The notes below the pieces were generated by a model, which saw nothing but the letters and a program-made list of their open reading frames with translations, did no database searches and was not told where the DNA came from. From Candidatus Dormiibacterota bacterium (GTDB taxonomy: Bacteria > Vulcanimicrobiota > Vulcanimicrobiia > Vulcanimicrobiales > Vulcanimicrobiaceae), in contig DATKRS010000009.1 of the NCBI GenBank assembly GCA_035532035.1, forward strand, positions 1-64,000: a DNA stretch of 64,000 nt, written 5' to 3'. Numbering within the stretch: the first letter of the stretch is position 1; the number at the start of each line of letters is the position of its first letter. This document shows, one piece after another, positions 1-64,000 of this stretch. The position numbers were made by a program, and so were the translations under genes.

Positions 1-112
1 CCCGGCTTCAGCTCGATTAAGCTCTCTAGCAGCTTGACTCAAAGCGGTATTCTCTGTGATGTCCGTCGCTCCAGGAGGCGCGGCCTGTTTGCCGGCTAGC
101 CTATGATCGTGG

Positions 113-1264
113 CTAGATCTTCGGTAGGGTCGCGATAAACGCGTTGATATCGCGCAGTACTTCGTCCGTATTCGATATATAAACAAAGTGATCGGCATAG
201 GGGATAACGATGACTTTTGCATTCGGCAGGCCGCGCTTGAAGCCGTTGATCTGTCGTGCATCGTCGGCATTCTCTCTCGCCGTCCGCGCTTTGTCTTGCG
301 CTGTTCTTGCCATACGGTCGACGTCGTGCGGATGCGCGAAGATCGCGAGGATCGGATCGTCAATCGGCCCCTTGAATGATCGCGCTCCGTCGAGTACGGC
401 GATCCCGATCGGCGGCATGGGCGGGCGTCCCGGCGGCGGACTCAGATTCGGTCGCGTGCCACCGCCGTCGTATGCATACCAGTACCCCGCATCGAGATAG
501 ACGAGTCCGGCAACCTTTTGCGGATATCGCGTTCCGATGTCGCTCAACTCCTCGCCCGCGATCGAATGACCGATGAGCACAGGCTTCTCGATGTCGAGCG
601 CATTCATGACCGCGAGTACGTCATCTCCCAAACGGTCGACTGAGTAATTCGCGAGCGTAGGCGCGGGTTTGCTCGAGTTTCCGAAGCCGCGACGCGTCAT
701 CGAGTACACGTGATAGTGCTGTCTGAGGCCGGGAACGATCGCATAGACGTCGTGCCCCGTGTTTCCGAGGCCGGCGAGGAACAGCACAGGACGGCCCGTG
801 CCGCCCCAGTCGAGCGCTTCGACCGTCACGCCTGGCTGGACTTCGACCATCGTAACTTTTGGCCGAAGAACTGGCCACGAGGCATGTGCGACTCGATGGT
901 AGTTCATCGCGAGCTTCAGCGAGGGCCCTTGGGTGCTACTCCAGCTTCCATCCATCGTCGTATCGTTCGCGTTCAGTCTTGCACGATAGACCCGGTGGTA
1001 ATCGAGCCACGGCCCGGTGTCCATGTCAAACGTCATCGTCACCGTCGATCCGTTTACCTTGACCTTGTGCGTGACGATGGGCACCTCGCTCTCGTCGATG
1101 CTGTGGATCGTCACATCGTAGGTGCCGTCGCTTTTGGTAATGACCATGATGCGGCGTATGTGCCCGGTGGGTCCGTTCATCGTGCCTTCCCACGTTCCGG
1201 ACATGCCGGCGGGCGGTGAAGCGGCAACTAACAGAAAAGAAAGCAGAGCTATCATGTAGCGCAA
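113..1264 (-). CDS. secreted alpha/beta-hydrolase
   Basis: Probable exported serine hydrolase of the alpha/beta-hydrolase fold; the substrate cannot be told. After the start comes a hydrophobic export segment (IALLSFLLVAAS), then roughly 110 residues of beta-rich sequence beginning GTWEGTM, then the hydrolase domain beginning GRPVLFLAG. The nucleophile elbow GHSIAG and the late catalytic histidine in ADHFVY are visible. The usual HG oxyanion motif reads AG. Start choice: a TTG at 1264 has GGGGGA six bases upstream. The ATG at 1255 is 15 bases from that site, and the open frame further upstream to 1369 shows no signal peptide. It stands alone beside a transposase remnant. Fold assignment is firm; function is open. 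Confidence 0.8.
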   Translation of the reverse strand: MRYMIALLSFLLVAASPPAGMSGTWEGTMNGPTGHIRRIMVITKSDGTYDVTIHSIDESEVPIVTHKVKVNGSTVTMTFDMDTGPWLDYHRVYRARLNANDTTMDGSWSSTQGPSLKLAMNYHRVAHASWPVLRPKVTMVEVQPGVTVEALDWGGTGRPVLFLAGLGNTGHDVYAIVPGLRQHYHVYSMTRRGFGNSSKPAPTLANYSVDRLGDDVLAVMNALDIEKPVLIGHSIAGEELSDIGTRYPQKVAGLVYLDAGYWYAYDGGGTRPNLSPPPGRPPMPPIGIAVLDGARSFKGPIDDPILAIFAHPHDVDRMARTAQDKARTARENADDARQINGFKRGLPNAKVIVIPYADHFVYISNTDEVLRDINAFIATLPKI

Positions 1265-1446
1265 GGACGATCCCCCTATTCCCACAATTGGCCGTCCTTT
1301 TCGAGCCGCTGCCGGACGATTCCGGTCGTTTTTCCGGGCTCTCGGCAAGCCAAGCCGTCCATTCGGCACGACATGGTCTGGCTAAACGAACGCGCCAGTC
1401 GCACCGTGCAAGGCGCGAGCCGCGCGAGCATACGGATTCGCGAGAA

Positions 1447-1683
1447 GTGGAGTTGCTCTTCATCGAGCCCGGCAAGCCGACGCAGAATGCCTTTATCGAG
1501 TCTTTTAACGCTCGCGTTCGCGACGAATTCCTCATTCCCAATCGCTTTCGCACGATCTTCGCCTTCAACGACACCGCAGAAGAGTGGCGCGTCGAGTATA
1601 ACACCACGCACCCGCATGCCGGTCTTGACGGAAGGACACCCGAGACGTTCCTAGCCCTTTACGAAACTACGCCAACTTCATAA
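1447..1683 (+). pseudogene. IS3-family transposase (OrfB) 3' remnant
   Basis: About 78 residues matching the C-terminal end of an IS3-type DDE transposase (integrase core). The typical run FIEPGKPTQNAFIESFN is present and contains the third catalytic acidic residue (Glu in FIESFN). It is followed by RVRDEFL and YNTTHPHAGLDGRTPETF, close to the family's usual C-terminus. The first two catalytic Asp residues and everything upstream are missing; sequence before 1447 in the same frame is not transposase-like. No terminal inverted repeats could be recognised. It is a dead fragment marking past insertion in this accessory zone. Confidence 0.85.
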
Positions 1684-1943
1684 GTTATTGCTGGCTTCAT
1701 GACGGGACCCATGCCAAGCGCTTTCCTCAATGATCCCAGCCTCAACCCACGCTTGCGAGATGCTGTGCAGCAGCTCTTCAATCAGGCTTCTTGCTAGCTC
1801 ATCCCGATTGGCTCGCCCCATGCGCGCCACGTTGCACGGCGCTGCGCAGCTGCGCGATCGCTAAGCGCTTAGATCGTTCAGCATTGAGCGCTTAGAGCAC
1901 GACGACGTGACGGCGATGCTCGGTATTTGGTGACTGCTTCGGC
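1684..1943. other. intergenic stretch with a repeat and no clear gene
   Basis: Holds a very short open frame (1699-1797, 32 codons, MTGPMPSAFLNDP...) with no recognisable similarity, and the first copy of a 20-base repeat at 1812-1831. A GATCGCTAAGCGCTTAG palindromic stretch follows near 1856. Nothing else can be supported. Confidence 0.4.
1812..1831 (+). repeat. 20-base repeat, copy 1
   Basis: The sequence CTCGCCCCATGCGCGCCACG is identical to 7261-7280. In both places it is followed within about 25-40 bases by GCGATCGCT(T)AAG/TAG-type palindromic bases, and in both places it lies just beyond the 3' end of a propeller-repeat lipoprotein gene. Confidence 0.7.
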
Positions 1944-2984
1944 TTACCTCGGGTAGATCGCGAGGTAGTACGGCTCGCTGAGGCCTGAGATGACTGTGGG
2001 CGTGCCCGTGTAACTGCCCTTCGTGTAGATCTTCACTTCACTGTTCTCGTAATCCGCAACGAAGAGCCTGCCCTTACTGTCGATCGCGAGCGATTGTATG
2101 TACGAGCCGAAGCCGGTGATGGTCGTTGCCGGCGCACTGGTATAGTTCCCCTTCGTATATTCGGTTACTGTACCGATGGTATAATTCGCGACGAAGAGAT
2201 CGCCGGAAGTGTCGAGTGCGATGGCGTACGGGTCGTCAACACCGTTCGAGATCGTTGCAATGGGTGCGCCCGTGTAGTTGCCCCTCGCATATTCGGTAAC
2301 AGTGCTGTTGTTTGCGTTGGCAACGAAGAGGTCTCCGGAGGAATCGAGGACGAGCTGCGCGGGGTCGTTCAGTCCATTCGAAATCGTCGCAATCGGAGCG
2401 CCGGAATAGCTGCCCTTTGCATACTCGGTCACCGTGCTATTGCTATGGTTTGACACGAAAAGGTCGCCGGACGAGTCCACGGCGAGCCCGAAGTCGGGAC
2501 CGTCGACGCCGTTGCTGATCGCTACCGGCGCTCCGGTATAGTTGCCAGCAACGTACTCATTAACCGAGCCGTTATCGTTCGCAACGAAGACATCTGAGGA
2601 GCTGTCGGTAATGATGACGTCGGGGTTATTGATTCCGTTGGAGATGGTCACGGCGGGAGCGCCCGCATAGTTTCCCTTCGTATACTCCGTCACGGTGCTA
2701 TTACCATAGTTCGCGACCCAAAGATTGCCCGAGCTATCGACCGTCAAGGGATACGGGCCATTAATGCCGTTCGAGATCGTCGTGGCTGCACCGGTGAACG
2801 GCGCGCGATACTCGTTCACCGTGCTATTGCCGTAGTTCGCTACGAACAGCGTGTTTGACGCTGGTACTTCTCCGCCGGGCGGGTTGAATGCCGTGCCGAC
2901 GCTCTTACACGCGCCGAGCGAAAGAAGCGCGAGGACGACGAGCGCGATGCCTAGCCGAGAAGCGACCATACTAGAAGCGGCCAT
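1944..2984 (-). CDS. propeller-repeat lipoprotein
   Basis: Predicted surface lipoprotein of 346 residues. The signal peptide ends in a lipobox (LSLGAC, Cys about residue 26). The mature part is made of seven imperfect units of about 42 residues with the pattern DLFVANxxNSTVTEYxxGNYTGAPxxTISNG. This is the look of an NHL/SMP-30-like beta-propeller, but no catalytic residues stand out. Start at 2984 is supported by AAGGAGG about nine bases upstream. A paralogue with the same unit lies at 6269-7156. The repeats may act as a binding scaffold; that is inference. Confidence 0.75.
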   Translation of the reverse strand: MAASSMVASRLGIALVVLALLSLGACKSVGTAFNPPGGEVPASNTLFVANYGNSTVNEYRAPFTGAATTISNGINGPYPLTVDSSGNLWVANYGNSTVTEYTKGNYAGAPAVTISNGINNPDVIITDSSSDVFVANDNGSVNEYVAGNYTGAPVAISNGVDGPDFGLAVDSSGDLFVSNHSNSTVTEYAKGSYSGAPIATISNGLNDPAQLVLDSSGDLFVANANNSTVTEYARGNYTGAPIATISNGVDDPYAIALDTSGDLFVANYTIGTVTEYTKGNYTSAPATTITGFGSYIQSLAIDSKGRLFVADYENSEVKIYTKGSYTGTPTVISGLSEPYYLAIYPR

Positions 2985-4961
<1,977 letters not shown>

Positions 4962-5110
4962 GTCGAGCGAGGGCGTAGCGCTCGACTGCAGAACCCATGC
5001 TGCCCGGAGGTGCGTATGCTTGGCCTCAAGCGTACTGCCTCAGTCTCTTCTCTCGAAATAGCATCCTTCGCGCCATGGGTTGTGGCTGCGAGCTAAGCAT
5101 GAGGGTTCTG

Positions 5111-5623
5111 ATGCATAAGATTTGGAGTCGCGTGAAAGGGCTTCTACGCTTATCGGACACGATCATCGGGATTATCGCAGGGCTTTTTGGGGTGTACGGC
5201 GGGATCAAAGAAACCATAGGGTGGCCAAAAATCATCAGCCGACTAGAAGGCTCGTCCCTTCCCCTCGTGCGGCATGCGGCGGGAGCTTTGTCTCTCATCG
5301 TATCAAAGATGCCGCCTCTGTCGTTACCAGTGATCCTGATCGTGCTCGCGATAACTATCGTGGTTTGGATCATTCTCCGTCGTCGCGGTTTTGAGAAAAT
5401 GGCATTCGAAACATCAAGGGGGTTAGATCGTCTTGGGAATCAGCGCAACGGTGAGAGGGCCATGGCAGCCTATTTTCAGGATTATGATCCAATCGTTATG
5501 CAAGAGATCGTACCCAGGCTCTCTGATCCTGCCGATCGCCAGTACATTATGAACCTGCGCTCGAAAATGGCAGAAAAAGGTGACATCCAGAGACTTGCCG
5601 CGCGATTACGAATCGCCATCTGA
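5111..5623 (+). CDS. two-helix membrane protein, unknown function
   Basis: Not recognised. From the ATG at 5111 (GAGGG five bases upstream) it is 170 residues. Two hydrophobic segments are visible: TIIGIIAGLFGVYGGI near residue 16 and LPVILIVLAITIVVWIIL near residue 73, the second followed by basic RRR. A soluble C-terminal tail of about 80 residues (FQDYDPIVMQEIVPRL...) follows. An upstream extension to 4997 is open but lacks a ribosome site. Base composition is visibly more AT-rich than the flanking core genes, which suggests recent transfer along with the surrounding broken genes. Confidence 0.5.
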   Translation: MHKIWSRVKGLLRLSDTIIGIIAGLFGVYGGIKETIGWPKIISRLEGSSLPLVRHAAGALSLIVSKMPPLSLPVILIVLAITIVVWIILRRRGFEKMAFETSRGLDRLGNQRNGERAMAAYFQDYDPIVMQEIVPRLSDPADRQYIMNLRSKMAEKGDIQRLAARLRIAI

Positions 5624-5669
5624 AGAAGATCGCGATAAGTAGTGTATGCTGGATGATGGTTCACCATAG

Positions 5670-5951
5670 CAGCGAATCGTCTCGCTCGAGGAGGTCGAGG
5701 AAGGCCGTGTCCACGATCCGCAAAGCGTCTGCACCGAGTATCCGCATGCGAGGCGCGAGCGCGAGGCGTGGCTCGAGGTGGTCGCGAGACTCAAGGCCCT
5801 GACCAAGAGCCAGTTGCGAGGCCTCGCAGCCCGAATCGGGCTCTCGTCCGGCCCAATCATAGACCAGCACCGTTCCGCCCGCATTCCGGGCCGGTCTATG
5901 AGGCGTTCCGGAACAGAACGGGAACGCCGGTGCGCTATCTTCGTGCCATGA
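5670..5951 (+). pseudogene. decayed second copy of the polymerase-like C-terminus
   Basis: In this frame the translation contains SLEEVEEGRVHDPQSVCTEY and then REREAWLEVVARLKALTKSQL. This aligns with LLEEVEEGSIHDAGSVYTEY and REREAWLRDIVPKLKAVSLKEL near the end of the 3771-4961 gene. The following RGLAARIGLSSGPI matches the helix-turn-helix. A stop at 5667 cuts the frame upstream, and the last 25 residues diverge. It has no start of its own and is a remnant of a paralogue, so the region once held two related genes. Its TGA overlaps the ATG of the next gene. Confidence 0.75.
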
Positions 5952-6136
5952 GTCGGCGCAAGTACGCCTTCTTGGTCAATCTCTGGTTGGAGACCGAGAG
6001 CGAGGAAGCGCCGGGGGCTCGCCGCTGGCGCGGCAGCGTCGAACGTCTCTCGACTCGGCAGCGCCTCTACTTCAACGATCTCACCGAGCTGGTTGCTTTT
6101 CTCGCGACCTCGACCGGTAGGCGCGACGTGAACTGA
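5948..6136 (+). CDS. small hypothetical protein
   Basis: 62 residues, MSRRKYAFLVNLWLE..., with a central WRGSVERL and a C-terminal YFNDLTELVAFLA. The layout (beta-strand start, W-R-G-S-V-E-x-L strand, then FxxLxxLxxFL helix) resembles small uncharacterised proteins found in Chloroflexi and similar bacteria. I recognise the pattern but know no function. The ATG at 5948 overlaps the TGA of the upstream remnant, so it may once have been translationally coupled to the complete polymerase-like gene. Confidence 0.5.
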   Translation: MSRRKYAFLVNLWLETESEEAPGARRWRGSVERLSTRQRLYFNDLTELVAFLATSTGRRDVN

Positions 6137-6268
6137 GGGTGAGAAGGGCCGGAACGTTTTGGGAACGGTCGCGTGCTAGGTTGACGCATCGCTAGTTCCT
6201 TGGAGAAGGTTCTCATGCGTAAGGGAAATTGCTCGTTCGTCCTGCTTTGCTGAAGGAGTATCCTGAGT

Positions 6269-7156
6269 ATGAAGTGTCTATCGGTTTCGTGCCTTGGGCT
6301 TGCCTTGATCGCCCTGGGGTTCTCTGGCTGCCACTCGAGTGGCATCACCCCGAACACACCCACCCCGAGCACACCCCCGCCGCAGACGCTTTTCGTCGCG
6401 AACTTCAACGGCACCGTGATGGAGTATGCCCCGCCGTACAGCGGCTCGCCGACAACGACTATCTCGACCGGCGAGCCATGGGCCCTGGCACTCAACTCCT
6501 CCGACGATCTCTTCGTCGCGAACTCTCATGCAGCCAACACCGTGACCGAATATGCACCGCCGTACACGGGGGCGCCGATAGCGACCGTCTCCAACGGCGT
6601 ATGCGCTGCTGAGGGTGTCGCACTCAACTCCTCCGGTGATCTCTTCGTAGGGAACTATTGCAACGGCACCAGCAACGTAACGGAGTACGCACCGCCCTAC
6701 ACCGGAGCGCCGATAGCGACTATCACAAACAGCGTGGGCAGTGCTGAAGGGGTAGCATTCAACTCCTCCGACGACCTCTTCATCGCGAACGATAATAACG
6801 TGACGGAGTACGCAGCGCCGTACACCGGAGCGCCGATAGCGACTATCACAAACAGCGTGACCGCTGCTGTAGCCGTGGCGTTCAACTCCTCCGGCGATCT
6901 CTTCGTCGCGAACGCTAATACCCCCGGTAACGTGACGGAGTACGCACCGCCGTACACCGGTGCGCCGATAGCGACCATCACCACTGATGTGACCATTCCC
7001 TATGGTCTGGCACTCAATTCCTCCGGCGATCTCTTCGTGGCGAACTCTGGCAACGGCACCGTGACGGAGTACGCATCACCGTACACGGGCTCGCCGATAG
7101 CGACCATCACGATCAACGGGAGCAGCAGGCTCAAAGGCCTGGCGATAACGAAGTAG
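6269..7156 (+). CDS. propeller-repeat lipoprotein, YAPPYTGAPIATI type
   Basis: 295-residue lipoprotein. The signal peptide ends with lipobox GFSGC (Cys21). A Pro/Thr linker (TPNTPTPSTPPP) leads to six repeats of about 42 residues of pattern DLFVANxxxGTVTEYAPPYTGAPIATITN. The unit matches that of the 1944-2984 protein, so the two are paralogues. At DNA level the repeats are nearly identical in places: a 35-base run starting at 6702 recurs at 6828, which points to recent tandem duplication. AGGAG lies about ten bases before the ATG. A 12-codon open frame with its own GGAG site (6215-6253, ending LLC) precedes it and might be a leader peptide. Confidence 0.75.
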   Translation: MKCLSVSCLGLALIALGFSGCHSSGITPNTPTPSTPPPQTLFVANFNGTVMEYAPPYSGSPTTTISTGEPWALALNSSDDLFVANSHAANTVTEYAPPYTGAPIATVSNGVCAAEGVALNSSGDLFVGNYCNGTSNVTEYAPPYTGAPIATITNSVGSAEGVAFNSSDDLFIANDNNVTEYAAPYTGAPIATITNSVTAAVAVAFNSSGDLFVANANTPGNVTEYAPPYTGAPIATITTDVTIPYGLALNSSGDLFVANSGNGTVTEYASPYTGSPIATITINGSSRLKGLAITK

Positions 7157-7168
7157 CTCGCGGATGTG

Positions 7169-7206
7169 GTAGGACAGGAGCCGCAGATCTGCTGCTCCTG
7201 TCCTAC
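7169..7206. terminator. 13-bp inverted repeat between convergent genes
   Basis: GTAGGACAGGAGC (7169-7181) is perfectly complementary to 7194-7206. The 12-base loop itself contains the palindrome GCAGATCTGC. There is no T tract, so a Rho-independent terminator is likely but not textbook. Confidence 0.55.
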
Positions 7207-7260
7207 GCCCCGCTAGAAGATACGAGCCGCTCGGATCGAGCGCAAGCAACGGTGACGCCC

Positions 7261-7280
7261 CTCGCCCCATGCGCGCCACG
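7261..7280 (+). repeat. 20-base repeat, copy 2
   Basis: Identical to 1812-1831. It is followed by CTGCGCGACACTGCG and then GCGATCGCTTAG, again a palindrome-rich tail like that of copy 1. Confidence 0.7.
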
Positions 7281-7538
7281 CTGCGCGACACTGCGATGCC
7301 CGCGATCGCTTAGAGATTCGCGCTTAGCGCGTTGCGCCGAGATCGCTTAGCGCCGCACGCCGATCGCGTAGCGCTGTGCGGCCCACGTGACGAACTCGGG
7401 GCTTTGCAGGCCTTGATTTAGCACCGCTAAGAGCCCATGCGCCGCAAAGCCTTGCAGCATAAGGCTTTGCGCTCAGAGGCTCGGCGCCGATGGCCCGGGA
7501 CAGGAGGGCTCGTCTTGGATCGCTTAACTCCTATCCCC

Positions 7539-10154
7539 TTATGCGGCGGCGCCGTGGCACTTCTTATATTTTTTGCCGCTGCCGCACGGGCATAAATCGT
7601 TTCGTCCGACTTTCGGTTGGTCGCGATGCGTCGGCTTCGCCGGCTCGTCGTCGCCACGGTTGGTGTGCATGCGCTGCAGACGCGGGCCGGGAGGCGGCGG
7701 CAGCGGCCCCATGGGTGCGCCGACCGGCACCAGCTCCGGAGACGTGCTTTGCGTCGGCGGTAAGGTGAACGGCGGCGGAGGCGGCGCTTGGCCTGCGCCC
7801 GGGCCCTGCTCCACCACCACGCGGAAGACGCCTTTGATCGCTTCGTCCGCGATGTTGTTCTTCAGCGACTCGAATATCTCGAAGGCTTCCTTCTCGTATT
7901 CGACGCGCGGATCGCGCTGGCCATAGCCACGCAGACCGATGCCGGTTTTGAGATGGTCCATGACATAGAGATGGTCCACCCATTGACGGTCGATGATCGG
8001 CAACAGAAGATAGCGCGATTCGATGACGCGCATCAACTCCGGCGTGATCTCGCGCTCCTTCTCTTCGTAGGCCTCAATCGCGGCCGCACGCACCATGCCG
8101 CGAATCTCATCGCGGTCTCTCTTCTCGAAGCTCGTCTCCGACAATCGCTTGCGTATGGGGAAGACCGCCTCGAGCGCGTTCAGCAGCTCGGTGAGGTCCC
8201 ATTCGGCCGGGCTCGCGTTCTCGGGCGCGTTGTGCTCCAGCGCCTCGTCGACTTTCGCCTCGAGCGACTGCAGCATGAAGGCGCGCGTATCGAACGTACC
8301 TTCCAATATCGCCCGGCGATCGCCGTAGATCACTTCGCGCTGTTTATTCATCACGTCGTCGTACTCGAGGACGTGTTTGCGAATCTCGTAGTTGTGATTC
8401 TCGACCTTGCTCTGCGCGCGTTCGATCGACTTCGTCACGAGGCCCGATTCGATCGGCGCCTCGTCGGTGAAGCCGACGCGCTCCATGATCGCGTTCATGC
8501 GCTCGCCGCCGAAGAGCCGCATGACCTCATCTTCCAGCGAAACGTAGAACCGCGACGAGCCGGGGTCGCCTTGGCGCCCCGAGCGTCCGCGCAGCTGGTT
8601 GTCGATGCGTCGCGACTCGTGACGCTCCGTGCCGATGATGTGCAGGCCGCCGGCTTGCGGGACGCCGTCGCCGAGCTTGATGTCGGTGCCGCGGCCCGCC
8701 ATGTTCGTGGCGATCGTCACCTGCCCGGGCTGCCCGGCGTCTTTGATGATCTCCGCCTCTTGCTCGTGGTACTTGGCGTTGAGCACGTTGCACTCGACGC
8801 CCTTGCGCCGCAGCATCGCCGCGAGCGTCTCGCTCTTCTCGATCGAGCGCGTCCCGACGAGCACGGGCCGGCCCTTCTGATGCTCGTTCACGATCTCGTC
8901 GACGACGGCTTGGAACTTCGCCTTTTCCGACTTGAAGACGATATCTGAGTTATCCTTACGAACCATCGGCATGTTCGTCGGGATGACGACGACGTCGAGC
9001 CCGTAGATGTCGCGAAACTCGCGCTCTTCCGTCTTTGCCGTGCCGGTCATGCCGGCGAGGTGATCGTAGAGCCTGAAGAGATTCTGAAACGTAATGGTGG
9101 CGAGCGTCTGATCCTCGCCGCGAACCTTGATGCCTTCTTTGGCTTCAATCGCCTGATGGATGCCGTCGGAGTATCGCCGCCCGTACATCAACCGGCCGGT
9201 GAACTCATCGACGATGATGATCTCGCCTTCCTTGACGATGTACTGCTGGTCGCGATGAAAGAGATGCCAAGCCTTCAACGCCGCGTTGAGCTGATGGGTG
9301 AGCTCGATGTTGCGCTGGTCGTAGAGATTCTGGATGCCGAGCATCTTCTCGACTTTGGCAACGCCGGCTTCCGTGATCGGCACGGCATGAGCCTTTTCGT
9401 CGACGGTAAAATCTTCGTCTTTACGCAGACGCGGGACGATCTGGGCGAACTTCTCGTACAGCTCCGTCGCCTCGGTGCTGGGGCCGCTGATGATGAGCGG
9501 CGTGCGCGCCTCGTCGATGAGGATCGAATCGACCTCGTCGACGAGCGCGAAGTACAGCTCGCGCTGCACGAGATCCTCGACTTGCCAAGCCATGTTGTCG
9601 CGCAGATAATCGAAGCCGACCTCGTTGTTCGTCACGTACGTGACGTCGCAAAGATAGGCCGCACGCCGTTGCGCGGGGTCGAGGTCGTGCTGGATGATGC
9701 CGACGCTCAACCCAAGAAACTCGTAGACGGGGCTCATCCACTCGGCGTCGCGCCGGGCAAGGTAGTCGTTGACGGTCACGACGTGAACGCCGCGCCCCTC
9801 GAGCGCCCGCGCGTAGACGGGAAGGGTCGCGACGAGGGTCTTGCCTTCGCCGGTCTTCATCTCCGCGATGCGGCCTTCGTAGAGCACCTGGCCACCCATG
9901 ATCTGGACGTCGAACGGACGCATGCCAAGCGCTCTACGACTCGCCTCGCGAGCGACCGCGAAGACCTCGGGCAGCAGGTCGTCGAGCGTCTCACCCGCTT
10001 CGAGGCGGCCGCGGAACTCGGGCGTTTTTGCCCGCAGCTCGTCGTCGGAGAGCGCCTTCATGGGCTCTTCGAAGGTGTTGACGCGCTCGGCCGTACGCCG
10101 TAGGCGCGCGACCTCTCGTTCGTTCCCGTCGATCAGGGCCTTGAGAAATGCCAT
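7539..10154 (-). CDS. secA: preprotein translocase ATPase SecA
   Basis: Motor of the Sec pathway; it drives unfolded proteins through SecYEG. At 871 residues it has the normal length. Visible parts are the Walker A KTGEGKTL near residue 100, [13 protein letters not shown], the Walker B/DEAD-like [17 protein letters not shown], the second-motor motifs [11 protein letters not shown] and [15 protein letters not shown], and a C-terminal zinc-binding tail [15 protein letters not shown] Pro-rich linker precedes the tail. It is the last gene of a long minus-strand series and lies six bases after the histidine kinase. No second secA is in the window. Confidence 0.98.
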
Positions 10155-10160
10155 TATCTC

Positions 10161-12413
10161 TTACTTCAGCTCTTTTTCTACTTCTGCTCGTGCGAGGGGC
10201 AAAGCCACCGTAAAGGTCGTCCCCTCATCTTCTATAGACCGCACGCTCACCGTTCCCCGATGCGCGTCGACGATCTTTTTCGAGATGTAGAGGCCCACCC
10301 CCGAGCCGGCGATCCCCCGGCGACGGGCGTTGCTCGCCCGGCCGAAACGCGTGAAGAGCGCCGTCAGCTCGTCGCGAGGGATGCCGATTCCACGATCCGT
10401 GACGTCGATGCGCGCCTCGTTGCCCTCGGCATGCACGGCAACGTGCACCGGGCCTTCGGAGTACTTCAGCGCGTTTTGCACGACGTTGTCGATGACGTGG
10501 CGGAAGCGGTTCCCGTCGCAGCTCACGCTCACCGGCTCCGCAGGCAGCTCGAGCGTGACGCGCGCGCTCTCCCCTGCGACGGCGTGCACGCAACGCGCGA
10601 CGAACGCACCGAGATCGACGACGTTGCGCGCCAGCGAAAACCCTTCCGACTGCGTCTGTGCGAGAATCAGCGCATCCTCCGAAAGACGCACGAGCCGGTT
10701 CGTCTGTTCGAAGATGCGCTTCACTTCATCCACGTCGTGCTCGGCCTCGAGCAAGAGCTCGCAATAGCCGAGGATGACGGTGAGCGGGCCCTTGAAGTCG
10801 TGCGCGAGCATCGCGAGCAGGTCGTCCTTGAACTCATTCGACTCGTGCAACGCGCGGTTGGCGCGCTGCATGGCCTCGTACAGATCGAGGTTGCGCAGCG
10901 CCAGCGCGAGCAGCGCACCGAGCTCCTGCAGCAAGCGAAGATCGTCACGCGCGAAGCGCACCGGCCGGTTGCTCCCCACGATGAGGAACGCATCGATCGT
11001 GTCGCCGGAGAGATCCGACGCAGTACGCGAGAGCGGAATGACGACGTAACCCGGTCCGTCCGTCAAACGCTGCACGCGACGATCGTCGGTCGAGGCCGTC
11101 ATCGCCGGGCGCTGCGCGCGGTGCGTGAGGTCGAAGCCGCTCGCCGCGAGCGTCCGCTCGATATCCTGTCCGTACATCCCGACGCGCTCGTACGATGCGC
11201 CGTCCCAGCGCAGCACGCAGGTGCGGTCGGCGTGCACGAGCGTCGCCGCGAAACGGCACATCACGTCGGCGAGCGGCCGAAGCGCCGTATGGCTGAGAAT
11301 CGTACGCGCAGCCTCCGCCAGCGTCTCGCGCTCCTGCGCGCGGCGCAGCTCGCGCTCGTACGCGTACGCGTTCGTCAATGCGATCTCGAGATGCGAGCCG
11401 AGCGTGCGAAAGAACGTCGCGCGATCCTCGGGTGCCCATTCCGCGAGCCCGGAGTCTGACCGCACGATGAACGCCCCCCACAGCCGCGCCTCGGTTCGCA
11501 ACGCAACGAGCACGCCGCCCGCTTCGCCGAAGAGCGCACGGCGCGTATCCGCGGGCAGCAGCTCAGCGTCGGATGGGTCTTCCAGGGAGAGCTGCTGCTC
11601 CAGGCCGGCGCGCAGAATCGATGCCTCGGGCGTGAAACTGCTCGTCTCTCGCAGGCGTACCGCACGGCGCTCCAGCCTTTCGTCCTCGATCCCGTACGCC
11701 GCGCAATCAACGCCGAGCTCGTGCGACACCGTAACGACGAAGACGAGCAAGACCTCGTCCACGTATTGCGTGTCGCGCAGGATGCGCACGACGCGCTCGA
11801 GGGTCTCCGCTTGGCGGCGTCGCGCACGCTCCCGTTCGTAGAGCCGCGTGTTCGAGAGCGCGAGGCCTACGTGAAATGCGAGCACGCGCAGTGCGCCGAC
11901 ATCGGAATCGTCCAACGTTCGCCGTTCGTTGAAGACGAGCAGCATCGCGTCTTCGACGCGTCCGTCGACGATGAACGGCATCGCGATCGCGCTGCGCGCT
12001 CCGTCGCCGTACGCCGCCGCACGCTCAGGCAGGCGCTCGCGGCGAAGGGTCAAGCCGCTGAAGACCTTGCGCAGATCGCCGTCGATTGCAATTGACGTTG
12101 CAAGCGGAGCGCGTGACGTCGCTTCAGCGACGACGAGCGCGCGTGCGTCGGACGCGCCGCGCTCGTAGACGATGCAGCGATCGGCGTCGAACGCCGCGCG
12201 CACGCCTTCGGTGATTCCCGCCAGCAGCTCGCGCCGGTCGAGCGACTTGTGCAGCCGCTCGTTGACCATTGCGAGCAGACGACTCTCGCGCGACTGCCGC
12301 TCGGCAAGCTCCAGCGCTCCTGCGGTTTCGAGCATGCGCGAACAAACCTCTGCGATTGCCGCCGCTCGTTCTTCGGCGGTGGTCGCAATCGCGAGGCGCG
12401 TGAGCGCTGACAA
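10161..12413 (-). CDS. multi-GAF sensor histidine kinase
   Basis: Cytoplasmic two-component kinase of 750 residues with no membrane segment. At least three GAF-like sensor blocks fill residues 40-510. A dimerisation/phosphoacceptor helix (LAHDFKGPLTVILGY) carries the phosphorylatable His at about 528. It ends with an HATPase_c domain: N box NVVQNALKYS, G1 DRGIGIP, G2 GSGVGLYI. No response regulator is adjacent, so its partner is elsewhere. The start is a TTG at 12413, the first start codon after an in-frame TAA that is also the stop of the preceding lipoprotein. The AAGGAG site is unusually far (about 20 bases). The ligand is unknown. Confidence 0.9.
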   Translation of the reverse strand: MSALTRLAIATTAEERAAAIAEVCSRMLETAGALELAERQSRESRLLAMVNERLHKSLDRRELLAGITEGVRAAFDADRCIVYERGASDARALVVAEATSRAPLATSIAIDGDLRKVFSGLTLRRERLPERAAAYGDGARSAIAMPFIVDGRVEDAMLLVFNERRTLDDSDVGALRVLAFHVGLALSNTRLYERERARRRQAETLERVVRILRDTQYVDEVLLVFVVTVSHELGVDCAAYGIEDERLERRAVRLRETSSFTPEASILRAGLEQQLSLEDPSDAELLPADTRRALFGEAGGVLVALRTEARLWGAFIVRSDSGLAEWAPEDRATFFRTLGSHLEIALTNAYAYERELRRAQERETLAEAARTILSHTALRPLADVMCRFAATLVHADRTCVLRWDGASYERVGMYGQDIERTLAASGFDLTHRAQRPAMTASTDDRRVQRLTDGPGYVVIPLSRTASDLSGDTIDAFLIVGSNRPVRFARDDLRLLQELGALLALALRNLDLYEAMQRANRALHESNEFKDDLLAMLAHDFKGPLTVILGYCELLLEAEHDVDEVKRIFEQTNRLVRLSEDALILAQTQSEGFSLARNVVDLGAFVARCVHAVAGESARVTLELPAEPVSVSCDGNRFRHVIDNVVQNALKYSEGPVHVAVHAEGNEARIDVTDRGIGIPRDELTALFTRFGRASNARRRGIAGSGVGLYISKKIVDAHRGTVSVRSIEDEGTTFTVALPLARAEVEKELK

Positions 12414-12437
12414 TGAATCGATGGGTGCGGGTGCTCC

Positions 12438-13601
12438 TTACGGAACGAGGCCCAAACCGATCGGTACGCCCGGAGAAGTGTAGGTCCTCGACGGCGCCAC
12501 GTTGGCGGTTCCGCAGGTCGGTGAGATGCCGGTGAAGACGTACACGACGCCTGCGCCAGCCACCGTGGTATCCGCGACGTAGATGTTTCCGCTCGTGTCC
12601 ACCGCGACGTCCGTGGGCGCAAAGAGGTTCGTGCTCGTCCCGCTGATCTTACAGGACGGCGGCACGTTCTGCGTGCCGGTCAGCCCTGCCGGAAAGACGA
12701 GGATGCTGGGCGGCACCGAGATGCTGCCCTCATCGGATACATAGAGATTGCCGCTCGCGTCGAGCGCGATGCCGCTCGGCTGCGTGAGCCCGGTGAGCCC
12801 GCCCGCGAGCGTGAGCGTCGGCGCGAGATTCTCCGGCGTGGGCGTCGGGCTGGGCGTCGGAGATGGTGTGGGCGTCTGTCCCGACGGCGTCGGCGCGGGC
12901 GTCGCCGTGGGGGCAGGCGTCGCGGTCGCCACGGGCGTCGGCGTCGGACTCGGAACGACGAATGCTTCGACCGACGCGCCTTGGAGGTTGGTCACGTACG
13001 CCGTGTAGCCGTTCACCGCAACGCCACTCGGCACGTTCATTCCCGTGTTCGGTCCGGCGATGATCTGGCCGGGAACGATGCCGCCGGCACCGGCGTCGCC
13101 CGTCGCATAAACGAGGAGCTGGCTCTCGAACGGCGATCCCGCCGCTGGATTGACGTTTGCGATGACGACCTGTTTGTTCGTCGCGTCGATGGCGATGCCG
13201 CGCGGACGAACGACGCCATCGCTCGCTCCGCGAATAACGCCGATCGGAAGCACGTTTCCGGTTGCCAGCGATTCGATCTCGACGACGCTTGCCGCCTGCG
13301 TGCTCGCGTTGTAGTTGGTGACCCAGAGATTGTTGCTTCCGTCGAACGCCAAGTACTGCGGACCGTTGAGCTGGGTACTGCTGCCGCCGATCTGATTGAT
13401 GGGGCCTTTACCGGTTGCCTCGTTTGCCGCATACATCGAGATGCCGTTCTGCGTGCTGTTCGCCACGTAGAGCGTACCCTTAGGAAAGTTCGGGCCGATG
13501 TTCAAGCTAGAGGTCGTTCCCGTGTTGCCGGCGCACGCGGCCACGAGCGCGACCAGACACAGGGCAACCAGCCCATAGGTAAGCTTACGTGGCGTGTTCA
13601 C
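12438..13601 (-). CDS. NHL-like repeat lipoprotein with TP-rich linker
   Basis: 387-residue lipoprotein. The signal peptide ends in LVAAC (Cys23). The mature chain has strands of NHL/beta-propeller style: TLYVANS, NLWVTNY, GIAIDATNKQVVIANV, GNLYVSDEG, GNIYVADTT. A central low-complexity linker of PTPTPxATATPAP type (about residues 217-260) splits the propeller. It is related in style, not closely in sequence, to the two lipoproteins at 1.9 and 6.3 kb. It sits between a tiny membrane protein and the GAF kinase in one minus-strand series. Whether it senses or binds something for the kinase is only a guess. Confidence 0.8.
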   Translation of the reverse strand: MNTPRKLTYGLVALCLVALVAACAGNTGTTSSLNIGPNFPKGTLYVANSTQNGISMYAANEATGKGPINQIGGSSTQLNGPQYLAFDGSNNLWVTNYNASTQAASVVEIESLATGNVLPIGVIRGASDGVVRPRGIAIDATNKQVVIANVNPAAGSPFESQLLVYATGDAGAGGIVPGQIIAGPNTGMNVPSGVAVNGYTAYVTNLQGASVEAFVVPSPTPTPVATATPAPTATPAPTPSGQTPTPSPTPSPTPTPENLAPTLTLAGGLTGLTQPSGIALDASGNLYVSDEGSISVPPSILVFPAGLTGTQNVPPSCKISGTSTNLFAPTDVAVDTSGNIYVADTTVAGAGVVYVFTGISPTCGTANVAPSRTYTSPGVPIGLGLVP

Positions 13602-13785
13602 GAGGCCTCACGTTCAAGCGAGGGGCCGACTTTCCTTGAAAAGCGGCCGGGCCCGTGCGGTGCAGCCCCCTCCACGCGCCGAAAGCCACGCCAGCCACGA
13701 TGATTATCAGCACGAGCGCGACGACGATGCGCCTTCGCACGAGACGTCCGCGGCTCGATTCCGTATCGATGATGCTTCGAGGCAC
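13585..13785 (-). CDS. small single-helix membrane protein
   Basis: 66 residues: a basic N-terminus (RGRLVRRR), one hydrophobic helix (IVVALVLIIIVAGVAFGAW, about residues 20-38) and a short basic tail. It starts 12 bases after the deacetylase stop and overlaps the next lipoprotein start by 17 bases, so it fits the gene series. It has no recognisable family. The gap is otherwise unexplained, and the topology (basic in, helix, tail out) is credible, but it remains a weak call. Confidence 0.45.
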   Translation of the reverse strand: MPRSIIDTESSRGRLVRRRIVVALVLIIIVAGVAFGAWRGLHRTGPAAFQGKSAPRLNVRPREHAT

Positions 13786-13797
13786 TGTGCGGGCGGC

Positions 13798-14613
13798 TTA
13801 GATCGAACGGCGCACGGGATGGTTCACGGCCCCCGCTCCCAGATAGCGCAGCAGCTGCTGCACGGTTACGAATCGGTAGCCCGCTGCACGAAAGGCCTCC
13901 ACGATCGCAGGCAAGGCCTCGATCGTCGCGAGTTTACCGTTGTGCAGCAGCACGATATCAGGCCGCGTCGCGAAGTGCTCGACGTGAGCCACGATGCGTG
14001 CTGAAGGTATGGTGCGCCAATCGCCGCTATCGTCGGTCCAGAGAATCACGTGATAGCCGAGGCGCTGAGCGATGCGAAGCGTCTGCTCGGTGTACCGGCC
14101 GTGCGGCGGACGCATCATCCAATTGACGGAGGGGTCGTGCGTGAGGGCCCACAGCACGTCTCGGCCGCGAAGTATCTCGCTGCGCACGACCGCCGGCGTT
14201 TCGCGATCGAGATCGGGATGCGAGTACGTGTGATCGCCGATCTCGTTGCCCGCGGTCTCGATGCGCTGCGCCAGCTCCGGCCATTGCTCCGCATCGCGAC
14301 CGATGAGAAAGAACGTCGCCGGTATGTGGAGATCCCTGAGGCGGTCGAGTAGCAGCGGCGTGAAGATCGGATACGGACCGTCATCGAACGTCAGCGCCAC
14401 GAGACGGCTGCGCTCGCCAGGAACGATCGCTGGGCGCGAGTGGAGCGCACGATACAAGCGTGGTCCGAGCGCGCCTGAGAACTCTTTGTGGACGTTCATC
14501 GTCGGAGTGAGAATGGCTGCGGTACGGTTGCTCACGTGGAAGAACTCGCGCACGCCGAACGCCACCGCCGCGAGCGCGGCGGCCGCGGCAAGCACGAGCA
14601 CGGCTCGCTTCAT
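13798..14613 (-). CDS. polysaccharide deacetylase (NodB/CE4 domain)
   Basis: Probably removes N- or O-acetyl groups from a cell-wall or surface polysaccharide outside the membrane. A signal anchor (AVLVLAAAAALAAVAF) starts just after the ATG at 14613. The NodB motifs follow in order: LTFDDGP (general base and metal Asp), HTYSH (metal His pair), RPPHGRY (usually RPPYG), DSGDW and LLHNG (usually LLHD/LLHDG). The metal triad is complete; the last motif has Asn where Asp is common. The ATG overlaps the TGA of the upstream LytR-type gene as ATGA, so the two are probably translationally coupled and act in the same envelope pathway. Confidence 0.9.
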   Translation of the reverse strand: MKRAVLVLAAAAALAAVAFGVREFFHVSNRTAAILTPTMNVHKEFSGALGPRLYRALHSRPAIVPGERSRLVALTFDDGPYPIFTPLLLDRLRDLHIPATFFLIGRDAEQWPELAQRIETAGNEIGDHTYSHPDLDRETPAVVRSEILRGRDVLWALTHDPSVNWMMRPPHGRYTEQTLRIAQRLGYHVILWTDDSGDWRTIPSARIVAHVEHFATRPDIVLLHNGKLATIEALPAIVEAFRAAGYRFVTVQQLLRYLGAGAVNHPVRRSI

Positions 14614-15968
14614 TCCGGGCGCGCCAAATCGCGCCCGACGATGATCGTCACGTCGCTCGTCTGCGGCGAAGGAGATGCGCCCGCGTCGACGATGCTCACG
14701 TTTTGCCACGGTCCCGGCATGGCTTCGCGTACGCGAGCGCCGGCGAAGAGCACCGCCGAGTGCACCTGGATCTCCGACGTCGGGAGGTTGGTATTTGCTG
14801 CGTCGCCGATGTCGCCGATCTGAAATCCGGCCTTGCGCAGGTGCTCGGCGACGCGGTGCGCCGCGCCTTGCACGCCGCTGCCGTTCTCGACGTCAACGCG
14901 CAAGGTCGAGGGCGGAATTGCGGCAAGCGCCATCGTGCTCGGCGGTGCGGGCGTCGGCGTCGGCGGCGCGACGAGCATCGTTTGCACGAGCCTCGCCTTC
15001 GCGGCGTCGTCGGGAATGAGATCGTCGCCGTCGGCGAGCTGGACATCGCCGGTATACGGCACTTGCGTCGAGTGAAACTCCTTGGGCGTGATGTCGGCGT
15101 AGTAGTCGGCGATCGAAAGCATCTCGCTCTGCGTCAGGTTCGTGACGAGGTTTGCGTGAACGATGCCGATGAGCTGCCCCAAATGCAAGAGCGTCGAAAG
15201 CTTGTCCCCTTTGAGCTTTTCGAGCACGGCGCGCGCGACTTGCTGCTGGCGCATGATGCGGCATGGGTCGCTGCACCAGTCGTGCCGGAAGCGCGCGTAG
15301 CCGACCGCCTGTCCGCCGTTCAGATGCTGCATTCCCGGCTTCAAGTGGATGTGCAGGTGCCCCCACGTGTCGTCGTAGTCGATCGGTCCATTGACGCAGT
15401 GGTGCGGCGTCATGAGACAGTCGGAGTTCTTCACGTCCACGTTGACGCCGCCGATCGCATCGATAACTTCGCGCGCCGCGTTGATGCGAAGGACCGCGTA
15501 GCGGTCGAAGCCGGGAATGCCCAGGAACCCCGCGACGACGTGCTCGGCTTCCCGTGTGCCGCCGTCCGACTGCGCCTCGTTGATCTTGCGCCGGCTGCCG
15601 TCGGGGAACGTCGCGAGCATGTCGCGCGGCACGGAGAGCTCGTAGATGCGATGGTTCGCAAAATCGAAGTTGACCGCCCAGATGACGTCGCTTCGCGATT
15701 GCGACGAGAACGGCTGATCGGTCGCGGTGTAATCGTAGTCGAGGCCTTCCACGAGCACGAGCAGGTTCTGCTTGCCGAAGACCTGCTGCGGACTTGGGAT
15801 GAAGGCGCGCGACAACTCGATGAGCGGATTGTGCCTACCGATGACGATGTAGCCCGTGAGAACCGACGCCAGCCCGACGCAGACGAGCGCAGCGACGATC
15901 AGTGCCCGCCGCACGTTGCGCGGCGGCCTGCGGAAGAAACTGTTGCGTACCGCAAGATGCTTATTCAC
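14610..15968 (-). CDS. LytR-CpsA-Psr family protein with LytR_C domain
   Basis: Membrane-anchored enzyme of the family that transfers undecaprenyl-phosphate-linked polymers to peptidoglycan. An N-terminal basic stretch and one helix (ALIVAALVCVGLASVLTGYIVI) precede the LCP domain. Conserved pieces are RSDVIWAVNFD, SVPRDMLATFP with the family Arg, KINEAQ, IGGVNVDV and AVGYARFRHDW. The C-terminal 100 residues (LRVDVENGSGVQGAAHRV...) match the LytR_C domain. Start is a GTG at 15968 that overlaps the end of rimO. In diderms the physiological substrate of this family is poorly defined. Confidence 0.9.
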   Translation of the reverse strand: MNKHLAVRNSFFRRPPRNVRRALIVAALVCVGLASVLTGYIVIGRHNPLIELSRAFIPSPQQVFGKQNLLVLVEGLDYDYTATDQPFSSQSRSDVIWAVNFDFANHRIYELSVPRDMLATFPDGSRRKINEAQSDGGTREAEHVVAGFLGIPGFDRYAVLRINAAREVIDAIGGVNVDVKNSDCLMTPHHCVNGPIDYDDTWGHLHIHLKPGMQHLNGGQAVGYARFRHDWCSDPCRIMRQQQVARAVLEKLKGDKLSTLLHLGQLIGIVHANLVTNLTQSEMLSIADYYADITPKEFHSTQVPYTGDVQLADGDDLIPDDAAKARLVQTMLVAPPTPTPAPPSTMALAAIPPSTLRVDVENGSGVQGAAHRVAEHLRKAGFQIGDIGDAANTNLPTSEIQVHSAVLFAGARVREAMPGPWQNVSIVDAGASPSPQTSDVTIIVGRDLARPE

Positions 15969-17352
15969 CGACTATCTCCTCCGCACAAACGCGGCCGAGC
16001 GAATCGAAGGTTGCATGCCCTTCGATGACGACCTCGACGAACGTGCCCGCGCGCACCTCGCCCGTAAAGTAGATGCCACCGTCGACGCCCGGCGCTTCGC
16101 CTTCCGAGCGCCCGTACCAGGCCGACGCGCAACCCAAGCGTTCGCGAAGCGGGCTCCCGGCACGCAACGAGCGCCGCTCCTCTACGAGCACGCGCACGAC
16201 GCTTCCTACCCGCCGGGCGCGGGCGCGCTCGGACGCCCGACGCTGCGCTTCGCGCAATCGGACGAGGCGCCGCCGCCGCTCGCGTGGCGGAACGCTCTGC
16301 GCGAGCGATGCCGCGGGCGTTCCTTCCTCGGCGCTGTACTCGAAGAAGCCGACGCGATCGAGTTGCGCGCGCGCGAGCCACTCCTCCAGGTATGCGACGT
16401 GCTCCTCGCGCTCGCCCGGAAAGCCGACGATGAACGTCGAGCGCATCGTGACGCCGGGAATCTTCCGGCGAAACTCTTCTAGAATTTCGAGGTACCGCTC
16501 GCCGTTCGACGGCCGGCGCATCGCTCGCAGCATGTCGGGGTGCGCGTGCTGCAGCGGCATGTCCATGTAGTTGCAGACTTTCGGCAATGACGCGATCGCG
16601 TCGATGAGTTCTTCGTCGACAGTCGCGGGGTAGAGGTAGAGCAAGCGGATCCATTCGACGCCGTCGATCTCATGCAAGCGTCGCAACAACCGCGCGAGGC
16701 CACCGCGGCGGATGCCGCGATCGCGCCCCCACATCGACGTGTCCTGCGCGATGAGAACGAGCTCCTTTGCGCCGCCGCCGGCGAGCGCGCGCGCTTCGGC
16801 TAGGATCGAGTCTTCACTGCGACTACGAAAAGCGCCGCGTAGCGCCGGAATGATGCAGAAGGTGCACGGGTGATCGCATCCTTCGGCAATCTTGAGATAC
16901 GCCGTGGCGCGTGGCGTCGTCACGAGCCGAGGAAGGAACGCGTGCTCGGGCTCCTCCACGTACTCCGTGCGCACCGGCCGGGCGCCGCCGCGTGCTTGCG
17001 TCAGGATCTCGGCGATCGACGCGTACGCTCCGGTACCGACGATACCGTCGATCTCCGGGATCAGCTGCGCGAGCTGCTCACCGTAGCGCTGCGCGAGACA
17101 GCCGGCGACGATCAACTGCTGACCGGGCCGCTTGCGCTGCGCGTACTCGAGTATGCGCTCGGTGGACTCGGCCTTCGCCGGATCGATGAAGGCGCACGTG
17201 TTCACGATGATGGCGTCGGCGCGCTCGCTGTCGGGCTCGATCGCCCAGTCGGCAGCGCCGAGCTTCGCGAGCATCACCTCGCTGTCGACCAAGTTCTTTG
17301 CGCAGCCGAGGCTGATGAGGGAAACGCTAAGAGTTTGTCGAGCTTGGGCCAT
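15961..17352 (-). CDS. rimO: ribosomal protein S12 methylthiotransferase RimO
   Basis: Radical-SAM enzyme that adds a methylthio group to an aspartate of ribosomal protein S12. Diagnostic RimO text SLGCAKNLVDSE gives the first Cys of the N-terminal cluster. Further cluster Cys lie in VNTCAFI and VAGCLAQRYG, and the radical-SAM motif is CDHPCTFC. MDMPLQHAHPDMLRAMRR and IVGFPGE are typical, and the C-terminus is TRAM-like. The MiaB alternative is less likely because of the KNLVDSE signature. Start is placed at ATG 17352 just before AQARQTLSVSLISLG; a longer frame to 17433 is possible. It overlaps the LytR-type gene downstream. Confidence 0.93.
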   Translation of the reverse strand: MAQARQTLSVSLISLGCAKNLVDSEVMLAKLGAADWAIEPDSERADAIIVNTCAFIDPAKAESTERILEYAQRKRPGQQLIVAGCLAQRYGEQLAQLIPEIDGIVGTGAYASIAEILTQARGGARPVRTEYVEEPEHAFLPRLVTTPRATAYLKIAEGCDHPCTFCIIPALRGAFRSRSEDSILAEARALAGGGAKELVLIAQDTSMWGRDRGIRRGGLARLLRRLHEIDGVEWIRLLYLYPATVDEELIDAIASLPKVCNYMDMPLQHAHPDMLRAMRRPSNGERYLEILEEFRRKIPGVTMRSTFIVGFPGEREEHVAYLEEWLARAQLDRVGFFEYSAEEGTPAASLAQSVPPRERRRRLVRLREAQRRASERARARRVGSVVRVLVEERRSLRAGSPLRERLGCASAWYGRSEGEAPGVDGGIYFTGEVRAGTFVEVVIEGHATFDSLGRVCAEEIVGE

Positions 17353-17457
17353 TTCCGGATTCCGGCGCCGCATTTTGTTCGAAGACGAGGCGCGATGAGG
17401 GAGCGAAGCCGTAGCTTCGTGACCGATGAGCAACGAAGTATTCGGGCAAAAGGCGAC

Positions 17458-17497
17458 CCGGAGACGGGAATGCGCCTACGTCCGACAGACTCCTAGG
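17458..17497 (+). repeat. 40-base dispersed repeat, copy A
   Basis: Matches 21062-21101 at 36 of 40 positions (begins CCGGAGACGGGAATGCGCCT, ends CTAGG). It lies between the yajQ stop and the rimO start. Its right-hand 24 bases also resemble, on the opposite strand, 32802-32825. Confidence 0.75.
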
Positions 17498-17503
17498 CAT
17501 GCG

Positions 17504-17995
17504 TTAGCGATAGTTGACGAACTGCAGCGGCAGCTCGAAATCCATCGTCGAGAGCGTGGCGATGACGCGCTGGAGATCGTCCTTGCTCTTGCCCGACACG
17601 CGAATCTGCTCGTCTTGATACTGCACGGTGACCTTCGCCTTGAGTCCCTTGATCTTCTCGACGAGCTCTCTCCCTTTGTCTTTGGGAATGCCCGAGCGCA
17701 GCGTGATAACCCGGCGCACGGTGCCGCTCGCAGCCGGCTCCAGTGCGCCGACTTCAAAGGCTTTGATGTCGACGCCGCGCTTGACCGCTTTTGACTGAAT
17801 GATATCGACGACGTTGCGCATCTTCATTTCGTCGTCCGAGACGACGGTGATCGACTTCGCATCGTTTTCGATCGTCGTTTTCGAGTTCTTGAAATCGAAG
17901 CGGTTCGCGATCTCGCGGCGCGCTTGATTTAGGGCATTGTCTAACTCTTGCCCGTCGACTCGTGAAACCACGTCAAATGAGGATTCGCTCGGCAT
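17504..17995 (-). CDS. yajQ: YajQ family nucleotide-binding protein
   Basis: 163 residues, the usual length of the family, which has two ferredoxin-like folds and binds nucleotides; in some bacteria it has been reported to bind cyclic di-GMP. Family text is plain: SFDVVSRVDGQELDNALNQARREIA, NRFDFKNS, FEVGALEPAASGTVRR and KDDLQRVIATL. Its ATG is directly adjacent to the stop of the rodZ-like gene upstream on the same strand, so the two are likely co-transcribed. Role in this organism is unknown. Confidence 0.93.
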   Translation of the reverse strand: MPSESSFDVVSRVDGQELDNALNQARREIANRFDFKNSKTTIENDAKSITVVSDDEMKMRNVVDIIQSKAVKRGVDIKAFEVGALEPAASGTVRRVITLRSGIPKDKGRELVEKIKGLKAKVTVQYQDEQIRVSGKSKDDLQRVIATLSTMDFELPLQFVNYR

Positions 17996-18781
17996 CTATG
18001 AGGCAAAACTCCGCTCGACGACTTGTCCGGCCGCACCCATCTTCCCGAGGTCTTGCCCATCGAGCACCAGGTCGGCAGCCCCTGCGTTCCCGACGCGAAC
18101 GTCGATGTTCCTTCCGGTGAACGTCTTGACGGTGCCGGCCGCGAAGGTTCCTTCGCTCGCCACGGCGCCGTCGACGGCGACCTCGATCCAGCATAACCCC
18201 GTTAGGCGCAGCGTGACGACGTGGGCACCGGATGCAAGTGGGCCGGCACTCGGTGGCGCGCTGCCGCTCGGTGGCGCGCTGCCGCTCGGTAGCGCGCTCG
18301 GTGAGAGGCTCGGCATCGCCGCTGCAGCAGCCGGCAGCGGCGAGGCGGGCGGCAGCGGCGAGGCCGTCGCCAAGAAAGCAACCGGCGACGGCTTCGGAAG
18401 CGTCAGCTCGTTGTACACCACGAACGCGATGAGAATGACGGCGACCAGCGACGCGATCCAGATCAGCGGCGAGAGCTGCAGGCCGCGGTGCCCGCCGGCG
18501 CGCTCGATGTCCGCGAGATCGCCCCGCGCCGGCACGATGGCCCCGCGCTCGCCCTCTCCGAGATTGAACGCTGCGACGGCCTCCTCGGCATCGAGCCCGA
18601 GGAAGCGCGCGTACGTGCGCAAGAAGCCGCGAATGTAGATCGGGGCACCGATCTCGCTCCAGGCTTCGTTCTCGATCGCGGCAAGATAGACGGCACGAAT
18701 CCGAATCTGTTCGGCAACCTCAGCGATAGCGAGGCCGCGGGCTTCCCTCGCGGCACGAAATCGCTGACCGAGCGCCGGCAT
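17996..18781 (-). CDS. RodZ-like membrane protein with HTH and DUF4115
   Basis: 261 residues from the ATG at 18781 (AGAGA just upstream). Residues 1-70 are a Cro/C1-type helix-turn-helix ([24 protein letters not shown], then [10 protein letters not shown] and [15 protein letters not shown]), as in RodZ, which links MreB to the cell wall. One membrane helix ([18 protein letters not shown]) follows near residue 112. Then comes a Ser/Pro/Ala-rich linker with [11 protein letters not shown] repeats, and a periplasmic beta-rich DUF4115 domain ([13 protein letters not shown]). MreB is not in the window, so the cell-shape role is by family. Confidence 0.88.
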
Positions 18782-18826
18782 CGTCTCTTCTGTTATACTC
18801 GGTGCAATGTTATCCTGGTGCAGCAA

Positions 18827-19897
18827 ATGAGCAAGCAGCGCGTCGTCGCGGCGATGAGCGGCGGCGTCGACTCCGCGGTCGCAGCCGGCCTTTTGGTGGA
18901 ATCGGGCTACGACGTCGTGGGCGTGACGATGAAGATGTACGAGCCCACGCGGCCCGCGCATGCGAAAAGCTGTTGCGGCGTCGACGACTTCGACGACGCG
19001 CGCGCGAGCGCCGCGGCATTGGGGATTCCGCATTACGTCCTCGATTTCAAGGAGGCGTTCCGTCGCGGGGTCGTCGCGCGTTTCGTCGACGACTACGTGC
19101 ACGGGCGCACGCCGAACCCGTGCGTCTCGTGCAACAACTACGTGAAGCTTGGAACGCTCGCGCGCTACGCCCGGCAGCTCGGCGCGGCACACGTTGCAAC
19201 CGGGCACTACGCGCGCCTCGAGCATCGCGTCGACGGCCCGCATCTCTTCCGCAACGCGCACGAAAAGGACCAGGCGTATGCGCTCGCGCAGGTGTCGCCC
19301 GAGCAGCTTTCGATGCTGCTTCTGCCGCTCGGAGAGCTCGATAAGCCGGCGACGCGGGCGCACGCGCGCAGGCTGGGCCTACCGGTGCACGACAAACGAG
19401 AGTCGCAAGACATCTGCTTCGTCGAAGGCGGCGACTACCGCGATCTGCTCGCACGCTTGAACCCCGGCATTGATCGCCGCGGCGACGTCGTGAACGCGGG
19501 CGGAGATCGCGTGGGAACGCACGCCGGCGTCGCGCGCTACACGATCGGCCAGCGCGCCCGAATTGCCGATGCAGGCAGCGCGCGATACGTCACGCGCATC
19601 GACGCGGCGTCGAACACGATAACGATCGGGCGGGAGGAAGAGCTGCTCTCCGGCGCGCTCGTCGCCCGCGAGGTCAGCCTCATACGGCCGGAGCGTTTGC
19701 GCGAGCGGCAGACACCGGTCCGCGCGATGATCCGCTATCGCGCCGCCCCGGTCGCGGCCCAGGCAAGCATAGACGGCGACCGGCTCGAACTCGCCTTCGA
19801 GGCGCCGCAGCGAGCCGTCGCGCCCGGGCAGCTCGTCGCGCTCCTGGACTGCGGCACTGACGAAGTGCTGGGAGGCGCAACGATCGCCGCGAAGTAG
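18827..19897 (+). CDS. mnmA: tRNA 2-thiouridylase MnmA
   Basis: Thiolates uridine-34 of Lys, Glu and Gln tRNAs using ATP and a sulfur relay. PP-loop [13 protein letters not shown] near residue 11, [27 protein letters not shown] with the first catalytic Cys, TGHYAR, KDQAYAL and the second catalytic Cys in SQDICFV are all present. Length of 356 residues is typical. The ATG at 18827 is divergent from the rodZ-like gene with 45 bases between. Five bases after its stop begins the serpin gene, so the two may share a transcript although no functional link is known. Confidence 0.96.
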
Positions 19898-19902
19898 ACG
19901 GC

Positions 19903-21057
19903 ATGAAGCGCTTGCTCGTCCTCACGGCCGCCGTGTGCTGCCTCGGTGCCGCCGCCCCCGCCAACTACAACGCCTTCGGTATTGCCGTGCTCCAACGGCT
20001 CGCGGGGCAATCGCACGCCGAAAATGTCTTCCTATCGCCGGTGAGCCTCGGCATCGCCTTGGCGATGGCCGCCGACGGCGCTGCGGGAAGCACCCGTACG
20101 GCGATTCTGCACGCGCTCGCATTGCGCGCTACGGACGTCGCGCCGGCGAATGCGGCGCTTATCGCCTCGCTCGAATCGAATTCCGACGCCCGCGTCGGCA
20201 TCGCGAACGCGATCTGGCTGCGGCAGGATATCCCGCCGAGCTCGCGTTACGTCGCATTGCTTCGACGCGGCTATCGAGCCGAGGCGCGAGCCGTGCACTT
20301 CGGCGACCCGTCGGCCGCGCAGGCCATCAATGCGTGGACGCGCGCGCATACCCTCGGGTTGATCGACCACATCGTCGACAGCACGAGCCCGATGGATTTC
20401 GCCTACCTCACGAATGCACTCGCCTTCAAAGCCGACTGGACGGCACCGTTCGATCGCGGCGAGACGAGCCGCCAGCCGTTCACCGATGCAGACGGCACGA
20501 AGCACGACGTGCAGATGATGATGCAACGCGCAACGTTTCGAACCGCCGATCTGCCGACGTTTCGCGTCCTGCGCCTTCCCTACGGTAAGAACGGCGGCTA
20601 CGCAGCGTACATTCTTCTGCCGAACGGCAAGGACGCCGCGGCGCTCGTGCGCGGCCTCAGCGCCTCGGCCTTCGATCACGCGCTTCGCGCGCTGCGCGCC
20701 GAAGACGTTCGCGTCGGGCTACCGCGCTTCACCGCGGAGTACCAAGCGCAGCTCGAGCCGCTCCTAGAAGCGATGGGCATGGGCGTCGCCTTCAGTCGCA
20801 ATGCCGACTTCTCGCCGATGCATCCACCGGCCGGTACGATTCGCCTCGGAAGCGTCGTTCACAAGACCTACGTGCGCGTGGACGAGCAAGGAACCACGGC
20901 GGCTGCGGCGACGTCCGTCGAGATGCGGATGACGTCGGTCATGATGCCTCCGGCGCGCACGTTCATCGTCGACCACCCGTTCGTGATGGCGCTGCGCGAC
21001 GAGCGCACCGGCGCGCTCCTCTTCATCGGCGTCATCAACACGGTGCCTCACACGTAA
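19903..21057 (+). CDS. secreted serpin (serine protease inhibitor)
   Basis: 384 residues with a signal peptide (LLVLTAAVCCLGAAAPA) and a complete serpin fold: NVFLSPVSLGIALAMAADGA, FAYLTNALAFKADW, LPYGKNGGYAAYILLPNG, and the C-terminal FIVDHPFVMALRDERTGALLFIGVI. The reactive loop hinge EQGTTAAAATSV (about 328-339) has the small-residue P15-P9 run needed for insertion, so it is probably inhibitory. By counting from the hinge, P1-P1' falls near Thr344-Ser345 in VEMRMTSV. Bacterial serpins are patchily distributed. Likely targets are host or neighbour proteases, or stray endogenous ones outside the cell. Confidence 0.93.
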   Translation: MKRLLVLTAAVCCLGAAAPANYNAFGIAVLQRLAGQSHAENVFLSPVSLGIALAMAADGAAGSTRTAILHALALRATDVAPANAALIASLESNSDARVGIANAIWLRQDIPPSSRYVALLRRGYRAEARAVHFGDPSAAQAINAWTRAHTLGLIDHIVDSTSPMDFAYLTNALAFKADWTAPFDRGETSRQPFTDADGTKHDVQMMMQRATFRTADLPTFRVLRLPYGKNGGYAAYILLPNGKDAAALVRGLSASAFDHALRALRAEDVRVGLPRFTAEYQAQLEPLLEAMGMGVAFSRNADFSPMHPPAGTIRLGSVVHKTYVRVDEQGTTAAAATSVEMRMTSVMMPPARTFIVDHPFVMALRDERTGALLFIGVINTVPHT

Positions 21058-21061
21058 GCGG

Positions 21062-21101
21062 CCGGAGACGGGAATGCGCCTAAGTCCGACAGGACCCTAG
21101 G
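21062..21101 (+). repeat. 40-base dispersed repeat, copy B
   Basis: 36 of 40 bases equal 17458-17497. Lies in the 39-base gap between the convergent serpin and mqnC genes and covers the last bases of mqnC. Confidence 0.75.
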
Positions 21102-22179
21102 CCGTGGCGAGCGCGTAGTCGGAGCGGATGTTCCAGTACGTGTCGCGGATCGCCGGAACGAAGCCGGCCTCGCGGATGGCTTCCTCTAGATCGCGGCGCG
21201 ACGCTTCGTTGGTGTTCCCTGCGTCGTGCACGACTTGCTCTTCGATGATCGTGCCGCCCATGTCGTCGCAGCCGTAGAAGAGCGCGAGCTGCCCCATCTT
21301 CAAGCCCGGCGTCAGCCACGACGCCTGCAGGTGCGGCACGTTGTCGAGGTAGAGTCGCGAGATCGCAAGGACGCGCAAGTACTCCAGACCCGTTGCTTCC
21401 TTGCCGCGCAGCGGCGTCTTGAACGGGATGTAATACCACGGAATGAAGGCGGTGAAGCCCTGCATCTCGTCTTGAAGTTCGCGCACGACGTGGAGGTGCT
21501 CGATGCGCTCTTCCGCGGTTTCGATCGAACCGAACATCATCGTCGCGGTCGTCGGCATTCCGAGACGTTGCGCCTCGCGCATGACGCCGAGCCATTCCTC
21601 CGGTTTCACCTTGCGTGCCGAAATACGCTTGCGAACGCGCTCGACGAGGATCTCCGCCCCCGCGCCGGGGAGCGACTTCATGCCCGCAGCTTTCAAGCGG
21701 CGAAGAATCTCGGGAACCGGCATCTCTTCGATTCGCGCCAAGCCCACGATCTCCGAGACCGAGAGCGAGTGGAGATCCACGTGCGGAAACTCGGCCCGCA
21801 CGCGCGCGAAGAGTTGCTCGAACCACGCGATGCGCAGCTCAGGGTTGACGCCGCCTTGAATCATGATCTGCGTCGCACCTTGGTCCGCGGCGTGCCGCAC
21901 GCGCGCGATCACCTCGTCGTGCGACATCGTGTAGCCTTCGTTGTGATGCTCGGGTCGAAAGAAGGCGCAGAAGGTGCAGTGCACGTTGCAGACGTTGGTG
22001 TAGTTCACGGTCGTGTCGATGACGTACGTCACGACATTCGAGGGATGGAGCTGCATGCGCCGCGCGTGCGCTGCGGCGCCGAGCGCGTGAAGGTCGGCGT
22101 CGTGGTAGAGCGCGACGCCTTCGTCGAAGCTCAAGCGCCCGCCGGACGCCGCGCGGTCTAGCAGATCATGCAGGGACAC
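21097..22179 (-). CDS. mqnC: cyclic dehypoxanthine futalosine synthase MqnC
   Basis: Radical-SAM enzyme of the futalosine menaquinone pathway; it cyclises dehypoxanthine futalosine. The TxNYTNVCNVHCTFCAF segment carries the CX3CX2C cluster motif. IQGGVNPEL, HSLSVSEI, SLPGAGAEIL, TTATMMFGSIET, GFTAFIPWYYIP and GCDDMGGTIIEE are MqnC-like and separate it from MqnE. Start is the GTG at 22179, with GGAGG seven bases upstream; the longer frame is not conserved in style. It overlaps the mqnA stop by 14 bases and ends the ftsK-mqn series. Confidence 0.93.
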   Translation of the reverse strand: MSLHDLLDRAASGGRLSFDEGVALYHDADLHALGAAAHARRMQLHPSNVVTYVIDTTVNYTNVCNVHCTFCAFFRPEHHNEGYTMSHDEVIARVRHAADQGATQIMIQGGVNPELRIAWFEQLFARVRAEFPHVDLHSLSVSEIVGLARIEEMPVPEILRRLKAAGMKSLPGAGAEILVERVRKRISARKVKPEEWLGVMREAQRLGMPTTATMMFGSIETAEERIEHLHVVRELQDEMQGFTAFIPWYYIPFKTPLRGKEATGLEYLRVLAISRLYLDNVPHLQASWLTPGLKMGQLALFYGCDDMGGTIIEEQVVHDAGNTNEASRRDLEEAIREAGFVPAIRDTYWNIRSDYALATA

Positions 22180-23005
22180 CGATCGCCTCCGGAAAGACGG
22201 GCGGCATATGCTCGATGGCGCCGATCGCAAGCAGCTCGCGGCAGAATGCCTCCAAGCCGCACTGCGCTGCAAAATGGAACGTGAAGTTCAGCTTGCCGTA
22301 ATACTCCTCGTAGAAGCCCGTCGGGCGCGGGTAGGCACGCTGCGCCTGCGCGAGCACGAACTCCATGTGCGAACGCGACCACGTGTACGCATCGGTCAAT
22401 GCGTGCATGCAGTCGCGCACGCCTTGCGGCTCGCGATCGTAGACGTCGCGGCGCGCCGCCCAAACCGCAAAGACCGTCTGCTGCCGCGTCCACTCGTGCC
22501 AGAGGCTGCCCAGGTCGTATACGTTCTCCCGCGGCAGCGAGAGCAGCGCGTCGATCGCCCGATCGCCGATGAGCAGCGCGGGGCACCCATTTGCCGCGTC
22601 CGCCAAGGGGTCGGCGCTCTCTTCGTACGCCGGATGCACGCCGAATCGGCGTTCGAGTAGGACGCGCAGGAGGTTCGCGCCGCTGGCCGACTCGCGCGTC
22701 ACGGCGATGCGCGCGCCGTCGAGCTGCTCGAGCGGCCGCTGCGAGACGAGAACCACCGATACGACCTCGTCGCGCGCGCCGATGCAGAGATCGGGCAACA
22801 GGACGAGCTCGCCGGCGTGCCGCGCCCATGCGAACGCCGAAATAGGGCTCACGTCGAGCTCTCCGGCGAGCAGCATGGCATTCAAACGCGCCGGCACGTC
22901 CGCATGCAGCGTGCCCGGATACGGAATCGCCCCCGCGTCGAACGCGGCGTAGATCGGAAGGTCGTTCGTGTAGCAGATGCGTCCGCAGCGTAGCGTCATC
23001 GTCAT
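22166..23005 (-). CDS. mqnA: chorismate dehydratase MqnA
   Basis: First committed step of the futalosine pathway: removal of water from chorismate to give 3-enolpyruvyl-benzoate. The periplasmic-binding-protein-like fold is recognisable from CGRICYTNDLPIYAAFD at the start, then DVSPISAFAWARH, VTRESASGANLLRVLL, LLIGDRAI and the YDLGSLWHEWT motif. 279 residues is normal. The ATG at 23005 overlaps the TGA of mqnE as ATGA. Its place between mqnE and mqnC supports the assignment. Confidence 0.93.
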   Translation of the reverse strand: MTMTLRCGRICYTNDLPIYAAFDAGAIPYPGTLHADVPARLNAMLLAGELDVSPISAFAWARHAGELVLLPDLCIGARDEVVSVVLVSQRPLEQLDGARIAVTRESASGANLLRVLLERRFGVHPAYEESADPLADAANGCPALLIGDRAIDALLSLPRENVYDLGSLWHEWTRQQTVFAVWAARRDVYDREPQGVRDCMHALTDAYTWSRSHMEFVLAQAQRAYPRPTGFYEEYYGKLNFTFHFAAQCGLEAFCRELLAIGAIEHMPPVFPEAIGVPA

Positions 23006-24153
23006 CCAGCGCCGACGGGCACTGCCGCGTCGAAGGACGGAGGGGCCCAGTCCCACGCGAACTCGTCGTACGTGGTGTTGCGACGCACGGGCACGTAGCC
23101 TGCGTCTTCGATGAGACGGCGAAACTCGCGGTCGTCGACGTGCTGGCCGGACTGCGTCCCTGCCGCGTGATAGATCATCTCTTCGTCGGTCGAACCGTGC
23201 GTGCCGTCCATGTCGTCGGCGCCGAACTGCAGCGCGACCTGGCAGACCTTCAGACCCTGGATCATCCAATACGCCTTGATGTGATCGAAGTTGTCGAGCA
23301 TCAGGCGCGCGACCGCAAAGGTGCGGACGTCGTCGAGGCCGCTCGTCCAGCCGCAATCGCTCATCTCGTTGCCGTCGGGATGGAACGCCAGCGGAATGAA
23401 GGCATTGTATCCCGGCGAGCGTTCTTGCGATGCGCGTAGGCGCAGCAAATGGTCGACGCGATCTTCGAGCGACTCGATGTGGCCGTAGAGCATCGTCGCG
23501 TTGCTCGCGACGCCTTGAGAATGGAGCTCCTCGTGAATCGCGAGCCAGTTGTCGCTATTGACCTTGTTCGGGCAGATCTTTGCGCGCGTCGCCTCGGCGA
23601 AGATCTCCGCGCCGCCGCCGTTGACGTTGTCGAGCCCGGCTTCTTTGAGCTTCGCGACGATGGCGGGGTAGGAGAGGCGATGGCGCTTGGCCATGTAGTC
23701 GATCTCGGCCGCAGTGAAGAGCGAAAGCTGCACGTGCGGCGCGGCTTCCTTGAAGCGACGCATGAGCGGCAGCCAGTAATCGAGCGAGAGCTGGCGCGGA
23801 TCGTGGCCGCCGACGATGTGGACTTGGTTGAAGTTCGTTCCCGTCTCGAAGGTCCTTGCGAAGACTTCTTCGGCCGGCATGCGCACCACGCGCTCGCGCT
23901 CCTTGAACTCGTCGGCGGCGAACGAGCAAAACTTGCATCCGGCGTAGCAGACGTTCGTCGAGTTGACGTAGCGGTTGAGAACGTAGAAGACCTTCTTGCC
24001 GCTCTTGCGCTCTTTCTGTTTGCGCGCCAGACGCCCGAGCGCATGGAGATCGGGCGCGCGATAGAGCGCAAGGCCGTCGGCGAGAGAGAGCGGAGCGCCG
24101 GCATCGAGCTTTGCTTCGATCTCGAAAAGCGCCGGATCGGTCGAGCGGGTCAT
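23002..24153 (-). CDS. mqnE: aminofutalosine synthase MqnE
   Basis: Radical-SAM enzyme that joins the MqnA product to an adenosyl unit to give aminofutalosine. YVNSTNVCYAGCKFCSFAA holds the CX3CX2C cluster motif. VHIVGGHDPRQ, LFTAAEIDYMAKRH, NGGGAEIF, ATMLYGHIES, AFIPLAFHPDGNEM and GADDMDGTHG fit MqnE. From the ATG at 24153 it is 383 residues, with AAAGGGG about eight bases upstream, and the ATG overlaps the PAP2 stop. The genes for later steps (MqnB, MqnD) are not in the window. Confidence 0.93.
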   Translation of the reverse strand: MTRSTDPALFEIEAKLDAGAPLSLADGLALYRAPDLHALGRLARKQKERKSGKKVFYVLNRYVNSTNVCYAGCKFCSFAADEFKERERVVRMPAEEVFARTFETGTNFNQVHIVGGHDPRQLSLDYWLPLMRRFKEAAPHVQLSLFTAAEIDYMAKRHRLSYPAIVAKLKEAGLDNVNGGGAEIFAEATRAKICPNKVNSDNWLAIHEELHSQGVASNATMLYGHIESLEDRVDHLLRLRASQERSPGYNAFIPLAFHPDGNEMSDCGWTSGLDDVRTFAVARLMLDNFDHIKAYWMIQGLKVCQVALQFGADDMDGTHGSTDEEMIYHAAGTQSGQHVDDREFRRLIEDAGYVPVRRNTTYDEFAWDWAPPSFDAAVPVGAG

Positions 24154-24797
24154 GCTCGCCCCTTTCTCGTCCGCGCGAGGATTTCCGGCCACGCCGCCGC
24201 TCCGGCGGCGAGCAACGTCAGGCCGAGCAGGACGCCGCCGGCGACGTCGGTCACGTAGTGCGCCCCGAGCGCCAGCCGCGACCAGTAGATCGCCAGGACG
24301 ACGATTAGCACCAGGATGCAGACGGCGCTGCGCGAGGGCGCCGTGAAGCCGCGAGCGATCAGCCACGCCCAGAGCGCGTAGAACGCGGTTGCGATCGTCG
24401 CGTGCGCACTCGGATACGAGAACGAGGTTTCATGAAATATCACCCAGTCGAGGCGCCGCGGGCGCGCGAAGACGTGCTGGAGGAAGTCCGCGGCGCGCCA
24501 TGCGAGAAGCAGCATGACGAGGCTGAAGAGTATGCGCCCGCGCCACGAGGGTAAAAGCCACGCCGCGATCAACAGCGCGAGCGCAAGCGATGCGAGAACG
24601 TAGAAGCGCCCGAGCTGCGTGATCCACCACGCAAGGATAGCGCCGTGATCTACGACGGCGCGATCGAACGCCCATACCGCAGTCGGCTCGCCGTAATGGT
24701 CGACGCCAAGCCCCAGTGCGATACACGCGGCAAACGAAATCGCCGCAGCGATGACGTACGCGCTACGATTCGACGGCGAAGAGGTCTTGCTGTCCAC
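24150..24797 (-). CDS. PAP2-family membrane phosphatase
   Basis: Membrane phosphatase of the PAP2 (phosphatidic acid phosphatase type 2) superfamily; possible substrates are undecaprenyl pyrophosphate or lipid phosphates. About five to six hydrophobic helices are visible. The three catalytic motifs are in order: ARPRRLDW (motif 1, reduced), SYPSAHATIA (PSGH-like, with Ala for Gly) and SRLALGAHYVTDVAGG (motif 3 with His and Asp). The start is uncertain: a GTG at 24797 with AAGG upstream is preferred and would overlap ftsK by 35 bases; the frame is open to 24842. It is coupled to mqnE by ATGA. Confidence 0.85.
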   Translation of the reverse strand: MDSKTSSPSNRSAYVIAAAISFAACIALGLGVDHYGEPTAVWAFDRAVVDHGAILAWWITQLGRFYVLASLALALLIAAWLLPSWRGRILFSLVMLLLAWRAADFLQHVFARPRRLDWVIFHETSFSYPSAHATIATAFYALWAWLIARGFTAPSRSAVCILVLIVVLAIYWSRLALGAHYVTDVAGGVLLGLTLLAAGAAAWPEILARTRKGRA

Positions 24798-26985
24798 CCT
24801 CACCTTTTCCGACGCGCAGCGCGAGCTGTTCGATCTCCGCATAGCCCATCACGATCTTACGCGGCTTGGTTCCCTCGTGCGGCCCGACGACGCCGAGCTC
24901 TTCGAGCTGCTTCATGATACGAACGGCTCGAGGGTGGCCGATCGAGAGGTGCGATTGCAGCTGCGCGGTCGAGGCATACTGCGTCTCGACGATGAAGCGC
25001 GCCGCGTCGTACCACAGTGAGTCGAGGTCCTTGCGCGCGCGTTCCTCGTCGTCGGCGAGCGGAACGACGTCGACGTCGACGAGGTTCTCCGGTTGCGCTT
25101 GGCGAGCCCAGAAGTCGACGAGCCGGTGAATCTCGGCACCCGTTACGAGCGCACCTTGCGCACGCACGGGTTTCGGCGCGTCGATCGGAAGATAGAGCAT
25201 GTCGCCGCGGCCCAAAAGCCGCTCCGCACCGTTCATGTCGAGAATGACGCGCGAATCGACCTGCGAGCTGACCGCGAAGGCGATGCGCGAGGGTATGTTC
25301 GCCTTGATCAAGCCGGTGATCACGTCCGCCGACGGGCGCTGCGTCGCGACGATGAGGTGAATGCCGGTCGCGCGTGCGAGCTGCGCGAGGCGCATGATCG
25401 TCGTCTCCACCTTTGCCGGCGCGATGAGCATGAGGTCCGCAAGCTCGTCGATGACGATGACGACGTACGGAAGCTTCTCGTCGGGAAACTTTGCGTTGTA
25501 CTCTTCGATCTTGCGCACGCTCGCCTTGGCAAAGCGCTCGTAGCGCGCCTCCATCTCCTTGATCATCTCGAGCAACGCGCCCGCGGCGAGGCGCGGATCC
25601 GTGATGACGTCCTTGATGAGATGCGGGATCCCGTTGTATACGGGCAGCTCGACGCGCTTTGGATCGATCATGAGCATCTGCACTTGGTCCGGCGTCGCGC
25701 TGACGAGGAGGGACGCGATGATCGTGTTCAGACACACGGACTTGCCCGCGCCGGTCGCGCCCGCGACCAGGAGATGCGGCATCTTCGCCAGGTCGCCGAA
25801 GACCGGCCGTCCGGTGATGTCTTTGCCGAGTGCCATCCAGAGCGGCGGGACTTGGCCGCGATTCGGCAGCGCGTCGAGGATCTCGCGCACCGTCACGACG
25901 GAGACGGTTTGATTCGGAACCTCGATCCCGACGGCGGACTTACCAGGAATCGGAGCCTCGATGCGGACCGAGGTTGCGGCAAGCGCGAGGGCGAGATCGT
26001 CGGCAAGCGCCGCGATGCGCGAGATCTTCACGCCGCGCTCCGGACGCAGCTCGTAGCGCGTTACCGAGGGGCCGCGCTGCGAATGCACGACCTTCGCACC
26101 GACGCCGAACGACGCGAGCGTGTCTTCCAGCAGATGGGCGCGATCGACGTCGTCGTTCGATTGCGCGAGCGGAGCATCGAAAATTGCCAGGTCCGGAAGA
26201 TGGTACGCGCGTTGCCCGCCCGAGGATTCGTACTCTCCGACGACGGCCTCGGCCGGCGGCGCCGGAGCCGTTAGCTGCGGCCTCGGCGCGACGTACCGCT
26301 GCAGCGGCACCGGAACGGCGACGCGCTTGGCGGGAGCGCCTTCTTCGACGGCATCGCGCTCGTCGAAAACCTCGGTCTTTCCCGTCGTGACGCGGTTGCT
26401 CGTGCGCTCGGGAAGCGAGAAGGCCTCGCGCACGTTCGCGTGGCCTGGCGGAAGGTGAAGATCGAGCTTGGGCAACTTCGGCAGACGCACGAGTTTGACG
26501 TTGCCGCCGAGGATCACGATCCAACCGATGATCTTCTTCAACGACGTGTTCGTCACGTAGAGCGTCAGCGCGATAGCGATGACGCCGAGCACGACCCACG
26601 CGCCCACCGACCCGACCAGCGCGCGCAACGTGCTCCAGATCGTCGTTCCGATCTCGCCGCCGGCCCGCGCGCCACGCGAGCCGAGGATCGCATCGAGCAT
26701 CAGGAAGTAGGCAAAGGCGGCGCTTGCGAATCCCACGATGAGACGCGGCACGTTGATTTCCAGAAAGACGATGCCGCCGAGCGCGAAGATCAGCACGGGA
26801 AAGAACGGCGAAGCGTCGCCGAGCAGCCGCCGCAGCATCAGCTCCGTCGCGCGGCCGACGTGTCCCGCATACTGCGGGATCGCGAGCGCGACGGCAAAGA
26901 GGACGGCCAGGCCGATGGCGACAATCCCGACGATCTCGAGATTGAGGCCCTTCCTCGCACGGCTCTTCCGGCGTACGCGTGCCAT
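24763..26985 (-). CDS. ftsK: DNA translocase FtsK/SpoIIIE
   Basis: Septum-located DNA pump that clears chromosomes during division. 740 residues from the ATG at 26985. Four hydrophobic helices occupy about residues 18-165, then a short linker, then the motor: LLVAGATGAGKSVCLNTII (Walker A), VVIVIDELADLML (Walker B), HLIVATQRPSADVITGLIKANIPSRIAF. The C-terminal winged-helix gamma domain (ASTAQLQSHLSIGHPRAVRIMKQLEELGVVG) reads orientation sequences. The linker is short compared with E. coli FtsK and closer to SpoIIIE. It is divergent from the dehydrogenase at 27022 with only 36 bases between. Confidence 0.95.
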   Translation of the reverse strand: MARVRRKSRARKGLNLEIVGIVAIGLAVLFAVALAIPQYAGHVGRATELMLRRLLGDASPFFPVLIFALGGIVFLEINVPRLIVGFASAAFAYFLMLDAILGSRGARAGGEIGTTIWSTLRALVGSVGAWVVLGVIAIALTLYVTNTSLKKIIGWIVILGGNVKLVRLPKLPKLDLHLPPGHANVREAFSLPERTSNRVTTGKTEVFDERDAVEEGAPAKRVAVPVPLQRYVAPRPQLTAPAPPAEAVVGEYESSGGQRAYHLPDLAIFDAPLAQSNDDVDRAHLLEDTLASFGVGAKVVHSQRGPSVTRYELRPERGVKISRIAALADDLALALAATSVRIEAPIPGKSAVGIEVPNQTVSVVTVREILDALPNRGQVPPLWMALGKDITGRPVFGDLAKMPHLLVAGATGAGKSVCLNTIIASLLVSATPDQVQMLMIDPKRVELPVYNGIPHLIKDVITDPRLAAGALLEMIKEMEARYERFAKASVRKIEEYNAKFPDEKLPYVVIVIDELADLMLIAPAKVETTIMRLAQLARATGIHLIVATQRPSADVITGLIKANIPSRIAFAVSSQVDSRVILDMNGAERLLGRGDMLYLPIDAPKPVRAQGALVTGAEIHRLVDFWARQAQPENLVDVDVVPLADDEERARKDLDSLWYDAARFIVETQYASTAQLQSHLSIGHPRAVRIMKQLEELGVVGPHEGTKPRKIVMGYAEIEQLALRVGKGEGGQQDLFAVES

Positions 26986-27021
26986 CGAGAGGAGCTTTTC
27001 GTCGCAGCGACAGGAGTTCAT

Positions 27022-28107
27022 TTGACCGCGCCGACCATCGTCGTTCTCGAAGGCGACCAAACCGGACAGGAGTTGCTGACCGAAGCACTGCGCGTGCTCG
27101 ACACGTCGGTTATCGATCTTCCGCTGACGTTCGAACGTTACGACCTCTCGCTGGAGCATCGGCGCGGGACGGAGAACCGCGTCGTGCTCGACGCGGCCGA
27201 AGCGATGGTGCGCCATCGCTTCGGCCTCAAGGCCGCTACCATCACCCCCGAACAGCTGGGCGACGTGGGCTCTCCGAACGCGCTGCTGCGCAAGGCGGTC
27301 GGCGGTAAGGTCATCGTTCGCACCGGCCGCAAGCTGCCGCGCGTGCGACCCGTCGCGGGAATTCACGCGCCGATCACCGTGGTGCGCATGGCGGTGGGGG
27401 ACGCGTACGGGGCGCATGAGTGGCGCGAAGGCGAGGGCGACGCCGAGACCGCGAGCCGAACGGAGACGATCTCGCGCGGCGTCTGCCGCTACGTCGCCGA
27501 GTACTCCTTCGCGCACGCAAAACGCATCGGCGGCCGGGTCTTCGGAGGCCCGAAGTACACCGTCAGCCCCGTGTACGAAGGAATGCTCAAGGAAGAGATG
27601 GATGCCGCCGCCGCGCGCCATCCGGACGTTGCGTACGAGCCGCACCTCATCGACGCAACGTACGCGCTTCTCCTTTCGAATGCCGGCGACGATCCGCTCG
27701 TCATCCCGTCGCTCAACCGCGACGGCGATTGCCTCTCCGATTTGGTCATGCAGCTTTTCGGCTCGATCGCGGGCGCGGAATCGCTCCTGCTGTCGTTTCC
27801 CGATCGCGAAGAGAGCTTTACGCCGAACGTCGTGATGGCCGAGGCGCCGCACGGTACGGCTCCGCGGCTCTTCGGAAAGAACATCGCCGATCCGCTCGCG
27901 ATGATTCTCGCCACGGCCGCGGTGCTCTCGTACGTCGACGACAAGCGTGCTGCAAACGCGTCACGCGCGATCTACGAAGCCGCCCTCGAAACCGTGCACG
28001 CCGGGATCGCGACGCCGGATCTCGGCGGCAACGCGACGACGACCGAGTTCACCGATGCGACGATCGAGGGCGTGAAGCGCAAGCTCGACGTCTGGTCGAC
28101 GATCTAG
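27022..28107 (+). CDS. isocitrate/isopropylmalate dehydrogenase family protein
   Basis: Beta-decarboxylating dehydrogenase, about 361 residues. The start is TTG at 27022 with AGGAG five bases upstream. The cofactor-binding region FTPNVVMAEAPHGTAPRLFGKNIADPLAMIL is clear. Metal and substrate Asp residues are in LIDATYALLL and LNRDGDCLSDLVMQLFGS. The active-site stretch VFGGPKYTVSPVYEGMLKEEMD supplies a Lys and Tyr. The style resembles the eukaryote-like isocitrate dehydrogenase branch more than LeuB, but substrate and coenzyme cannot be fixed by eye. No leu or citric-cycle genes are next to it. Its stop overlaps the stop of the convergent gene. Confidence 0.8.
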   Translation: MTAPTIVVLEGDQTGQELLTEALRVLDTSVIDLPLTFERYDLSLEHRRGTENRVVLDAAEAMVRHRFGLKAATITPEQLGDVGSPNALLRKAVGGKVIVRTGRKLPRVRPVAGIHAPITVVRMAVGDAYGAHEWREGEGDAETASRTETISRGVCRYVAEYSFAHAKRIGGRVFGGPKYTVSPVYEGMLKEEMDAAAARHPDVAYEPHLIDATYALLLSNAGDDPLVIPSLNRDGDCLSDLVMQLFGSIAGAESLLLSFPDREESFTPNVVMAEAPHGTAPRLFGKNIADPLAMILATAAVLSYVDDKRAANASRAIYEAALETVHAGIATPDLGGNATTTEFTDATIEGVKRKLDVWSTI

Positions 28108-29186
28108 GGAACCGTGGGGATGACGCTCGGAACGTTCGGCGCGGTCGCCGCTGAGAGCCGGTAGCAGTAGCGACCGGCCGGATGTGCCCATGGGTCGTTG
28201 CCGTTGACCTGACCGACGTTCGACGTGTCGAACGTCGCGCACACGTCGTACCACTGCGCGTTCTTGCGCGCGTACACGAACGCCGCGCCAGTCGCGGGGT
28301 CGCGTAAGCGGCTCGCGGGAGGCGCCAGCTCCGCAAGCGACGCCGGCGCATTTCCACGCGTGTTGATCGCCGTCGCGATAGCATACATGTCGCTCACCCT
28401 CTGCTCGTCCATCCTCAGCTGACGCTCGAACGCGGGCGCCCCGACGCCTCCGAATCCGACGGCGAGCGCGGCGATCACTGCCGTCAGCGCGAACGCGCCG
28501 AAGAAGGTGTTGTCGTTCCCCCGCCGTTCCCAAGCCCGCATGCTGCGCAAGTAGTACCAGAAGATTCCGCCGGCGACGACGATGAGCACCATGTACTGCA
28601 AGGCGAAACGCACCGTCAGATTTCCGGTGAGAAAGCTTTGCAGAAACAGCACCGCGTCGGAAAGGAGCGCGATGGCGGCGATCACGAGCGCTACGTACGT
28701 CAGCCATTTTCGCACGCCCGAGTCGAGTTCTTCCGGGCGCCGCGCCGTTTGGCGCGCTAAAATCCAGCTCACCAGCATGAAGATGGGGAAGCCGATGATG
28801 ATGCTCGCCAGCTGGCCGGCGAGGTCGTAGCGCAGCGACGTGGTACTCTCGACATCCGTTGGGCTCGGGAACGCGCGCGTAATCGCGATATTGCCAAGCC
28901 AGATGAGCGCGATGCTCCAAAAGCCGAGCGACACGAAAGATACGAGGTAGAGGAATGCATCTCGCGCGTTCTCCATTCCCTGCCCTCGCGAGGGGACCGG
29001 CGCTCCGGTCTGCTGCGCGTAGTAGTCGGAGAACGCGCCGTAAATGCGACGCTCGGACCAGCCGTTCTGCTTGAGGAGATCTACCAGAAACGCATCGCCG
29101 GCGCCCTTGTTCTTCGCGTCGCGTATGAAGGCTGCGAGCTTTTCGCGATCCCCGGCGTGCACTGCCGTAGGGCATTCAGTAGGCAA
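28104..29186 (-). CDS. multi-helix membrane protein (DUF5671-like)
   Basis: 360 residues. The N-terminal 60 residues are soluble (VDLLKQNGWSERRIYGAFSDYY, a short helical motif). About six hydrophobic helices follow from AFLYLVSFVSLGFWSIALIWL to AFALTAVIAALAVGFGGVG. A periplasmic tail of about 110 residues (QRVSDMYAIATAINTRGNAPASLAEL...) ends the protein and looks like the pilin-like C-termini seen next to DUF5671 regions. TTG start with AGGGG nine bases upstream. Function unknown. It follows the EamA transporter by 16 bases. Confidence 0.7.
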   Translation of the reverse strand: MPTECPTAVHAGDREKLAAFIRDAKNKGAGDAFLVDLLKQNGWSERRIYGAFSDYYAQQTGAPVPSRGQGMENARDAFLYLVSFVSLGFWSIALIWLGNIAITRAFPSPTDVESTTSLRYDLAGQLASIIIGFPIFMLVSWILARQTARRPEELDSGVRKWLTYVALVIAAIALLSDAVLFLQSFLTGNLTVRFALQYMVLIVVAGGIFWYYLRSMRAWERRGNDNTFFGAFALTAVIAALAVGFGGVGAPAFERQLRMDEQRVSDMYAIATAINTRGNAPASLAELAPPASRLRDPATGAAFVYARKNAQWYDVCATFDTSNVGQVNGNDPWAHPAGRYCYRLSAATAPNVPSVIPTVP

Positions 29187-29202
29187 AGCGCCGGGCCCCT
29201 GC

Positions 29203-30045
29203 TTACGCCGCGATCAGTGCGACGCCCACGAGCGCGAGCAGCACGCCCCAGCGCTGAACCCGCTGCAGGCGTTCGCGCAAGACGAGCCACGCGAGCACGA
29301 CCGTGGAGGCGGGATAAAGACCCGTCAAGACCGACGCGATAGAAACGTAGCCGGCACGTGCCGAAAGCACGAAGAACGCATTCGCCGCCATGTCGAGAAC
29401 GCCGCACAGGACGATCAGCGGCAACACGGGGACGCTCGTCCGCACGCTGCCGCGCAAGCCCGCGGCGATCGCCAGCAAGACGAGCACGGAGGCCGCACGG
29501 GCGGGCAGCAGAATGGCGACGCCGGACGCGGGGCTCGCGCGGCTCAAGAACAGGATGAAGCCGCCGATGATCAGGCCCGCGACGAGCGCTTCCCGCACGC
29601 CCTCGGTCGCGATCTCGCGCGTTCCACCTTCCCCTTCTTCAAAGGAAGCCGCGATCAGAACGACGGCGACGAGCGCCAGAAGCATGCCGGCGCCCTGCGT
29701 CACGTGAAGGCGCTCGCCGCGCACGAGGCTCGCGGCTACCGGCACCGCCGCGGCGAGCACCGCTGTGATGGGAGAGACGATGCCCATGCGCCCGATCGCG
29801 AGCGCGTGATAGAAGAGCGCGAGGCCGCTGCCGGCGCAAACCCCGGCGAGCGCGCCGAACAAGAGATCCCCTCGCGTCAGCCGCCAATGCGTAAACGCGA
29901 GAATTACAAAGAGCGCGAGCAAACCCGCTAGCTGCGAGATGATGGTGACGGCGAAGACCGCGCTGCGGCGCGCCGCCACGCCGCCGCAGAAATCGGCTGC
30001 GCCGTAAAAGACCGCCGCGAGCAGTCCGTAAACGACGGCAGCCAC
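29203..30045 (-). CDS. EamA/DMT-family transporter
   Basis: 280 residues with ten hydrophobic helices arranged as two EamA repeats (first: VVYGLLAAVFYGAADFCGGVAAR; second begins near REALVAGLIIGGFILFLSRA). It is a member of the drug/metabolite transporter superfamily, which exports amino acids, nucleotides or other small metabolites. No motif fixes the substrate. GTG start 13 bases after the RNase J stop, so it is probably co-transcribed with it. Confidence 0.85.
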   Translation of the reverse strand: MAAVVYGLLAAVFYGAADFCGGVAARRSAVFAVTIISQLAGLLALFVILAFTHWRLTRGDLLFGALAGVCAGSGLALFYHALAIGRMGIVSPITAVLAAAVPVAASLVRGERLHVTQGAGMLLALVAVVLIAASFEEGEGGTREIATEGVREALVAGLIIGGFILFLSRASPASGVAILLPARAASVLVLLAIAAGLRGSVRTSVPVLPLIVLCGVLDMAANAFFVLSARAGYVSIASVLTGLYPASTVVLAWLVLRERLQRVQRWGVLLALVGVALIAA

Positions 30046-30058
30046 GACGCTCGGGTGG

Positions 30059-31792
30059 TTAGACTTCCATCACGAGCGGAATGACCACCGGCCGGCGCTT
30101 CGTCCGCGAGTAGATCGCTTTGCTGAGCGTGTCTCGCAGGTGTTCCTTCACGGTGCCGGGGTCGCGCATGCCTTCGACGGAGATCGCGTCGAGCGACGCG
30201 CGCAGCTCCGTGCGAAGCTCCTCGAGAACGCCGTCGGCTTCAGGTAAGTAGAAGACGCCTCTTGCGACGACGTCCGGCCCCGCGGTAACGCGCGCCTCTT
30301 CGGCGTCGATGGCGACGACGACGAGCACGATGCCATCGCCGGCGAGCGCGCGCCGATCGCGCAGCACCGCTTCGCCGATGTCGCCGATGCCCGACCCGTC
30401 GACGAGGACGTTTCCGCCGTACGCCTTCCCGACTTTGTCGCCGTACTCGAGCGTGAACTCTAGCACGTCGCCGTCTTCGGCGACGAAGACGTTCCCCGCC
30501 TCGACTCCCGTTCGCACCGCCAGCTTCCCGTGCTGGACGAGCATGCGATATTCGCCGTGGATCGGGACGAAGAACTCGGGGCGGACGAGATTGAGCATGA
30601 GGAGCAGCTCTTCTTGCGACGCATGCCCGGAGACGTGGGAGCGCCCGTCGGTACCGTGCACGACGGTCGCACCAAGCTTGTAGAGATTGTTGATCGTCCG
30701 GTACACGGACTTCTCGTTGCCGGGAATCGGCGTCGCGCTCACGACGACCGTGTCGCCCGAGACGATGCGCAATCGGTTATGGTCGCGAACCGACATGCGC
30801 GTAAGGCCGCTCATCGGCTCGCCTTGCGAGCCGGTCGTCATCACGACGATCTGCTCGGGAGGCAGCTCCTCGAGCTGCTCGGCCTTCATTGCCGTCCCGG
30901 GCGGAATGCGCAGGTGCCCGAGCTCGGTCGCGAAGTGCACGACGTTCTGCAGCGACCGGCCCAGGAAGACGATCTTTCGCCCGAAGCGCTCCGCTTGGTC
31001 GATGACCTGCTGGATGCGCGGAACGTTCGACGCAAACGAGGCGACGATGATGCGGCCCTTCGCGCGCGCAAAGATCGCCGCGAACGCCTCGCCGACGATC
31101 CGCTCGGAGAGCGTGTGGCCCGGTCGCTCGGCATTCGTCGAATCCGAGAGCATGCAGAGCACGCCTTCTTCGCCGACCCGCGCGATGCGCGAGAAGTCCG
31201 CGGGACGCCCGTCGATCGGCGTTTGGTCGAACTTGAAGTCGCCGGTGTGGAAGACGATGCCGGCAGGCGTGCGCAGCGCGAGCGCGCAGGCTCCCGCAAC
31301 CGAGTGGTTGACGTGAATGAACTCCGCCTCGATGCTGCCGAATCGTACGCGCTCGCCGGGAACGACCGTACGAAAGTCGACGTCGCCGAGCTTGTGCTCG
31401 CGCGACTTGGCCTTGATGAGCGCGATCGAGAGCGCGGTGCCGATAACCGGGATCCTCACGAACTCTTTCGCGAAATACGGAATCCCGCCGATGTGATCTT
31501 CGTGTCCGTGCGTTACGAGCAACGCGCGAAGCTTGTCCGCTCGCTCGCGGACGTAGCTGAAGTCGCTGATGACGATATCGACGCCGTACATCTCCTCGTC
31601 GGGAAACATGAGGCCGCAATCGACGACGACGAGGTCGTCGTTCGTTTCGATGACGGTCATGTTGCGGCCGATTTCACCGCATCCGCCCAGCGGCACGACG
31701 CGAACGTACGGCTCGTCCGGCGGCGCGGCGATCACCAGCTCCCTTGTTGCGGAGGCCGAGGCGCGTGAGGAATCGTTGGAGGTATTGCTCAT
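30059..31792 (-). CDS. rnj: ribonuclease J
   Basis: Metallo-beta-lactamase/beta-CASP ribonuclease with endo- and 5'-3' exonuclease activity in RNA decay and maturation. The zinc motif HGHEDH, GDFKFD and the beta-CASP motifs (SDSTNAE, ASFASNVPRIQQVID, TGSQGEPMSGL, SGHASQEEL, PIHGEYRML) are present. The C-terminal 100 residues form the RNase J-specific domain. The ATG at 31792 was preferred over upstream starts; the first 30 residues are Ser/Thr-rich. Its start codon overlaps that of the divergent gene. Confidence 0.95.
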   Translation of the reverse strand: MSNTSNDSSRASASATRELVIAAPPDEPYVRVVPLGGCGEIGRNMTVIETNDDLVVVDCGLMFPDEEMYGVDIVISDFSYVRERADKLRALLVTHGHEDHIGGIPYFAKEFVRIPVIGTALSIALIKAKSREHKLGDVDFRTVVPGERVRFGSIEAEFIHVNHSVAGACALALRTPAGIVFHTGDFKFDQTPIDGRPADFSRIARVGEEGVLCMLSDSTNAERPGHTLSERIVGEAFAAIFARAKGRIIVASFASNVPRIQQVIDQAERFGRKIVFLGRSLQNVVHFATELGHLRIPPGTAMKAEQLEELPPEQIVVMTTGSQGEPMSGLTRMSVRDHNRLRIVSGDTVVVSATPIPGNEKSVYRTINNLYKLGATVVHGTDGRSHVSGHASQEELLLMLNLVRPEFFVPIHGEYRMLVQHGKLAVRTGVEAGNVFVAEDGDVLEFTLEYGDKVGKAYGGNVLVDGSGIGDIGEAVLRDRRALAGDGIVLVVVAIDAEEARVTAGPDVVARGVFYLPEADGVLEELRTELRASLDAISVEGMRDPGTVKEHLRDTLSKAIYSRTKRRPVVIPLVMEV

Positions 31793-32072
31793 GCTCGTTC
31801 TACGTCGCGTCCTTGCAGCGATCATCGTCGTCCTCCTCTTCAGCGGCGCCACGCCGCGACCGCGAACGCCGGAGGAACTCTACGCGCGGCGCGCGCTGCG
31901 GCGGGCCCGCCTCATCATCGAGCTGCGGCTGCTCGAGTTTCGCAAGGAGCGCCTGGAGTGCGTCCGCAGCGCGATTCTTCGCAATCTGCCGCCCGATCTT
32001 CGGCCTTCCGGCCGTATCGCCGAAGGCACTCGCACGCCTGATCCTGAAACTTGCGCCGAACTTTTGCGGTAA
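31791..32072 (+). CDS. small secreted or anchored protein
   Basis: 93 residues: MLVLRRVLAAIIVVLLFSGA looks like a signal peptide or anchor. A strongly charged helix follows (ELYARRALRRARLIIELRLLEFRKERLE). GGAGG lies about nine bases before the ATG, which is good support for translation. The ATG shares the CATG palindrome with the RNase J start on the other strand. The next gene begins 10 bases after the stop. No family recognised. Confidence 0.5.
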   Translation: MLVLRRVLAAIIVVLLFSGATPRPRTPEELYARRALRRARLIIELRLLEFRKERLECVRSAILRNLPPDLRPSGRIAEGTRTPDPETCAELLR

Positions 32073-32082
32073 AGGAGCAGCG

Positions 32083-32805
32083 ATGGACCCTGCCAAGAGC
32101 ACGTCGGCGAGCGGCTTGCAGACCGTGGTCGATGTCATTCTCGCACCCTCGACGGCGTTCGAGCGCCTGCGCACCGCGCCGACGTGGGGTTGGGCGTTCC
32201 TCATCACCCTCGTACTCTATGCGCTCGCGTCGTATCTCATCACTCCGGCGATCGTCCACGGGTTTCAGACGGGCTGGCCCGCCATGGTAGCCGGCGATCC
32301 GCGCATGGCGCAGCTCTCGCCCGACAAACTGCAGCAAGCGCTCTCGTTCACACTGTGGATCCTGCATTTCACGTGGCTCCTCTCGATCGTCGGAACGCCT
32401 GTTGCAATCTTCTTTACGACGATCGTCATGCTCGTCTTCAATGCCGTCGGGCGCGGCTCGGCGTCCTTCTCGATGCTATGGGCAACGGCGGCGAACGTCA
32501 GCGTGCCGACGCTCGGGTTGGCCGGCGCGGTCCTGGCCGTTATCGTCCTTCTGCGCGGCGCGGATAGCTTCGGCTCCACGATGGCGGTAACCGAGGCGCT
32601 TCCGTCGCTCGCGTGGCTCGTCCCATCCGCCGGAGCCAAGGTCGTCGCTTTTCTCTCCGCGTTCAGCGTCTTTCAGATATGGGGAGCCGTGCTGCTCTAC
32701 ATCGCGATGCGCGTAACCGCGCGCGTCGGCGCGGTGCCGGCGGTATTGACGGCCCTTCTGCTACCCATCTGCGCGGGAATCTTTGCCTCGTTCGGCGCTC
32801 ACTAG
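32083..32805 (+). CDS. Yip1-domain-like membrane protein
   Basis: 240 residues with five to six hydrophobic helices. The opening VVDVILAPSTAFERLRTAPTWGWAFLI is typical of bacterial Yip1/YIF1-type membrane proteins (an amphipathic segment with P-x-x-A/T-F, then a helix). The function of this family in bacteria is unknown. AAGGAG precedes the ATG by seven bases. It leads into the export operon, whose next gene starts 13 bases after its stop. Confidence 0.75.
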   Translation: MDPAKSTSASGLQTVVDVILAPSTAFERLRTAPTWGWAFLITLVLYALASYLITPAIVHGFQTGWPAMVAGDPRMAQLSPDKLQQALSFTLWILHFTWLLSIVGTPVAIFFTTIVMLVFNAVGRGSASFSMLWATAANVSVPTLGLAGAVLAVIVLLRGADSFGSTMAVTEALPSLAWLVPSAGAKVVAFLSAFSVFQIWGAVLLYIAMRVTARVGAVPAVLTALLLPICAGIFASFGAH

Positions 32806-32825
32806 GAGTTTGTCGGGCGTGGGCC
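32802..32825 (-). repeat. dispersed repeat core, divergent copy C
   Basis: CTAGGAGTTTGTCGGGCGTG and the four bases after it match, in reverse complement, the right half of the 17458 and 21062 repeats with a few mismatches. It spans the Yip1 stop codon and the AGGAG site of the next gene. A similar 24-base run lies inside the first codons of rimO (17334-17357). Confidence 0.5.
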
Positions 32826-34243
32826 GGTTCGTTCTCGCGCTCGCCTGCGCCGCGATGGCGGTTGCTCCGGCAGTCGCCGACGCGCGCGCTCCGATAACGC
32901 TGCAGCAAGCCGTTTCGTACGCGCTCGCGCACGATCCGACGGTCGCCGCAAAATACGCCGCGGTCACGACGCAAGCGCACGCCGTCGCGGTGCAAGAGGG
33001 CCAGACGTTCCCCACCGTCAACGGCACGCTGCAGAGCATCCTGCAGAAGCAATCGAACTACGGCGGTGTCTACCAGCTCATCGGCGCTACGCCGCAGTCG
33101 AACTTCAGCCAGAACACCGCTTCGATTGGAACGAGCTACACGCTCAACGCCGCCGGCTTGGGCCTGATCCAGCTCGCCGCCGCAAACGCAACGCTCGCGT
33201 CGGCACGCGAGGACCTGGCACGCAGCGAGGATCTCGTCGCAAGCAACGTCACCGGCGCCTTCTTCGACGTCGCACAGAAGGTCGCGCTCGTGGCGCTCGA
33301 TCGCTCCGATCTCTCGTATCAAAACGCACTCGTTTCTGCGGCACGCCTTAAAGAGCGAGCCGGAGTGGTTGCCGGCGTCGACGTGTTGCGCGCGCGGGTC
33401 GCGCAAGCGAAGAGCGCCTCGACGCTGGTCGGCGCCAAGGCCGACGCAGACAACGCGCGCGAAGCTCTCGCGCACACCGTCGGCCTTGCTCTCACCACGC
33501 CGTTTGCGATCCCTTCGGCCATTCCGGAGCCGCCGCTGCCCGACGGCACGATCGGCACGCTCGCGAGCATCGCGATGGCGCAGCGGCCCGACGTCGTCTC
33601 GGCGCGCAAGGCGTTGCTGAGCGCGCGAGAGACGCGCCGCGGATGGCTGCGCGAGTTCTTCCCGTCGCTGCAGATCTCGGCCAGCTTCGGAAACCAGTAC
33701 TCTCCGACCGAGACGGTCACGCTGCAGCAAGAATTGGACGCGCAAATTGCCCAACAGAATCAGCTGCGGGCGGCGCTTCACCTACCCCCGCTGCCGTTTC
33801 CCATCGTGCCGCGCGGCAGCCCCGGCTTCTGGCAGATCGGGTTGACGAGCACCTTCACGCTGCCGATCGTCGACTACGGGCAGCGCCGCACCGAGCGCGT
33901 CAACGACGAAGCGCAAGTGGCCTCCGCGGAGGCGACGCTTGCGTCGGCCGTTTCCCAAGCCGAAGTCGACGTGCGCAAGCAGTATCGCGCCGCACGGACG
34001 GCGCAGGCGCAGCTTGCGTACGCTAAGCAGGAGGCCGCGCTCGGAGCTGAGTCCGCGCGCATCGCGCAGCTGCAGTATCGTAGCGGCGTCATCGCGCTCG
34101 CAGACGTCTTTCAAGCGCAACAGACCTCCGTACAGGCGCAAACGGACCTCATCGATGCGCGCGTGGCGTACGTAGACGCGCTCGTCGCACTGCGCGTAGC
34201 CGTCGGCACGTATGGTCCGCTCTCGGCGGTCGCAGATCTCTAG
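32819..34243 (+). CDS. TolC-like outer-membrane efflux channel
   Basis: Outer-membrane channel of the OEP/TolC family that completes a tripartite exporter. A signal peptide (FVLALACAAMAVAPAVADA) follows a GTG at 32819, which has AGGAG about nine bases upstream; an ATG at 32783 inside the previous gene is the alternative. Two repeats of long coiled-coil helices are visible, beginning ITLQQAVSYALAHDPTV and GTLASIAMAQRPDVVSA, each ending in a VDVLRARVAQA or ADVFQAQQTSV segment. About 474 residues, normal length. First of five export genes in a row. Confidence 0.9.
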   Translation: MGRFVLALACAAMAVAPAVADARAPITLQQAVSYALAHDPTVAAKYAAVTTQAHAVAVQEGQTFPTVNGTLQSILQKQSNYGGVYQLIGATPQSNFSQNTASIGTSYTLNAAGLGLIQLAAANATLASAREDLARSEDLVASNVTGAFFDVAQKVALVALDRSDLSYQNALVSAARLKERAGVVAGVDVLRARVAQAKSASTLVGAKADADNAREALAHTVGLALTTPFAIPSAIPEPPLPDGTIGTLASIAMAQRPDVVSARKALLSARETRRGWLREFFPSLQISASFGNQYSPTETVTLQQELDAQIAQQNQLRAALHLPPLPFPIVPRGSPGFWQIGLTSTFTLPIVDYGQRRTERVNDEAQVASAEATLASAVSQAEVDVRKQYRAARTAQAQLAYAKQEAALGAESARIAQLQYRSGVIALADVFQAQQTSVQAQTDLIDARVAYVDALVALRVAVGTYGPLSAVADL

Positions 34244-34259
34244 TGGCGAAAGGAAACGG

Positions 34260-35552
34260 ATGCGTCAGCGTAACCTCTTGATCGTTCTCGCCGCGCTCGT
34301 CGTGCTAATAGCGATTGCCGTCTTCGCTCGCGGCGGGCACCAGCGGGGACTGGTCGTCACGACCGCGACCGTAACGTACGGCCCATTCGTCGTGAAGCTC
34401 GCCGAGAACGGCGTCGTGATGAGCCCCCATTCCGAGACGGTCCCATCGCTCGTCGCGGGCAACTTGCAGAGCCTCAACGTCCACGACGGCGATCGGGTCT
34501 ATGCCGGAGAGCTGCTCGCCACCGTGTACAACCCGTCGCTTGCATACGCAGCGGCAGGATCGCAAGCCGACTACAGCTCCTCCGTCGCCGACGTTGGTAC
34601 GGCGCAGGTCAACGAACAGAACGCGCGCGTCCAGTACCAGGCGCAGGTCGACACCGCGAAGTCGAGCCTCGACTTGGCGCAGCGCATTTACAACGAAGAC
34701 GTCACGCTCTTCGACAATCAAGCGATCTCGCGAAATCAGCTCGACACCGATCGCTCAAAGCTCGATCAGGCGCGCGTCGCCTACCAGCAGGCGGTCGAGC
34801 AGCTCCGCCTCGGCGCGGTCAGCGGGTACGGTATCGCCAGCGTACGCACCGCGCAGGCGAACGCGCAAAAAGCCGCGATCCTCAACGCGCAGAATCAGCA
34901 GCAGCTTGCCTTCACGCGCATCTCGGCACCCTTCGACGGGATCATTCAAAGCGTCGCAGCCGACGCGACCGACCCGCTTCGCCCGATTCGCGTCGGCGCG
35001 CCGGTGTCGGCGGGCCAAGCACTCTTCACGATCTCCGCAAACGAGCGCTACATCGTGCGCGCGGAAGTCGACGAGCAGGACATCATCAACGTTCGCGTCG
35101 GGCAGAGCGCGACCGTCACCGGGGAAGATTTCCCAGGTCATGCGATACAGGGGCACGTCACGCAGATCGCGCCGATCGCAACGAAGTCGACCGACACGAC
35201 GAGCACCGCGAAGCAGGTGCTCACGACGATTCAACTGGACACGTCGCCGGCATTCCTGAAAGACGGGATGAACGCCGACGTCGACATCCTCACGACCGAT
35301 CTTCGCCGCGTGCTGAGCGTTCCCAACGCCGCGATCTCGACGCAAAACGGCGCGAGCTACGTGTTCGTGGTCAGCCACGGCGTGGCGCACAAGCGGCGGG
35401 TCACGACGGGGGCCCTCGGCGACACGCGCACCGTCATCGTCTCGGGGCTCTCGCCCGGCGAGAGGGTCGTGGCGCAGCAGTATCCGACGCTCTCCGACGG
35501 CGCCCACGTCGCGCCCACGACGAGCCCGTCTCCGCTCCCGCTGTCGACCTAA
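34260..35552 (+). CDS. HlyD/MacA-like periplasmic adaptor
   Basis: Membrane-fusion protein joining an inner-membrane ABC exporter to the TolC channel. One N-terminal helix (LLIVLAALVVLIAIAVFA), a lipoyl-like half (VPSLVAGNLQSLNVHDGDRVYAGELLATVYN), a helical hairpin of about 120 residues rich in Gln/Ala, the second lipoyl half (FTRISAPFDGIIQSV), then a beta-barrel and membrane-proximal domain (GDTRTVIVSGLSPGERVV). ATG at 34260 with GGAAACGG upstream. It lies between the channel and the two permeases. Confidence 0.92.
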   Translation: MRQRNLLIVLAALVVLIAIAVFARGGHQRGLVVTTATVTYGPFVVKLAENGVVMSPHSETVPSLVAGNLQSLNVHDGDRVYAGELLATVYNPSLAYAAAGSQADYSSSVADVGTAQVNEQNARVQYQAQVDTAKSSLDLAQRIYNEDVTLFDNQAISRNQLDTDRSKLDQARVAYQQAVEQLRLGAVSGYGIASVRTAQANAQKAAILNAQNQQQLAFTRISAPFDGIIQSVAADATDPLRPIRVGAPVSAGQALFTISANERYIVRAEVDEQDIINVRVGQSATVTGEDFPGHAIQGHVTQIAPIATKSTDTTSTAKQVLTTIQLDTSPAFLKDGMNADVDILTTDLRRVLSVPNAAISTQNGASYVFVVSHGVAHKRRVTTGALGDTRTVIVSGLSPGERVVAQQYPTLSDGAHVAPTTSPSPLPLST

Positions 35553-35565
35553 GGGAAGCTCTAGC

Positions 35566-36759
35566 GTGCATCGCATCCTCGCATACCTCGAGGAAGCCGT
35601 GACGTCGCTGTGGCGCAATCGCATGCGATCGCTGCTGACGATGCTCGGGATGATCATCGGAAGCGCGTCGATCATCACGGTCTTCGGAATCAGCCGCGCG
35701 ACGACCAGCGGCATCGCGAGCACGTTTGGCTCCTTCGGAACCTTTCCGGTCATCGTACAGGCCGATCCCGCGCAAGACTATCCTTCGATCGCACAGATCC
35801 ACTACGCCGACGTTCGCCCGGTCGCGCGGGCCTTGCAAGGCATCACGCCGTGGGTGATTCCCGAATGGAACCGCACGTATCTCACGACGTTCGGCAACAA
35901 GCACGACTACCCGTCGGTCGTTGCGACGAGCGGCTTTCACGACGACGGGATCGCGATGCAGCAAGGCCGTAAGCTGAGCCAAGAAGACGTCTCCACCGCC
36001 GCGCACGTCTGCGTGATCACCGCGGATCTCGGCGCGGAGTACTTCGGAACCGGAAATGCCCTTGGAAACTACTTGCGCATCAACGGCGGTCGCTACCGCG
36101 TCGTGGGCGTGTACTCGAACATTCGCGGCTCCTTCCTCAACTCGCTGGTCGGCAGCAGCACGGTTGCGATTCCGTACACGACGTTTCACCGCGACGTCGA
36201 TCCCTCGCCGCCGGACTATATCTTGATCTACGCGCCGAGCGGAACGGAGGAAACGGCTGGAAAGCTCGCGATTGGCGCGCTGCAGCGCATTCACGGCCCC
36301 GGCGCCAAATACGTGACGCAAAACACGGCCGATTTGATCAAATCTTTCGAGAACGTTTTGAACATCGTGGGGGTGGGCCTCGCAGCGATCGGAGGCGTCG
36401 CTCTGATTGTCGCCGGTATCGGCATCATGAACATCATGCTGGTCTCGGTCACCGAGCGCACGCGCGAGATCGGCATTCGCAAGGCGGTCGGCGCCAGCCG
36501 TAACGACATCGCCCTCCAATTCCTCATGGAGTCCGTCGTGCTCGCGCTCGTCGGCGGCGGCATCGGCATGGTGATCGGCGTTCTCGTCACCGTCGGGGGC
36601 GCGTCGCTGCTCTCCCAACAGCTCGGCGAGATGATCATCCCGTACGTGTTCATCGTGAGCCTCGCCGTCGGCTTTTCGATCGTCGTCGGCGTGCTCTTCG
36701 GGACCTATCCGGCATTACGCGCCGCACGCCTCGACCCGATCGAGGCGCTTCGCGCATGA
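35566..36759 (+). CDS. MacB-like ABC permease, subunit 1
   Basis: 397 residues, FtsX/MacB topology: first helix (RSLLTMLGMIIGSASIITVFG), a periplasmic MacB_PCD domain of about 230 residues, then three helices. VTERTREIGIRKAVGASRNDI between helices 2 and 3 is the classic coupling region. The C-terminus GTYPALRAARLDPIEALR is standard. GTG start. Unlike E. coli MacB it has no fused ATPase. The next gene is a second permease with a 4-base overlap. Confidence 0.92.
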   Translation: MHRILAYLEEAVTSLWRNRMRSLLTMLGMIIGSASIITVFGISRATTSGIASTFGSFGTFPVIVQADPAQDYPSIAQIHYADVRPVARALQGITPWVIPEWNRTYLTTFGNKHDYPSVVATSGFHDDGIAMQQGRKLSQEDVSTAAHVCVITADLGAEYFGTGNALGNYLRINGGRYRVVGVYSNIRGSFLNSLVGSSTVAIPYTTFHRDVDPSPPDYILIYAPSGTEETAGKLAIGALQRIHGPGAKYVTQNTADLIKSFENVLNIVGVGLAAIGGVALIVAGIGIMNIMLVSVTERTREIGIRKAVGASRNDIALQFLMESVVLALVGGGIGMVIGVLVTVGGASLLSQQLGEMIIPYVFIVSLAVGFSIVVGVLFGTYPALRAARLDPIEALRA

Positions 36760-37955
36760 TGTACGCGGCCGAAGCGCTGCGCGTGCTCCTTGCGAACAAG
36801 GTGCGGTCGCTCCTGACGGTCACCGGCCTGATCATCGGCGTCGGCGCGGTCGTCGCGATACTCGTTCTCGGCAAGAGCATGGGCGGAGCGGTGAACGCGG
36901 CGCTTGGCAATGTCGCCGACAACTCGTTCATCATCTTTCCCAACACGACGCAACGCAACTCGACGATGGCGAGCATTCGGCTGAGCGATCTCGACGCGAT
37001 CAAGGCATCCATTCCGGGCATCGTCGACGCGCAGCCGCTGGGGTTCCACAGCGATCTCGTGCGCGCCGGCCACCAGCAGGCCCGGTACGGGATTTCGCCC
37101 GACGGGCCGATCCCGTTCAACACGACGCCGGTCGAGTACGGTCGCCGCTTCACCGACGCCGACGTCGCGACGGCGGCCCACGTGTGCGTCATCTCGAACG
37201 CCGTCTATCTCCGTCTCTTCCCAAACGGCGGCGACCCGACCGGAGAGAACATCTATGCCGGATCGCGGCGCTACGTCATCGTCGGCGTGCTGCAGCCGCC
37301 GCACCACGGGTTCATCAACGCGTCCTTCGGCTCGGACATTTCGATCCCGTGGACGACGTACGTACAGACGTACGTGCGCGGATCGACGGTCTTCGCGGGG
37401 CGCTTCATCGCCGCCAATCCCGCGGACATCCCCTCGCTGGAGCTCGCCGTGATGAACGCGCTACGTGCGCGCCATGGCGCAGCCCGCGGCCAACAGTATC
37501 AGACGTTCGACAAGGCCCAAATCACCCAGGGCATCAACGGTATCTTCAACGCGATGACGATGGTCGTCGCGTTGATCGGCGCCGTCTCGCTCGTCGTCGC
37601 GGGAATCGGCGTCATGAACATCATGCTCGTCTCGGTCGCCGAGCGCACACGCGAAATCGGCGTGCGAAAGGCCATCGGAGCGCGCGCATCGCAGATCCTC
37701 GCGCAGTTCTTCGTCGAGTCGCTCTTGCTCTGCGGCAGCGGGTGCGCCATCGGACTTGCGATCGGCCTCGCGATCGGTCAAGCCGTGAATCAGTTCGCGA
37801 TCGTACGGCTCACGGGCGCGATCACGCCGATTCCGTGGCTCTCCGCCGTGGTGGTCGCAGCAGGCTTTGCGGTCGTCGCGGCGCTGGCGTTCGGCACGTA
37901 CCCGGCGTATCGCGCATCGCGACTCGATCCGATCGAGGCGCTACGCTATGAGTGA
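36756..37955 (+). CDS. MacB-like ABC permease, subunit 2
   Basis: 399 residues, paralogue of the preceding gene with the same layout: RSLLTVTGLIIGVGAVVAILVLG, a periplasmic domain, VAERTREIGVRKAIGARASQI, and GTYPAYRASRLDPIEALR at the end. The ATG overlaps the previous TGA. Two different permeases beside one ATPase suggest a heterodimeric membrane core; this is inference. The periplasmic domains differ clearly between the two, so they may not be redundant. Confidence 0.92.
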   Translation: MMYAAEALRVLLANKVRSLLTVTGLIIGVGAVVAILVLGKSMGGAVNAALGNVADNSFIIFPNTTQRNSTMASIRLSDLDAIKASIPGIVDAQPLGFHSDLVRAGHQQARYGISPDGPIPFNTTPVEYGRRFTDADVATAAHVCVISNAVYLRLFPNGGDPTGENIYAGSRRYVIVGVLQPPHHGFINASFGSDISIPWTTYVQTYVRGSTVFAGRFIAANPADIPSLELAVMNALRARHGAARGQQYQTFDKAQITQGINGIFNAMTMVVALIGAVSLVVAGIGVMNIMLVSVAERTREIGVRKAIGARASQILAQFFVESLLLCGSGCAIGLAIGLAIGQAVNQFAIVRLTGAITPIPWLSAVVVAAGFAVVAALAFGTYPAYRASRLDPIEALRYE

Positions 37956-38637
37956 CGCGCCGGTGGTCGCGCTACGCGGGATCGTCAAAGTATACTCGAC
38001 CGGCCCGCTCGAGCTGGAGGTCCTGCACGGCATCGATCTCACGATCGAACGCGGCGAGTACGTCGCAATCATGGGCCCGTCTGGCTCCGGCAAGTCCACG
38101 CTGATGAATCTCATCGGCTGCCTCGACCGGGCGACGCGGGGGCAGTATCTCCTCGACGGCATCGACGTCTCCGGCTTGGACGACAACGCGCTAGCCGAGA
38201 TTCGCCTGCACAAGCTGGGCTTTGTCTTTCAGGGTTTCAATCTGCTCGGCCGCGCCGACGCGCTGAGCAACGTCGCGCTTCCTCTCTTTTACGCAGGGAT
38301 GGCCCCGCGCGAGCGTAAGGCGCGCGCGATGGCCGTCATGACGGAGCTTGGGCTGGCAGACAGGGCAGGCCACAAGCCGAGCCAGCTCTCCGGGGGACAG
38401 CAGCAGCGAGTGGCGATCGCCCGGGCCCTCGTGAACGACCCCGCGGTTCTCCTGGCCGACGAGCCCACGGGGAACCTCGACTCCGCAACCAGCGAAGAAC
38501 TTCTGCAGGTTTTCAGGAATCTCAATGCTGTAGGGCGGACCATCGTCATGGTTACCCACGACGAGAACGTCGCCGCCCACGCCCGACGAATCGTTAGGCT
38601 CCGGGACGGGAACATTGTAGCGGACGCTCCGCGTTAG
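37948..38637 (+). CDS. MacB/LolD-type ABC ATPase
   Basis: 229 residues. Walker A GPSGSGKSTL, Q-loop FVFQGFNLL, signature LSGGQQQRVAIARAL, Walker B VLLADEPTGNLD and switch His in VTHDEN are all intact. It powers the two permeases just upstream. The ATG at 37948 overlaps the end of the second permease by eight bases, so the five genes from the channel on behave as one operon. Confidence 0.95.
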   Translation: MSDAPVVALRGIVKVYSTGPLELEVLHGIDLTIERGEYVAIMGPSGSGKSTLMNLIGCLDRATRGQYLLDGIDVSGLDDNALAEIRLHKLGFVFQGFNLLGRADALSNVALPLFYAGMAPRERKARAMAVMTELGLADRAGHKPSQLSGGQQQRVAIARALVNDPAVLLADEPTGNLDSATSEELLQVFRNLNAVGRTIVMVTHDENVAAHARRIVRLRDGNIVADAPR

Positions 38638-38652
38638 TTTGAGAGAGAGGGT

Positions 38653-39864
38653 ATGTCAAAGAATCGCATTTTGCCCGCGTTGATCATCGGGCTCGTTGGT
38701 GCCATCGTCGGCAGCTTCGCCATGATGCTCTATGCGAGCACGCATTTTTCCGGCGTCGCCGGGCCGAACAACGCTCCGCCGCCGGTCTCGGCCGCGCCGC
38801 TCACCGGCGTGAGCGACCAAGATCGCATCGTCAGCGCGGTGAAGCGCACGAAGGCCTCGGTCGTCGCCATCCAAGTCGAGATCAACGGGCAGCAGTACGT
38901 TCCGGTGGATCCGCTCATGCAGCAGTTCTTCGGAAACCAGGGTCCCGGCGTCGTCCAACCGTTTCACGGCCGCGCGTCCGGATCGGGCTTCGTCTACGAC
39001 GCGCAAGGCGACATCGTCACGAACGCACACGTCGTGACCGCGCCCCAGGGCGGCCGCATTACGCGACTGACCGTGGTTTTCGCGAACGGCGACAAGGTGC
39101 CGGCGCACGTCATCGCTACGAACATCGACGCCGACATCGCGATCGTCAAAGTGGATCGGTACGGGAAGCTTCCGCCCCCGCTGCAGTTGGGCGACTCCGA
39201 CCGGCTCGAGCAAGGCCAGTGGGCTATCGCAATCGGCGAACCGCTCGAGCTCCAGCAGACCGTAACGGTGGGCGTGGTCTCGGGATTCGACCGCGACGAG
39301 CAGATTCCAACCGAGGGCGGCGGTACGGCGATCGCCTTCAAGGGCTTGCTCCAGACCTCGGCTCCGATCAATCCGGGCAACTCGGGCGGCCCGCTCATCG
39401 ACATCAACGGGCGAGTGATCGGCATCAACCAGTCCACGGTCCGTTCGGCGTTCGCGCAGGGCATCGGCTTCGCGATCCCTTCGAACACCGTGCGACGCGT
39501 CGTGGCGCAGCTCGAGGCGCACCCCGGCATCCATCAGGGCACGGGTCAGGGCTTTGTCGGCGTCGTGCTCGAGAACCTCAACGCCGGACTTCGCAACCAG
39601 ATCGGCTACAGCGGGACCGCCGGCGTCGCCATCGTGCAGGTGGTCGGCGGATCGCCGGCAGACCAAGCGGGCTTGCAGCCGGGCGACGTCGTCGTCTCCG
39701 CAGACGGCAGAGGCTTCAGCTCGAACAGCGCGCTCAGCCACTACATCGCGTCGAGGCGGCCGGGGCAGGACTTGCGGCTCGACGTGTGGTCGCAAGGCGA
39801 CCGCAAACTCGTCGTCGTGAAGTTGGCCGAGCGGCCGGCAGCTCAACCCATCCAGCAGCCGTAA
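38653..39864 (+). CDS. HtrA/DegP-type periplasmic serine protease
   Basis: S1C-family envelope quality-control protease, 403 residues. It has an N-terminal membrane anchor (ALIIGLVGAIVGSFAMMLYAS). The catalytic triad is His126 (TNAHVV), Asp161 (DADIAIVKV) and Ser244 (PGNSGGPL). One PDZ domain (GVAIVQVVGGSPADQAGLQPGDVVV) fills the C-terminal quarter. It starts 15 bases after the ABC ATPase, so it may be read through with the export operon. A hairpin follows it. The position just before the chaperone genes groups envelope and cytoplasmic protein-quality functions. Confidence 0.93.
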   Translation: MSKNRILPALIIGLVGAIVGSFAMMLYASTHFSGVAGPNNAPPPVSAAPLTGVSDQDRIVSAVKRTKASVVAIQVEINGQQYVPVDPLMQQFFGNQGPGVVQPFHGRASGSGFVYDAQGDIVTNAHVVTAPQGGRITRLTVVFANGDKVPAHVIATNIDADIAIVKVDRYGKLPPPLQLGDSDRLEQGQWAIAIGEPLELQQTVTVGVVSGFDRDEQIPTEGGGTAIAFKGLLQTSAPINPGNSGGPLIDINGRVIGINQSTVRSAFAQGIGFAIPSNTVRRVVAQLEAHPGIHQGTGQGFVGVVLENLNAGLRNQIGYSGTAGVAIVQVVGGSPADQAGLQPGDVVVSADGRGFSSNSALSHYIASRRPGQDLRLDVWSQGDRKLVVVKLAERPAAQPIQQP

Positions 39865-39888
39865 TCGAGGCCCCGAAAGGCGGCTCCT

Positions 39889-39916
39889 GCAACCCGCGCT
39901 TCACCGCGCGGGTTGC
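39889..39916. terminator. GC-rich hairpin after the protease gene
   Basis: GCAACCCGCGC (39889-39899), a six-base loop, then the perfect complement at 39906-39916. No T tract follows. It separates the export/protease operon from the dnaK promoter directly downstream. Confidence 0.6.
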
Positions 39917-39949
39917 TTGATGTAGCCGGTCATCCTGGTATGATGACCG
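39917..39949 (+). promoter_or_regulatory. dnaK promoter with overlapping inverted repeat
   Basis: TTGATG (39917-39922) and TATGAT (39939-39944) are 16 bases apart, a good sigma70-like pair. The inverted repeat CGGTCAT (39927-39933), nine-base spacer, ATGACCG (39943-39949) covers the spacer and -10, as an operator would. No CIRCE element is present. A leader of about 135 bases precedes dnaK. Confidence 0.55.
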
Positions 39950-40087
39950 AGCGTCGCAATCGTCCGTAAGCGGCAAGGCGTATTCCGACTCACCCGAGCG
40001 TAACCTCCGCTCGAGCGCGCCGGGAGTAGCTGGTCCGGGACGAGTGCAGTACACAAATTTTTTTCACGAAAGAGGCACCAAAACTAC

Positions 40088-41935
40088 ATGGCAAAAGTGG
40101 TCGGCATCGACCTCGGCACGACGAACTCCGTCGTTGCCGTCATGGAGGGCACGCAGCCCGTCGTCATCCCGAACTCTGAGGGATCGCGCACAACGCCGTC
40201 CGTCGTCGCCTTCACCAAAACGGGTGAACGGCTCGTCGGGCAGCTCGCGAAGCGCCAAGCGATCACGAATTCGGATCGCACGATCTCCTCGATCAAGCGG
40301 CATATGGGCGAGGGCACCTATCACGTCAAGATCGACGGCAAGGACTACACGCCGCAAGAGATCTCCGCGATGATCCTCCAAAAGCTCGTCAACGACGCGA
40401 GCAACTATCTCGGCGAACGAGTGACGAAGGCCGTCATCACGGTTCCCGCGTATTTTAACGACGCACAGCGTCAAGCGACCAAGGACGCCGGCAAGATCGC
40501 CGGACTCGACGTGCTGCGCATCATCAACGAGCCGACGGCCGCAGCGCTTGCGTACGGGCTCGACAAAAAGGCCAACGAGACGATCCTCGTTTGGGATCTC
40601 GGCGGCGGCACGTTCGACGTCTCGATCCTCGAGGTCGGGGACGGCGTTTTCGAAGTCAAAGCGACCAACGGCGACACGCATCTGGGTGGCGACGACTACG
40701 ACCAGCGCGTCGTCGACTGGCTCGTGACGAGTTTCCGTAAAGATCAAGGCGTCGATCTCGCCAAGGACCGGCAAGCGATGCAACGGCTGACCGAGGGCGC
40801 TGAAAAAGCGAAGATCGAGCTCTCTTCGGTCGTGCAGACGTCGATCAATCTCCCGTTCATCACGGCGGACCAGGAAGGGCCCAAGCATCTCGACTACGTC
40901 CTCACGCGGGCGAAGTTTGAAGAGCTGACGAGCGATCTCTCCGACCGGTGCATCGCGCCGTTCAAGAACGCGATCGCCGATGCGAAGCTCGACGTGTCGA
41001 AGCTCGACGAGATCATCATGGTCGGCGGCGCGACGCGCATGCCGGTCATTCAGCAACTCGTGCGCAAGCTGACCGGCAAGGAGCCTAACCTCACCGTCAA
41101 CCCGGACGAAGTCGTCGCGGTCGGCGCGGCGATCCAAGCCGGCGTGCTCTCGGGTGAAGTGCGCGACATCGTTCTGCTCGACGTCACGCCGCTCTCGCTC
41201 GGCCTCGAAACGATGGGCGGGGTGATGACGAAGCTCATCGAGCGCAACACGACGATCCCGACGAAGAAGTCGCAGATCTTCACGACGGCCGAAGACGGGC
41301 AAACCTCGGTCGACATCCACGTGCTGCAAGGCGAGCGTCCGATGGCGGGCGACAACAAGACCTTGGGGCGATTTCGACTCGAAGGGCTTCCCGCGGCGCC
41401 GCGCGGCGTTCCGCAAATCGAGGTCACCTTCGACATCGATGCCAACGGTATCGTCCACGTCAACGCCAAAGACCTCGGCACCGGCAAGGAGCAGCAGATC
41501 ACGATCACTGCGACGACGAATCTCACCAAAGACGAAGTCGATCGCATGGTCAAGGACGCCGAAATGCAAGCCTCGGCCGACGAGCGCAAACGCGAAGAGG
41601 CCGAGACGCGCAACCAAGCCTCGAGCCTCATCTACTCGACTGAAAAATCGCTGAAGGAAGTCGGCGACCGGCTCGACGCATCGGCCCGCGGCGACGTGGA
41701 GACGGCGCTCGCGGAGCTCAAGCGCGTGAGCGACAACGGGACCGCCGACGAGATCAAGCCTGCCGTCGAGCGTCTGCAGCAGGCGAGTTACAAGATGGCG
41801 GAGTTGCTCTACAAAGCGTCGCCGGGCGGTGACGGCGCCGCCCCGAGCGGTGAGGGTGCGCCGACGAACGGCGCGTCGTCCGGCGCGGGAGAGCAAGAAG
41901 ACGTCATCGACGCCGAGTTCAAAGAGTCGAAGTAA
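40088..41935 (+). CDS. dnaK: chaperone Hsp70 DnaK
   Basis: ATP-dependent Hsp70 chaperone, 615 residues. Phosphate-1 motif [12 protein letters not shown], phosphate-2 [30 protein letters not shown] and [17 protein letters not shown] are standard. The substrate-binding part contains [17 protein letters not shown]. The Gly-rich tail ends [11 protein letters not shown], like the usual EEVD-type bacterial tail. AAAGAGG lies about 12 bases before the ATG. Order dnaK-grpE-dnaJ, not the grpE-first order of many Gram-positives. Confidence 0.98.
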
Positions 41936-41947
41936 CCTCACTCGACG

Positions 41948-42508
41948 ATGCTCGAGGAACAGCGACTCGACCCCGCAGGCGTCGAGGATGAAGCAGTGAT
42001 GGGGGCCCCGGTTACGCCGCGGGCTCCCGACGGGCCCGACTCCGTAGCGCAGCTGCGCGAGCAGCTCGCTGCGGCGACGGCTCGTGCCGACGAGAACTAC
42101 AACCGCTTCCTTCTCGCCGCCGCGGACTTCGAGAACTTCAAGAAACGCACCGAGCGCGATCTGCGCAAGATGCTTACCGACCGGCGCCGCACGCTGTTGG
42201 AGCGCTTTCTTCCCGTGCTCGACAATCTGGAGCGAGCGCTCGAGTCCGAGTCCCAAGGTGACGCGCTGCGCGACGGCATCGAACAGACCGTTCGCGGATT
42301 TCGTTCGGTGCTCGGCGCCGAAGGCGTTCGGCCGATCGAGGTGCAGGGCAAAGCGTTCGATCCGCACGTCGCCGAAGCGATCGCCACCACGGCTGCGACC
42401 GACGGCGTTCCAGACGACACGGTCGTCGCCGTATCCGAGAAGGGATACACGATCGACGACGAGCTCCTTCGCCCCGCAAAGGTCATCGTCGCGAAGCGCT
42501 CCGAGTAA
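41948..42508 (+). CDS. grpE: nucleotide exchange factor GrpE
   Basis: Exchange factor for DnaK, 186 residues. A long N-terminal helix (LREQLAAATARADENYNRFLLAAADFENFKKRTERDL) and the C-terminal beta domain (VQGKAFDPHVAEAIATT, then GYTIDDELLRPAKVIVAK) are typical. It sits 12 bases after dnaK and 15 before dnaJ. Confidence 0.95.
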   Translation: MLEEQRLDPAGVEDEAVMGAPVTPRAPDGPDSVAQLREQLAAATARADENYNRFLLAAADFENFKKRTERDLRKMLTDRRRTLLERFLPVLDNLERALESESQGDALRDGIEQTVRGFRSVLGAEGVRPIEVQGKAFDPHVAEAIATTAATDGVPDDTVVAVSEKGYTIDDELLRPAKVIVAKRSE

Positions 42509-42523
42509 GCGAGCCGTGCGCGG

Positions 42524-43528
42524 ATGAACTACAAGGACTACTACGCGACTCTCGGCGTTCCCAAGACGGCGACCGAGAAAGAGATCAAGTCGACGTATCG
42601 TAAGCTCGCAAGAAAGTGGCATCCCGACACCAATCCGGATAAGCCGAAAGAAGCCGAAGAGAAGTTCAAGGAGATATCTGAAGCGTACGAAGTGCTCGGC
42701 GACGCGCAGAAGCGGCGCAAGTACGACATGCTCGGCGCGGATTGGCAGCAGGCGGCGCAGCAGGCCGAGCAACAGCAGCGGTACCGCACGCAGTTCGACA
42801 CCGAGGGTTTTGATTTCTCAAACTTCGGCGGAGCGAGCGGCTTCTCGGATTTCTTCGATCTCTTCTTCTCCGGCGTCGGACGGCGGCCGAGCGCTGCGAG
42901 CGGCGTCGCGCGACGAGGCCAGGATATCGAGAGCACGATCGAGTTGTCGCTGCGCGACGCCTATAACGGCGGCAAGAAGTCCGTATCGCTGCAGCTCGAG
43001 GACGTCTGCCCGCGCTGTCACGGCAGCGGCACCGAGCGCGGCAAGCTCTGCACGACGTGTCACGGTACGGGCCATGCAGTCGTCACGAAGAGGTTCGACG
43101 TAACGATTCCGCGCGGCATCGCCGGCGGCCAGCGCATTCGGCTCGCAGGCCAAGGCGGCAGCGGCTCGCCGAACGGCGATCTCTTTCTCGTCGTCAAGAT
43201 CCGCGACGATCCAACGTATCAACGCAAAGGCAACGATTTGTACGTGGATCTGCCGGTGAGCCTCTACGATTTGGTGCTGGGCAGCGAGGTGCAAGTGCCG
43301 ACGATGACCGGCCCGGTGTCGATGAAGATTCCCGAGGGAACGCAGAACAACCGGCTCCTGCGCTTGGCGGGAAAGGGCATGCCCGACGTCAAGGGCAACG
43401 GAGCCGGCGATCAATACGTTCGACTGATCGGTCAGCTTCCACAGCAGCTCTCCGAAAAGGAGCGCGAGCTTTTCGGCCAGCTTGCCGCCCTACACAACAC
43501 AAAACGAGAGACGGAGGTGTCCCCATGA
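42524..43528 (+). CDS. dnaJ: DnaJ co-chaperone with half zinc finger
   Basis: J-domain protein that stimulates DnaK, 334 residues. The J domain has HPD at 33-35. A Gly/Phe-rich stretch follows ([21 protein letters not shown]), then two beta-sandwich substrate domains. The zinc region between them holds only two CxxCxGxG repeats (Cys162/165 and Cys176/179) instead of the four of classic DnaJ, so it can bind one zinc at most. It is thus between DnaJ and CbpA types. Its stop overlaps the ATG of the next gene. Confidence 0.93.
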
Positions 43529-43893
43529 CGATCAAAGAGATCGCTTTCACGGCCTATCCGGCAAAGGACGTCGCTCGCGTTCGCGACTTCTATCGCGACG
43601 TTCTCGGGCTGCCGTTCAGCGGCGAGTTCGCCGAGAGCGGCGTGCTCAAATACGACGAGGTAAAACTCGGCGGCGGCTACTTCGCAGTGCTAACGGAGGA
43701 ATGGGCCGGGCGCCCCGCAGGCAGCGCCGGCAGCGTCGTCTTCGAGGTCGACGACATCGAGAGCGCGCGCAACGACCTGATCGCGCGCGGCCTGTCCGTC
43801 GAAGAGATCTACGACACCCCGGTGTGCCGGATCACGTCGTTCTCCGACCCGGAAGGCAACAAGGTCTCGCTCCACCAGCGTACCGCTCCGTGA
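43525..43893 (+). CDS. glyoxalase/VOC-fold protein
   Basis: 122-residue vicinal-oxygen-chelate fold protein (two beta-alpha-beta-beta-beta modules): [20 protein letters not shown] at the start, [20 protein letters not shown] in the middle, [13 protein letters not shown] at the end. Members include glyoxalases, dioxygenases and resistance proteins; the usual metal His at the start is replaced (TAYPAKD), so the enzyme type is unclear. GGAGG precedes the ATG, which overlaps the dnaJ stop as ATGA. Confidence 0.8.
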
Positions 43894-43959
43894 TAATTCT
43901 CTCAACGTGAGGCTTGGTCCGACGCGGCGATCGTATTCGCTCGCCGCGGAGTCTGCGCC

Positions 43960-45786
43960 ATGATGAGCGGGCATGGGCTGATGTGGGGAAACATGTACAG
44001 CCCGGACAAGCCAAGCGTTCGGCGCCGCATCGACTGGAAACGCATCGGCGCGCTGTTCATGCCGTATTGGCGGCCGCAGACGCTGGTGCTGGCGTGCATC
44101 GTCATCGCGTCGCTGCTCGGGCTGGTTCCCGGTTTCCTGACGGCGCACATCATCGACGTCGCGATCCCGCGAGGCAGCCTCTCGATGCTGCTCGTCGATC
44201 TCGCAATCATCGTCGCCTCCGCCCTTGTGGCAGCGGCGATCGGCGTCGTGCAAGGCTACCTGAACTCGGTCGTCGGCGAAGGCATCATGCGCGACATCCG
44301 CACGAGCCTGGTATCCCACCTGCACCGCATGCCGATTGCGTTCTTCACGGGCACCAAGACCGGCGAGATCATGAACCGCGTCTCGAACGACGTGGACAAC
44401 ATCGACAACGTCGTGACGGGAACCCTCACGGCCATCGTGACCAACGTCGTCGTCATCGGCACGACGCTCGCCGCGATGTTCGTCTGGAACTGGCGGCTCG
44501 CACTGCTCTCCGCCATCGTGGTTCCGCTGATGATCGTCCCGCTCGGCCCGGTGGGGCGACGCATGTATCAAGTACGCCGGCGCACGCGCGAGCAACGCGA
44601 CGAGATCGAGTCGATCACGCAAGAGACGCTCTCGATTTCAGGGATTACTCTCATCAAATCGTTCGCCCGCGAGGAGTACGAGAGCAAGCGCTTCTACGGC
44701 GTGGGAACGAAACTCATGAATCTCGAGGTTCGCCTCGCGATGGTCGGGCGCTGGTTTCTCGCATTGGTGACGGCGATGGTCATCATCGGCCCCGTAATCG
44801 TTTGGCTCGGCGGCGGATGGCTCGCGATCCAGCATACGCTGCAAATCGGCGTCATCGTCGCGTTCGTCTCCTTCATTCAGACGCGGCTCTACGGACCTGC
44901 CGCGGCACTCGCGGGAATCCAGGTGCAGATCGTCAGCGCGTTCGCCGTCTTCGAGCGCATCTTCGAGTACCTCGATTTACCGGCTGAAGCGTACGATGCC
45001 CCGAACGCCGTCGCGCTACCCGAGATCAGAGGCGACGTCGCGTTCGAGGACGTGAGCTTCGGCTACACCGATGCGCGGCGCATACTCGATAAAGTCTCTT
45101 TCGAGGTCCGCAGCGGCCAAGTAGCGGCCTTCGTGGGGCCGACCGGAGCCGGAAAGACGACGATCACGCAGCTCGTGCCGCGCTTCTACGATCCGCAAGA
45201 AGGCCGCGTCCTCGTCGACGGCCACGACGTGCGCACCGTCACGCTCGACTCGCTGCGACGTCACATCGGGATCGTAACGCAAGAGACGTATCTCTTTCAC
45301 GACACGATCGAGAGCAATCTGCGATACGGCAAGCCCGACGCGACGACCGAGGAGATCGCGGCGGCGGCGACGGCGGCGAACATCCACGACTTCATCGTAA
45401 GCCTACCCGACGGCTACCAAACCGTCGTCGGCGAGCGCGGCCACAAGCTCTCGGGCGGCGAGCGCCAGCGGCTTGCCATCGCGCGGGTGCTCCTCAATGA
45501 CCCGCGTATTCTGATTCTCGACGAGGCGACGAGCGCGCTCGACTCGCACAGCGAAGCCGCAATCCAGACGGCGCTCGAACGCGTCATGCGCGGGCGCACG
45601 ACGCTTGCCATCGCGCATCGGCTTTCGACGATTCTCTCGGCCGACGTCATCTTCGTGATCGAGCGCGGCCGTATCGTCGAGCAAGGGACGCACGCCGCGC
45701 TCCTCACTCGCGACGGTTCCTACGCGCGGTTGTACCGCAAGCAGTTTCGGGAGGAACCAGCGTCTGAAACGATGGCCGCCCCGTAA
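43960..45786 (+). CDS. ABC exporter, fused membrane and ATPase domains
   Basis: MsbA/LmrA-type half-transporter of 608 residues that works as a dimer to export lipids or hydrophobic compounds. Six helices lie in residues 40-320, with the family's coupling text IMNRVSNDVDNIDNVV. The ATPase has Walker A GPTGAGKTTI, signature LSGGERQRLAIARVL, Walker B ILILDEATSALD and switch His in AIAHRLST. A hairpin terminator overlaps its stop, so transcription from the dnaK series likely ends here. Confidence 0.93.
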   Translation: MMSGHGLMWGNMYSPDKPSVRRRIDWKRIGALFMPYWRPQTLVLACIVIASLLGLVPGFLTAHIIDVAIPRGSLSMLLVDLAIIVASALVAAAIGVVQGYLNSVVGEGIMRDIRTSLVSHLHRMPIAFFTGTKTGEIMNRVSNDVDNIDNVVTGTLTAIVTNVVVIGTTLAAMFVWNWRLALLSAIVVPLMIVPLGPVGRRMYQVRRRTREQRDEIESITQETLSISGITLIKSFAREEYESKRFYGVGTKLMNLEVRLAMVGRWFLALVTAMVIIGPVIVWLGGGWLAIQHTLQIGVIVAFVSFIQTRLYGPAAALAGIQVQIVSAFAVFERIFEYLDLPAEAYDAPNAVALPEIRGDVAFEDVSFGYTDARRILDKVSFEVRSGQVAAFVGPTGAGKTTITQLVPRFYDPQEGRVLVDGHDVRTVTLDSLRRHIGIVTQETYLFHDTIESNLRYGKPDATTEEIAAAATAANIHDFIVSLPDGYQTVVGERGHKLSGGERQRLAIARVLLNDPRILILDEATSALDSHSEAAIQTALERVMRGRTTLAIAHRLSTILSADVIFVIERGRIVEQGTHAALLTRDGSYARLYRKQFREEPASETMAAP

Positions 45787-45801
45787 GGGCGGCCATCGTT
45801 T
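45767..45801. terminator. perfect 15-bp hairpin over the ABC exporter stop
   Basis: AAACGATGGCCGCCC (45767-45781), loop CGTAA, and its exact complement (45787-45801) ending in TTT. The stop codon TAA is in the loop region. It should work in both directions between this gene and the convergent small gene. Confidence 0.8.
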
Positions 45802-45823
45802 CGAAGATTCTACGGTTACGGTC

Positions 45824-46066
45824 TCAGCGGCCGGCGGCGATGCCCGCCTGAACCTCAGTAATAGCCTGGTTGACCAGCCCCATCGCCCTGATGCGATGAC
45901 CGGCCTTGTCCGTGATCGCCATGCTGAGCTGGTTGCTGGCGGCGCGAAGATCGCTCAGCGCGTTGAACATGTGCGTTTGCACGGCAAACGCGACGCCGCT
46001 GCCGAAGCCGACGGCGAGTGCGAATGCGACGGCGACGAGGCTGAGGCGGAATCTGGATCGCTGCAT
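45824..46066 (-). CDS. small secreted/anchored protein
   Basis: 80 residues: LSLVAVAFALAVGFGSGVAFA is a signal peptide or anchor. A helical mature part of about 50 residues follows (ALSDLRAASNQLSMAITDKAGHRIRAMGLVNQAITEVQAGIAAGR). GGAGG seven bases before the ATG supports translation. The regular spacing of Leu, Ile and Ala suggests a coiled coil or bundle. No family recognised; it stands alone between terminators. Confidence 0.7.
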   Translation of the reverse strand: MQRSRFRLSLVAVAFALAVGFGSGVAFAVQTHMFNALSDLRAASNQLSMAITDKAGHRIRAMGLVNQAITEVQAGIAAGR

Positions 46067-46145
46067 GAATGAACCTCCAAGAGTAGGAGCGGAAAGCGTT
46101 CATGCGTTAGCCGGCTGCGTACCCCTTCCTTCGCCCGTTGCATAT

Positions 46146-46793
<648 letters not shown>

Positions 46794-46794
46794 C

Positions 46795-47550
46795 TCAGGA
46801 GACCGCCTTTCTGGTGGTCACGCGCTCGATGCGTTTCCCCTCCGCACCGACGGGAACGACCCGTTGCACGAAGATGCCCGGCAGGTGCACGTCTTCGGGA
46901 ACGATCGCGCCAGGCTCGACCAGCTCCTCGACTTCGGCGATCGTGATCCGACCCGCCATCGCACAGAGCGGGTTGAAGTTTCTCGTCGCCTTTGCGAAGA
47001 CGAGGTTGCCTTGCCGATCGCCGACGGTAGCGCGCACGAGCGCGAAGTCGCAAACGATTCCGTACTCGAGCACGTACTCGCGATCGCCGAAACGGCGCAC
47101 CTCTTTGGGCGGCGATGCGACCGCGACGCTTCCGTCGGGAGCGTAACGCCATGGCAGGCCGCCGTCGGCGACCGGCGTACCGACGCCGGCGGGCGTGTAG
47201 AATGCGGGAATGCCGCACCCGCCGGCCCGCAACCGCTCGGCGAGCGTTCCCTGCGGAACGAGCTCGACTTCGAGCTCGCCGCTTAGGTACTGGCGCTCGA
47301 ACTCGCGATTCTCTCCGACGTACGAGCCGGTGGTTCTGCAAATGCGCTTGCGATCGAGTAAGACGCCGAGTCCCCAACCGTCGACGCCGCAGTTGTTGCT
47401 GACGGTGACGAGATCGGTCGCACCGTGCTCGAGCAGCGCGGAGATGAGGTTGTGCGGTATGCCGTTGAGCCCGAAACCGCCGACCGCGAGCGTAGCCCCG
47501 TCCGGTATGTCCGCGATGGCTTGCGCGCAGGTGGCGACGACCTTGTCCAT
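46795..47550 (-). CDS. 3-oxoacid CoA-transferase subunit A
   Basis: Alpha subunit of the same transferase, 251 residues from the ATG at 47550. [18 protein letters not shown] (the CoA-transferase 1 signature region), [37 protein letters not shown] and [11 protein letters not shown] are clear. Upstream in-frame starts exist but add sequence of no family character. It is divergent from the acyl-CoA dehydrogenase with 62 bases between, which suggests joint control of a fatty- or keto-acid breakdown route. Confidence 0.92.
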
Positions 47551-47612
47551 AGGCGGGTGGAGTATGCGCCCGGAGGACGGAGAGCCTCCCTTGGGCGTGG
47601 AAGCGGCACCGC

Positions 47613-48782
47613 ATGGCCACCACGGTACCGGAGCGGGCACAAACGCAAGAAACCGAGGAGCTGATCCTCGCGGTCGTGCGACAGCTTGTCGTAGAGCGCG
47701 TCGCGCCGCGCGCCGCGGAGATCGACGAGCGCGGCGAGTTCCCGATGGATTTGAAGCAGCTCTTCGCGCAAAACGACTTGCTCGGCATCCCGATCCCGGT
47801 CGAGTACGGCGGACTCGGCGGGACGTTCCTCACCTACGTGAAGGTCGTCGAGGAAATTGCCAAGGCCTGCGCTTCGAGCTCGCTCATCGTCGCGGTGCAG
47901 GAGCTCGGCATGCTTCCGATTTTCATCGGCGGCGATGAGGCCCAGAAGAAGCACTACCTTCCGAAGCTCGCCTCCGGTGAGTGGATTGCCGCCTACGCGC
48001 TGACGGAAAGCACGAGCGGCTCCGATGCCGCGGGCTCGATGCGCACGCGCGCGCAACGGCGCGGCGACACGTACGTGCTCAATGGAACGAAGATTTGGAT
48101 CACCCACGGCGGCCTCGCCGATGTGGTCTGCGTCTTCGCCGTGACCGATCCGTCGATGGGGCCCAAGGGCATCAGCGCGTTCATCGTCGAGAAGACGTTC
48201 GACGGTTTCAACGTCGGCAAGAAGGAGCGCAAGATGGGCATCCGCGGATCGCCGACCGTCGAGCTCAACTTCAACGACTGCATCGTTCCGGCGACAAACC
48301 GCATCGGGGCGGAGGGCGAGGGCTTCAAGATCGCGATGCGGGTGCTTGACAAATCGCGCCCCGGCATCGCGGCGCAAGCGCTGGGAATCGCTGCCGGAGC
48401 ACTTGAGTACGCAACCAATTACGCCAAGGAGCGAATCGCCTTCGGCAAGCCGATCGGTCAGCATCAAGGCGTGGGATTCATGCTCGCCGACATGAAGACG
48501 GAGGTCGAGGCGGCGCGCCTCCTCCTTTATGAAGCTGCGCGCCGGTGCGACGAGGGTACCTCGGACGTAACGCTCTGGGCGGCCATGGCCAAGCTCAAAT
48601 GCGGCGACGTCGCGATGGCGGTGACGACCGATGCGGTTCAGGTCCTCGGCGGGTTCGGCTACTCCGCCGATTACCCCGTGGAGCGTATGATGCGCGACGC
48701 CAAGATCACGCAGATCTACGAAGGAACGCAGCAGATACAGCGCCTCGTGATCTCGCGCTCTATCGTGGGCAAGAGCCGCTAG
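47613..48782 (+). CDS. acyl-CoA dehydrogenase
   Basis: FAD-dependent enzyme introducing a 2,3-double bond in an acyl-CoA, 389 residues. [30 protein letters not shown] (flavin and substrate regions), [22 protein letters not shown] and the catalytic Glu in [13 protein letters not shown] are all in place; this Glu position is that of short/medium-chain and butyryl-type dehydrogenases. Chain-length preference cannot be read. It faces away from the CoA-transferase pair. Confidence 0.94.
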
Positions 48783-48911
48783 GCCAGGGAACGTATGGCC
48801 GGGGGCGAACCATCTTCCGGTCATCTACGTTGCACGAACGTAGCATTTCCGGCGCCCGCGGCGTCCCCGTCCCGCACCGGAGAAATTTCGCGTTGAAAGG
48901 AGGTGTGTAGA

Positions 48912-49127
48912 TTGAACAAAGCATTTGCTGCATTGCTGGCGTCGGCATTCCTGACGACCGGCATCGCGATGGCGGCGGCGACCCCGAAGCCGGCGGCCCA
49001 TCACACGATGGCGCCGCACCACGCGACGCCGAAACCCAAGCCGACCATGCACTCATCGATGATGCACTCGTCGCATAGCCACACGGCGACGCCGAAACCG
49101 AAACCGAAGCCGACCCACAAGCCCTAA
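48912..49127 (+). CDS. His/Met-rich small secreted protein
   Basis: 71 residues from a TTG at 48912, which has AAAGGAGGTG upstream; this strong site decides the start. The signal peptide (AFAALLASAFLTTGIAMAAA) leads to a 45-residue mature part of Pro/Lys/Thr repeats (TPKPKPT) with nine His in HH and SHSH clusters and several Met. Such composition often binds copper, nickel or zinc. No relative is recognised. It ends in a bidirectional hairpin shared with nth. Confidence 0.7.
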   Translation: MNKAFAALLASAFLTTGIAMAAATPKPAAHHTMAPHHATPKPKPTMHSSMMHSSHSHTATPKPKPKPTHKP

Positions 49128-49144
49128 TCGTAGGGCTTCGTTTT
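49119..49144. terminator. hairpin with T tract between convergent genes
   Basis: AAGCCCTA (49119-49126), loop ATCG, TAGGGCTT (49131-49138), then CGTTTT. Both the plus-strand stop (TAA) and the nth stop lie in the left arm. Confidence 0.8.
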
Positions 49145-49846
49145 CATCCCACGCCGGCGCGGCCCAGAGGGCTGCGCCGGATTCTTTTGCAGCGCTCTGC
49201 CGGTGGGGCAGAGCGCAAGCAACGGACAGCGATCGCACAGCGGCCGCGGTGCCTTGCAGATCGCGCGCCCGTGCAGAATGAGCCAGTGCGTTGCGAGCCC
49301 CCACTTCTTACGAGGAACGACCGCGGTAAGATCGCGCTCGACGTCGAGCGGCGTCTTGCCGGTCGTCAATCCGAGACGGTGCGCGACGCGAAAGACGTGC
49401 GTGTCTACTGCGAGCGCCGGCTCGCCGAAGGCATTGGCGAGCACCACGCTTGCGGTTTTGCGCCCCACGCCGGCGAGCGACTCCAGCGACTCACGCTGCG
49501 CCGGCACCTTCCCCCCGAAGCGCTCGGCGATATCGCGCGCGGCCGCGATGACGTTCCTCGCCTTGGCATGGTAGAAGCCGCACGACTTGATGATGCACTC
49601 GACCTCCTTTGGAGAGGCCTTCGCGAGCTTTTCCGGCGCCGGATACTTCTCGAAAAGGATCGGGGTCGTCACGTTCACGCGCGCGTCGGTGCACTGCGCG
49701 GAGAGAATCACCGCGATCAGCAGCTCGTAGGGGTTGCGGTGCTCGAGCGCGGTCGCCGCGCGTGGATAGGTGCGCTCGAGTATTTTCAGCTGTTCGAGCG
49801 CGACCGCGCGGGAGACCTTACGTTTCGGAAACGGGACTGCGGACAC
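49124..49846 (-). CDS. nth: endonuclease III
   Basis: Base-excision repair glycosylase/AP lyase for oxidised pyrimidines, 240 residues. The helix-hairpin-helix with catalytic Lys (LAGVGRKTA) and the catalytic Asp in AVDTHVFRV are present. The four Cys of the iron-sulfur loop have spacing CX6CX2CX5C (CKAPRPLCDRCPLLALC). GTG start at 49846, nine bases after the mutY stop, so the two repair genes are co-transcribed. Confidence 0.95.
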   Translation of the reverse strand: MSAVPFPKRKVSRAVALEQLKILERTYPRAATALEHRNPYELLIAVILSAQCTDARVNVTTPILFEKYPAPEKLAKASPKEVECIIKSCGFYHAKARNVIAAARDIAERFGGKVPAQRESLESLAGVGRKTASVVLANAFGEPALAVDTHVFRVAHRLGLTTGKTPLDVERDLTAVVPRKKWGLATHWLILHGRAICKAPRPLCDRCPLLALCPTGRALQKNPAQPSGPRRRGMKTKPYD

Positions 49847-49855
49847 GCTACGGCG

Positions 49856-50791
49856 CTATGGCAGCGAGACGCTCCCGTCCTGCAGTACGACCAGACCTTC
49901 GCCGTGGAGCGCGCGGACGAGCTCGCGCACTTCGGCGATACGCCGGTCGGCGAGCACGGCCTTTAGGTCGCGATGGAGATCGAGCAGTGAGATGCGCTTC
50001 CCCGGCGGCAGATCGCGCAGCCGGTCGACGATGCGGCCCCGTGCGTAGCGCGACGTCAGCACGAACGCGACCGCCTTGCGGCGCGTCCGTCGCGTGCGCC
50101 TCGTGCGCTCAACGGTGGAAGCGCCGAGGAGCGCTGCAGCAGCACAGGCTCCTCGCAAGGGACAGATCGCGCATTTCGGCGCGCGCGACGTGCAGATCGT
50201 GGCGCCGAAGTCCATCAGCGCCGAGTTCCAGTCGTGGGCGCGTCCCCGCGGCATGAGGGCGAACGCGAGCGTGGCGAGCTGGGTGCTCGTCGCCGCAGCG
50301 GGATCTTCGGGGCCCCAGAAGACGCGATGCAGGACGCGCTTCAGGTTGACGTCGAGCGGCACGTCGTCGATATCGTAGCCGAAGGCACGAATCGCGGCAG
50401 CCGTGTACGGGCCGATTCCCGGGAGCGCCAGCAACGCGGACGTCGCACGCGGCAGCCTCCCCCGGTGCTCGGCGACGACGGCCGCGGCGGCGGCGTGGAG
50501 CCTGAGCGCCCGGGCATTGTAGCCGAGGCCACGCCAGGCGCGCAGGATCTCCCCGCAGCTCGCCGCCGCGAGCGCCGTGAGGGTCGGAAAGCGCTCGACG
50601 AAGGCCGTGAAAATCGGGACGACGCGATCGACCTGGGTCTGCTGCAGCATGAACTCGCTGACGAGGGTGCGATACGGTGAGCGCTCCCGGCGCCAGGGCA
50701 GATCGGACCGCCCGGCTCTCCGAAACCACCGCAGCAGGGCTTGCCGCACGAGCGCCTGCGTTTCCCCGACTCCCGCCGCTCGCCTACTCAA
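49856..50791 (-). CDS. mutY: A/G-specific adenine glycosylase, MutY-like
   Basis: Removes adenine paired with 8-oxoguanine. Catalytic Glu in SEFMLQQTQVDRV, WRGLGYNARAL, hairpin LPGIGPYTAAAIRAF, Asp in PLDVNLKRVL and iron-sulfur Cys with CX6CX2CX5C spacing (CTSRAPKCAICPLRGAC) are clear. At 311 residues it lacks the NUDIX-like C-terminal domain of E. coli MutY; instead a short winged-helix-like end (RGRIVDRLRDLPPGKRISLLDLHRDL) is seen, as in the shorter actinobacterial enzymes. TTG start at 50791. Confidence 0.9.
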   Translation of the reverse strand: MSRRAAGVGETQALVRQALLRWFRRAGRSDLPWRRERSPYRTLVSEFMLQQTQVDRVVPIFTAFVERFPTLTALAAASCGEILRAWRGLGYNARALRLHAAAAAVVAEHRGRLPRATSALLALPGIGPYTAAAIRAFGYDIDDVPLDVNLKRVLHRVFWGPEDPAAATSTQLATLAFALMPRGRAHDWNSALMDFGATICTSRAPKCAICPLRGACAAAALLGASTVERTRRTRRTRRKAVAFVLTSRYARGRIVDRLRDLPPGKRISLLDLHRDLKAVLADRRIAEVRELVRALHGEGLVVLQDGSVSLP

Positions 50792-50889
50792 AAGATTAGA
50801 GACTCCTTAACGGGCAGGGACCCGCCCGGCTGCACTCGCAAGACGCGCGGCAGCCGGGGCGTTACTCGCGTTACTGTCGGAGGAGACCA

Positions 50890-53844
50890 ATGTTTAGGAC
50901 TTTTCTGAGTTGGCTCATTGCTTTGGCTGTGGGCTTCATGGTGCTTTCCGCCACGCCTGCCGCTGCCGCAGGAACGGGAAGCGTGTCAGGAACGGTTACC
51001 GCCAGCGACGGCGCTCCGATTGCCGGTGCGACCGTCGACCTGCGCGGTCCGGCGTCGTATGCGACGCAGACCGATGCAGCGGGAGCATTTACGGTCCCCT
51101 CTATCGTGCCCGGCATCTACTCGATAACCGTCAGCAAGGCGGGGTTCGGCACAGCGACCGACAGTCTCGCCGTCATTGCGGACCAGACGCAGCACATCGG
51201 GGTGAGCTTGAACGCTGCGTCCTTCACGTCGCTGCGCACGATCGCGACGGTCAACGTCCGCGGCCACGGCCAGTTCAACGTGACGCCCGCGTCCGTCAGC
51301 GTCGTATCGGCGCAGGCTTTCCAAAATCAAGCCCAGCCGCAAGTGATCCACATACTTAATGAGATTCCTGGTCTCCAAATATCGTATCCGGGAGGAAGCG
51401 CGAACGCCGCTCTGCCCGGCGCCATCACGGTTCCGACGATCAGAGACGCGTCGTCGTACGAGACCGCATCGCTGATCGATGGCCACCCGCTCGCCATCTC
51501 GGATTATGGCGACTACGTCACGACGTTCCTGAGCAGCTTCATGTTCGGCTACGTCGAGGTCATCAAGGGTCCGGGCGCGACGGCACCGGAGGTCAACAAC
51601 GCGATCAACGGCACCATCAACTTTCACACGCTGGATCCCACGCTGGCGCCGACTCCGTCCTACGAGTTCGCGTACACCAGCCACGGAGGAACCTTCGAGA
51701 ACTTCGGCATCTCCGACACGATACTCAACGGGCGCCTCGGCTTCGTGGTCGACGTCGCAAACCTCGACGACCCATCCGCACTCAACGGCACCCAAGTGAT
51801 GATCGACCCCGGCTCCGGCAGCGGCTGGTCGAGGAGCACACATCCGTACTCGCCCAACTACAACTTCTGTGACAACTACTGCACGTTCTTCGGCGGAGAG
51901 AACAACGTCAATAACACGGAGAGCGGCATCCAAACCGGCTTCTCGATGGTCGGATGCTGCTATCGCCTCTCCGGCGATTTCGAAAACACCTCTGAGCTCG
52001 TAAAGCTGCGCTATCACTTCTCACAGTCGACGACGCTCACCATGAGCTATCTCGGGGGGCAATCGTTTTCGGATCAAAACGGAAACATCGGAAACTTGAC
52101 GCTCGGCACCTTCACGCCCGGCGGCGGTTACACCGGTTCGATTCCGGCAGGCAGCCCCGTGGCCGTCGACTACTTATATCCCGGAACCGCGAACCGCGAG
52201 GCCGACAACGAGCCCATCTTCCAAGCTGAGATCAGCTCGGCACTCGGCAACGACACGATCCTGGCCCGCTACTATCACGCGACGCTCTACCGCAATGCCT
52301 ATGAAGGCTCGGGGCAAGGCATTCTCGACCCGTACAACCTCACGGTCTACGGCACGTCCTACACGAGCCCCGCGACGACGTGCCCGGACGGTGGCGTCGG
52401 CGTCACGGACTGCACCTACAACGGGAACGCGTTCCCCGTGTTCTGGCAAGACTACTTCAGCCAAACCGAGCAGAACAAGCTCAATGGCTGGTCCTTTGAA
52501 TACGACCATCCGTTCGGGGCCGGCGACGACGTTTCGTTCGCCATCGACCGGACGGACACGCAAGCGCTCGTATGGGAGCAGACCGCGACCTACACGAGCG
52601 TGACTCTCCCGACCGGGTCGTCGAGCATCTATACCACCTATCAACTCCGCGGTCACTTCCTGCTTTCACCCACGCTCGAAATGACTGTCGCCGACTATTT
52701 GAACACGTACCACAACACGTTTCCCCAGAGTTGCCCGTTCGCATTTGGCTTCCAGGTATGCGCAGCCGACGGAAGCAACGTGACGTTCGAATCGGCAACG
52801 ACGAGCCACAACGATCCACGCATAGCGTTCGAGTTTCGCCCGAGCCCAAACGTCGCGATTCGCGCCTCGGCCGGAAGCGCAATCGCGCCGCCGTATCTCG
52901 GATTGCTGAGTCTTATCTCGCCGGCGTCCGCATCGTTCCACGCAGGGAACTACGCGACAATCACGCACAATACGACGAACCTCAAAGCCGAGACCGCGTT
53001 CGGATACGATGTCGGTGCCGACTGGCGCATCGGCGGGGGCCAGACGATCGTCTCGGGCGACATCTACCTCAACAACCTCTTCAACCACTACTTTGACGAG
53101 ACCATTTTCAGCGGCACCTACTGCTTCAACCCGATACCGTGCAGCGGCGGCGGGAGCGCCAGTACGCCAGTGTACTTCGCGACGAACACGAACATCAGCA
53201 ACTTTCGCTTCGAAGGCATCGAGCTCTCGATCAACCGGCACCCGCGGGTAGGCTTTGGCTACACGCTCGCAGCCGGGCTGCAGCGGGGATACGTGTACAA
53301 CCTGCCGGCTGGATTCTACTGCACGCAGCCGGTTGCATCGTGCATCAGCAATCCCGCAAAATGGAACCAGAACCTCAACATCGTCGCGGGACAGAATCTC
53401 AACGGCGAGGGCGTCGGATCCGTGCAGTTCTATCCATACTACGGCTTCAACAGCAGCATCAGCGGCCTGAACACGCGCGAGCCGTACTCGCAGGGCTACG
53501 GAGAGCTGTCGTACGCGTTCGCAGGAGGAGCGGGCTACGCGTCCTTCGGGGAGACGTACTTCGGCAACAACAACTCGTTCAACCAGCGTGCGTTCACGGT
53601 CGCCAACGCAACGCTCCGGATCCCAATTGCCAAGACGCTGTCGTTCCAGGTGTCGGGAAACAACGTCTTCAACGCGCTATCGGGATTGATCCCGATATAC
53701 GGAGGCGGTATCCCGATACCGCTCGCCAATCGGTCCGTGTGCCCGAACGCCGGCATCGGGACGGGCTGCGGAAGCGCGGCCACGGTCGCCAACTTCTACG
53801 GACCAGCCACCTACACGTTCATGCTCACGAAGAGGCTACCGTAG
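50890..53844 (+). CDS. TonB-dependent receptor with N-terminal CarboxypepD_reg domain
   Basis: Outer-membrane gated porin, 984 residues. Signal peptide to about residue 26, then a carboxypeptidase-regulatory-like beta-sandwich (GSVSGTVTASDGAPIAGATVDLRG, residues 30-110). The plug contains ILNEIPGLQISYPGG, IRDASSYETASLIDGHPL and VEVIKGPGA near residues 150-235. The barrel follows, ending VANFYGPATYTFMLTKRLP. The ligand is unknown. GGAGGAG precedes the ATG. A paralogue follows 43 bases later. TonB, ExbB and ExbD are not in the window. Confidence 0.92.
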   Translation: MFRTFLSWLIALAVGFMVLSATPAAAAGTGSVSGTVTASDGAPIAGATVDLRGPASYATQTDAAGAFTVPSIVPGIYSITVSKAGFGTATDSLAVIADQTQHIGVSLNAASFTSLRTIATVNVRGHGQFNVTPASVSVVSAQAFQNQAQPQVIHILNEIPGLQISYPGGSANAALPGAITVPTIRDASSYETASLIDGHPLAISDYGDYVTTFLSSFMFGYVEVIKGPGATAPEVNNAINGTINFHTLDPTLAPTPSYEFAYTSHGGTFENFGISDTILNGRLGFVVDVANLDDPSALNGTQVMIDPGSGSGWSRSTHPYSPNYNFCDNYCTFFGGENNVNNTESGIQTGFSMVGCCYRLSGDFENTSELVKLRYHFSQSTTLTMSYLGGQSFSDQNGNIGNLTLGTFTPGGGYTGSIPAGSPVAVDYLYPGTANREADNEPIFQAEISSALGNDTILARYYHATLYRNAYEGSGQGILDPYNLTVYGTSYTSPATTCPDGGVGVTDCTYNGNAFPVFWQDYFSQTEQNKLNGWSFEYDHPFGAGDDVSFAIDRTDTQALVWEQTATYTSVTLPTGSSSIYTTYQLRGHFLLSPTLEMTVADYLNTYHNTFPQSCPFAFGFQVCAADGSNVTFESATTSHNDPRIAFEFRPSPNVAIRASAGSAIAPPYLGLLSLISPASASFHAGNYATITHNTTNLKAETAFGYDVGADWRIGGGQTIVSGDIYLNNLFNHYFDETIFSGTYCFNPIPCSGGGSASTPVYFATNTNISNFRFEGIELSINRHPRVGFGYTLAAGLQRGYVYNLPAGFYCTQPVASCISNPAKWNQNLNIVAGQNLNGEGVGSVQFYPYYGFNSSISGLNTREPYSQGYGELSYAFAGGAGYASFGETYFGNNNSFNQRAFTVANATLRIPIAKTLSFQVSGNNVFNALSGLIPIYGGGIPIPLANRSVCPNAGIGTGCGSAATVANFYGPATYTFMLTKRLP

Positions 53845-53887
53845 CGCTCTTCCCACATCACTCGATTTTTTTGTCGGAGAACCATTG

Positions 53888-56734
53888 ATGCGTTTGCCTA
53901 CCCTTCGTATCCTCGCTCCACTCTGCATCGTCTTCGGCTTCCTGACGGCTTCGGCGGCGGCTTCGGTGCCCGCCACGGTTGCACAAGCAACCGCGTCCGT
54001 CACGGGAACCGTGCAAGACACGAGCGGCGCGCCCATAGTCGGCGCGGCGATCATGCTGAGCGGCCCGACGACATACTCCACGACGACGGATAACCAGGGA
54101 CGCTTTTCCGTGCAAAACGTCAGCCCCGGCGTCTACACGATCTCGATCGACAAGGCGGGATACAACAACGCGGTCCAGTCGATCGCCGTGGTGCCCGGCC
54201 AAGTGCAGACGGTCGCAGTAAACTTGGCACCGATCAGCTTCTCGACGTTACGCACGATCGCAAGAATACGGACGAACGGCAGAGGGAGCATTAATACGAC
54301 GGCGGCTTCGGTCAACGTCATTTCGCCGCAGACCTTCATCGACCAAGCCGCACCTCAAGTCACGCGCGTCCTCAGCCAGATCCCCGGCTTGCAGATATCG
54401 TTCCCGTCGAACTCCGCGAACGCAGCCGCGCCCGGCGCGATCACGATCCCGAACATCCGCGACGCAACGTCGTACGAGACCGCATCCCTCATCGACGGGC
54501 ATCCGATCTCGGTCGGGCAGTACGGCGACAACGTCACGACGTTCTTGAACACGTTCATGTTCAGCGGCGTCGAGGTCGTGAAGGGCCCGGGGGCCGACGC
54601 ACCCGAGGTCAACAATGCGATCGGCGGTACCGTAAACTTCCACACCAAGGATCCGACGCTCGCGCCGACGCCGAGCTTCCTTGCCGGCATCGACAACCGC
54701 GGGGGAACCTTCACCAACTTCGGCATCAGCGACACGATCCTCGACGGACATCTAGGCTTCGTCGTCGACGTCGCGACCGACAACAACCCCTCGGCGCTCA
54801 ACGGTACGCAGGTGTACTACGATCCGAGTGGCGGCACGTATCATGGCGGCTCGCTCTACGGGAACACCGGCTACACGCAAGTGCCCAACACCTTGAGCTT
54901 CCTTCCAACTCAGTACCACCTCCTCGCATGCTGTTATATGCTGCAAGGCTATCTCAACCAGACGGCTGAGTTGATCAAGCTGCGCTATCGCTTATCGCCC
55001 GCCACGGTCGCGACGGTCAGCTACCTCGGCAACCAAACGATCAGCGATCAAAATGGGAACACGTCCGACTACGTCAACGGCACGTTCATTCCCGGCGGCG
55101 GTTATACCGGATCGCTTCGGCCAGGCCCCATCCAAGTGGCGAACATCTACGCCGGCACATTCAACGGCGAGTTCAACAACCAGCCGATCTTCCAAGCTGA
55201 GGTCTCGACGACGCTCGGCAACGACTCGTTCATCGCTCGCTACTACCACGCGTCGATCGAACGGTATCAGTTCCAGGGCGGACCCAGCCCGTACAACCTC
55301 GACTACAATAACGTCACGCTCTACGGATACGACTCCAACTCGTCGACGATGTTCAACGGCCAAGGCGCGGCCGTCGGCTATGCGGACTTCTACCAGGAGC
55401 CCGAGATCGACAAGCTCTCCGGTGAATCGTTCGAATGGCAGCACCCGTTTGCCGAAAACGACCTGCTTACATTCTCGGTCGAGCAGAGCGCGGCGCAGAG
55501 CATCGACTACTCGATCTTCTCCGGCCCCTTCTACTCCTACGGGCTTCCGCCGGGGACGAGCCAGCTCTTGACGACGTACCTGCTCCGCGCGCATGTCTAC
55601 CTCACGCCGAAGCTCGACGTCACGCTCGCCAACTACTTCAACACGTACAGCAGCACGTTTGCAACGCTGTGTCCGCCGTACGATCCGGGCTGCGTAGACA
55701 AGTCGACCGTCGAGCAAGGCACGGGCCTGACCTTCACGACCGTGCATAACTCGCACTACGATCCGCGAATTGGCCTCGTCTTCCGGCCGAATCCGAACAC
55801 GTCGATCCGTCTCGCGGCGGGCAGCTCGATCGCGCCGCCGTTCATGGGCCTCCTCAGCACTATCACGACCCAGCCGGCATACAGCGGCAACGTCGCGATC
55901 GAATCTCAGAGCAACGGCAACCTGAAGCCCGAGACGGGCTTCGGATACGACCTCGGGGCAGACTATCGCCTCAACGACGGCCTGACGACGATCTCGGGCG
56001 ACGCGTACCTCACGAATCTCTTCAACCGGTTCTTCGGGCAAACCATCGACACGGGACTCGTCTGCGGCACGGCTAACCCGTGCAGCGGCGGCGCTCCGCC
56101 CGGTACGCCGATCCTCAATTCCACCAACACGAACATCAGCAACGCCCGCTTCGAAGGCGTCGAGTTGACGATCAAGCGCGAGCCGCTCGTCGGCTTCGGA
56201 TTCAACGTCTCGGGCGCGGTCATGCGCGGCTACTACTACAACCTGCCGCCGGGATTCTATTGCAGCGTTCCAACCACCGCATGCATCAACAACCGAACGC
56301 TGTGGGATCAGAACCTGAACGTCATCGCCGGGCAGAACACGAACGGCATTACGGACGGCTTCTATGCCATCAGCTACAACGGCAACATGCGCATCCCGTA
56401 CTCGCAGGGGAACGCCGAGTTCTCGTACAGCTTCCCGAACCGCGCGTACGTGTCGTTCGGCGAGACGTACTACGGCAACAACAACTCGCTGAACCAGCCG
56501 GCGTTCGTGATCGGCTACGCGACGGTGCGCTACCCGATCACGAAGATGCTGGCTCTCCAAGTCTCAGGAGACAACATCTTCAACAAGTACCCGGGCATAC
56601 TGCCGACGCTCGGCGCCGGCGTGCCGATTCCTCTCGCGAACGGGTGGACCGGCGCAACGACCGGTAACGTGCTCGGCCCGGCAACCTGGCGTCTCGTCTT
56701 GACGACGATGCTGCCACAGTCTCAGGCACCCTAA
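53888..56734 (+). CDS. TonB-dependent receptor, paralogue 2
   Basis: Same layout as the gene before it and clearly homologous along the full length, 948 residues. Signal peptide, sandwich domain (ASVTGTVQDTSGAPIVGAAIMLSG), plug (VLSQIPGLQISFPSN, IRDATSYETASLIDGHPI, VEVVKGPGADAPEVNNAIGG) and barrel. It ends GPATWRLVLTTMLP followed by a short tail. Start at ATG 53888, with GGAG eight bases upstream; a TTG directly before it is also possible. The loops differ most between the two copies, so ligands may differ. A strong hairpin follows. Confidence 0.92.
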   Translation: MRLPTLRILAPLCIVFGFLTASAAASVPATVAQATASVTGTVQDTSGAPIVGAAIMLSGPTTYSTTTDNQGRFSVQNVSPGVYTISIDKAGYNNAVQSIAVVPGQVQTVAVNLAPISFSTLRTIARIRTNGRGSINTTAASVNVISPQTFIDQAAPQVTRVLSQIPGLQISFPSNSANAAAPGAITIPNIRDATSYETASLIDGHPISVGQYGDNVTTFLNTFMFSGVEVVKGPGADAPEVNNAIGGTVNFHTKDPTLAPTPSFLAGIDNRGGTFTNFGISDTILDGHLGFVVDVATDNNPSALNGTQVYYDPSGGTYHGGSLYGNTGYTQVPNTLSFLPTQYHLLACCYMLQGYLNQTAELIKLRYRLSPATVATVSYLGNQTISDQNGNTSDYVNGTFIPGGGYTGSLRPGPIQVANIYAGTFNGEFNNQPIFQAEVSTTLGNDSFIARYYHASIERYQFQGGPSPYNLDYNNVTLYGYDSNSSTMFNGQGAAVGYADFYQEPEIDKLSGESFEWQHPFAENDLLTFSVEQSAAQSIDYSIFSGPFYSYGLPPGTSQLLTTYLLRAHVYLTPKLDVTLANYFNTYSSTFATLCPPYDPGCVDKSTVEQGTGLTFTTVHNSHYDPRIGLVFRPNPNTSIRLAAGSSIAPPFMGLLSTITTQPAYSGNVAIESQSNGNLKPETGFGYDLGADYRLNDGLTTISGDAYLTNLFNRFFGQTIDTGLVCGTANPCSGGAPPGTPILNSTNTNISNARFEGVELTIKREPLVGFGFNVSGAVMRGYYYNLPPGFYCSVPTTACINNRTLWDQNLNVIAGQNTNGITDGFYAISYNGNMRIPYSQGNAEFSYSFPNRAYVSFGETYYGNNNSLNQPAFVIGYATVRYPITKMLALQVSGDNIFNKYPGILPTLGAGVPIPLANGWTGATTGNVLGPATWRLVLTTMLPQSQAP

Positions 56735-56744
56735 CAGCGATTAG

Positions 56745-56778
56745 GCGCTCCTCGACGCTCTGATGCGTCGAGGAGCGC
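56745..56778. terminator. 14-bp hairpin after the receptor pair
   Basis: GCGCTCCTCGACGC (56745-56758), six-base loop, exact complement at 56765-56778. No T tract, but it directly follows the second receptor stop. Confidence 0.65.
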
Positions 56779-56959
56779 TCGCGCTAGGCGTTCGGGCGGC
56801 AGCCGCGCCGGCTCCGGGCAGCGTGCCCGCCAATATCGCGGAACCCAGATGCTCGTGGATCTGCCGATAGAGCGGCCCGTCTAATCTTCAACCTGGACCG
56901 GTCCCATGTTCGCGGCGCACGCACGTCGAAGCCTGTGCGCATCGAGAAAGGAGCCAGAC

Positions 56960-58402
56960 TTGGCTGAACATCAGGCCGACGCGATCGTCATCGGAGCAGG
57001 CCCCGGTGGTTACCATGCCGCGATTCGTCTCGGACAACTCGGCAAGAAGGTCATCTGCGTCGATCGTGACGAGGTCGGCGGCGTCTGTTTGAACTGGGGC
57101 TGCATTCCAACGAAGGCGCTCTTGCACGTGGGTGAGATCGCGCGCCAGATTCGCCAGGCCGGAGAGCTCGGATTGACAGCCGGAGAGCTTCGCGTCGAGC
57201 GCGAACGCGTAGCGAAGTTCAAGACCGACGTCGTCAACGCGAACGTCGGCGGCGTCAAGACGCTCTTCAAAGGCAACAACGTGGAGTTTCTCTACGGTGA
57301 GGCCTCCTTCTTGAGCGCGACGCAGATCGCGCTCAAGAAGAGAGAGGGTGGAGAGGACACGATCGTCGCGCAGAAGGTCGTGATCGCGACCGGCTCGGCG
57401 CCGATCGACGTCAAATTGTGGCCGCACGACGGAACGGCGATTCTCAACTCCGACGACGCCGTCAAGCTGGAATCCATCCCGAAGGAGCTGCTCGTCGTCG
57501 GCGGGGGCGTCATTGGCTTAGAGTTTGCCACCGTCTACACGCGCTTGGGCGCCAAAGTGCTCGTGATCGAGACGCTGCCGCAGATCCTCACCGGGACCGA
57601 CGCCGAGATCGCCAAGACCCTCGGCCGTATTTTGAAGAAACAAGGCATCGAGATCATGCTCTCGACGACCGTGGGGAAGATCGAGAAGCGTGCAAAGGGC
57701 GTCAACGCGACGTTCAAAGGTGAGGGCACGAGCGGCAAAGACGAGACGCGCACCTTCGACGCGGTGCTCGTCGCAGTCGGGCGCCGTCCCGTGACCGACG
57801 CGCTCAACCTCAAGGCCGCGGGACTCTCGACCGGCGAAAAAGGCTTCCTCGCCGTCGACCAGCAGATGCGCACGAGCGTTGCGAATATCTTCGCCATCGG
57901 CGACGTGACGGGAGCACCGCTTCTTGCGCATCGCGCCATGAAGCAGGGGCTCGTCGCCGCCGAAGTCATCTCCGGAATCCGCTCGGCCGCGTTCGATCCG
58001 ATCGCCGTGCCGAACTGCATCTACACGGACCCCGAGGTCGCAACCGTGGGACTCTCCGAAGAGGAAGCCAAGGCGCAAGGCCACGAGGTTCGGATCGGCA
58101 AGTTTCCTCTCGCGGCCAGCGGCCGCGCGCGCACAATGAACGAGACCGAGGGGCTCATCAAACTCGTCGGCGACGCGAAGACGGACCTGCTGCTCGGCAT
58201 GCATATCGTCGCGCCGCAAGCGGAGTCGCTCATCGGCGAGGGCGTGATTGCGCTCGAGATGGGCGCGACGCTGGAAGACATCGCGCTCTCCGTGCACCCG
58301 CACCCGACGCTCACGGAAGGCATCATGGAAGCGGCAGAGGCCGCGCACGGAAAGGCGATTCACATCCTCAATCCCAAACCGCGAACCCCCACAGCGGTAT
58401 AG
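56960..58402 (+). CDS. lpdA: dihydrolipoamide dehydrogenase
   Basis: E3 component of 2-oxoacid dehydrogenase or glycine-cleavage complexes; FAD and NAD enzyme that reoxidises dihydrolipoyl groups. VIGAGPGGYHAAIRL (FAD), redox-active pair in GGVCLNWGCIPTK, VVGGGVIGLEFATVY (NAD), IFAIGDVTG and the catalytic HPHPTLTE are present. About 480 residues, without an N-terminal lipoyl domain. Start is TTG at 56960, with AAAGGAG about seven bases upstream. It stands directly before lipB and lipA, which make its cofactor. Confidence 0.95.
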   Translation: MAEHQADAIVIGAGPGGYHAAIRLGQLGKKVICVDRDEVGGVCLNWGCIPTKALLHVGEIARQIRQAGELGLTAGELRVERERVAKFKTDVVNANVGGVKTLFKGNNVEFLYGEASFLSATQIALKKREGGEDTIVAQKVVIATGSAPIDVKLWPHDGTAILNSDDAVKLESIPKELLVVGGGVIGLEFATVYTRLGAKVLVIETLPQILTGTDAEIAKTLGRILKKQGIEIMLSTTVGKIEKRAKGVNATFKGEGTSGKDETRTFDAVLVAVGRRPVTDALNLKAAGLSTGEKGFLAVDQQMRTSVANIFAIGDVTGAPLLAHRAMKQGLVAAEVISGIRSAAFDPIAVPNCIYTDPEVATVGLSEEEAKAQGHEVRIGKFPLAASGRARTMNETEGLIKLVGDAKTDLLLGMHIVAPQAESLIGEGVIALEMGATLEDIALSVHPHPTLTEGIMEAAEAAHGKAIHILNPKPRTPTAV

Positions 58403-58404
58403 CC

Positions 58405-59076
58405 GTGTCGCAGGCGCGCCTGCTCGATCTCGGGCTGCGCCCGTACCGCGAGGTATGGGAGCTTCAGCACGCCCTGCACGAGCGCGTCGCGCTAGGCGAG
58501 GAGCCGGAGACGTGGATCGCCGTCGAGCATCCGCCGGTGATCACGCTGGGGAGGAACGCACGCGCCGCGAACGTTCTCGTGCCGCGCGATGCTCTCGCGG
58601 CGCGCGGAATCGACGTCGTCGAGATCGAGCGCGGCGGCGACGTCACCTATCACGGACCCGGGCAGCTCGTCGTCTATCCGATCCGTCGCCTCGAACGATT
58701 CCGTGAAGTCGTTCCGCTCGTACGCAGCTTGGAAGAGGCCGTCATCGGCGCCTGCGCGTCGTTCGGCATCGCTGCCACCCGCTGGAGCGAACACGCCGGC
58801 GTCTGGGTAGGGCGCAACCAGATCTGCGCGATCGGCCTTGCAGTACGACAGATGGCCTCGCTGCACGGTATCGCGTTCAACGTCTCGACGGAGCTCGACT
58901 ACGACCGCCTCATCAACCCCTGCGGTCTCACCGATCGCGGCTTGACCTCGCTCTCGAAAGAACTGGGCCGCAACGTCTGCGTCGACGAAGCCAAACCCGC
59001 GCTCTTCTCGTCCCTCGAAAGAACCTTCGCGCTGTCCTTTGCCGGCGACGTGCCATGGCTCTCGAAATCGATCTGA
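58405..59076 (+). CDS. lipB: octanoyltransferase LipB, catalytic Lys replaced
   Basis: Transfers octanoyl from acyl-carrier protein to lipoyl domains. The PROSITE-like signature RGGDVTYHGPGQLVVY, SLHGIAFNVS and the catalytic Cys173 in LINPCGL are present. The Lys that pairs with this Cys in known LipB (for example in RKVAAIGV of M. tuberculosis) is Gln139 here (RNQICAIGL; codon CAG at 58819). 223 residues, GTG start two bases after the lpdA stop. It overlaps lipA by 22 bases. Either activity works differently or the residue is supplied otherwise. Confidence 0.9.
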   Translation: MSQARLLDLGLRPYREVWELQHALHERVALGEEPETWIAVEHPPVITLGRNARAANVLVPRDALAARGIDVVEIERGGDVTYHGPGQLVVYPIRRLERFREVVPLVRSLEEAVIGACASFGIAATRWSEHAGVWVGRNQICAIGLAVRQMASLHGIAFNVSTELDYDRLINPCGLTDRGLTSLSKELGRNVCVDEAKPALFSSLERTFALSFAGDVPWLSKSI

Positions 59077-59924
59077 TCCGCAAGCCGGACTGGCTGCGCG
59101 TCCGCCTTCCGATCGGCGACAACTACGAACGCGTCAAGCGCGAAGTGCGCGGCCTCGAGTTGCACACGGTCTGCCAGGAAGCTGCGTGCCCGAACCTCGC
59201 CGAATGCTGGGGCGTCGGCACCGCGACGATCATGATTCTCGGCGACGTCTGCACGCGCGGCTGCCGCTTCTGCAACGTCAAGACGGGAACGCAGCACGGC
59301 AACGTGGACTGGCTCGAGCCGCTGCGCGTCGCACGCGCCGTCGAGGAGCTCGGCTGGAAGTACCTCGTCTTGACGGCTGTCGACCGCGACGATCTCGCCG
59401 ACGGCGGCGCGCTCGTCTTTGCCAACACCGTGCGAGCGATTCACGAGCGCGTCCCCGATGCACGCGTCGAGATCCTGAGCGGCGATTTTCGCGGCGATCT
59501 TCGCGCGCTCGACATCGTCATGGACGCCGCGCCGGACGTCTTCGCTCATAACGTCGAAACGGTGCGCCGTCTCACGCCCGTCGTCCGCGATCGCCGGGCC
59601 GGCTACGATCAGTCGCTGCGCGTGCTCGATCATGCGAAACGGCGCGCACCCGAACGCTTCACGAAGACGTCGATCATGCTCGGCCTCGGCGAGCGCGAAG
59701 ACGAGGTCGAGCGCGTCATGGAGGATGCGCGCAGCGCCGGCGTCGACATCTTCACCATGGGCCAGTATTTGCGTCCCACGAAGAAGCATTTGCCCGTTAC
59801 CGAGTACGTCACGCCGGATCGCTTTGCCGAGCTCGGCGCGCTCGCGCGCTCGAAGGGTTTCCATCAAGTGGTTTCGAGTCCGCTCTCGCGCTCGTCGTAT
59901 CACGCTGAACAAGCCTTTTCGTGA
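59055..59924 (+). CDS. lipA: lipoyl synthase
   Basis: Radical-SAM enzyme inserting two sulfurs into octanoyl groups. The auxiliary cluster Cys are in VCQEAACPNLAECWG (CX4CX5C), the SAM cluster is CTRGCRFC, and the C-terminal RSSYHA gives the conserved Ser ligand. 289 residues. The ATG at 59055 lies inside lipB, and its TGA overlaps the GTG of the RND gene. With lipB and lpdA it forms a lipoate-function operon. Confidence 0.96.
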   Translation: MALEIDLIRKPDWLRVRLPIGDNYERVKREVRGLELHTVCQEAACPNLAECWGVGTATIMILGDVCTRGCRFCNVKTGTQHGNVDWLEPLRVARAVEELGWKYLVLTAVDRDDLADGGALVFANTVRAIHERVPDARVEILSGDFRGDLRALDIVMDAAPDVFAHNVETVRRLTPVVRDRRAGYDQSLRVLDHAKRRAPERFTKTSIMLGLGEREDEVERVMEDARSAGVDIFTMGQYLRPTKKHLPVTEYVTPDRFAELGALARSKGFHQVVSSPLSRSSYHAEQAFS

Positions 59925-62900
59925 TTCGGTTCTTCCTCAACAGACCGATCTTTGCGACCGTCTGCGCGCTCATGATCACGCTCGCGGGCGCGGTGATGAT
60001 TCCGACGCTGCCGATCGCGCAGTACCCGCAAGTCGCGCCGCCGGTCGTCACCGTTTCGGCGAACTGGATCGGCGCGAGCCCGACCGCAATCGAGAGTGCC
60101 GTCACCGTTCCCCTCGAAGACGCACTCAACGACGTCGAAGGCCTGCGCTACATCACGTCCTCGAGCGCCGACGGTGCCTCCACGGTGAGCTGCACGTTCA
60201 CGCTCGGAACGAATTTGGACATTGCGGCGGCCGACGTGCAGAATGCGGTGCAGTCGGCGTTGGGCTTGCTCCCGGCGCAGGTCCGTCAAACCGGCGTTAC
60301 GATCACGAAGAACTCGGGTTCCATTCTCGTCGCGATAGCGTTGAGGTCGAACACTTCCAAGTACGACACGCTATGGCTCAGTAACTACGCACAGCTCAAC
60401 GTCGTCAACACGCTGGCGCGCGTTTCGGGAGTCTCCCAAGTGCGCATCTTCGGAGAGCGCCGGTATGCGATGCGCATCTGGCTCGATCCGCGCAAGCTCG
60501 CTCAGCAGGGATTGACGGTCCCCGACGTCATCAACGCCCTCTCCGAGCAAAACGAGGAGGTCGCGGCCGGCAGCATCGGCGCGGCGCCGGAGCCATCAGA
60601 CCAGCCGTACACCTACGTCGTCAACGCTTCGGGCCGCCTCTCCGCACCCGCCCAGTTCGCCAACATCGTGCTTCGTACGGATCCCAACGGCGGCTTCACC
60701 CGCCTCGGCGACGTGGCGCGCATCCAGCTCGGTGCGGAGGATTACTCGTCCTATCTCCGCTTCGACGGGCAGCAGAACGCTGTCGGCATGGGTGTCTTCC
60801 AATATCCTGACGCAAACGCGCTGAGCGTCGCCGCTGCAGTGACGAAGCGCATGAAGGAACTCGCCAGGCACTTTCCGGCCGGCATCACGTATACGGTCGC
60901 GCTCGACTCGACGACGTTCGTGCGCGAGTCGGTGCGCGAGGTGCTGATCACGCTGATGCTCTCGGTCTTGCTCGTCGTGCTCGTCATCTATCTCTTCTTG
61001 CAGGACCCACGCGCGACGCTCATTCCCGCCGCAACCATTCCGGTTTCGCTCGTCGGTACGTTCTTCGTGATGAAGATCTTCGGGTTCACGATCAACACTA
61101 TCACCCTCTTCGGATTGACGCTCGCCACGGGGCTCGTGGTCGACGACGCAATCGTCGTCATCGAGAACATCGCACGCCACATGGAGCGCAATCGCGGCAA
61201 GATGTCGGGACGTGACAGTGCGCTCGAGGCAATGCGAGAGATTCAGAGCGCTGTCGTCGCTTCGTCGCTCGTCTTGCTTGCGGTCTTTTTGCCCGTCGCA
61301 TTCTTTCCAGGCACGACGGGCGAAATCTACCGGCAGTTCGCCCTCACCATCGCAGCCTCCATCTCGATCTCGCTCTTCGCAGCCTTGACGTTCGCGCCGA
61401 CGCTGACCGCAAGGCTCCTCCACGGCGACATCGAGTCGAACGCGTTCGTGTTCCACTACTTCAACCTCGGCTACCACGCATTCCGCGACTGGTATGCGCG
61501 GTCGCTGCCGAAGATCGCAAACCGGCGGACGCTCGTTCTTGGCGCGTTTGCGGCGGCATTGCTGGTGACGGGAATCATGTTCCGCACAACGCCGACGGCG
61601 TTCATCCCCAATGAGGATCAGGGCTTCGCGATCATCTTGGTGCAGGCGCCGGAGGGTACCTCGCTCGCCTACGAGAGCGCGTTCGCGGCGAAAGCGGAGC
61701 ACATTTTGCTCTCCTCGTCGGACGTCGATCATGTCTTCAACGTCGGCGGCTTCAGCTTCGGCGGCTCGGCGCCGAACTTCGGCCTGATCTTCGTACGCTT
61801 GAAACCGTGGAGCGAGCGGCCGGGCTACGCACACTCGTTGGACTACCTGCTGGCCGGCTGGGACGCGCAGTTCGCGCGGATTCCGGGCGGCACGATCATC
61901 GGCTTCGACCCCCCGGCGATCAACGGCATCGGCAGCTTCGGCGGCTTTCAGTTCGAGCTCGAAGACCAAGGGAATGTCGGTCTTCCCGTCCTCGCAGCGA
62001 CCGCAAACGCGATCATCGCCGCCGCCTATGCCGACCCGCGATTGTCGCGCGTTTTCACGCAGTTTCGTCTGAACTCGCCGCAAATCCAGATGCACATCGA
62101 CCGCAACAAGGCAAAGGCGCTCGGCATCTCGATGACCGATCTCTTCGAGACCGTCGGGACCGATCTCGGCTCCTACTACGTGAACGACTTCGACTACCTC
62201 AATCGCTCCTGGCGCGTGTACGTCCAAGCCGACACGCCCTTTCGCGACCGCATCGATGCGCTGCAGCAGCTCTACGTCGCTCCCATCGTAGCGCCCGGCC
62301 CGGCGCCGGCGGCGAGCAGCAGTCTGGCAAGCGGGCAGACGCCGATAAGCAACCTCGTGACGCTCTCACAGGTCAAGACGGCGCCGGTGATATCGCACTA
62401 CGATCTCTTTCGATCTCTCGAAATCAACGGAAACGCGGCGCCCGGGCATGGCTCCGGCGAGGCGATCGCCGCCATAGAGCAGATCTTCGCGCGCGTCGCG
62501 CCGGCAGGCATCGGGTACGAGTGGTCGGGATTGCAGCTCGACGAGATCGCCGCGGGCAGCACGAGCACGCTCATCTTCGTCCTGGGACTCGTCGTCGTCT
62601 TTCTCGTGCTCTCGGCACAGTACGAGAGCTTCATAGACCCGCTGATCGTGATTCTCGCCGTGCCGGCGGCGATCTTCGGCGCGCTACTCGCGCTCGACGT
62701 GCGTCACTTGCCGCAAGACATCTACGCGCAGGTCGGATACGTCATGCTGATCGGCCTCGCGAGCAAGAGCGCGATCCTCATCGTGGAGTTCGCAAACCAG
62801 CAGATGCGGGCCGGCGCGGATGCCGTCACCGCGGCACTGCGTGCCGCCCAGACGCGGCTGCGCCCGATACTCATGACCTCGATCGCTTTCATCATCGCGG

Positions 62901-63070
62901 TTCTGCCGATGGTCTTTGCTACCGGGGCGGGCAGCGCGGCGCGTCACTCCCTCGGGACGGTCGTCTTCGGCGGCATGCTCCTTTCGACGTTTCTCAACTT
63001 GGCGATCACGCCCGTCCTCTATATCCTCATCAAGTCGCTCTCGCGGCCGCGCGCCCCGGCAGACTCCTAG
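59921..63070 (+). CDS. RND efflux pump, AcrB/HAE1 type
   Basis: Proton-driven inner-membrane exporter, 1049 residues, normal for the family. It opens with FLNRPIFATVCALMITLAG. Twelve helices and two large periplasmic loops are arranged as an internal repeat. The proton-relay residues are intact: two Asp in GLVVDDAIVVIENIARH and the Lys in LASKSAILIVEFANQ. The start GTG overlaps the lipA stop. No adaptor or channel gene is next to it; the nearest are the MacA- and TolC-like genes at 32.8-35.6 kb. The substrate is unknown. Confidence 0.95.
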   Translation: MIRFFLNRPIFATVCALMITLAGAVMIPTLPIAQYPQVAPPVVTVSANWIGASPTAIESAVTVPLEDALNDVEGLRYITSSSADGASTVSCTFTLGTNLDIAAADVQNAVQSALGLLPAQVRQTGVTITKNSGSILVAIALRSNTSKYDTLWLSNYAQLNVVNTLARVSGVSQVRIFGERRYAMRIWLDPRKLAQQGLTVPDVINALSEQNEEVAAGSIGAAPEPSDQPYTYVVNASGRLSAPAQFANIVLRTDPNGGFTRLGDVARIQLGAEDYSSYLRFDGQQNAVGMGVFQYPDANALSVAAAVTKRMKELARHFPAGITYTVALDSTTFVRESVREVLITLMLSVLLVVLVIYLFLQDPRATLIPAATIPVSLVGTFFVMKIFGFTINTITLFGLTLATGLVVDDAIVVIENIARHMERNRGKMSGRDSALEAMREIQSAVVASSLVLLAVFLPVAFFPGTTGEIYRQFALTIAASISISLFAALTFAPTLTARLLHGDIESNAFVFHYFNLGYHAFRDWYARSLPKIANRRTLVLGAFAAALLVTGIMFRTTPTAFIPNEDQGFAIILVQAPEGTSLAYESAFAAKAEHILLSSSDVDHVFNVGGFSFGGSAPNFGLIFVRLKPWSERPGYAHSLDYLLAGWDAQFARIPGGTIIGFDPPAINGIGSFGGFQFELEDQGNVGLPVLAATANAIIAAAYADPRLSRVFTQFRLNSPQIQMHIDRNKAKALGISMTDLFETVGTDLGSYYVNDFDYLNRSWRVYVQADTPFRDRIDALQQLYVAPIVAPGPAPAASSSLASGQTPISNLVTLSQVKTAPVISHYDLFRSLEINGNAAPGHGSGEAIAAIEQIFARVAPAGIGYEWSGLQLDEIAAGSTSTLIFVLGLVVVFLVLSAQYESFIDPLIVILAVPAAIFGALLALDVRHLPQDIYAQVGYVMLIGLASKSAILIVEFANQQMRAGADAVTAALRAAQTRLRPILMTSIAFIIAVLPMVFATGAGSAARHSLGTVVFGGMLLSTFLNLAITPVLYILIKSLSRPRAPADS

Positions 63071-63090
63071 GAGTCCTAGCCGGGTTTTTT
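63055..63090 (+). terminator. Rho-independent terminator over the RND stop
   Basis: CCCGGC (63055-63060) pairs with GCCGGG (63079-63084), with an inner palindrome GACTCCTAGGAGTC, followed by six T. The RND stop codon (63068-63070) is inside it. The inner bases CAGACTCCTAGG also match the end of the 40-base repeat at 17486-17497. Confidence 0.85.
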
Positions 63091-63191
63091 CTAAGGCAGC
63101 GAGGGTTTAGCGGGGCCAGGAGGCAAGTCTCTGGCCGGCCTACCTTGATAAGTTTAATAGGGTCTTGCCGTCTTTTCGTGGGAGAAGCTCG

Positions 63192-64000
63192 ATGTTCAAA
63201 CGCCTTCCCGCCATAGCGGCCGCCGTTTTGGCGGCGGCGTCTTTCGCGTGGTCTTCGATCCCCGCAATGGCCGACGGCGGCACCGTCGACGCCATGTCGC
63301 AGGGCGTCGTTACGGGCGCCAACACGGCGATCCGCAATGCCATGGACGCGGCTGCGCGGCGGAGGGCCGAGCACGTGGCTCCGGCGACGGTGAGCCAAGC
63401 GCCGCCGGTCGCCCAGCCGAAGCCGAGCGGCTCCCTCGGGCTGCCGATGGGATTTACTTATACGCTCGATTGGTCGGTGGCGTACCCGTTCGGCAACATC
63501 GGCACGTTCGGCAAGCGTTGGCTGCCGGGTGGAATGGATGCCGTCATGGGGTGGGGTTTCAGCCCCTACTCTCGCATCGTCGCGAACTACTACGAGATCC
63601 AGCATTACCCGTACGGATTCAACTCGGGAATCGTGCCCTTCTACTTGCAAGGACTCGCTAATCCGGTCGGCACCGCTAACCTCGGGACGCTTTCGCCGCA
63701 GTTGAACCTGGCGACGAAGGACCGCTTCTTCCTTGCGAACTGGGAACAGCTCTTCACGCTCGGAAACGTTGGCGGCAGGCAGATTCCGCTCGTCGTTACC
63801 CCGACGTACGTCGCGCGTTGGTCGTCCATCGCCGCGTCGAACAACAACAGCGACGTGGTTCCATTCGAAACCGTTCCGGGCCTCGGCACGCCGGTCTACG
63901 ACGTGCATACGCGTACCGCTCAATACTATTCGGTGGCCTTCACGCTGCCGTTCCTCAAGACGCCGAAGTTCTTCGGGACGTTCACGGTGGCGCCGACCTG
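63192..64000 (+). CDS. secreted or outer-membrane protein, 3' end outside window
   Basis: An open frame from the ATG at 63192 runs past the right edge, 269 codons visible. GGGAGA lies six bases upstream. The signal peptide (AIAAAVLAAASFAWSSIPAMA) is followed by an Ala/Pro-rich stretch to about residue 80. Then come aromatic-rich segments of beta character (GFTYTLDWSVAYPFG, MGWGFSPYSRIVANYYEIQHYPYG, TAQYYSVAFTLPFL) that suggest a barrel or beta-sandwich. No family is recognised. Because the preceding terminator is strong, it should have its own promoter in the 100 bases before it. Confidence 0.7.
   Translation, partial: MFKRLPAIAAAVLAAASFAWSSIPAMADGGTVDAMSQGVVTGANTAIRNAMDAAARRRAEHVAPATVSQAPPVAQPKPSGSLGLPMGFTYTLDWSVAYPFGNIGTFGKRWLPGGMDAVMGWGFSPYSRIVANYYEIQHYPYGFNSGIVPFYLQGLANPVGTANLGTLSPQLNLATKDRFFLANWEQLFTLGNVGGRQIPLVVTPTYVARWSSIAASNNNSDVVPFETVPGLGTPVYDVHTRTAQYYSVAFTLPFLKTPKFFGTFTVAPT

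Follow-up and report, generated by a model that had tools for sequence, protein, structure and literature searches.

The window, that is, the whole stretch of 64,000 nucleotides that was analyzed, carries at 19903–21057 (+) an ATG-initiated open reading frame for a serpin of 384 amino acids, lying between two housekeeping genes. Upstream is mnmA at 18827–19897 (+), recognized by the NCBIfam models NF001138 and TIGR00420 above their cut-offs; it ends at 19897 and hence, as the first-pass annotation had stated, five bases before the serpin, with which it is possibly co-transcribed. Downstream, mqnC at 21097–22272 (−), recognized by TIGR03699 above its cut-off, is convergent with the serpin and closes the slot. 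No protease gene lies beside the serpin. The serpin frame is open, and its composition (GC 66.4%, GC3 82%) is close to that of mnmA (GC 68.7%, GC3 84%), so the gene has no marks of decay.

The ORF matches the serpin family PF00079 (MEROPS I4) far above chance, with an E-value of 2e-91, 307 bits against a Pfam cut-off of 27, and coverage of profile positions 2–367 of 370, which agrees with the earlier description of a full serpin. A scan of Pfam and NCBIfam at E 0.001 gave no family besides PF00079. Among solved structures, the best relative is miropin (PDB 5ncs, E 1.2e-59), followed by tengpin (PDB 2vh4, E 1.8e-44). In an alignment of 13 serpins, the invariant residues include S45, P46, S48, N171, H320, E328, G330, T331, P359, and F360, which would correspond to shutter and hinge residues of antitrypsin; S45, S48, N171, and H320 are presumably the shutter residues Ser53, Ser56, Asn186, and His334. 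An AlphaFold model built from an alignment of three sequences only (the window serpin and its homologues at L074 and L075) had a mean pLDDT of 35, with 0 residues at 70 or above.

The first 20 residues (19903–19962, +) resemble a signal peptide by inspection: MKRLLVLTAAVCCLGAAAPA, followed by NYN, comprises two basic residues (K2, R3), a hydrophobic core, and Ala-x-Ala exit sites. The core is the most hydrophobic nine-residue segment in the whole serpin (hydropathy 2.80), and no lipobox was seen by eye in the N-terminus. The same signal-like pattern was found by inspection in 13/13 readable orthologs and paralogs of the clade, the window serpin included; in G110, the serpin start is interrupted by unresolved bases, with a signal-like start just ahead of them. 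By inspection and hydropathy, the N-terminus thus fits the signal peptide proposed in the first-pass annotation, and the protein would be exported by the Sec route.

The hinge, EQGTTAAAAT (P17–P8, residues 328–337), is encoded at 20884–20913 (+). The published consensus for the inhibitory hinge, P17–P9, is ExGTEAAAA with x being E, K, or R (PMC8233489). The corresponding EQGTTAAAA of the window has the Glu, the Gly, the Thr, and the run of small residues, and departs at P16 (Gln) and P13 (Thr). Ten orthologs, including the window serpin, have a readable loop (those of G110 and G116 end before P1), and in all of them P17 and P15–P8 are invariant, P16 being the only exception within the hinge. 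Counting 14 residues from the P15 Gly, in gapless register with miropin, places the predicted reactive bond P1–P1' at Thr344–Ser345 (20932–20937, +), the bond that had been proposed before. P1 is Thr in 9/10 loops and Ala in one (G115), while P1' is Ala in 9/10 and Ser in the window serpin alone. The flanks vary, P3 being more variable than 97% of the protein columns and P4' than 93%; Arg342 at P3 is shared by the window serpin and G113 only among the 10 loops. The first-pass annotation had named a hinge not conserved in close homologues, or a signal peptide not predicted, as grounds against its reading; the hinge and the N-terminal signal (the latter read by eye) are both retained in close homologues, so that neither ground tells against it. 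In the sister genus g33, serpins occur as tandem pairs in G102 (L043) and G100 (L044), with Leu at P1 in one copy and Thr in the other, which suggests that the copies divide their targets; a Leu at P1 in the second copy might be expected if the copies specialize.

The mnmA–serpin order is kept in all five other serpin-bearing congeners (G110, G111, G113, G115, and G116), and mqnC is visible past the serpin in three of them, the other two contigs ending inside the serpin. A tblastn survey of 18 mnmA loci from 17 of 18 genomes found no serpin between mnmA and mqnC in any of the 13 other loci showing both genes, congener G114 among them; the remaining five loci were uninformative. G112 could not be used as a case of serpin loss, mnmA itself not being found there. 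On the mnmA tree, with loci lacking a visible serpin scored as empty, the slot changed state twice, and gain and loss were not separable. In g33, related serpins (54–61% identity) are located elsewhere, for instance directly after an M17 aminopeptidase gene in G106, and the serpin appears to have moved either to the mnmA slot or away from it. In one genus of this uncultured phylum, then, the serpin has become established next to housekeeping genes. Compared with the five congeners, MnmA is 76–83% identical and the serpin 56–80%, indicating that the serpin evolves faster.

Close homologues were found in Candidatus Eremiobacterota at L074 (80% identity) and L075 (57%). PF00079 matches occur in 47/149 genomes of Eremiobacterota, the phylum of the window, and in 28/85 of the better genomes, a few of the 47 having a hinge-less or partial match. 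With the window protein as query, a different one from PF00079, 99/388 relatives gave a match: 46 belong to the phylum, and the other 53 come from the 239 sampled genomes outside it. Serpins are therefore patchy and not rare, which refines the earlier phrase "sporadic in bacteria." A peptide-pattern scan for close relatives returned none in viral contigs and two loci in genome contigs, both of Eremiobacterota. In addition, two unannotated phage records from human faeces (MT835510.1 and MT835777.1) have serpin-like stretches with 30–32% identity and more than 90% coverage. A literature search with thin coverage of subscription journals found nothing on serpins in Eremiobacterota beyond a passing co-mention in one paper, which deals with antibiotics and the gut of animals.

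In a FastTree phylogeny of 106 serpins, the window serpin and 12 others of its family form a clade with top local support, beside further members of that family; genus g1 does not form one clade within these 13. Rooted on vertebrate SerpinB1, the tree puts it in a larger clade of 67 of the 106 rows together with miropin (tengpin is absent from the tree); 8gxv and both vertebrate serpins lie outside that clade. With moderate support at the deeper nodes and a number of long rows, the tree is firm for the near placement alone. A recent acquisition from a eukaryote is extremely improbable, disfavored by this placement apart from the vertebrate serpins (the only two eukaryotic sequences in the tree), by the same synteny in five congeners, and by a composition near that of mnmA.

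Several serpin-like proteins without the canonical hinge were met alongside. The genome of the window itself encodes two short ones at L002:1483-2451 (−) and L003:1483-2436 (−), and G104 a third at L053:1998-3323 (−), of 322, 317, and up to 441 amino acids, respectively; the N-terminus is signal-like in L002 and L003. The match to serpins extends over the C-terminal half (hhalign E 3.9e-11, 97%); all three lack the Ala-rich hinge and are probably degenerate non-inhibitory serpins. The one on contig C12 lies between a 600-amino-acid lipoprotein-like protein and a secretin, and that of L053 adjoins a secretin-like ORF (by eye). A profile built from the three matched these and a weak G058 relative with an in-frame stop, and 11 further genomes weakly, mostly at serpin C-termini. 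C12 also carries the remnant of a second serpin (L159:14722-14850, +), with an in-frame stop and 49% identity to residues 16–58 of the window serpin. In family f1, to which the window serpin belongs, the serpins of L045, L048, L049, L051, and L052 lack the canonical hinge (e.g., VNERGAQTAVASV), have long branches in the tree, and make up a probable non-inhibitory lineage or lineages. That some bacterial serpins of the same family lack the hinge is what would recommend a non-inhibitory role as carrier, chaperone, or storage protein for the window serpin too. With the hinge retained in 10/10 orthologous loops and P1 conserved in nine, such a role is highly improbable.

The gene encodes an ordinary serpin, probably a functional protease trap that is exported. 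At a probability of roughly 0.7, going by its sequence, the product is an exported inhibitory serpin acting as a suicide trap for a serine protease tolerant of a small residue at P1. After translation from the mnmA transcript, the protein would leave the cytoplasm by the Sec route, take up the metastable fold, and offer its loop as bait; a protease accepting a small P1 would attack Thr344–Ser345, and the acyl-enzyme would be trapped and distorted as the Ala-rich hinge enters sheet A. Trapping of the acyl-enzyme by hinge insertion is the established mechanism of serpins. Elastase, subtilisin, and alpha-lytic protease accept small P1 residues. The likeliest targets would be extracellular or envelope proteases of elastase-, subtilisin-, or alpha-lytic-like preference, coming from competitors or predators of the same habitat or from the secreted set of the cell itself, and an elastase- or subtilisin-like target, as proposed in the first-pass annotation, is plausible.

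For bacterial serpins in general, the natural targets have been called "elusive" (PMC10090351) and the role "enigmatic" (PMC8233489). Miropin is reported in reviews to inhibit neutrophil elastase and subtilisin, and a Clostridium thermocellum serpin to inhibit subtilisin. In the siropins, which are also bacterial serpins, the reported cuts by neutrophil elastase and proteinase 3 fall at P3–P2 and P6–P5, away from the predicted P1, and neither subtilisin nor pancreatic elastase was inhibited; the P1 residue alone thus does not settle the target. Co-occurrence with proteases was ruled out as a clue: Peptidase_S8 matches are present in 145/149 and Trypsin matches in 143/149 genomes of the phylum, a near-universal presence that cannot tie the serpin to either family.

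A serpin with a more dedicated setting was seen on the Rhizobium indicum plasmid NZ_CP054023.1 (L197:2742-12504), and also in L198, L199, L200, and L201. Its row comprises a DUF4384 protein with an OmpA domain, a caspase-family protein, a trypsin-caspase-DUF4384 protein of 843 amino acids, the serpin, and a Ser/Thr kinase, followed in L197 by a retron-type reverse transcriptase; the domains are from a Pfam scan of this one record. All five genes are annotated in 4/5 records examined, and the Neorhizobium record has the caspase, DUF4384, and trypsin-like genes, a serpin match that is unannotated and split in two, and a different gene where the kinase would stand. In the 4/4 records read, the trypsin-caspase protein has a signal-like N-terminus and the specificity-pocket Asp (DACQGDSGGP), and the serpin loop has Arg-Ser. 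Among plasmid records matching this serpin, 88/103 are from Rhizobium. The row resembles a proteolytic cascade that is exported together with a brake of its own, is possibly related to defense, and offers a possible picture of a dedicated serpin in bacteria; the same literature search found nothing on a caspase/trypsin-like/serpin operon in Rhizobium.

The main competing account is that the window serpin chiefly restrains the envelope proteases of its own cell (HtrA-type S1 or secreted S8) and not foreign ones. This is a live rival, though an unlikely one: the genome has five S8 and two S1 matches, the Rhizobium serpins adjoin their likely target, and the C. thermocellum serpin is suggested to act on the subtilisin of its own species, but S8 and S1 are near universal in the phylum against serpins in 47/149 genomes, and the neighbors are mnmA and mqnC. 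No dedicated partner lies beside the window serpin, unlike in Rhizobium, which favors a foreign or dispersed target. Slightly less probable still is a broad inhibitor that uses several loop bonds, including Arg342–Met343 for trypsin-like enzymes; miropin is reported to use differing cleavage sites in its loop, and Arg342 occurs at P3 in G113 as well, yet it is missing from the other eight orthologous loops. A trap baited at Thr344–Ser345 for a small-P1 protease remains the preferred reading.

The Thr at P1 also recurs outside the phylum. With P1 again located 14 residues from the P15 Gly, it was present in 14/30 loops of a first set from other phyla and in 10/19 of a second set (20 serpins, one being dropped for lack of the hinge pattern), including six of the 10 loops from families new to the first set. 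With one loop per family in the other phyla, P1 was Thr in 20/37, compared with 13/481 residues elsewhere in P7–P7' (Fisher 1e-17, a value to be read with the families as non-independent draws and the idea as one that came from the first set itself). A dozen or so further matches, if not more, lie outside these counts, being weaker, partial, or second ones. P1 was another residue in 17/37 families, and P1' was Ser or Ala in 29/37. By tree position, Thr occupied P1 in 34/64 serpins of the miropin-containing clade (21/44 without the family of the window) and in 3/31 of the remaining serpins; within the phylum, it was rare outside families f1 and f3 (3/30). The P1 of the window serpin is thus the commonest one of the sampled serpins from other phyla, a hint that the enzymes they target may be of a similar kind. 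Our tentative generalization, held at less than even odds, is that bacterial serpins on the miropin side have one favored bait bond, Thr-(Ser/Ala) at P1–P1', retained in many phyla even as the loop residues on either side drift. If true, the bait position would be under purifying selection, the window serpin would represent the typical case, and the common enemy would be one widespread class of proteases with a small S1 pocket, e.g., bacteriolytic enzymes of alpha-lytic or subtilisin type, to which the search for targets could be narrowed. In animal serpins, P1 is variable. The preference for Thr at P1 across bacteria is new in this analysis, a consensus of this kind not having been found in a literature search that covered subscription journals thinly (a weak negative), and the generalization deserves a proper test.

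Among known bacterial serpins, miropin from Tannerella forsythia is the closest in loop architecture, aligning without gaps from the hinge to P1', matching in loop length as far as the PF motif, and carrying Thr-Ser at the same P1–P1' as the window serpin. The two differ in that miropin is distant in sequence, comes from a human oral bacterium, and has Lys at P2 against Met in the window; its Thr369–Ser370 is reportedly the bond for elastase and subtilisin. Tengpin, the second-best solved relative, is likewise bacterial. Most group T prokaryotic serpins, to which tengpin belongs, were judged inhibitory by sequence (Spence et al., 2021; PMC8233489). The window serpin, which falls with miropin and apart from the vertebrate serpins in the 106-serpin tree, may be a member of this group. 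Chloropin resembles the window serpin in being a bacterial inhibitory serpin described as secreted, and differs in its P1 Arg and in acting best against thrombin-like proteases (PMC10090351); 8gxv, which is probably chloropin, lies in a different part of the 106-serpin tree.
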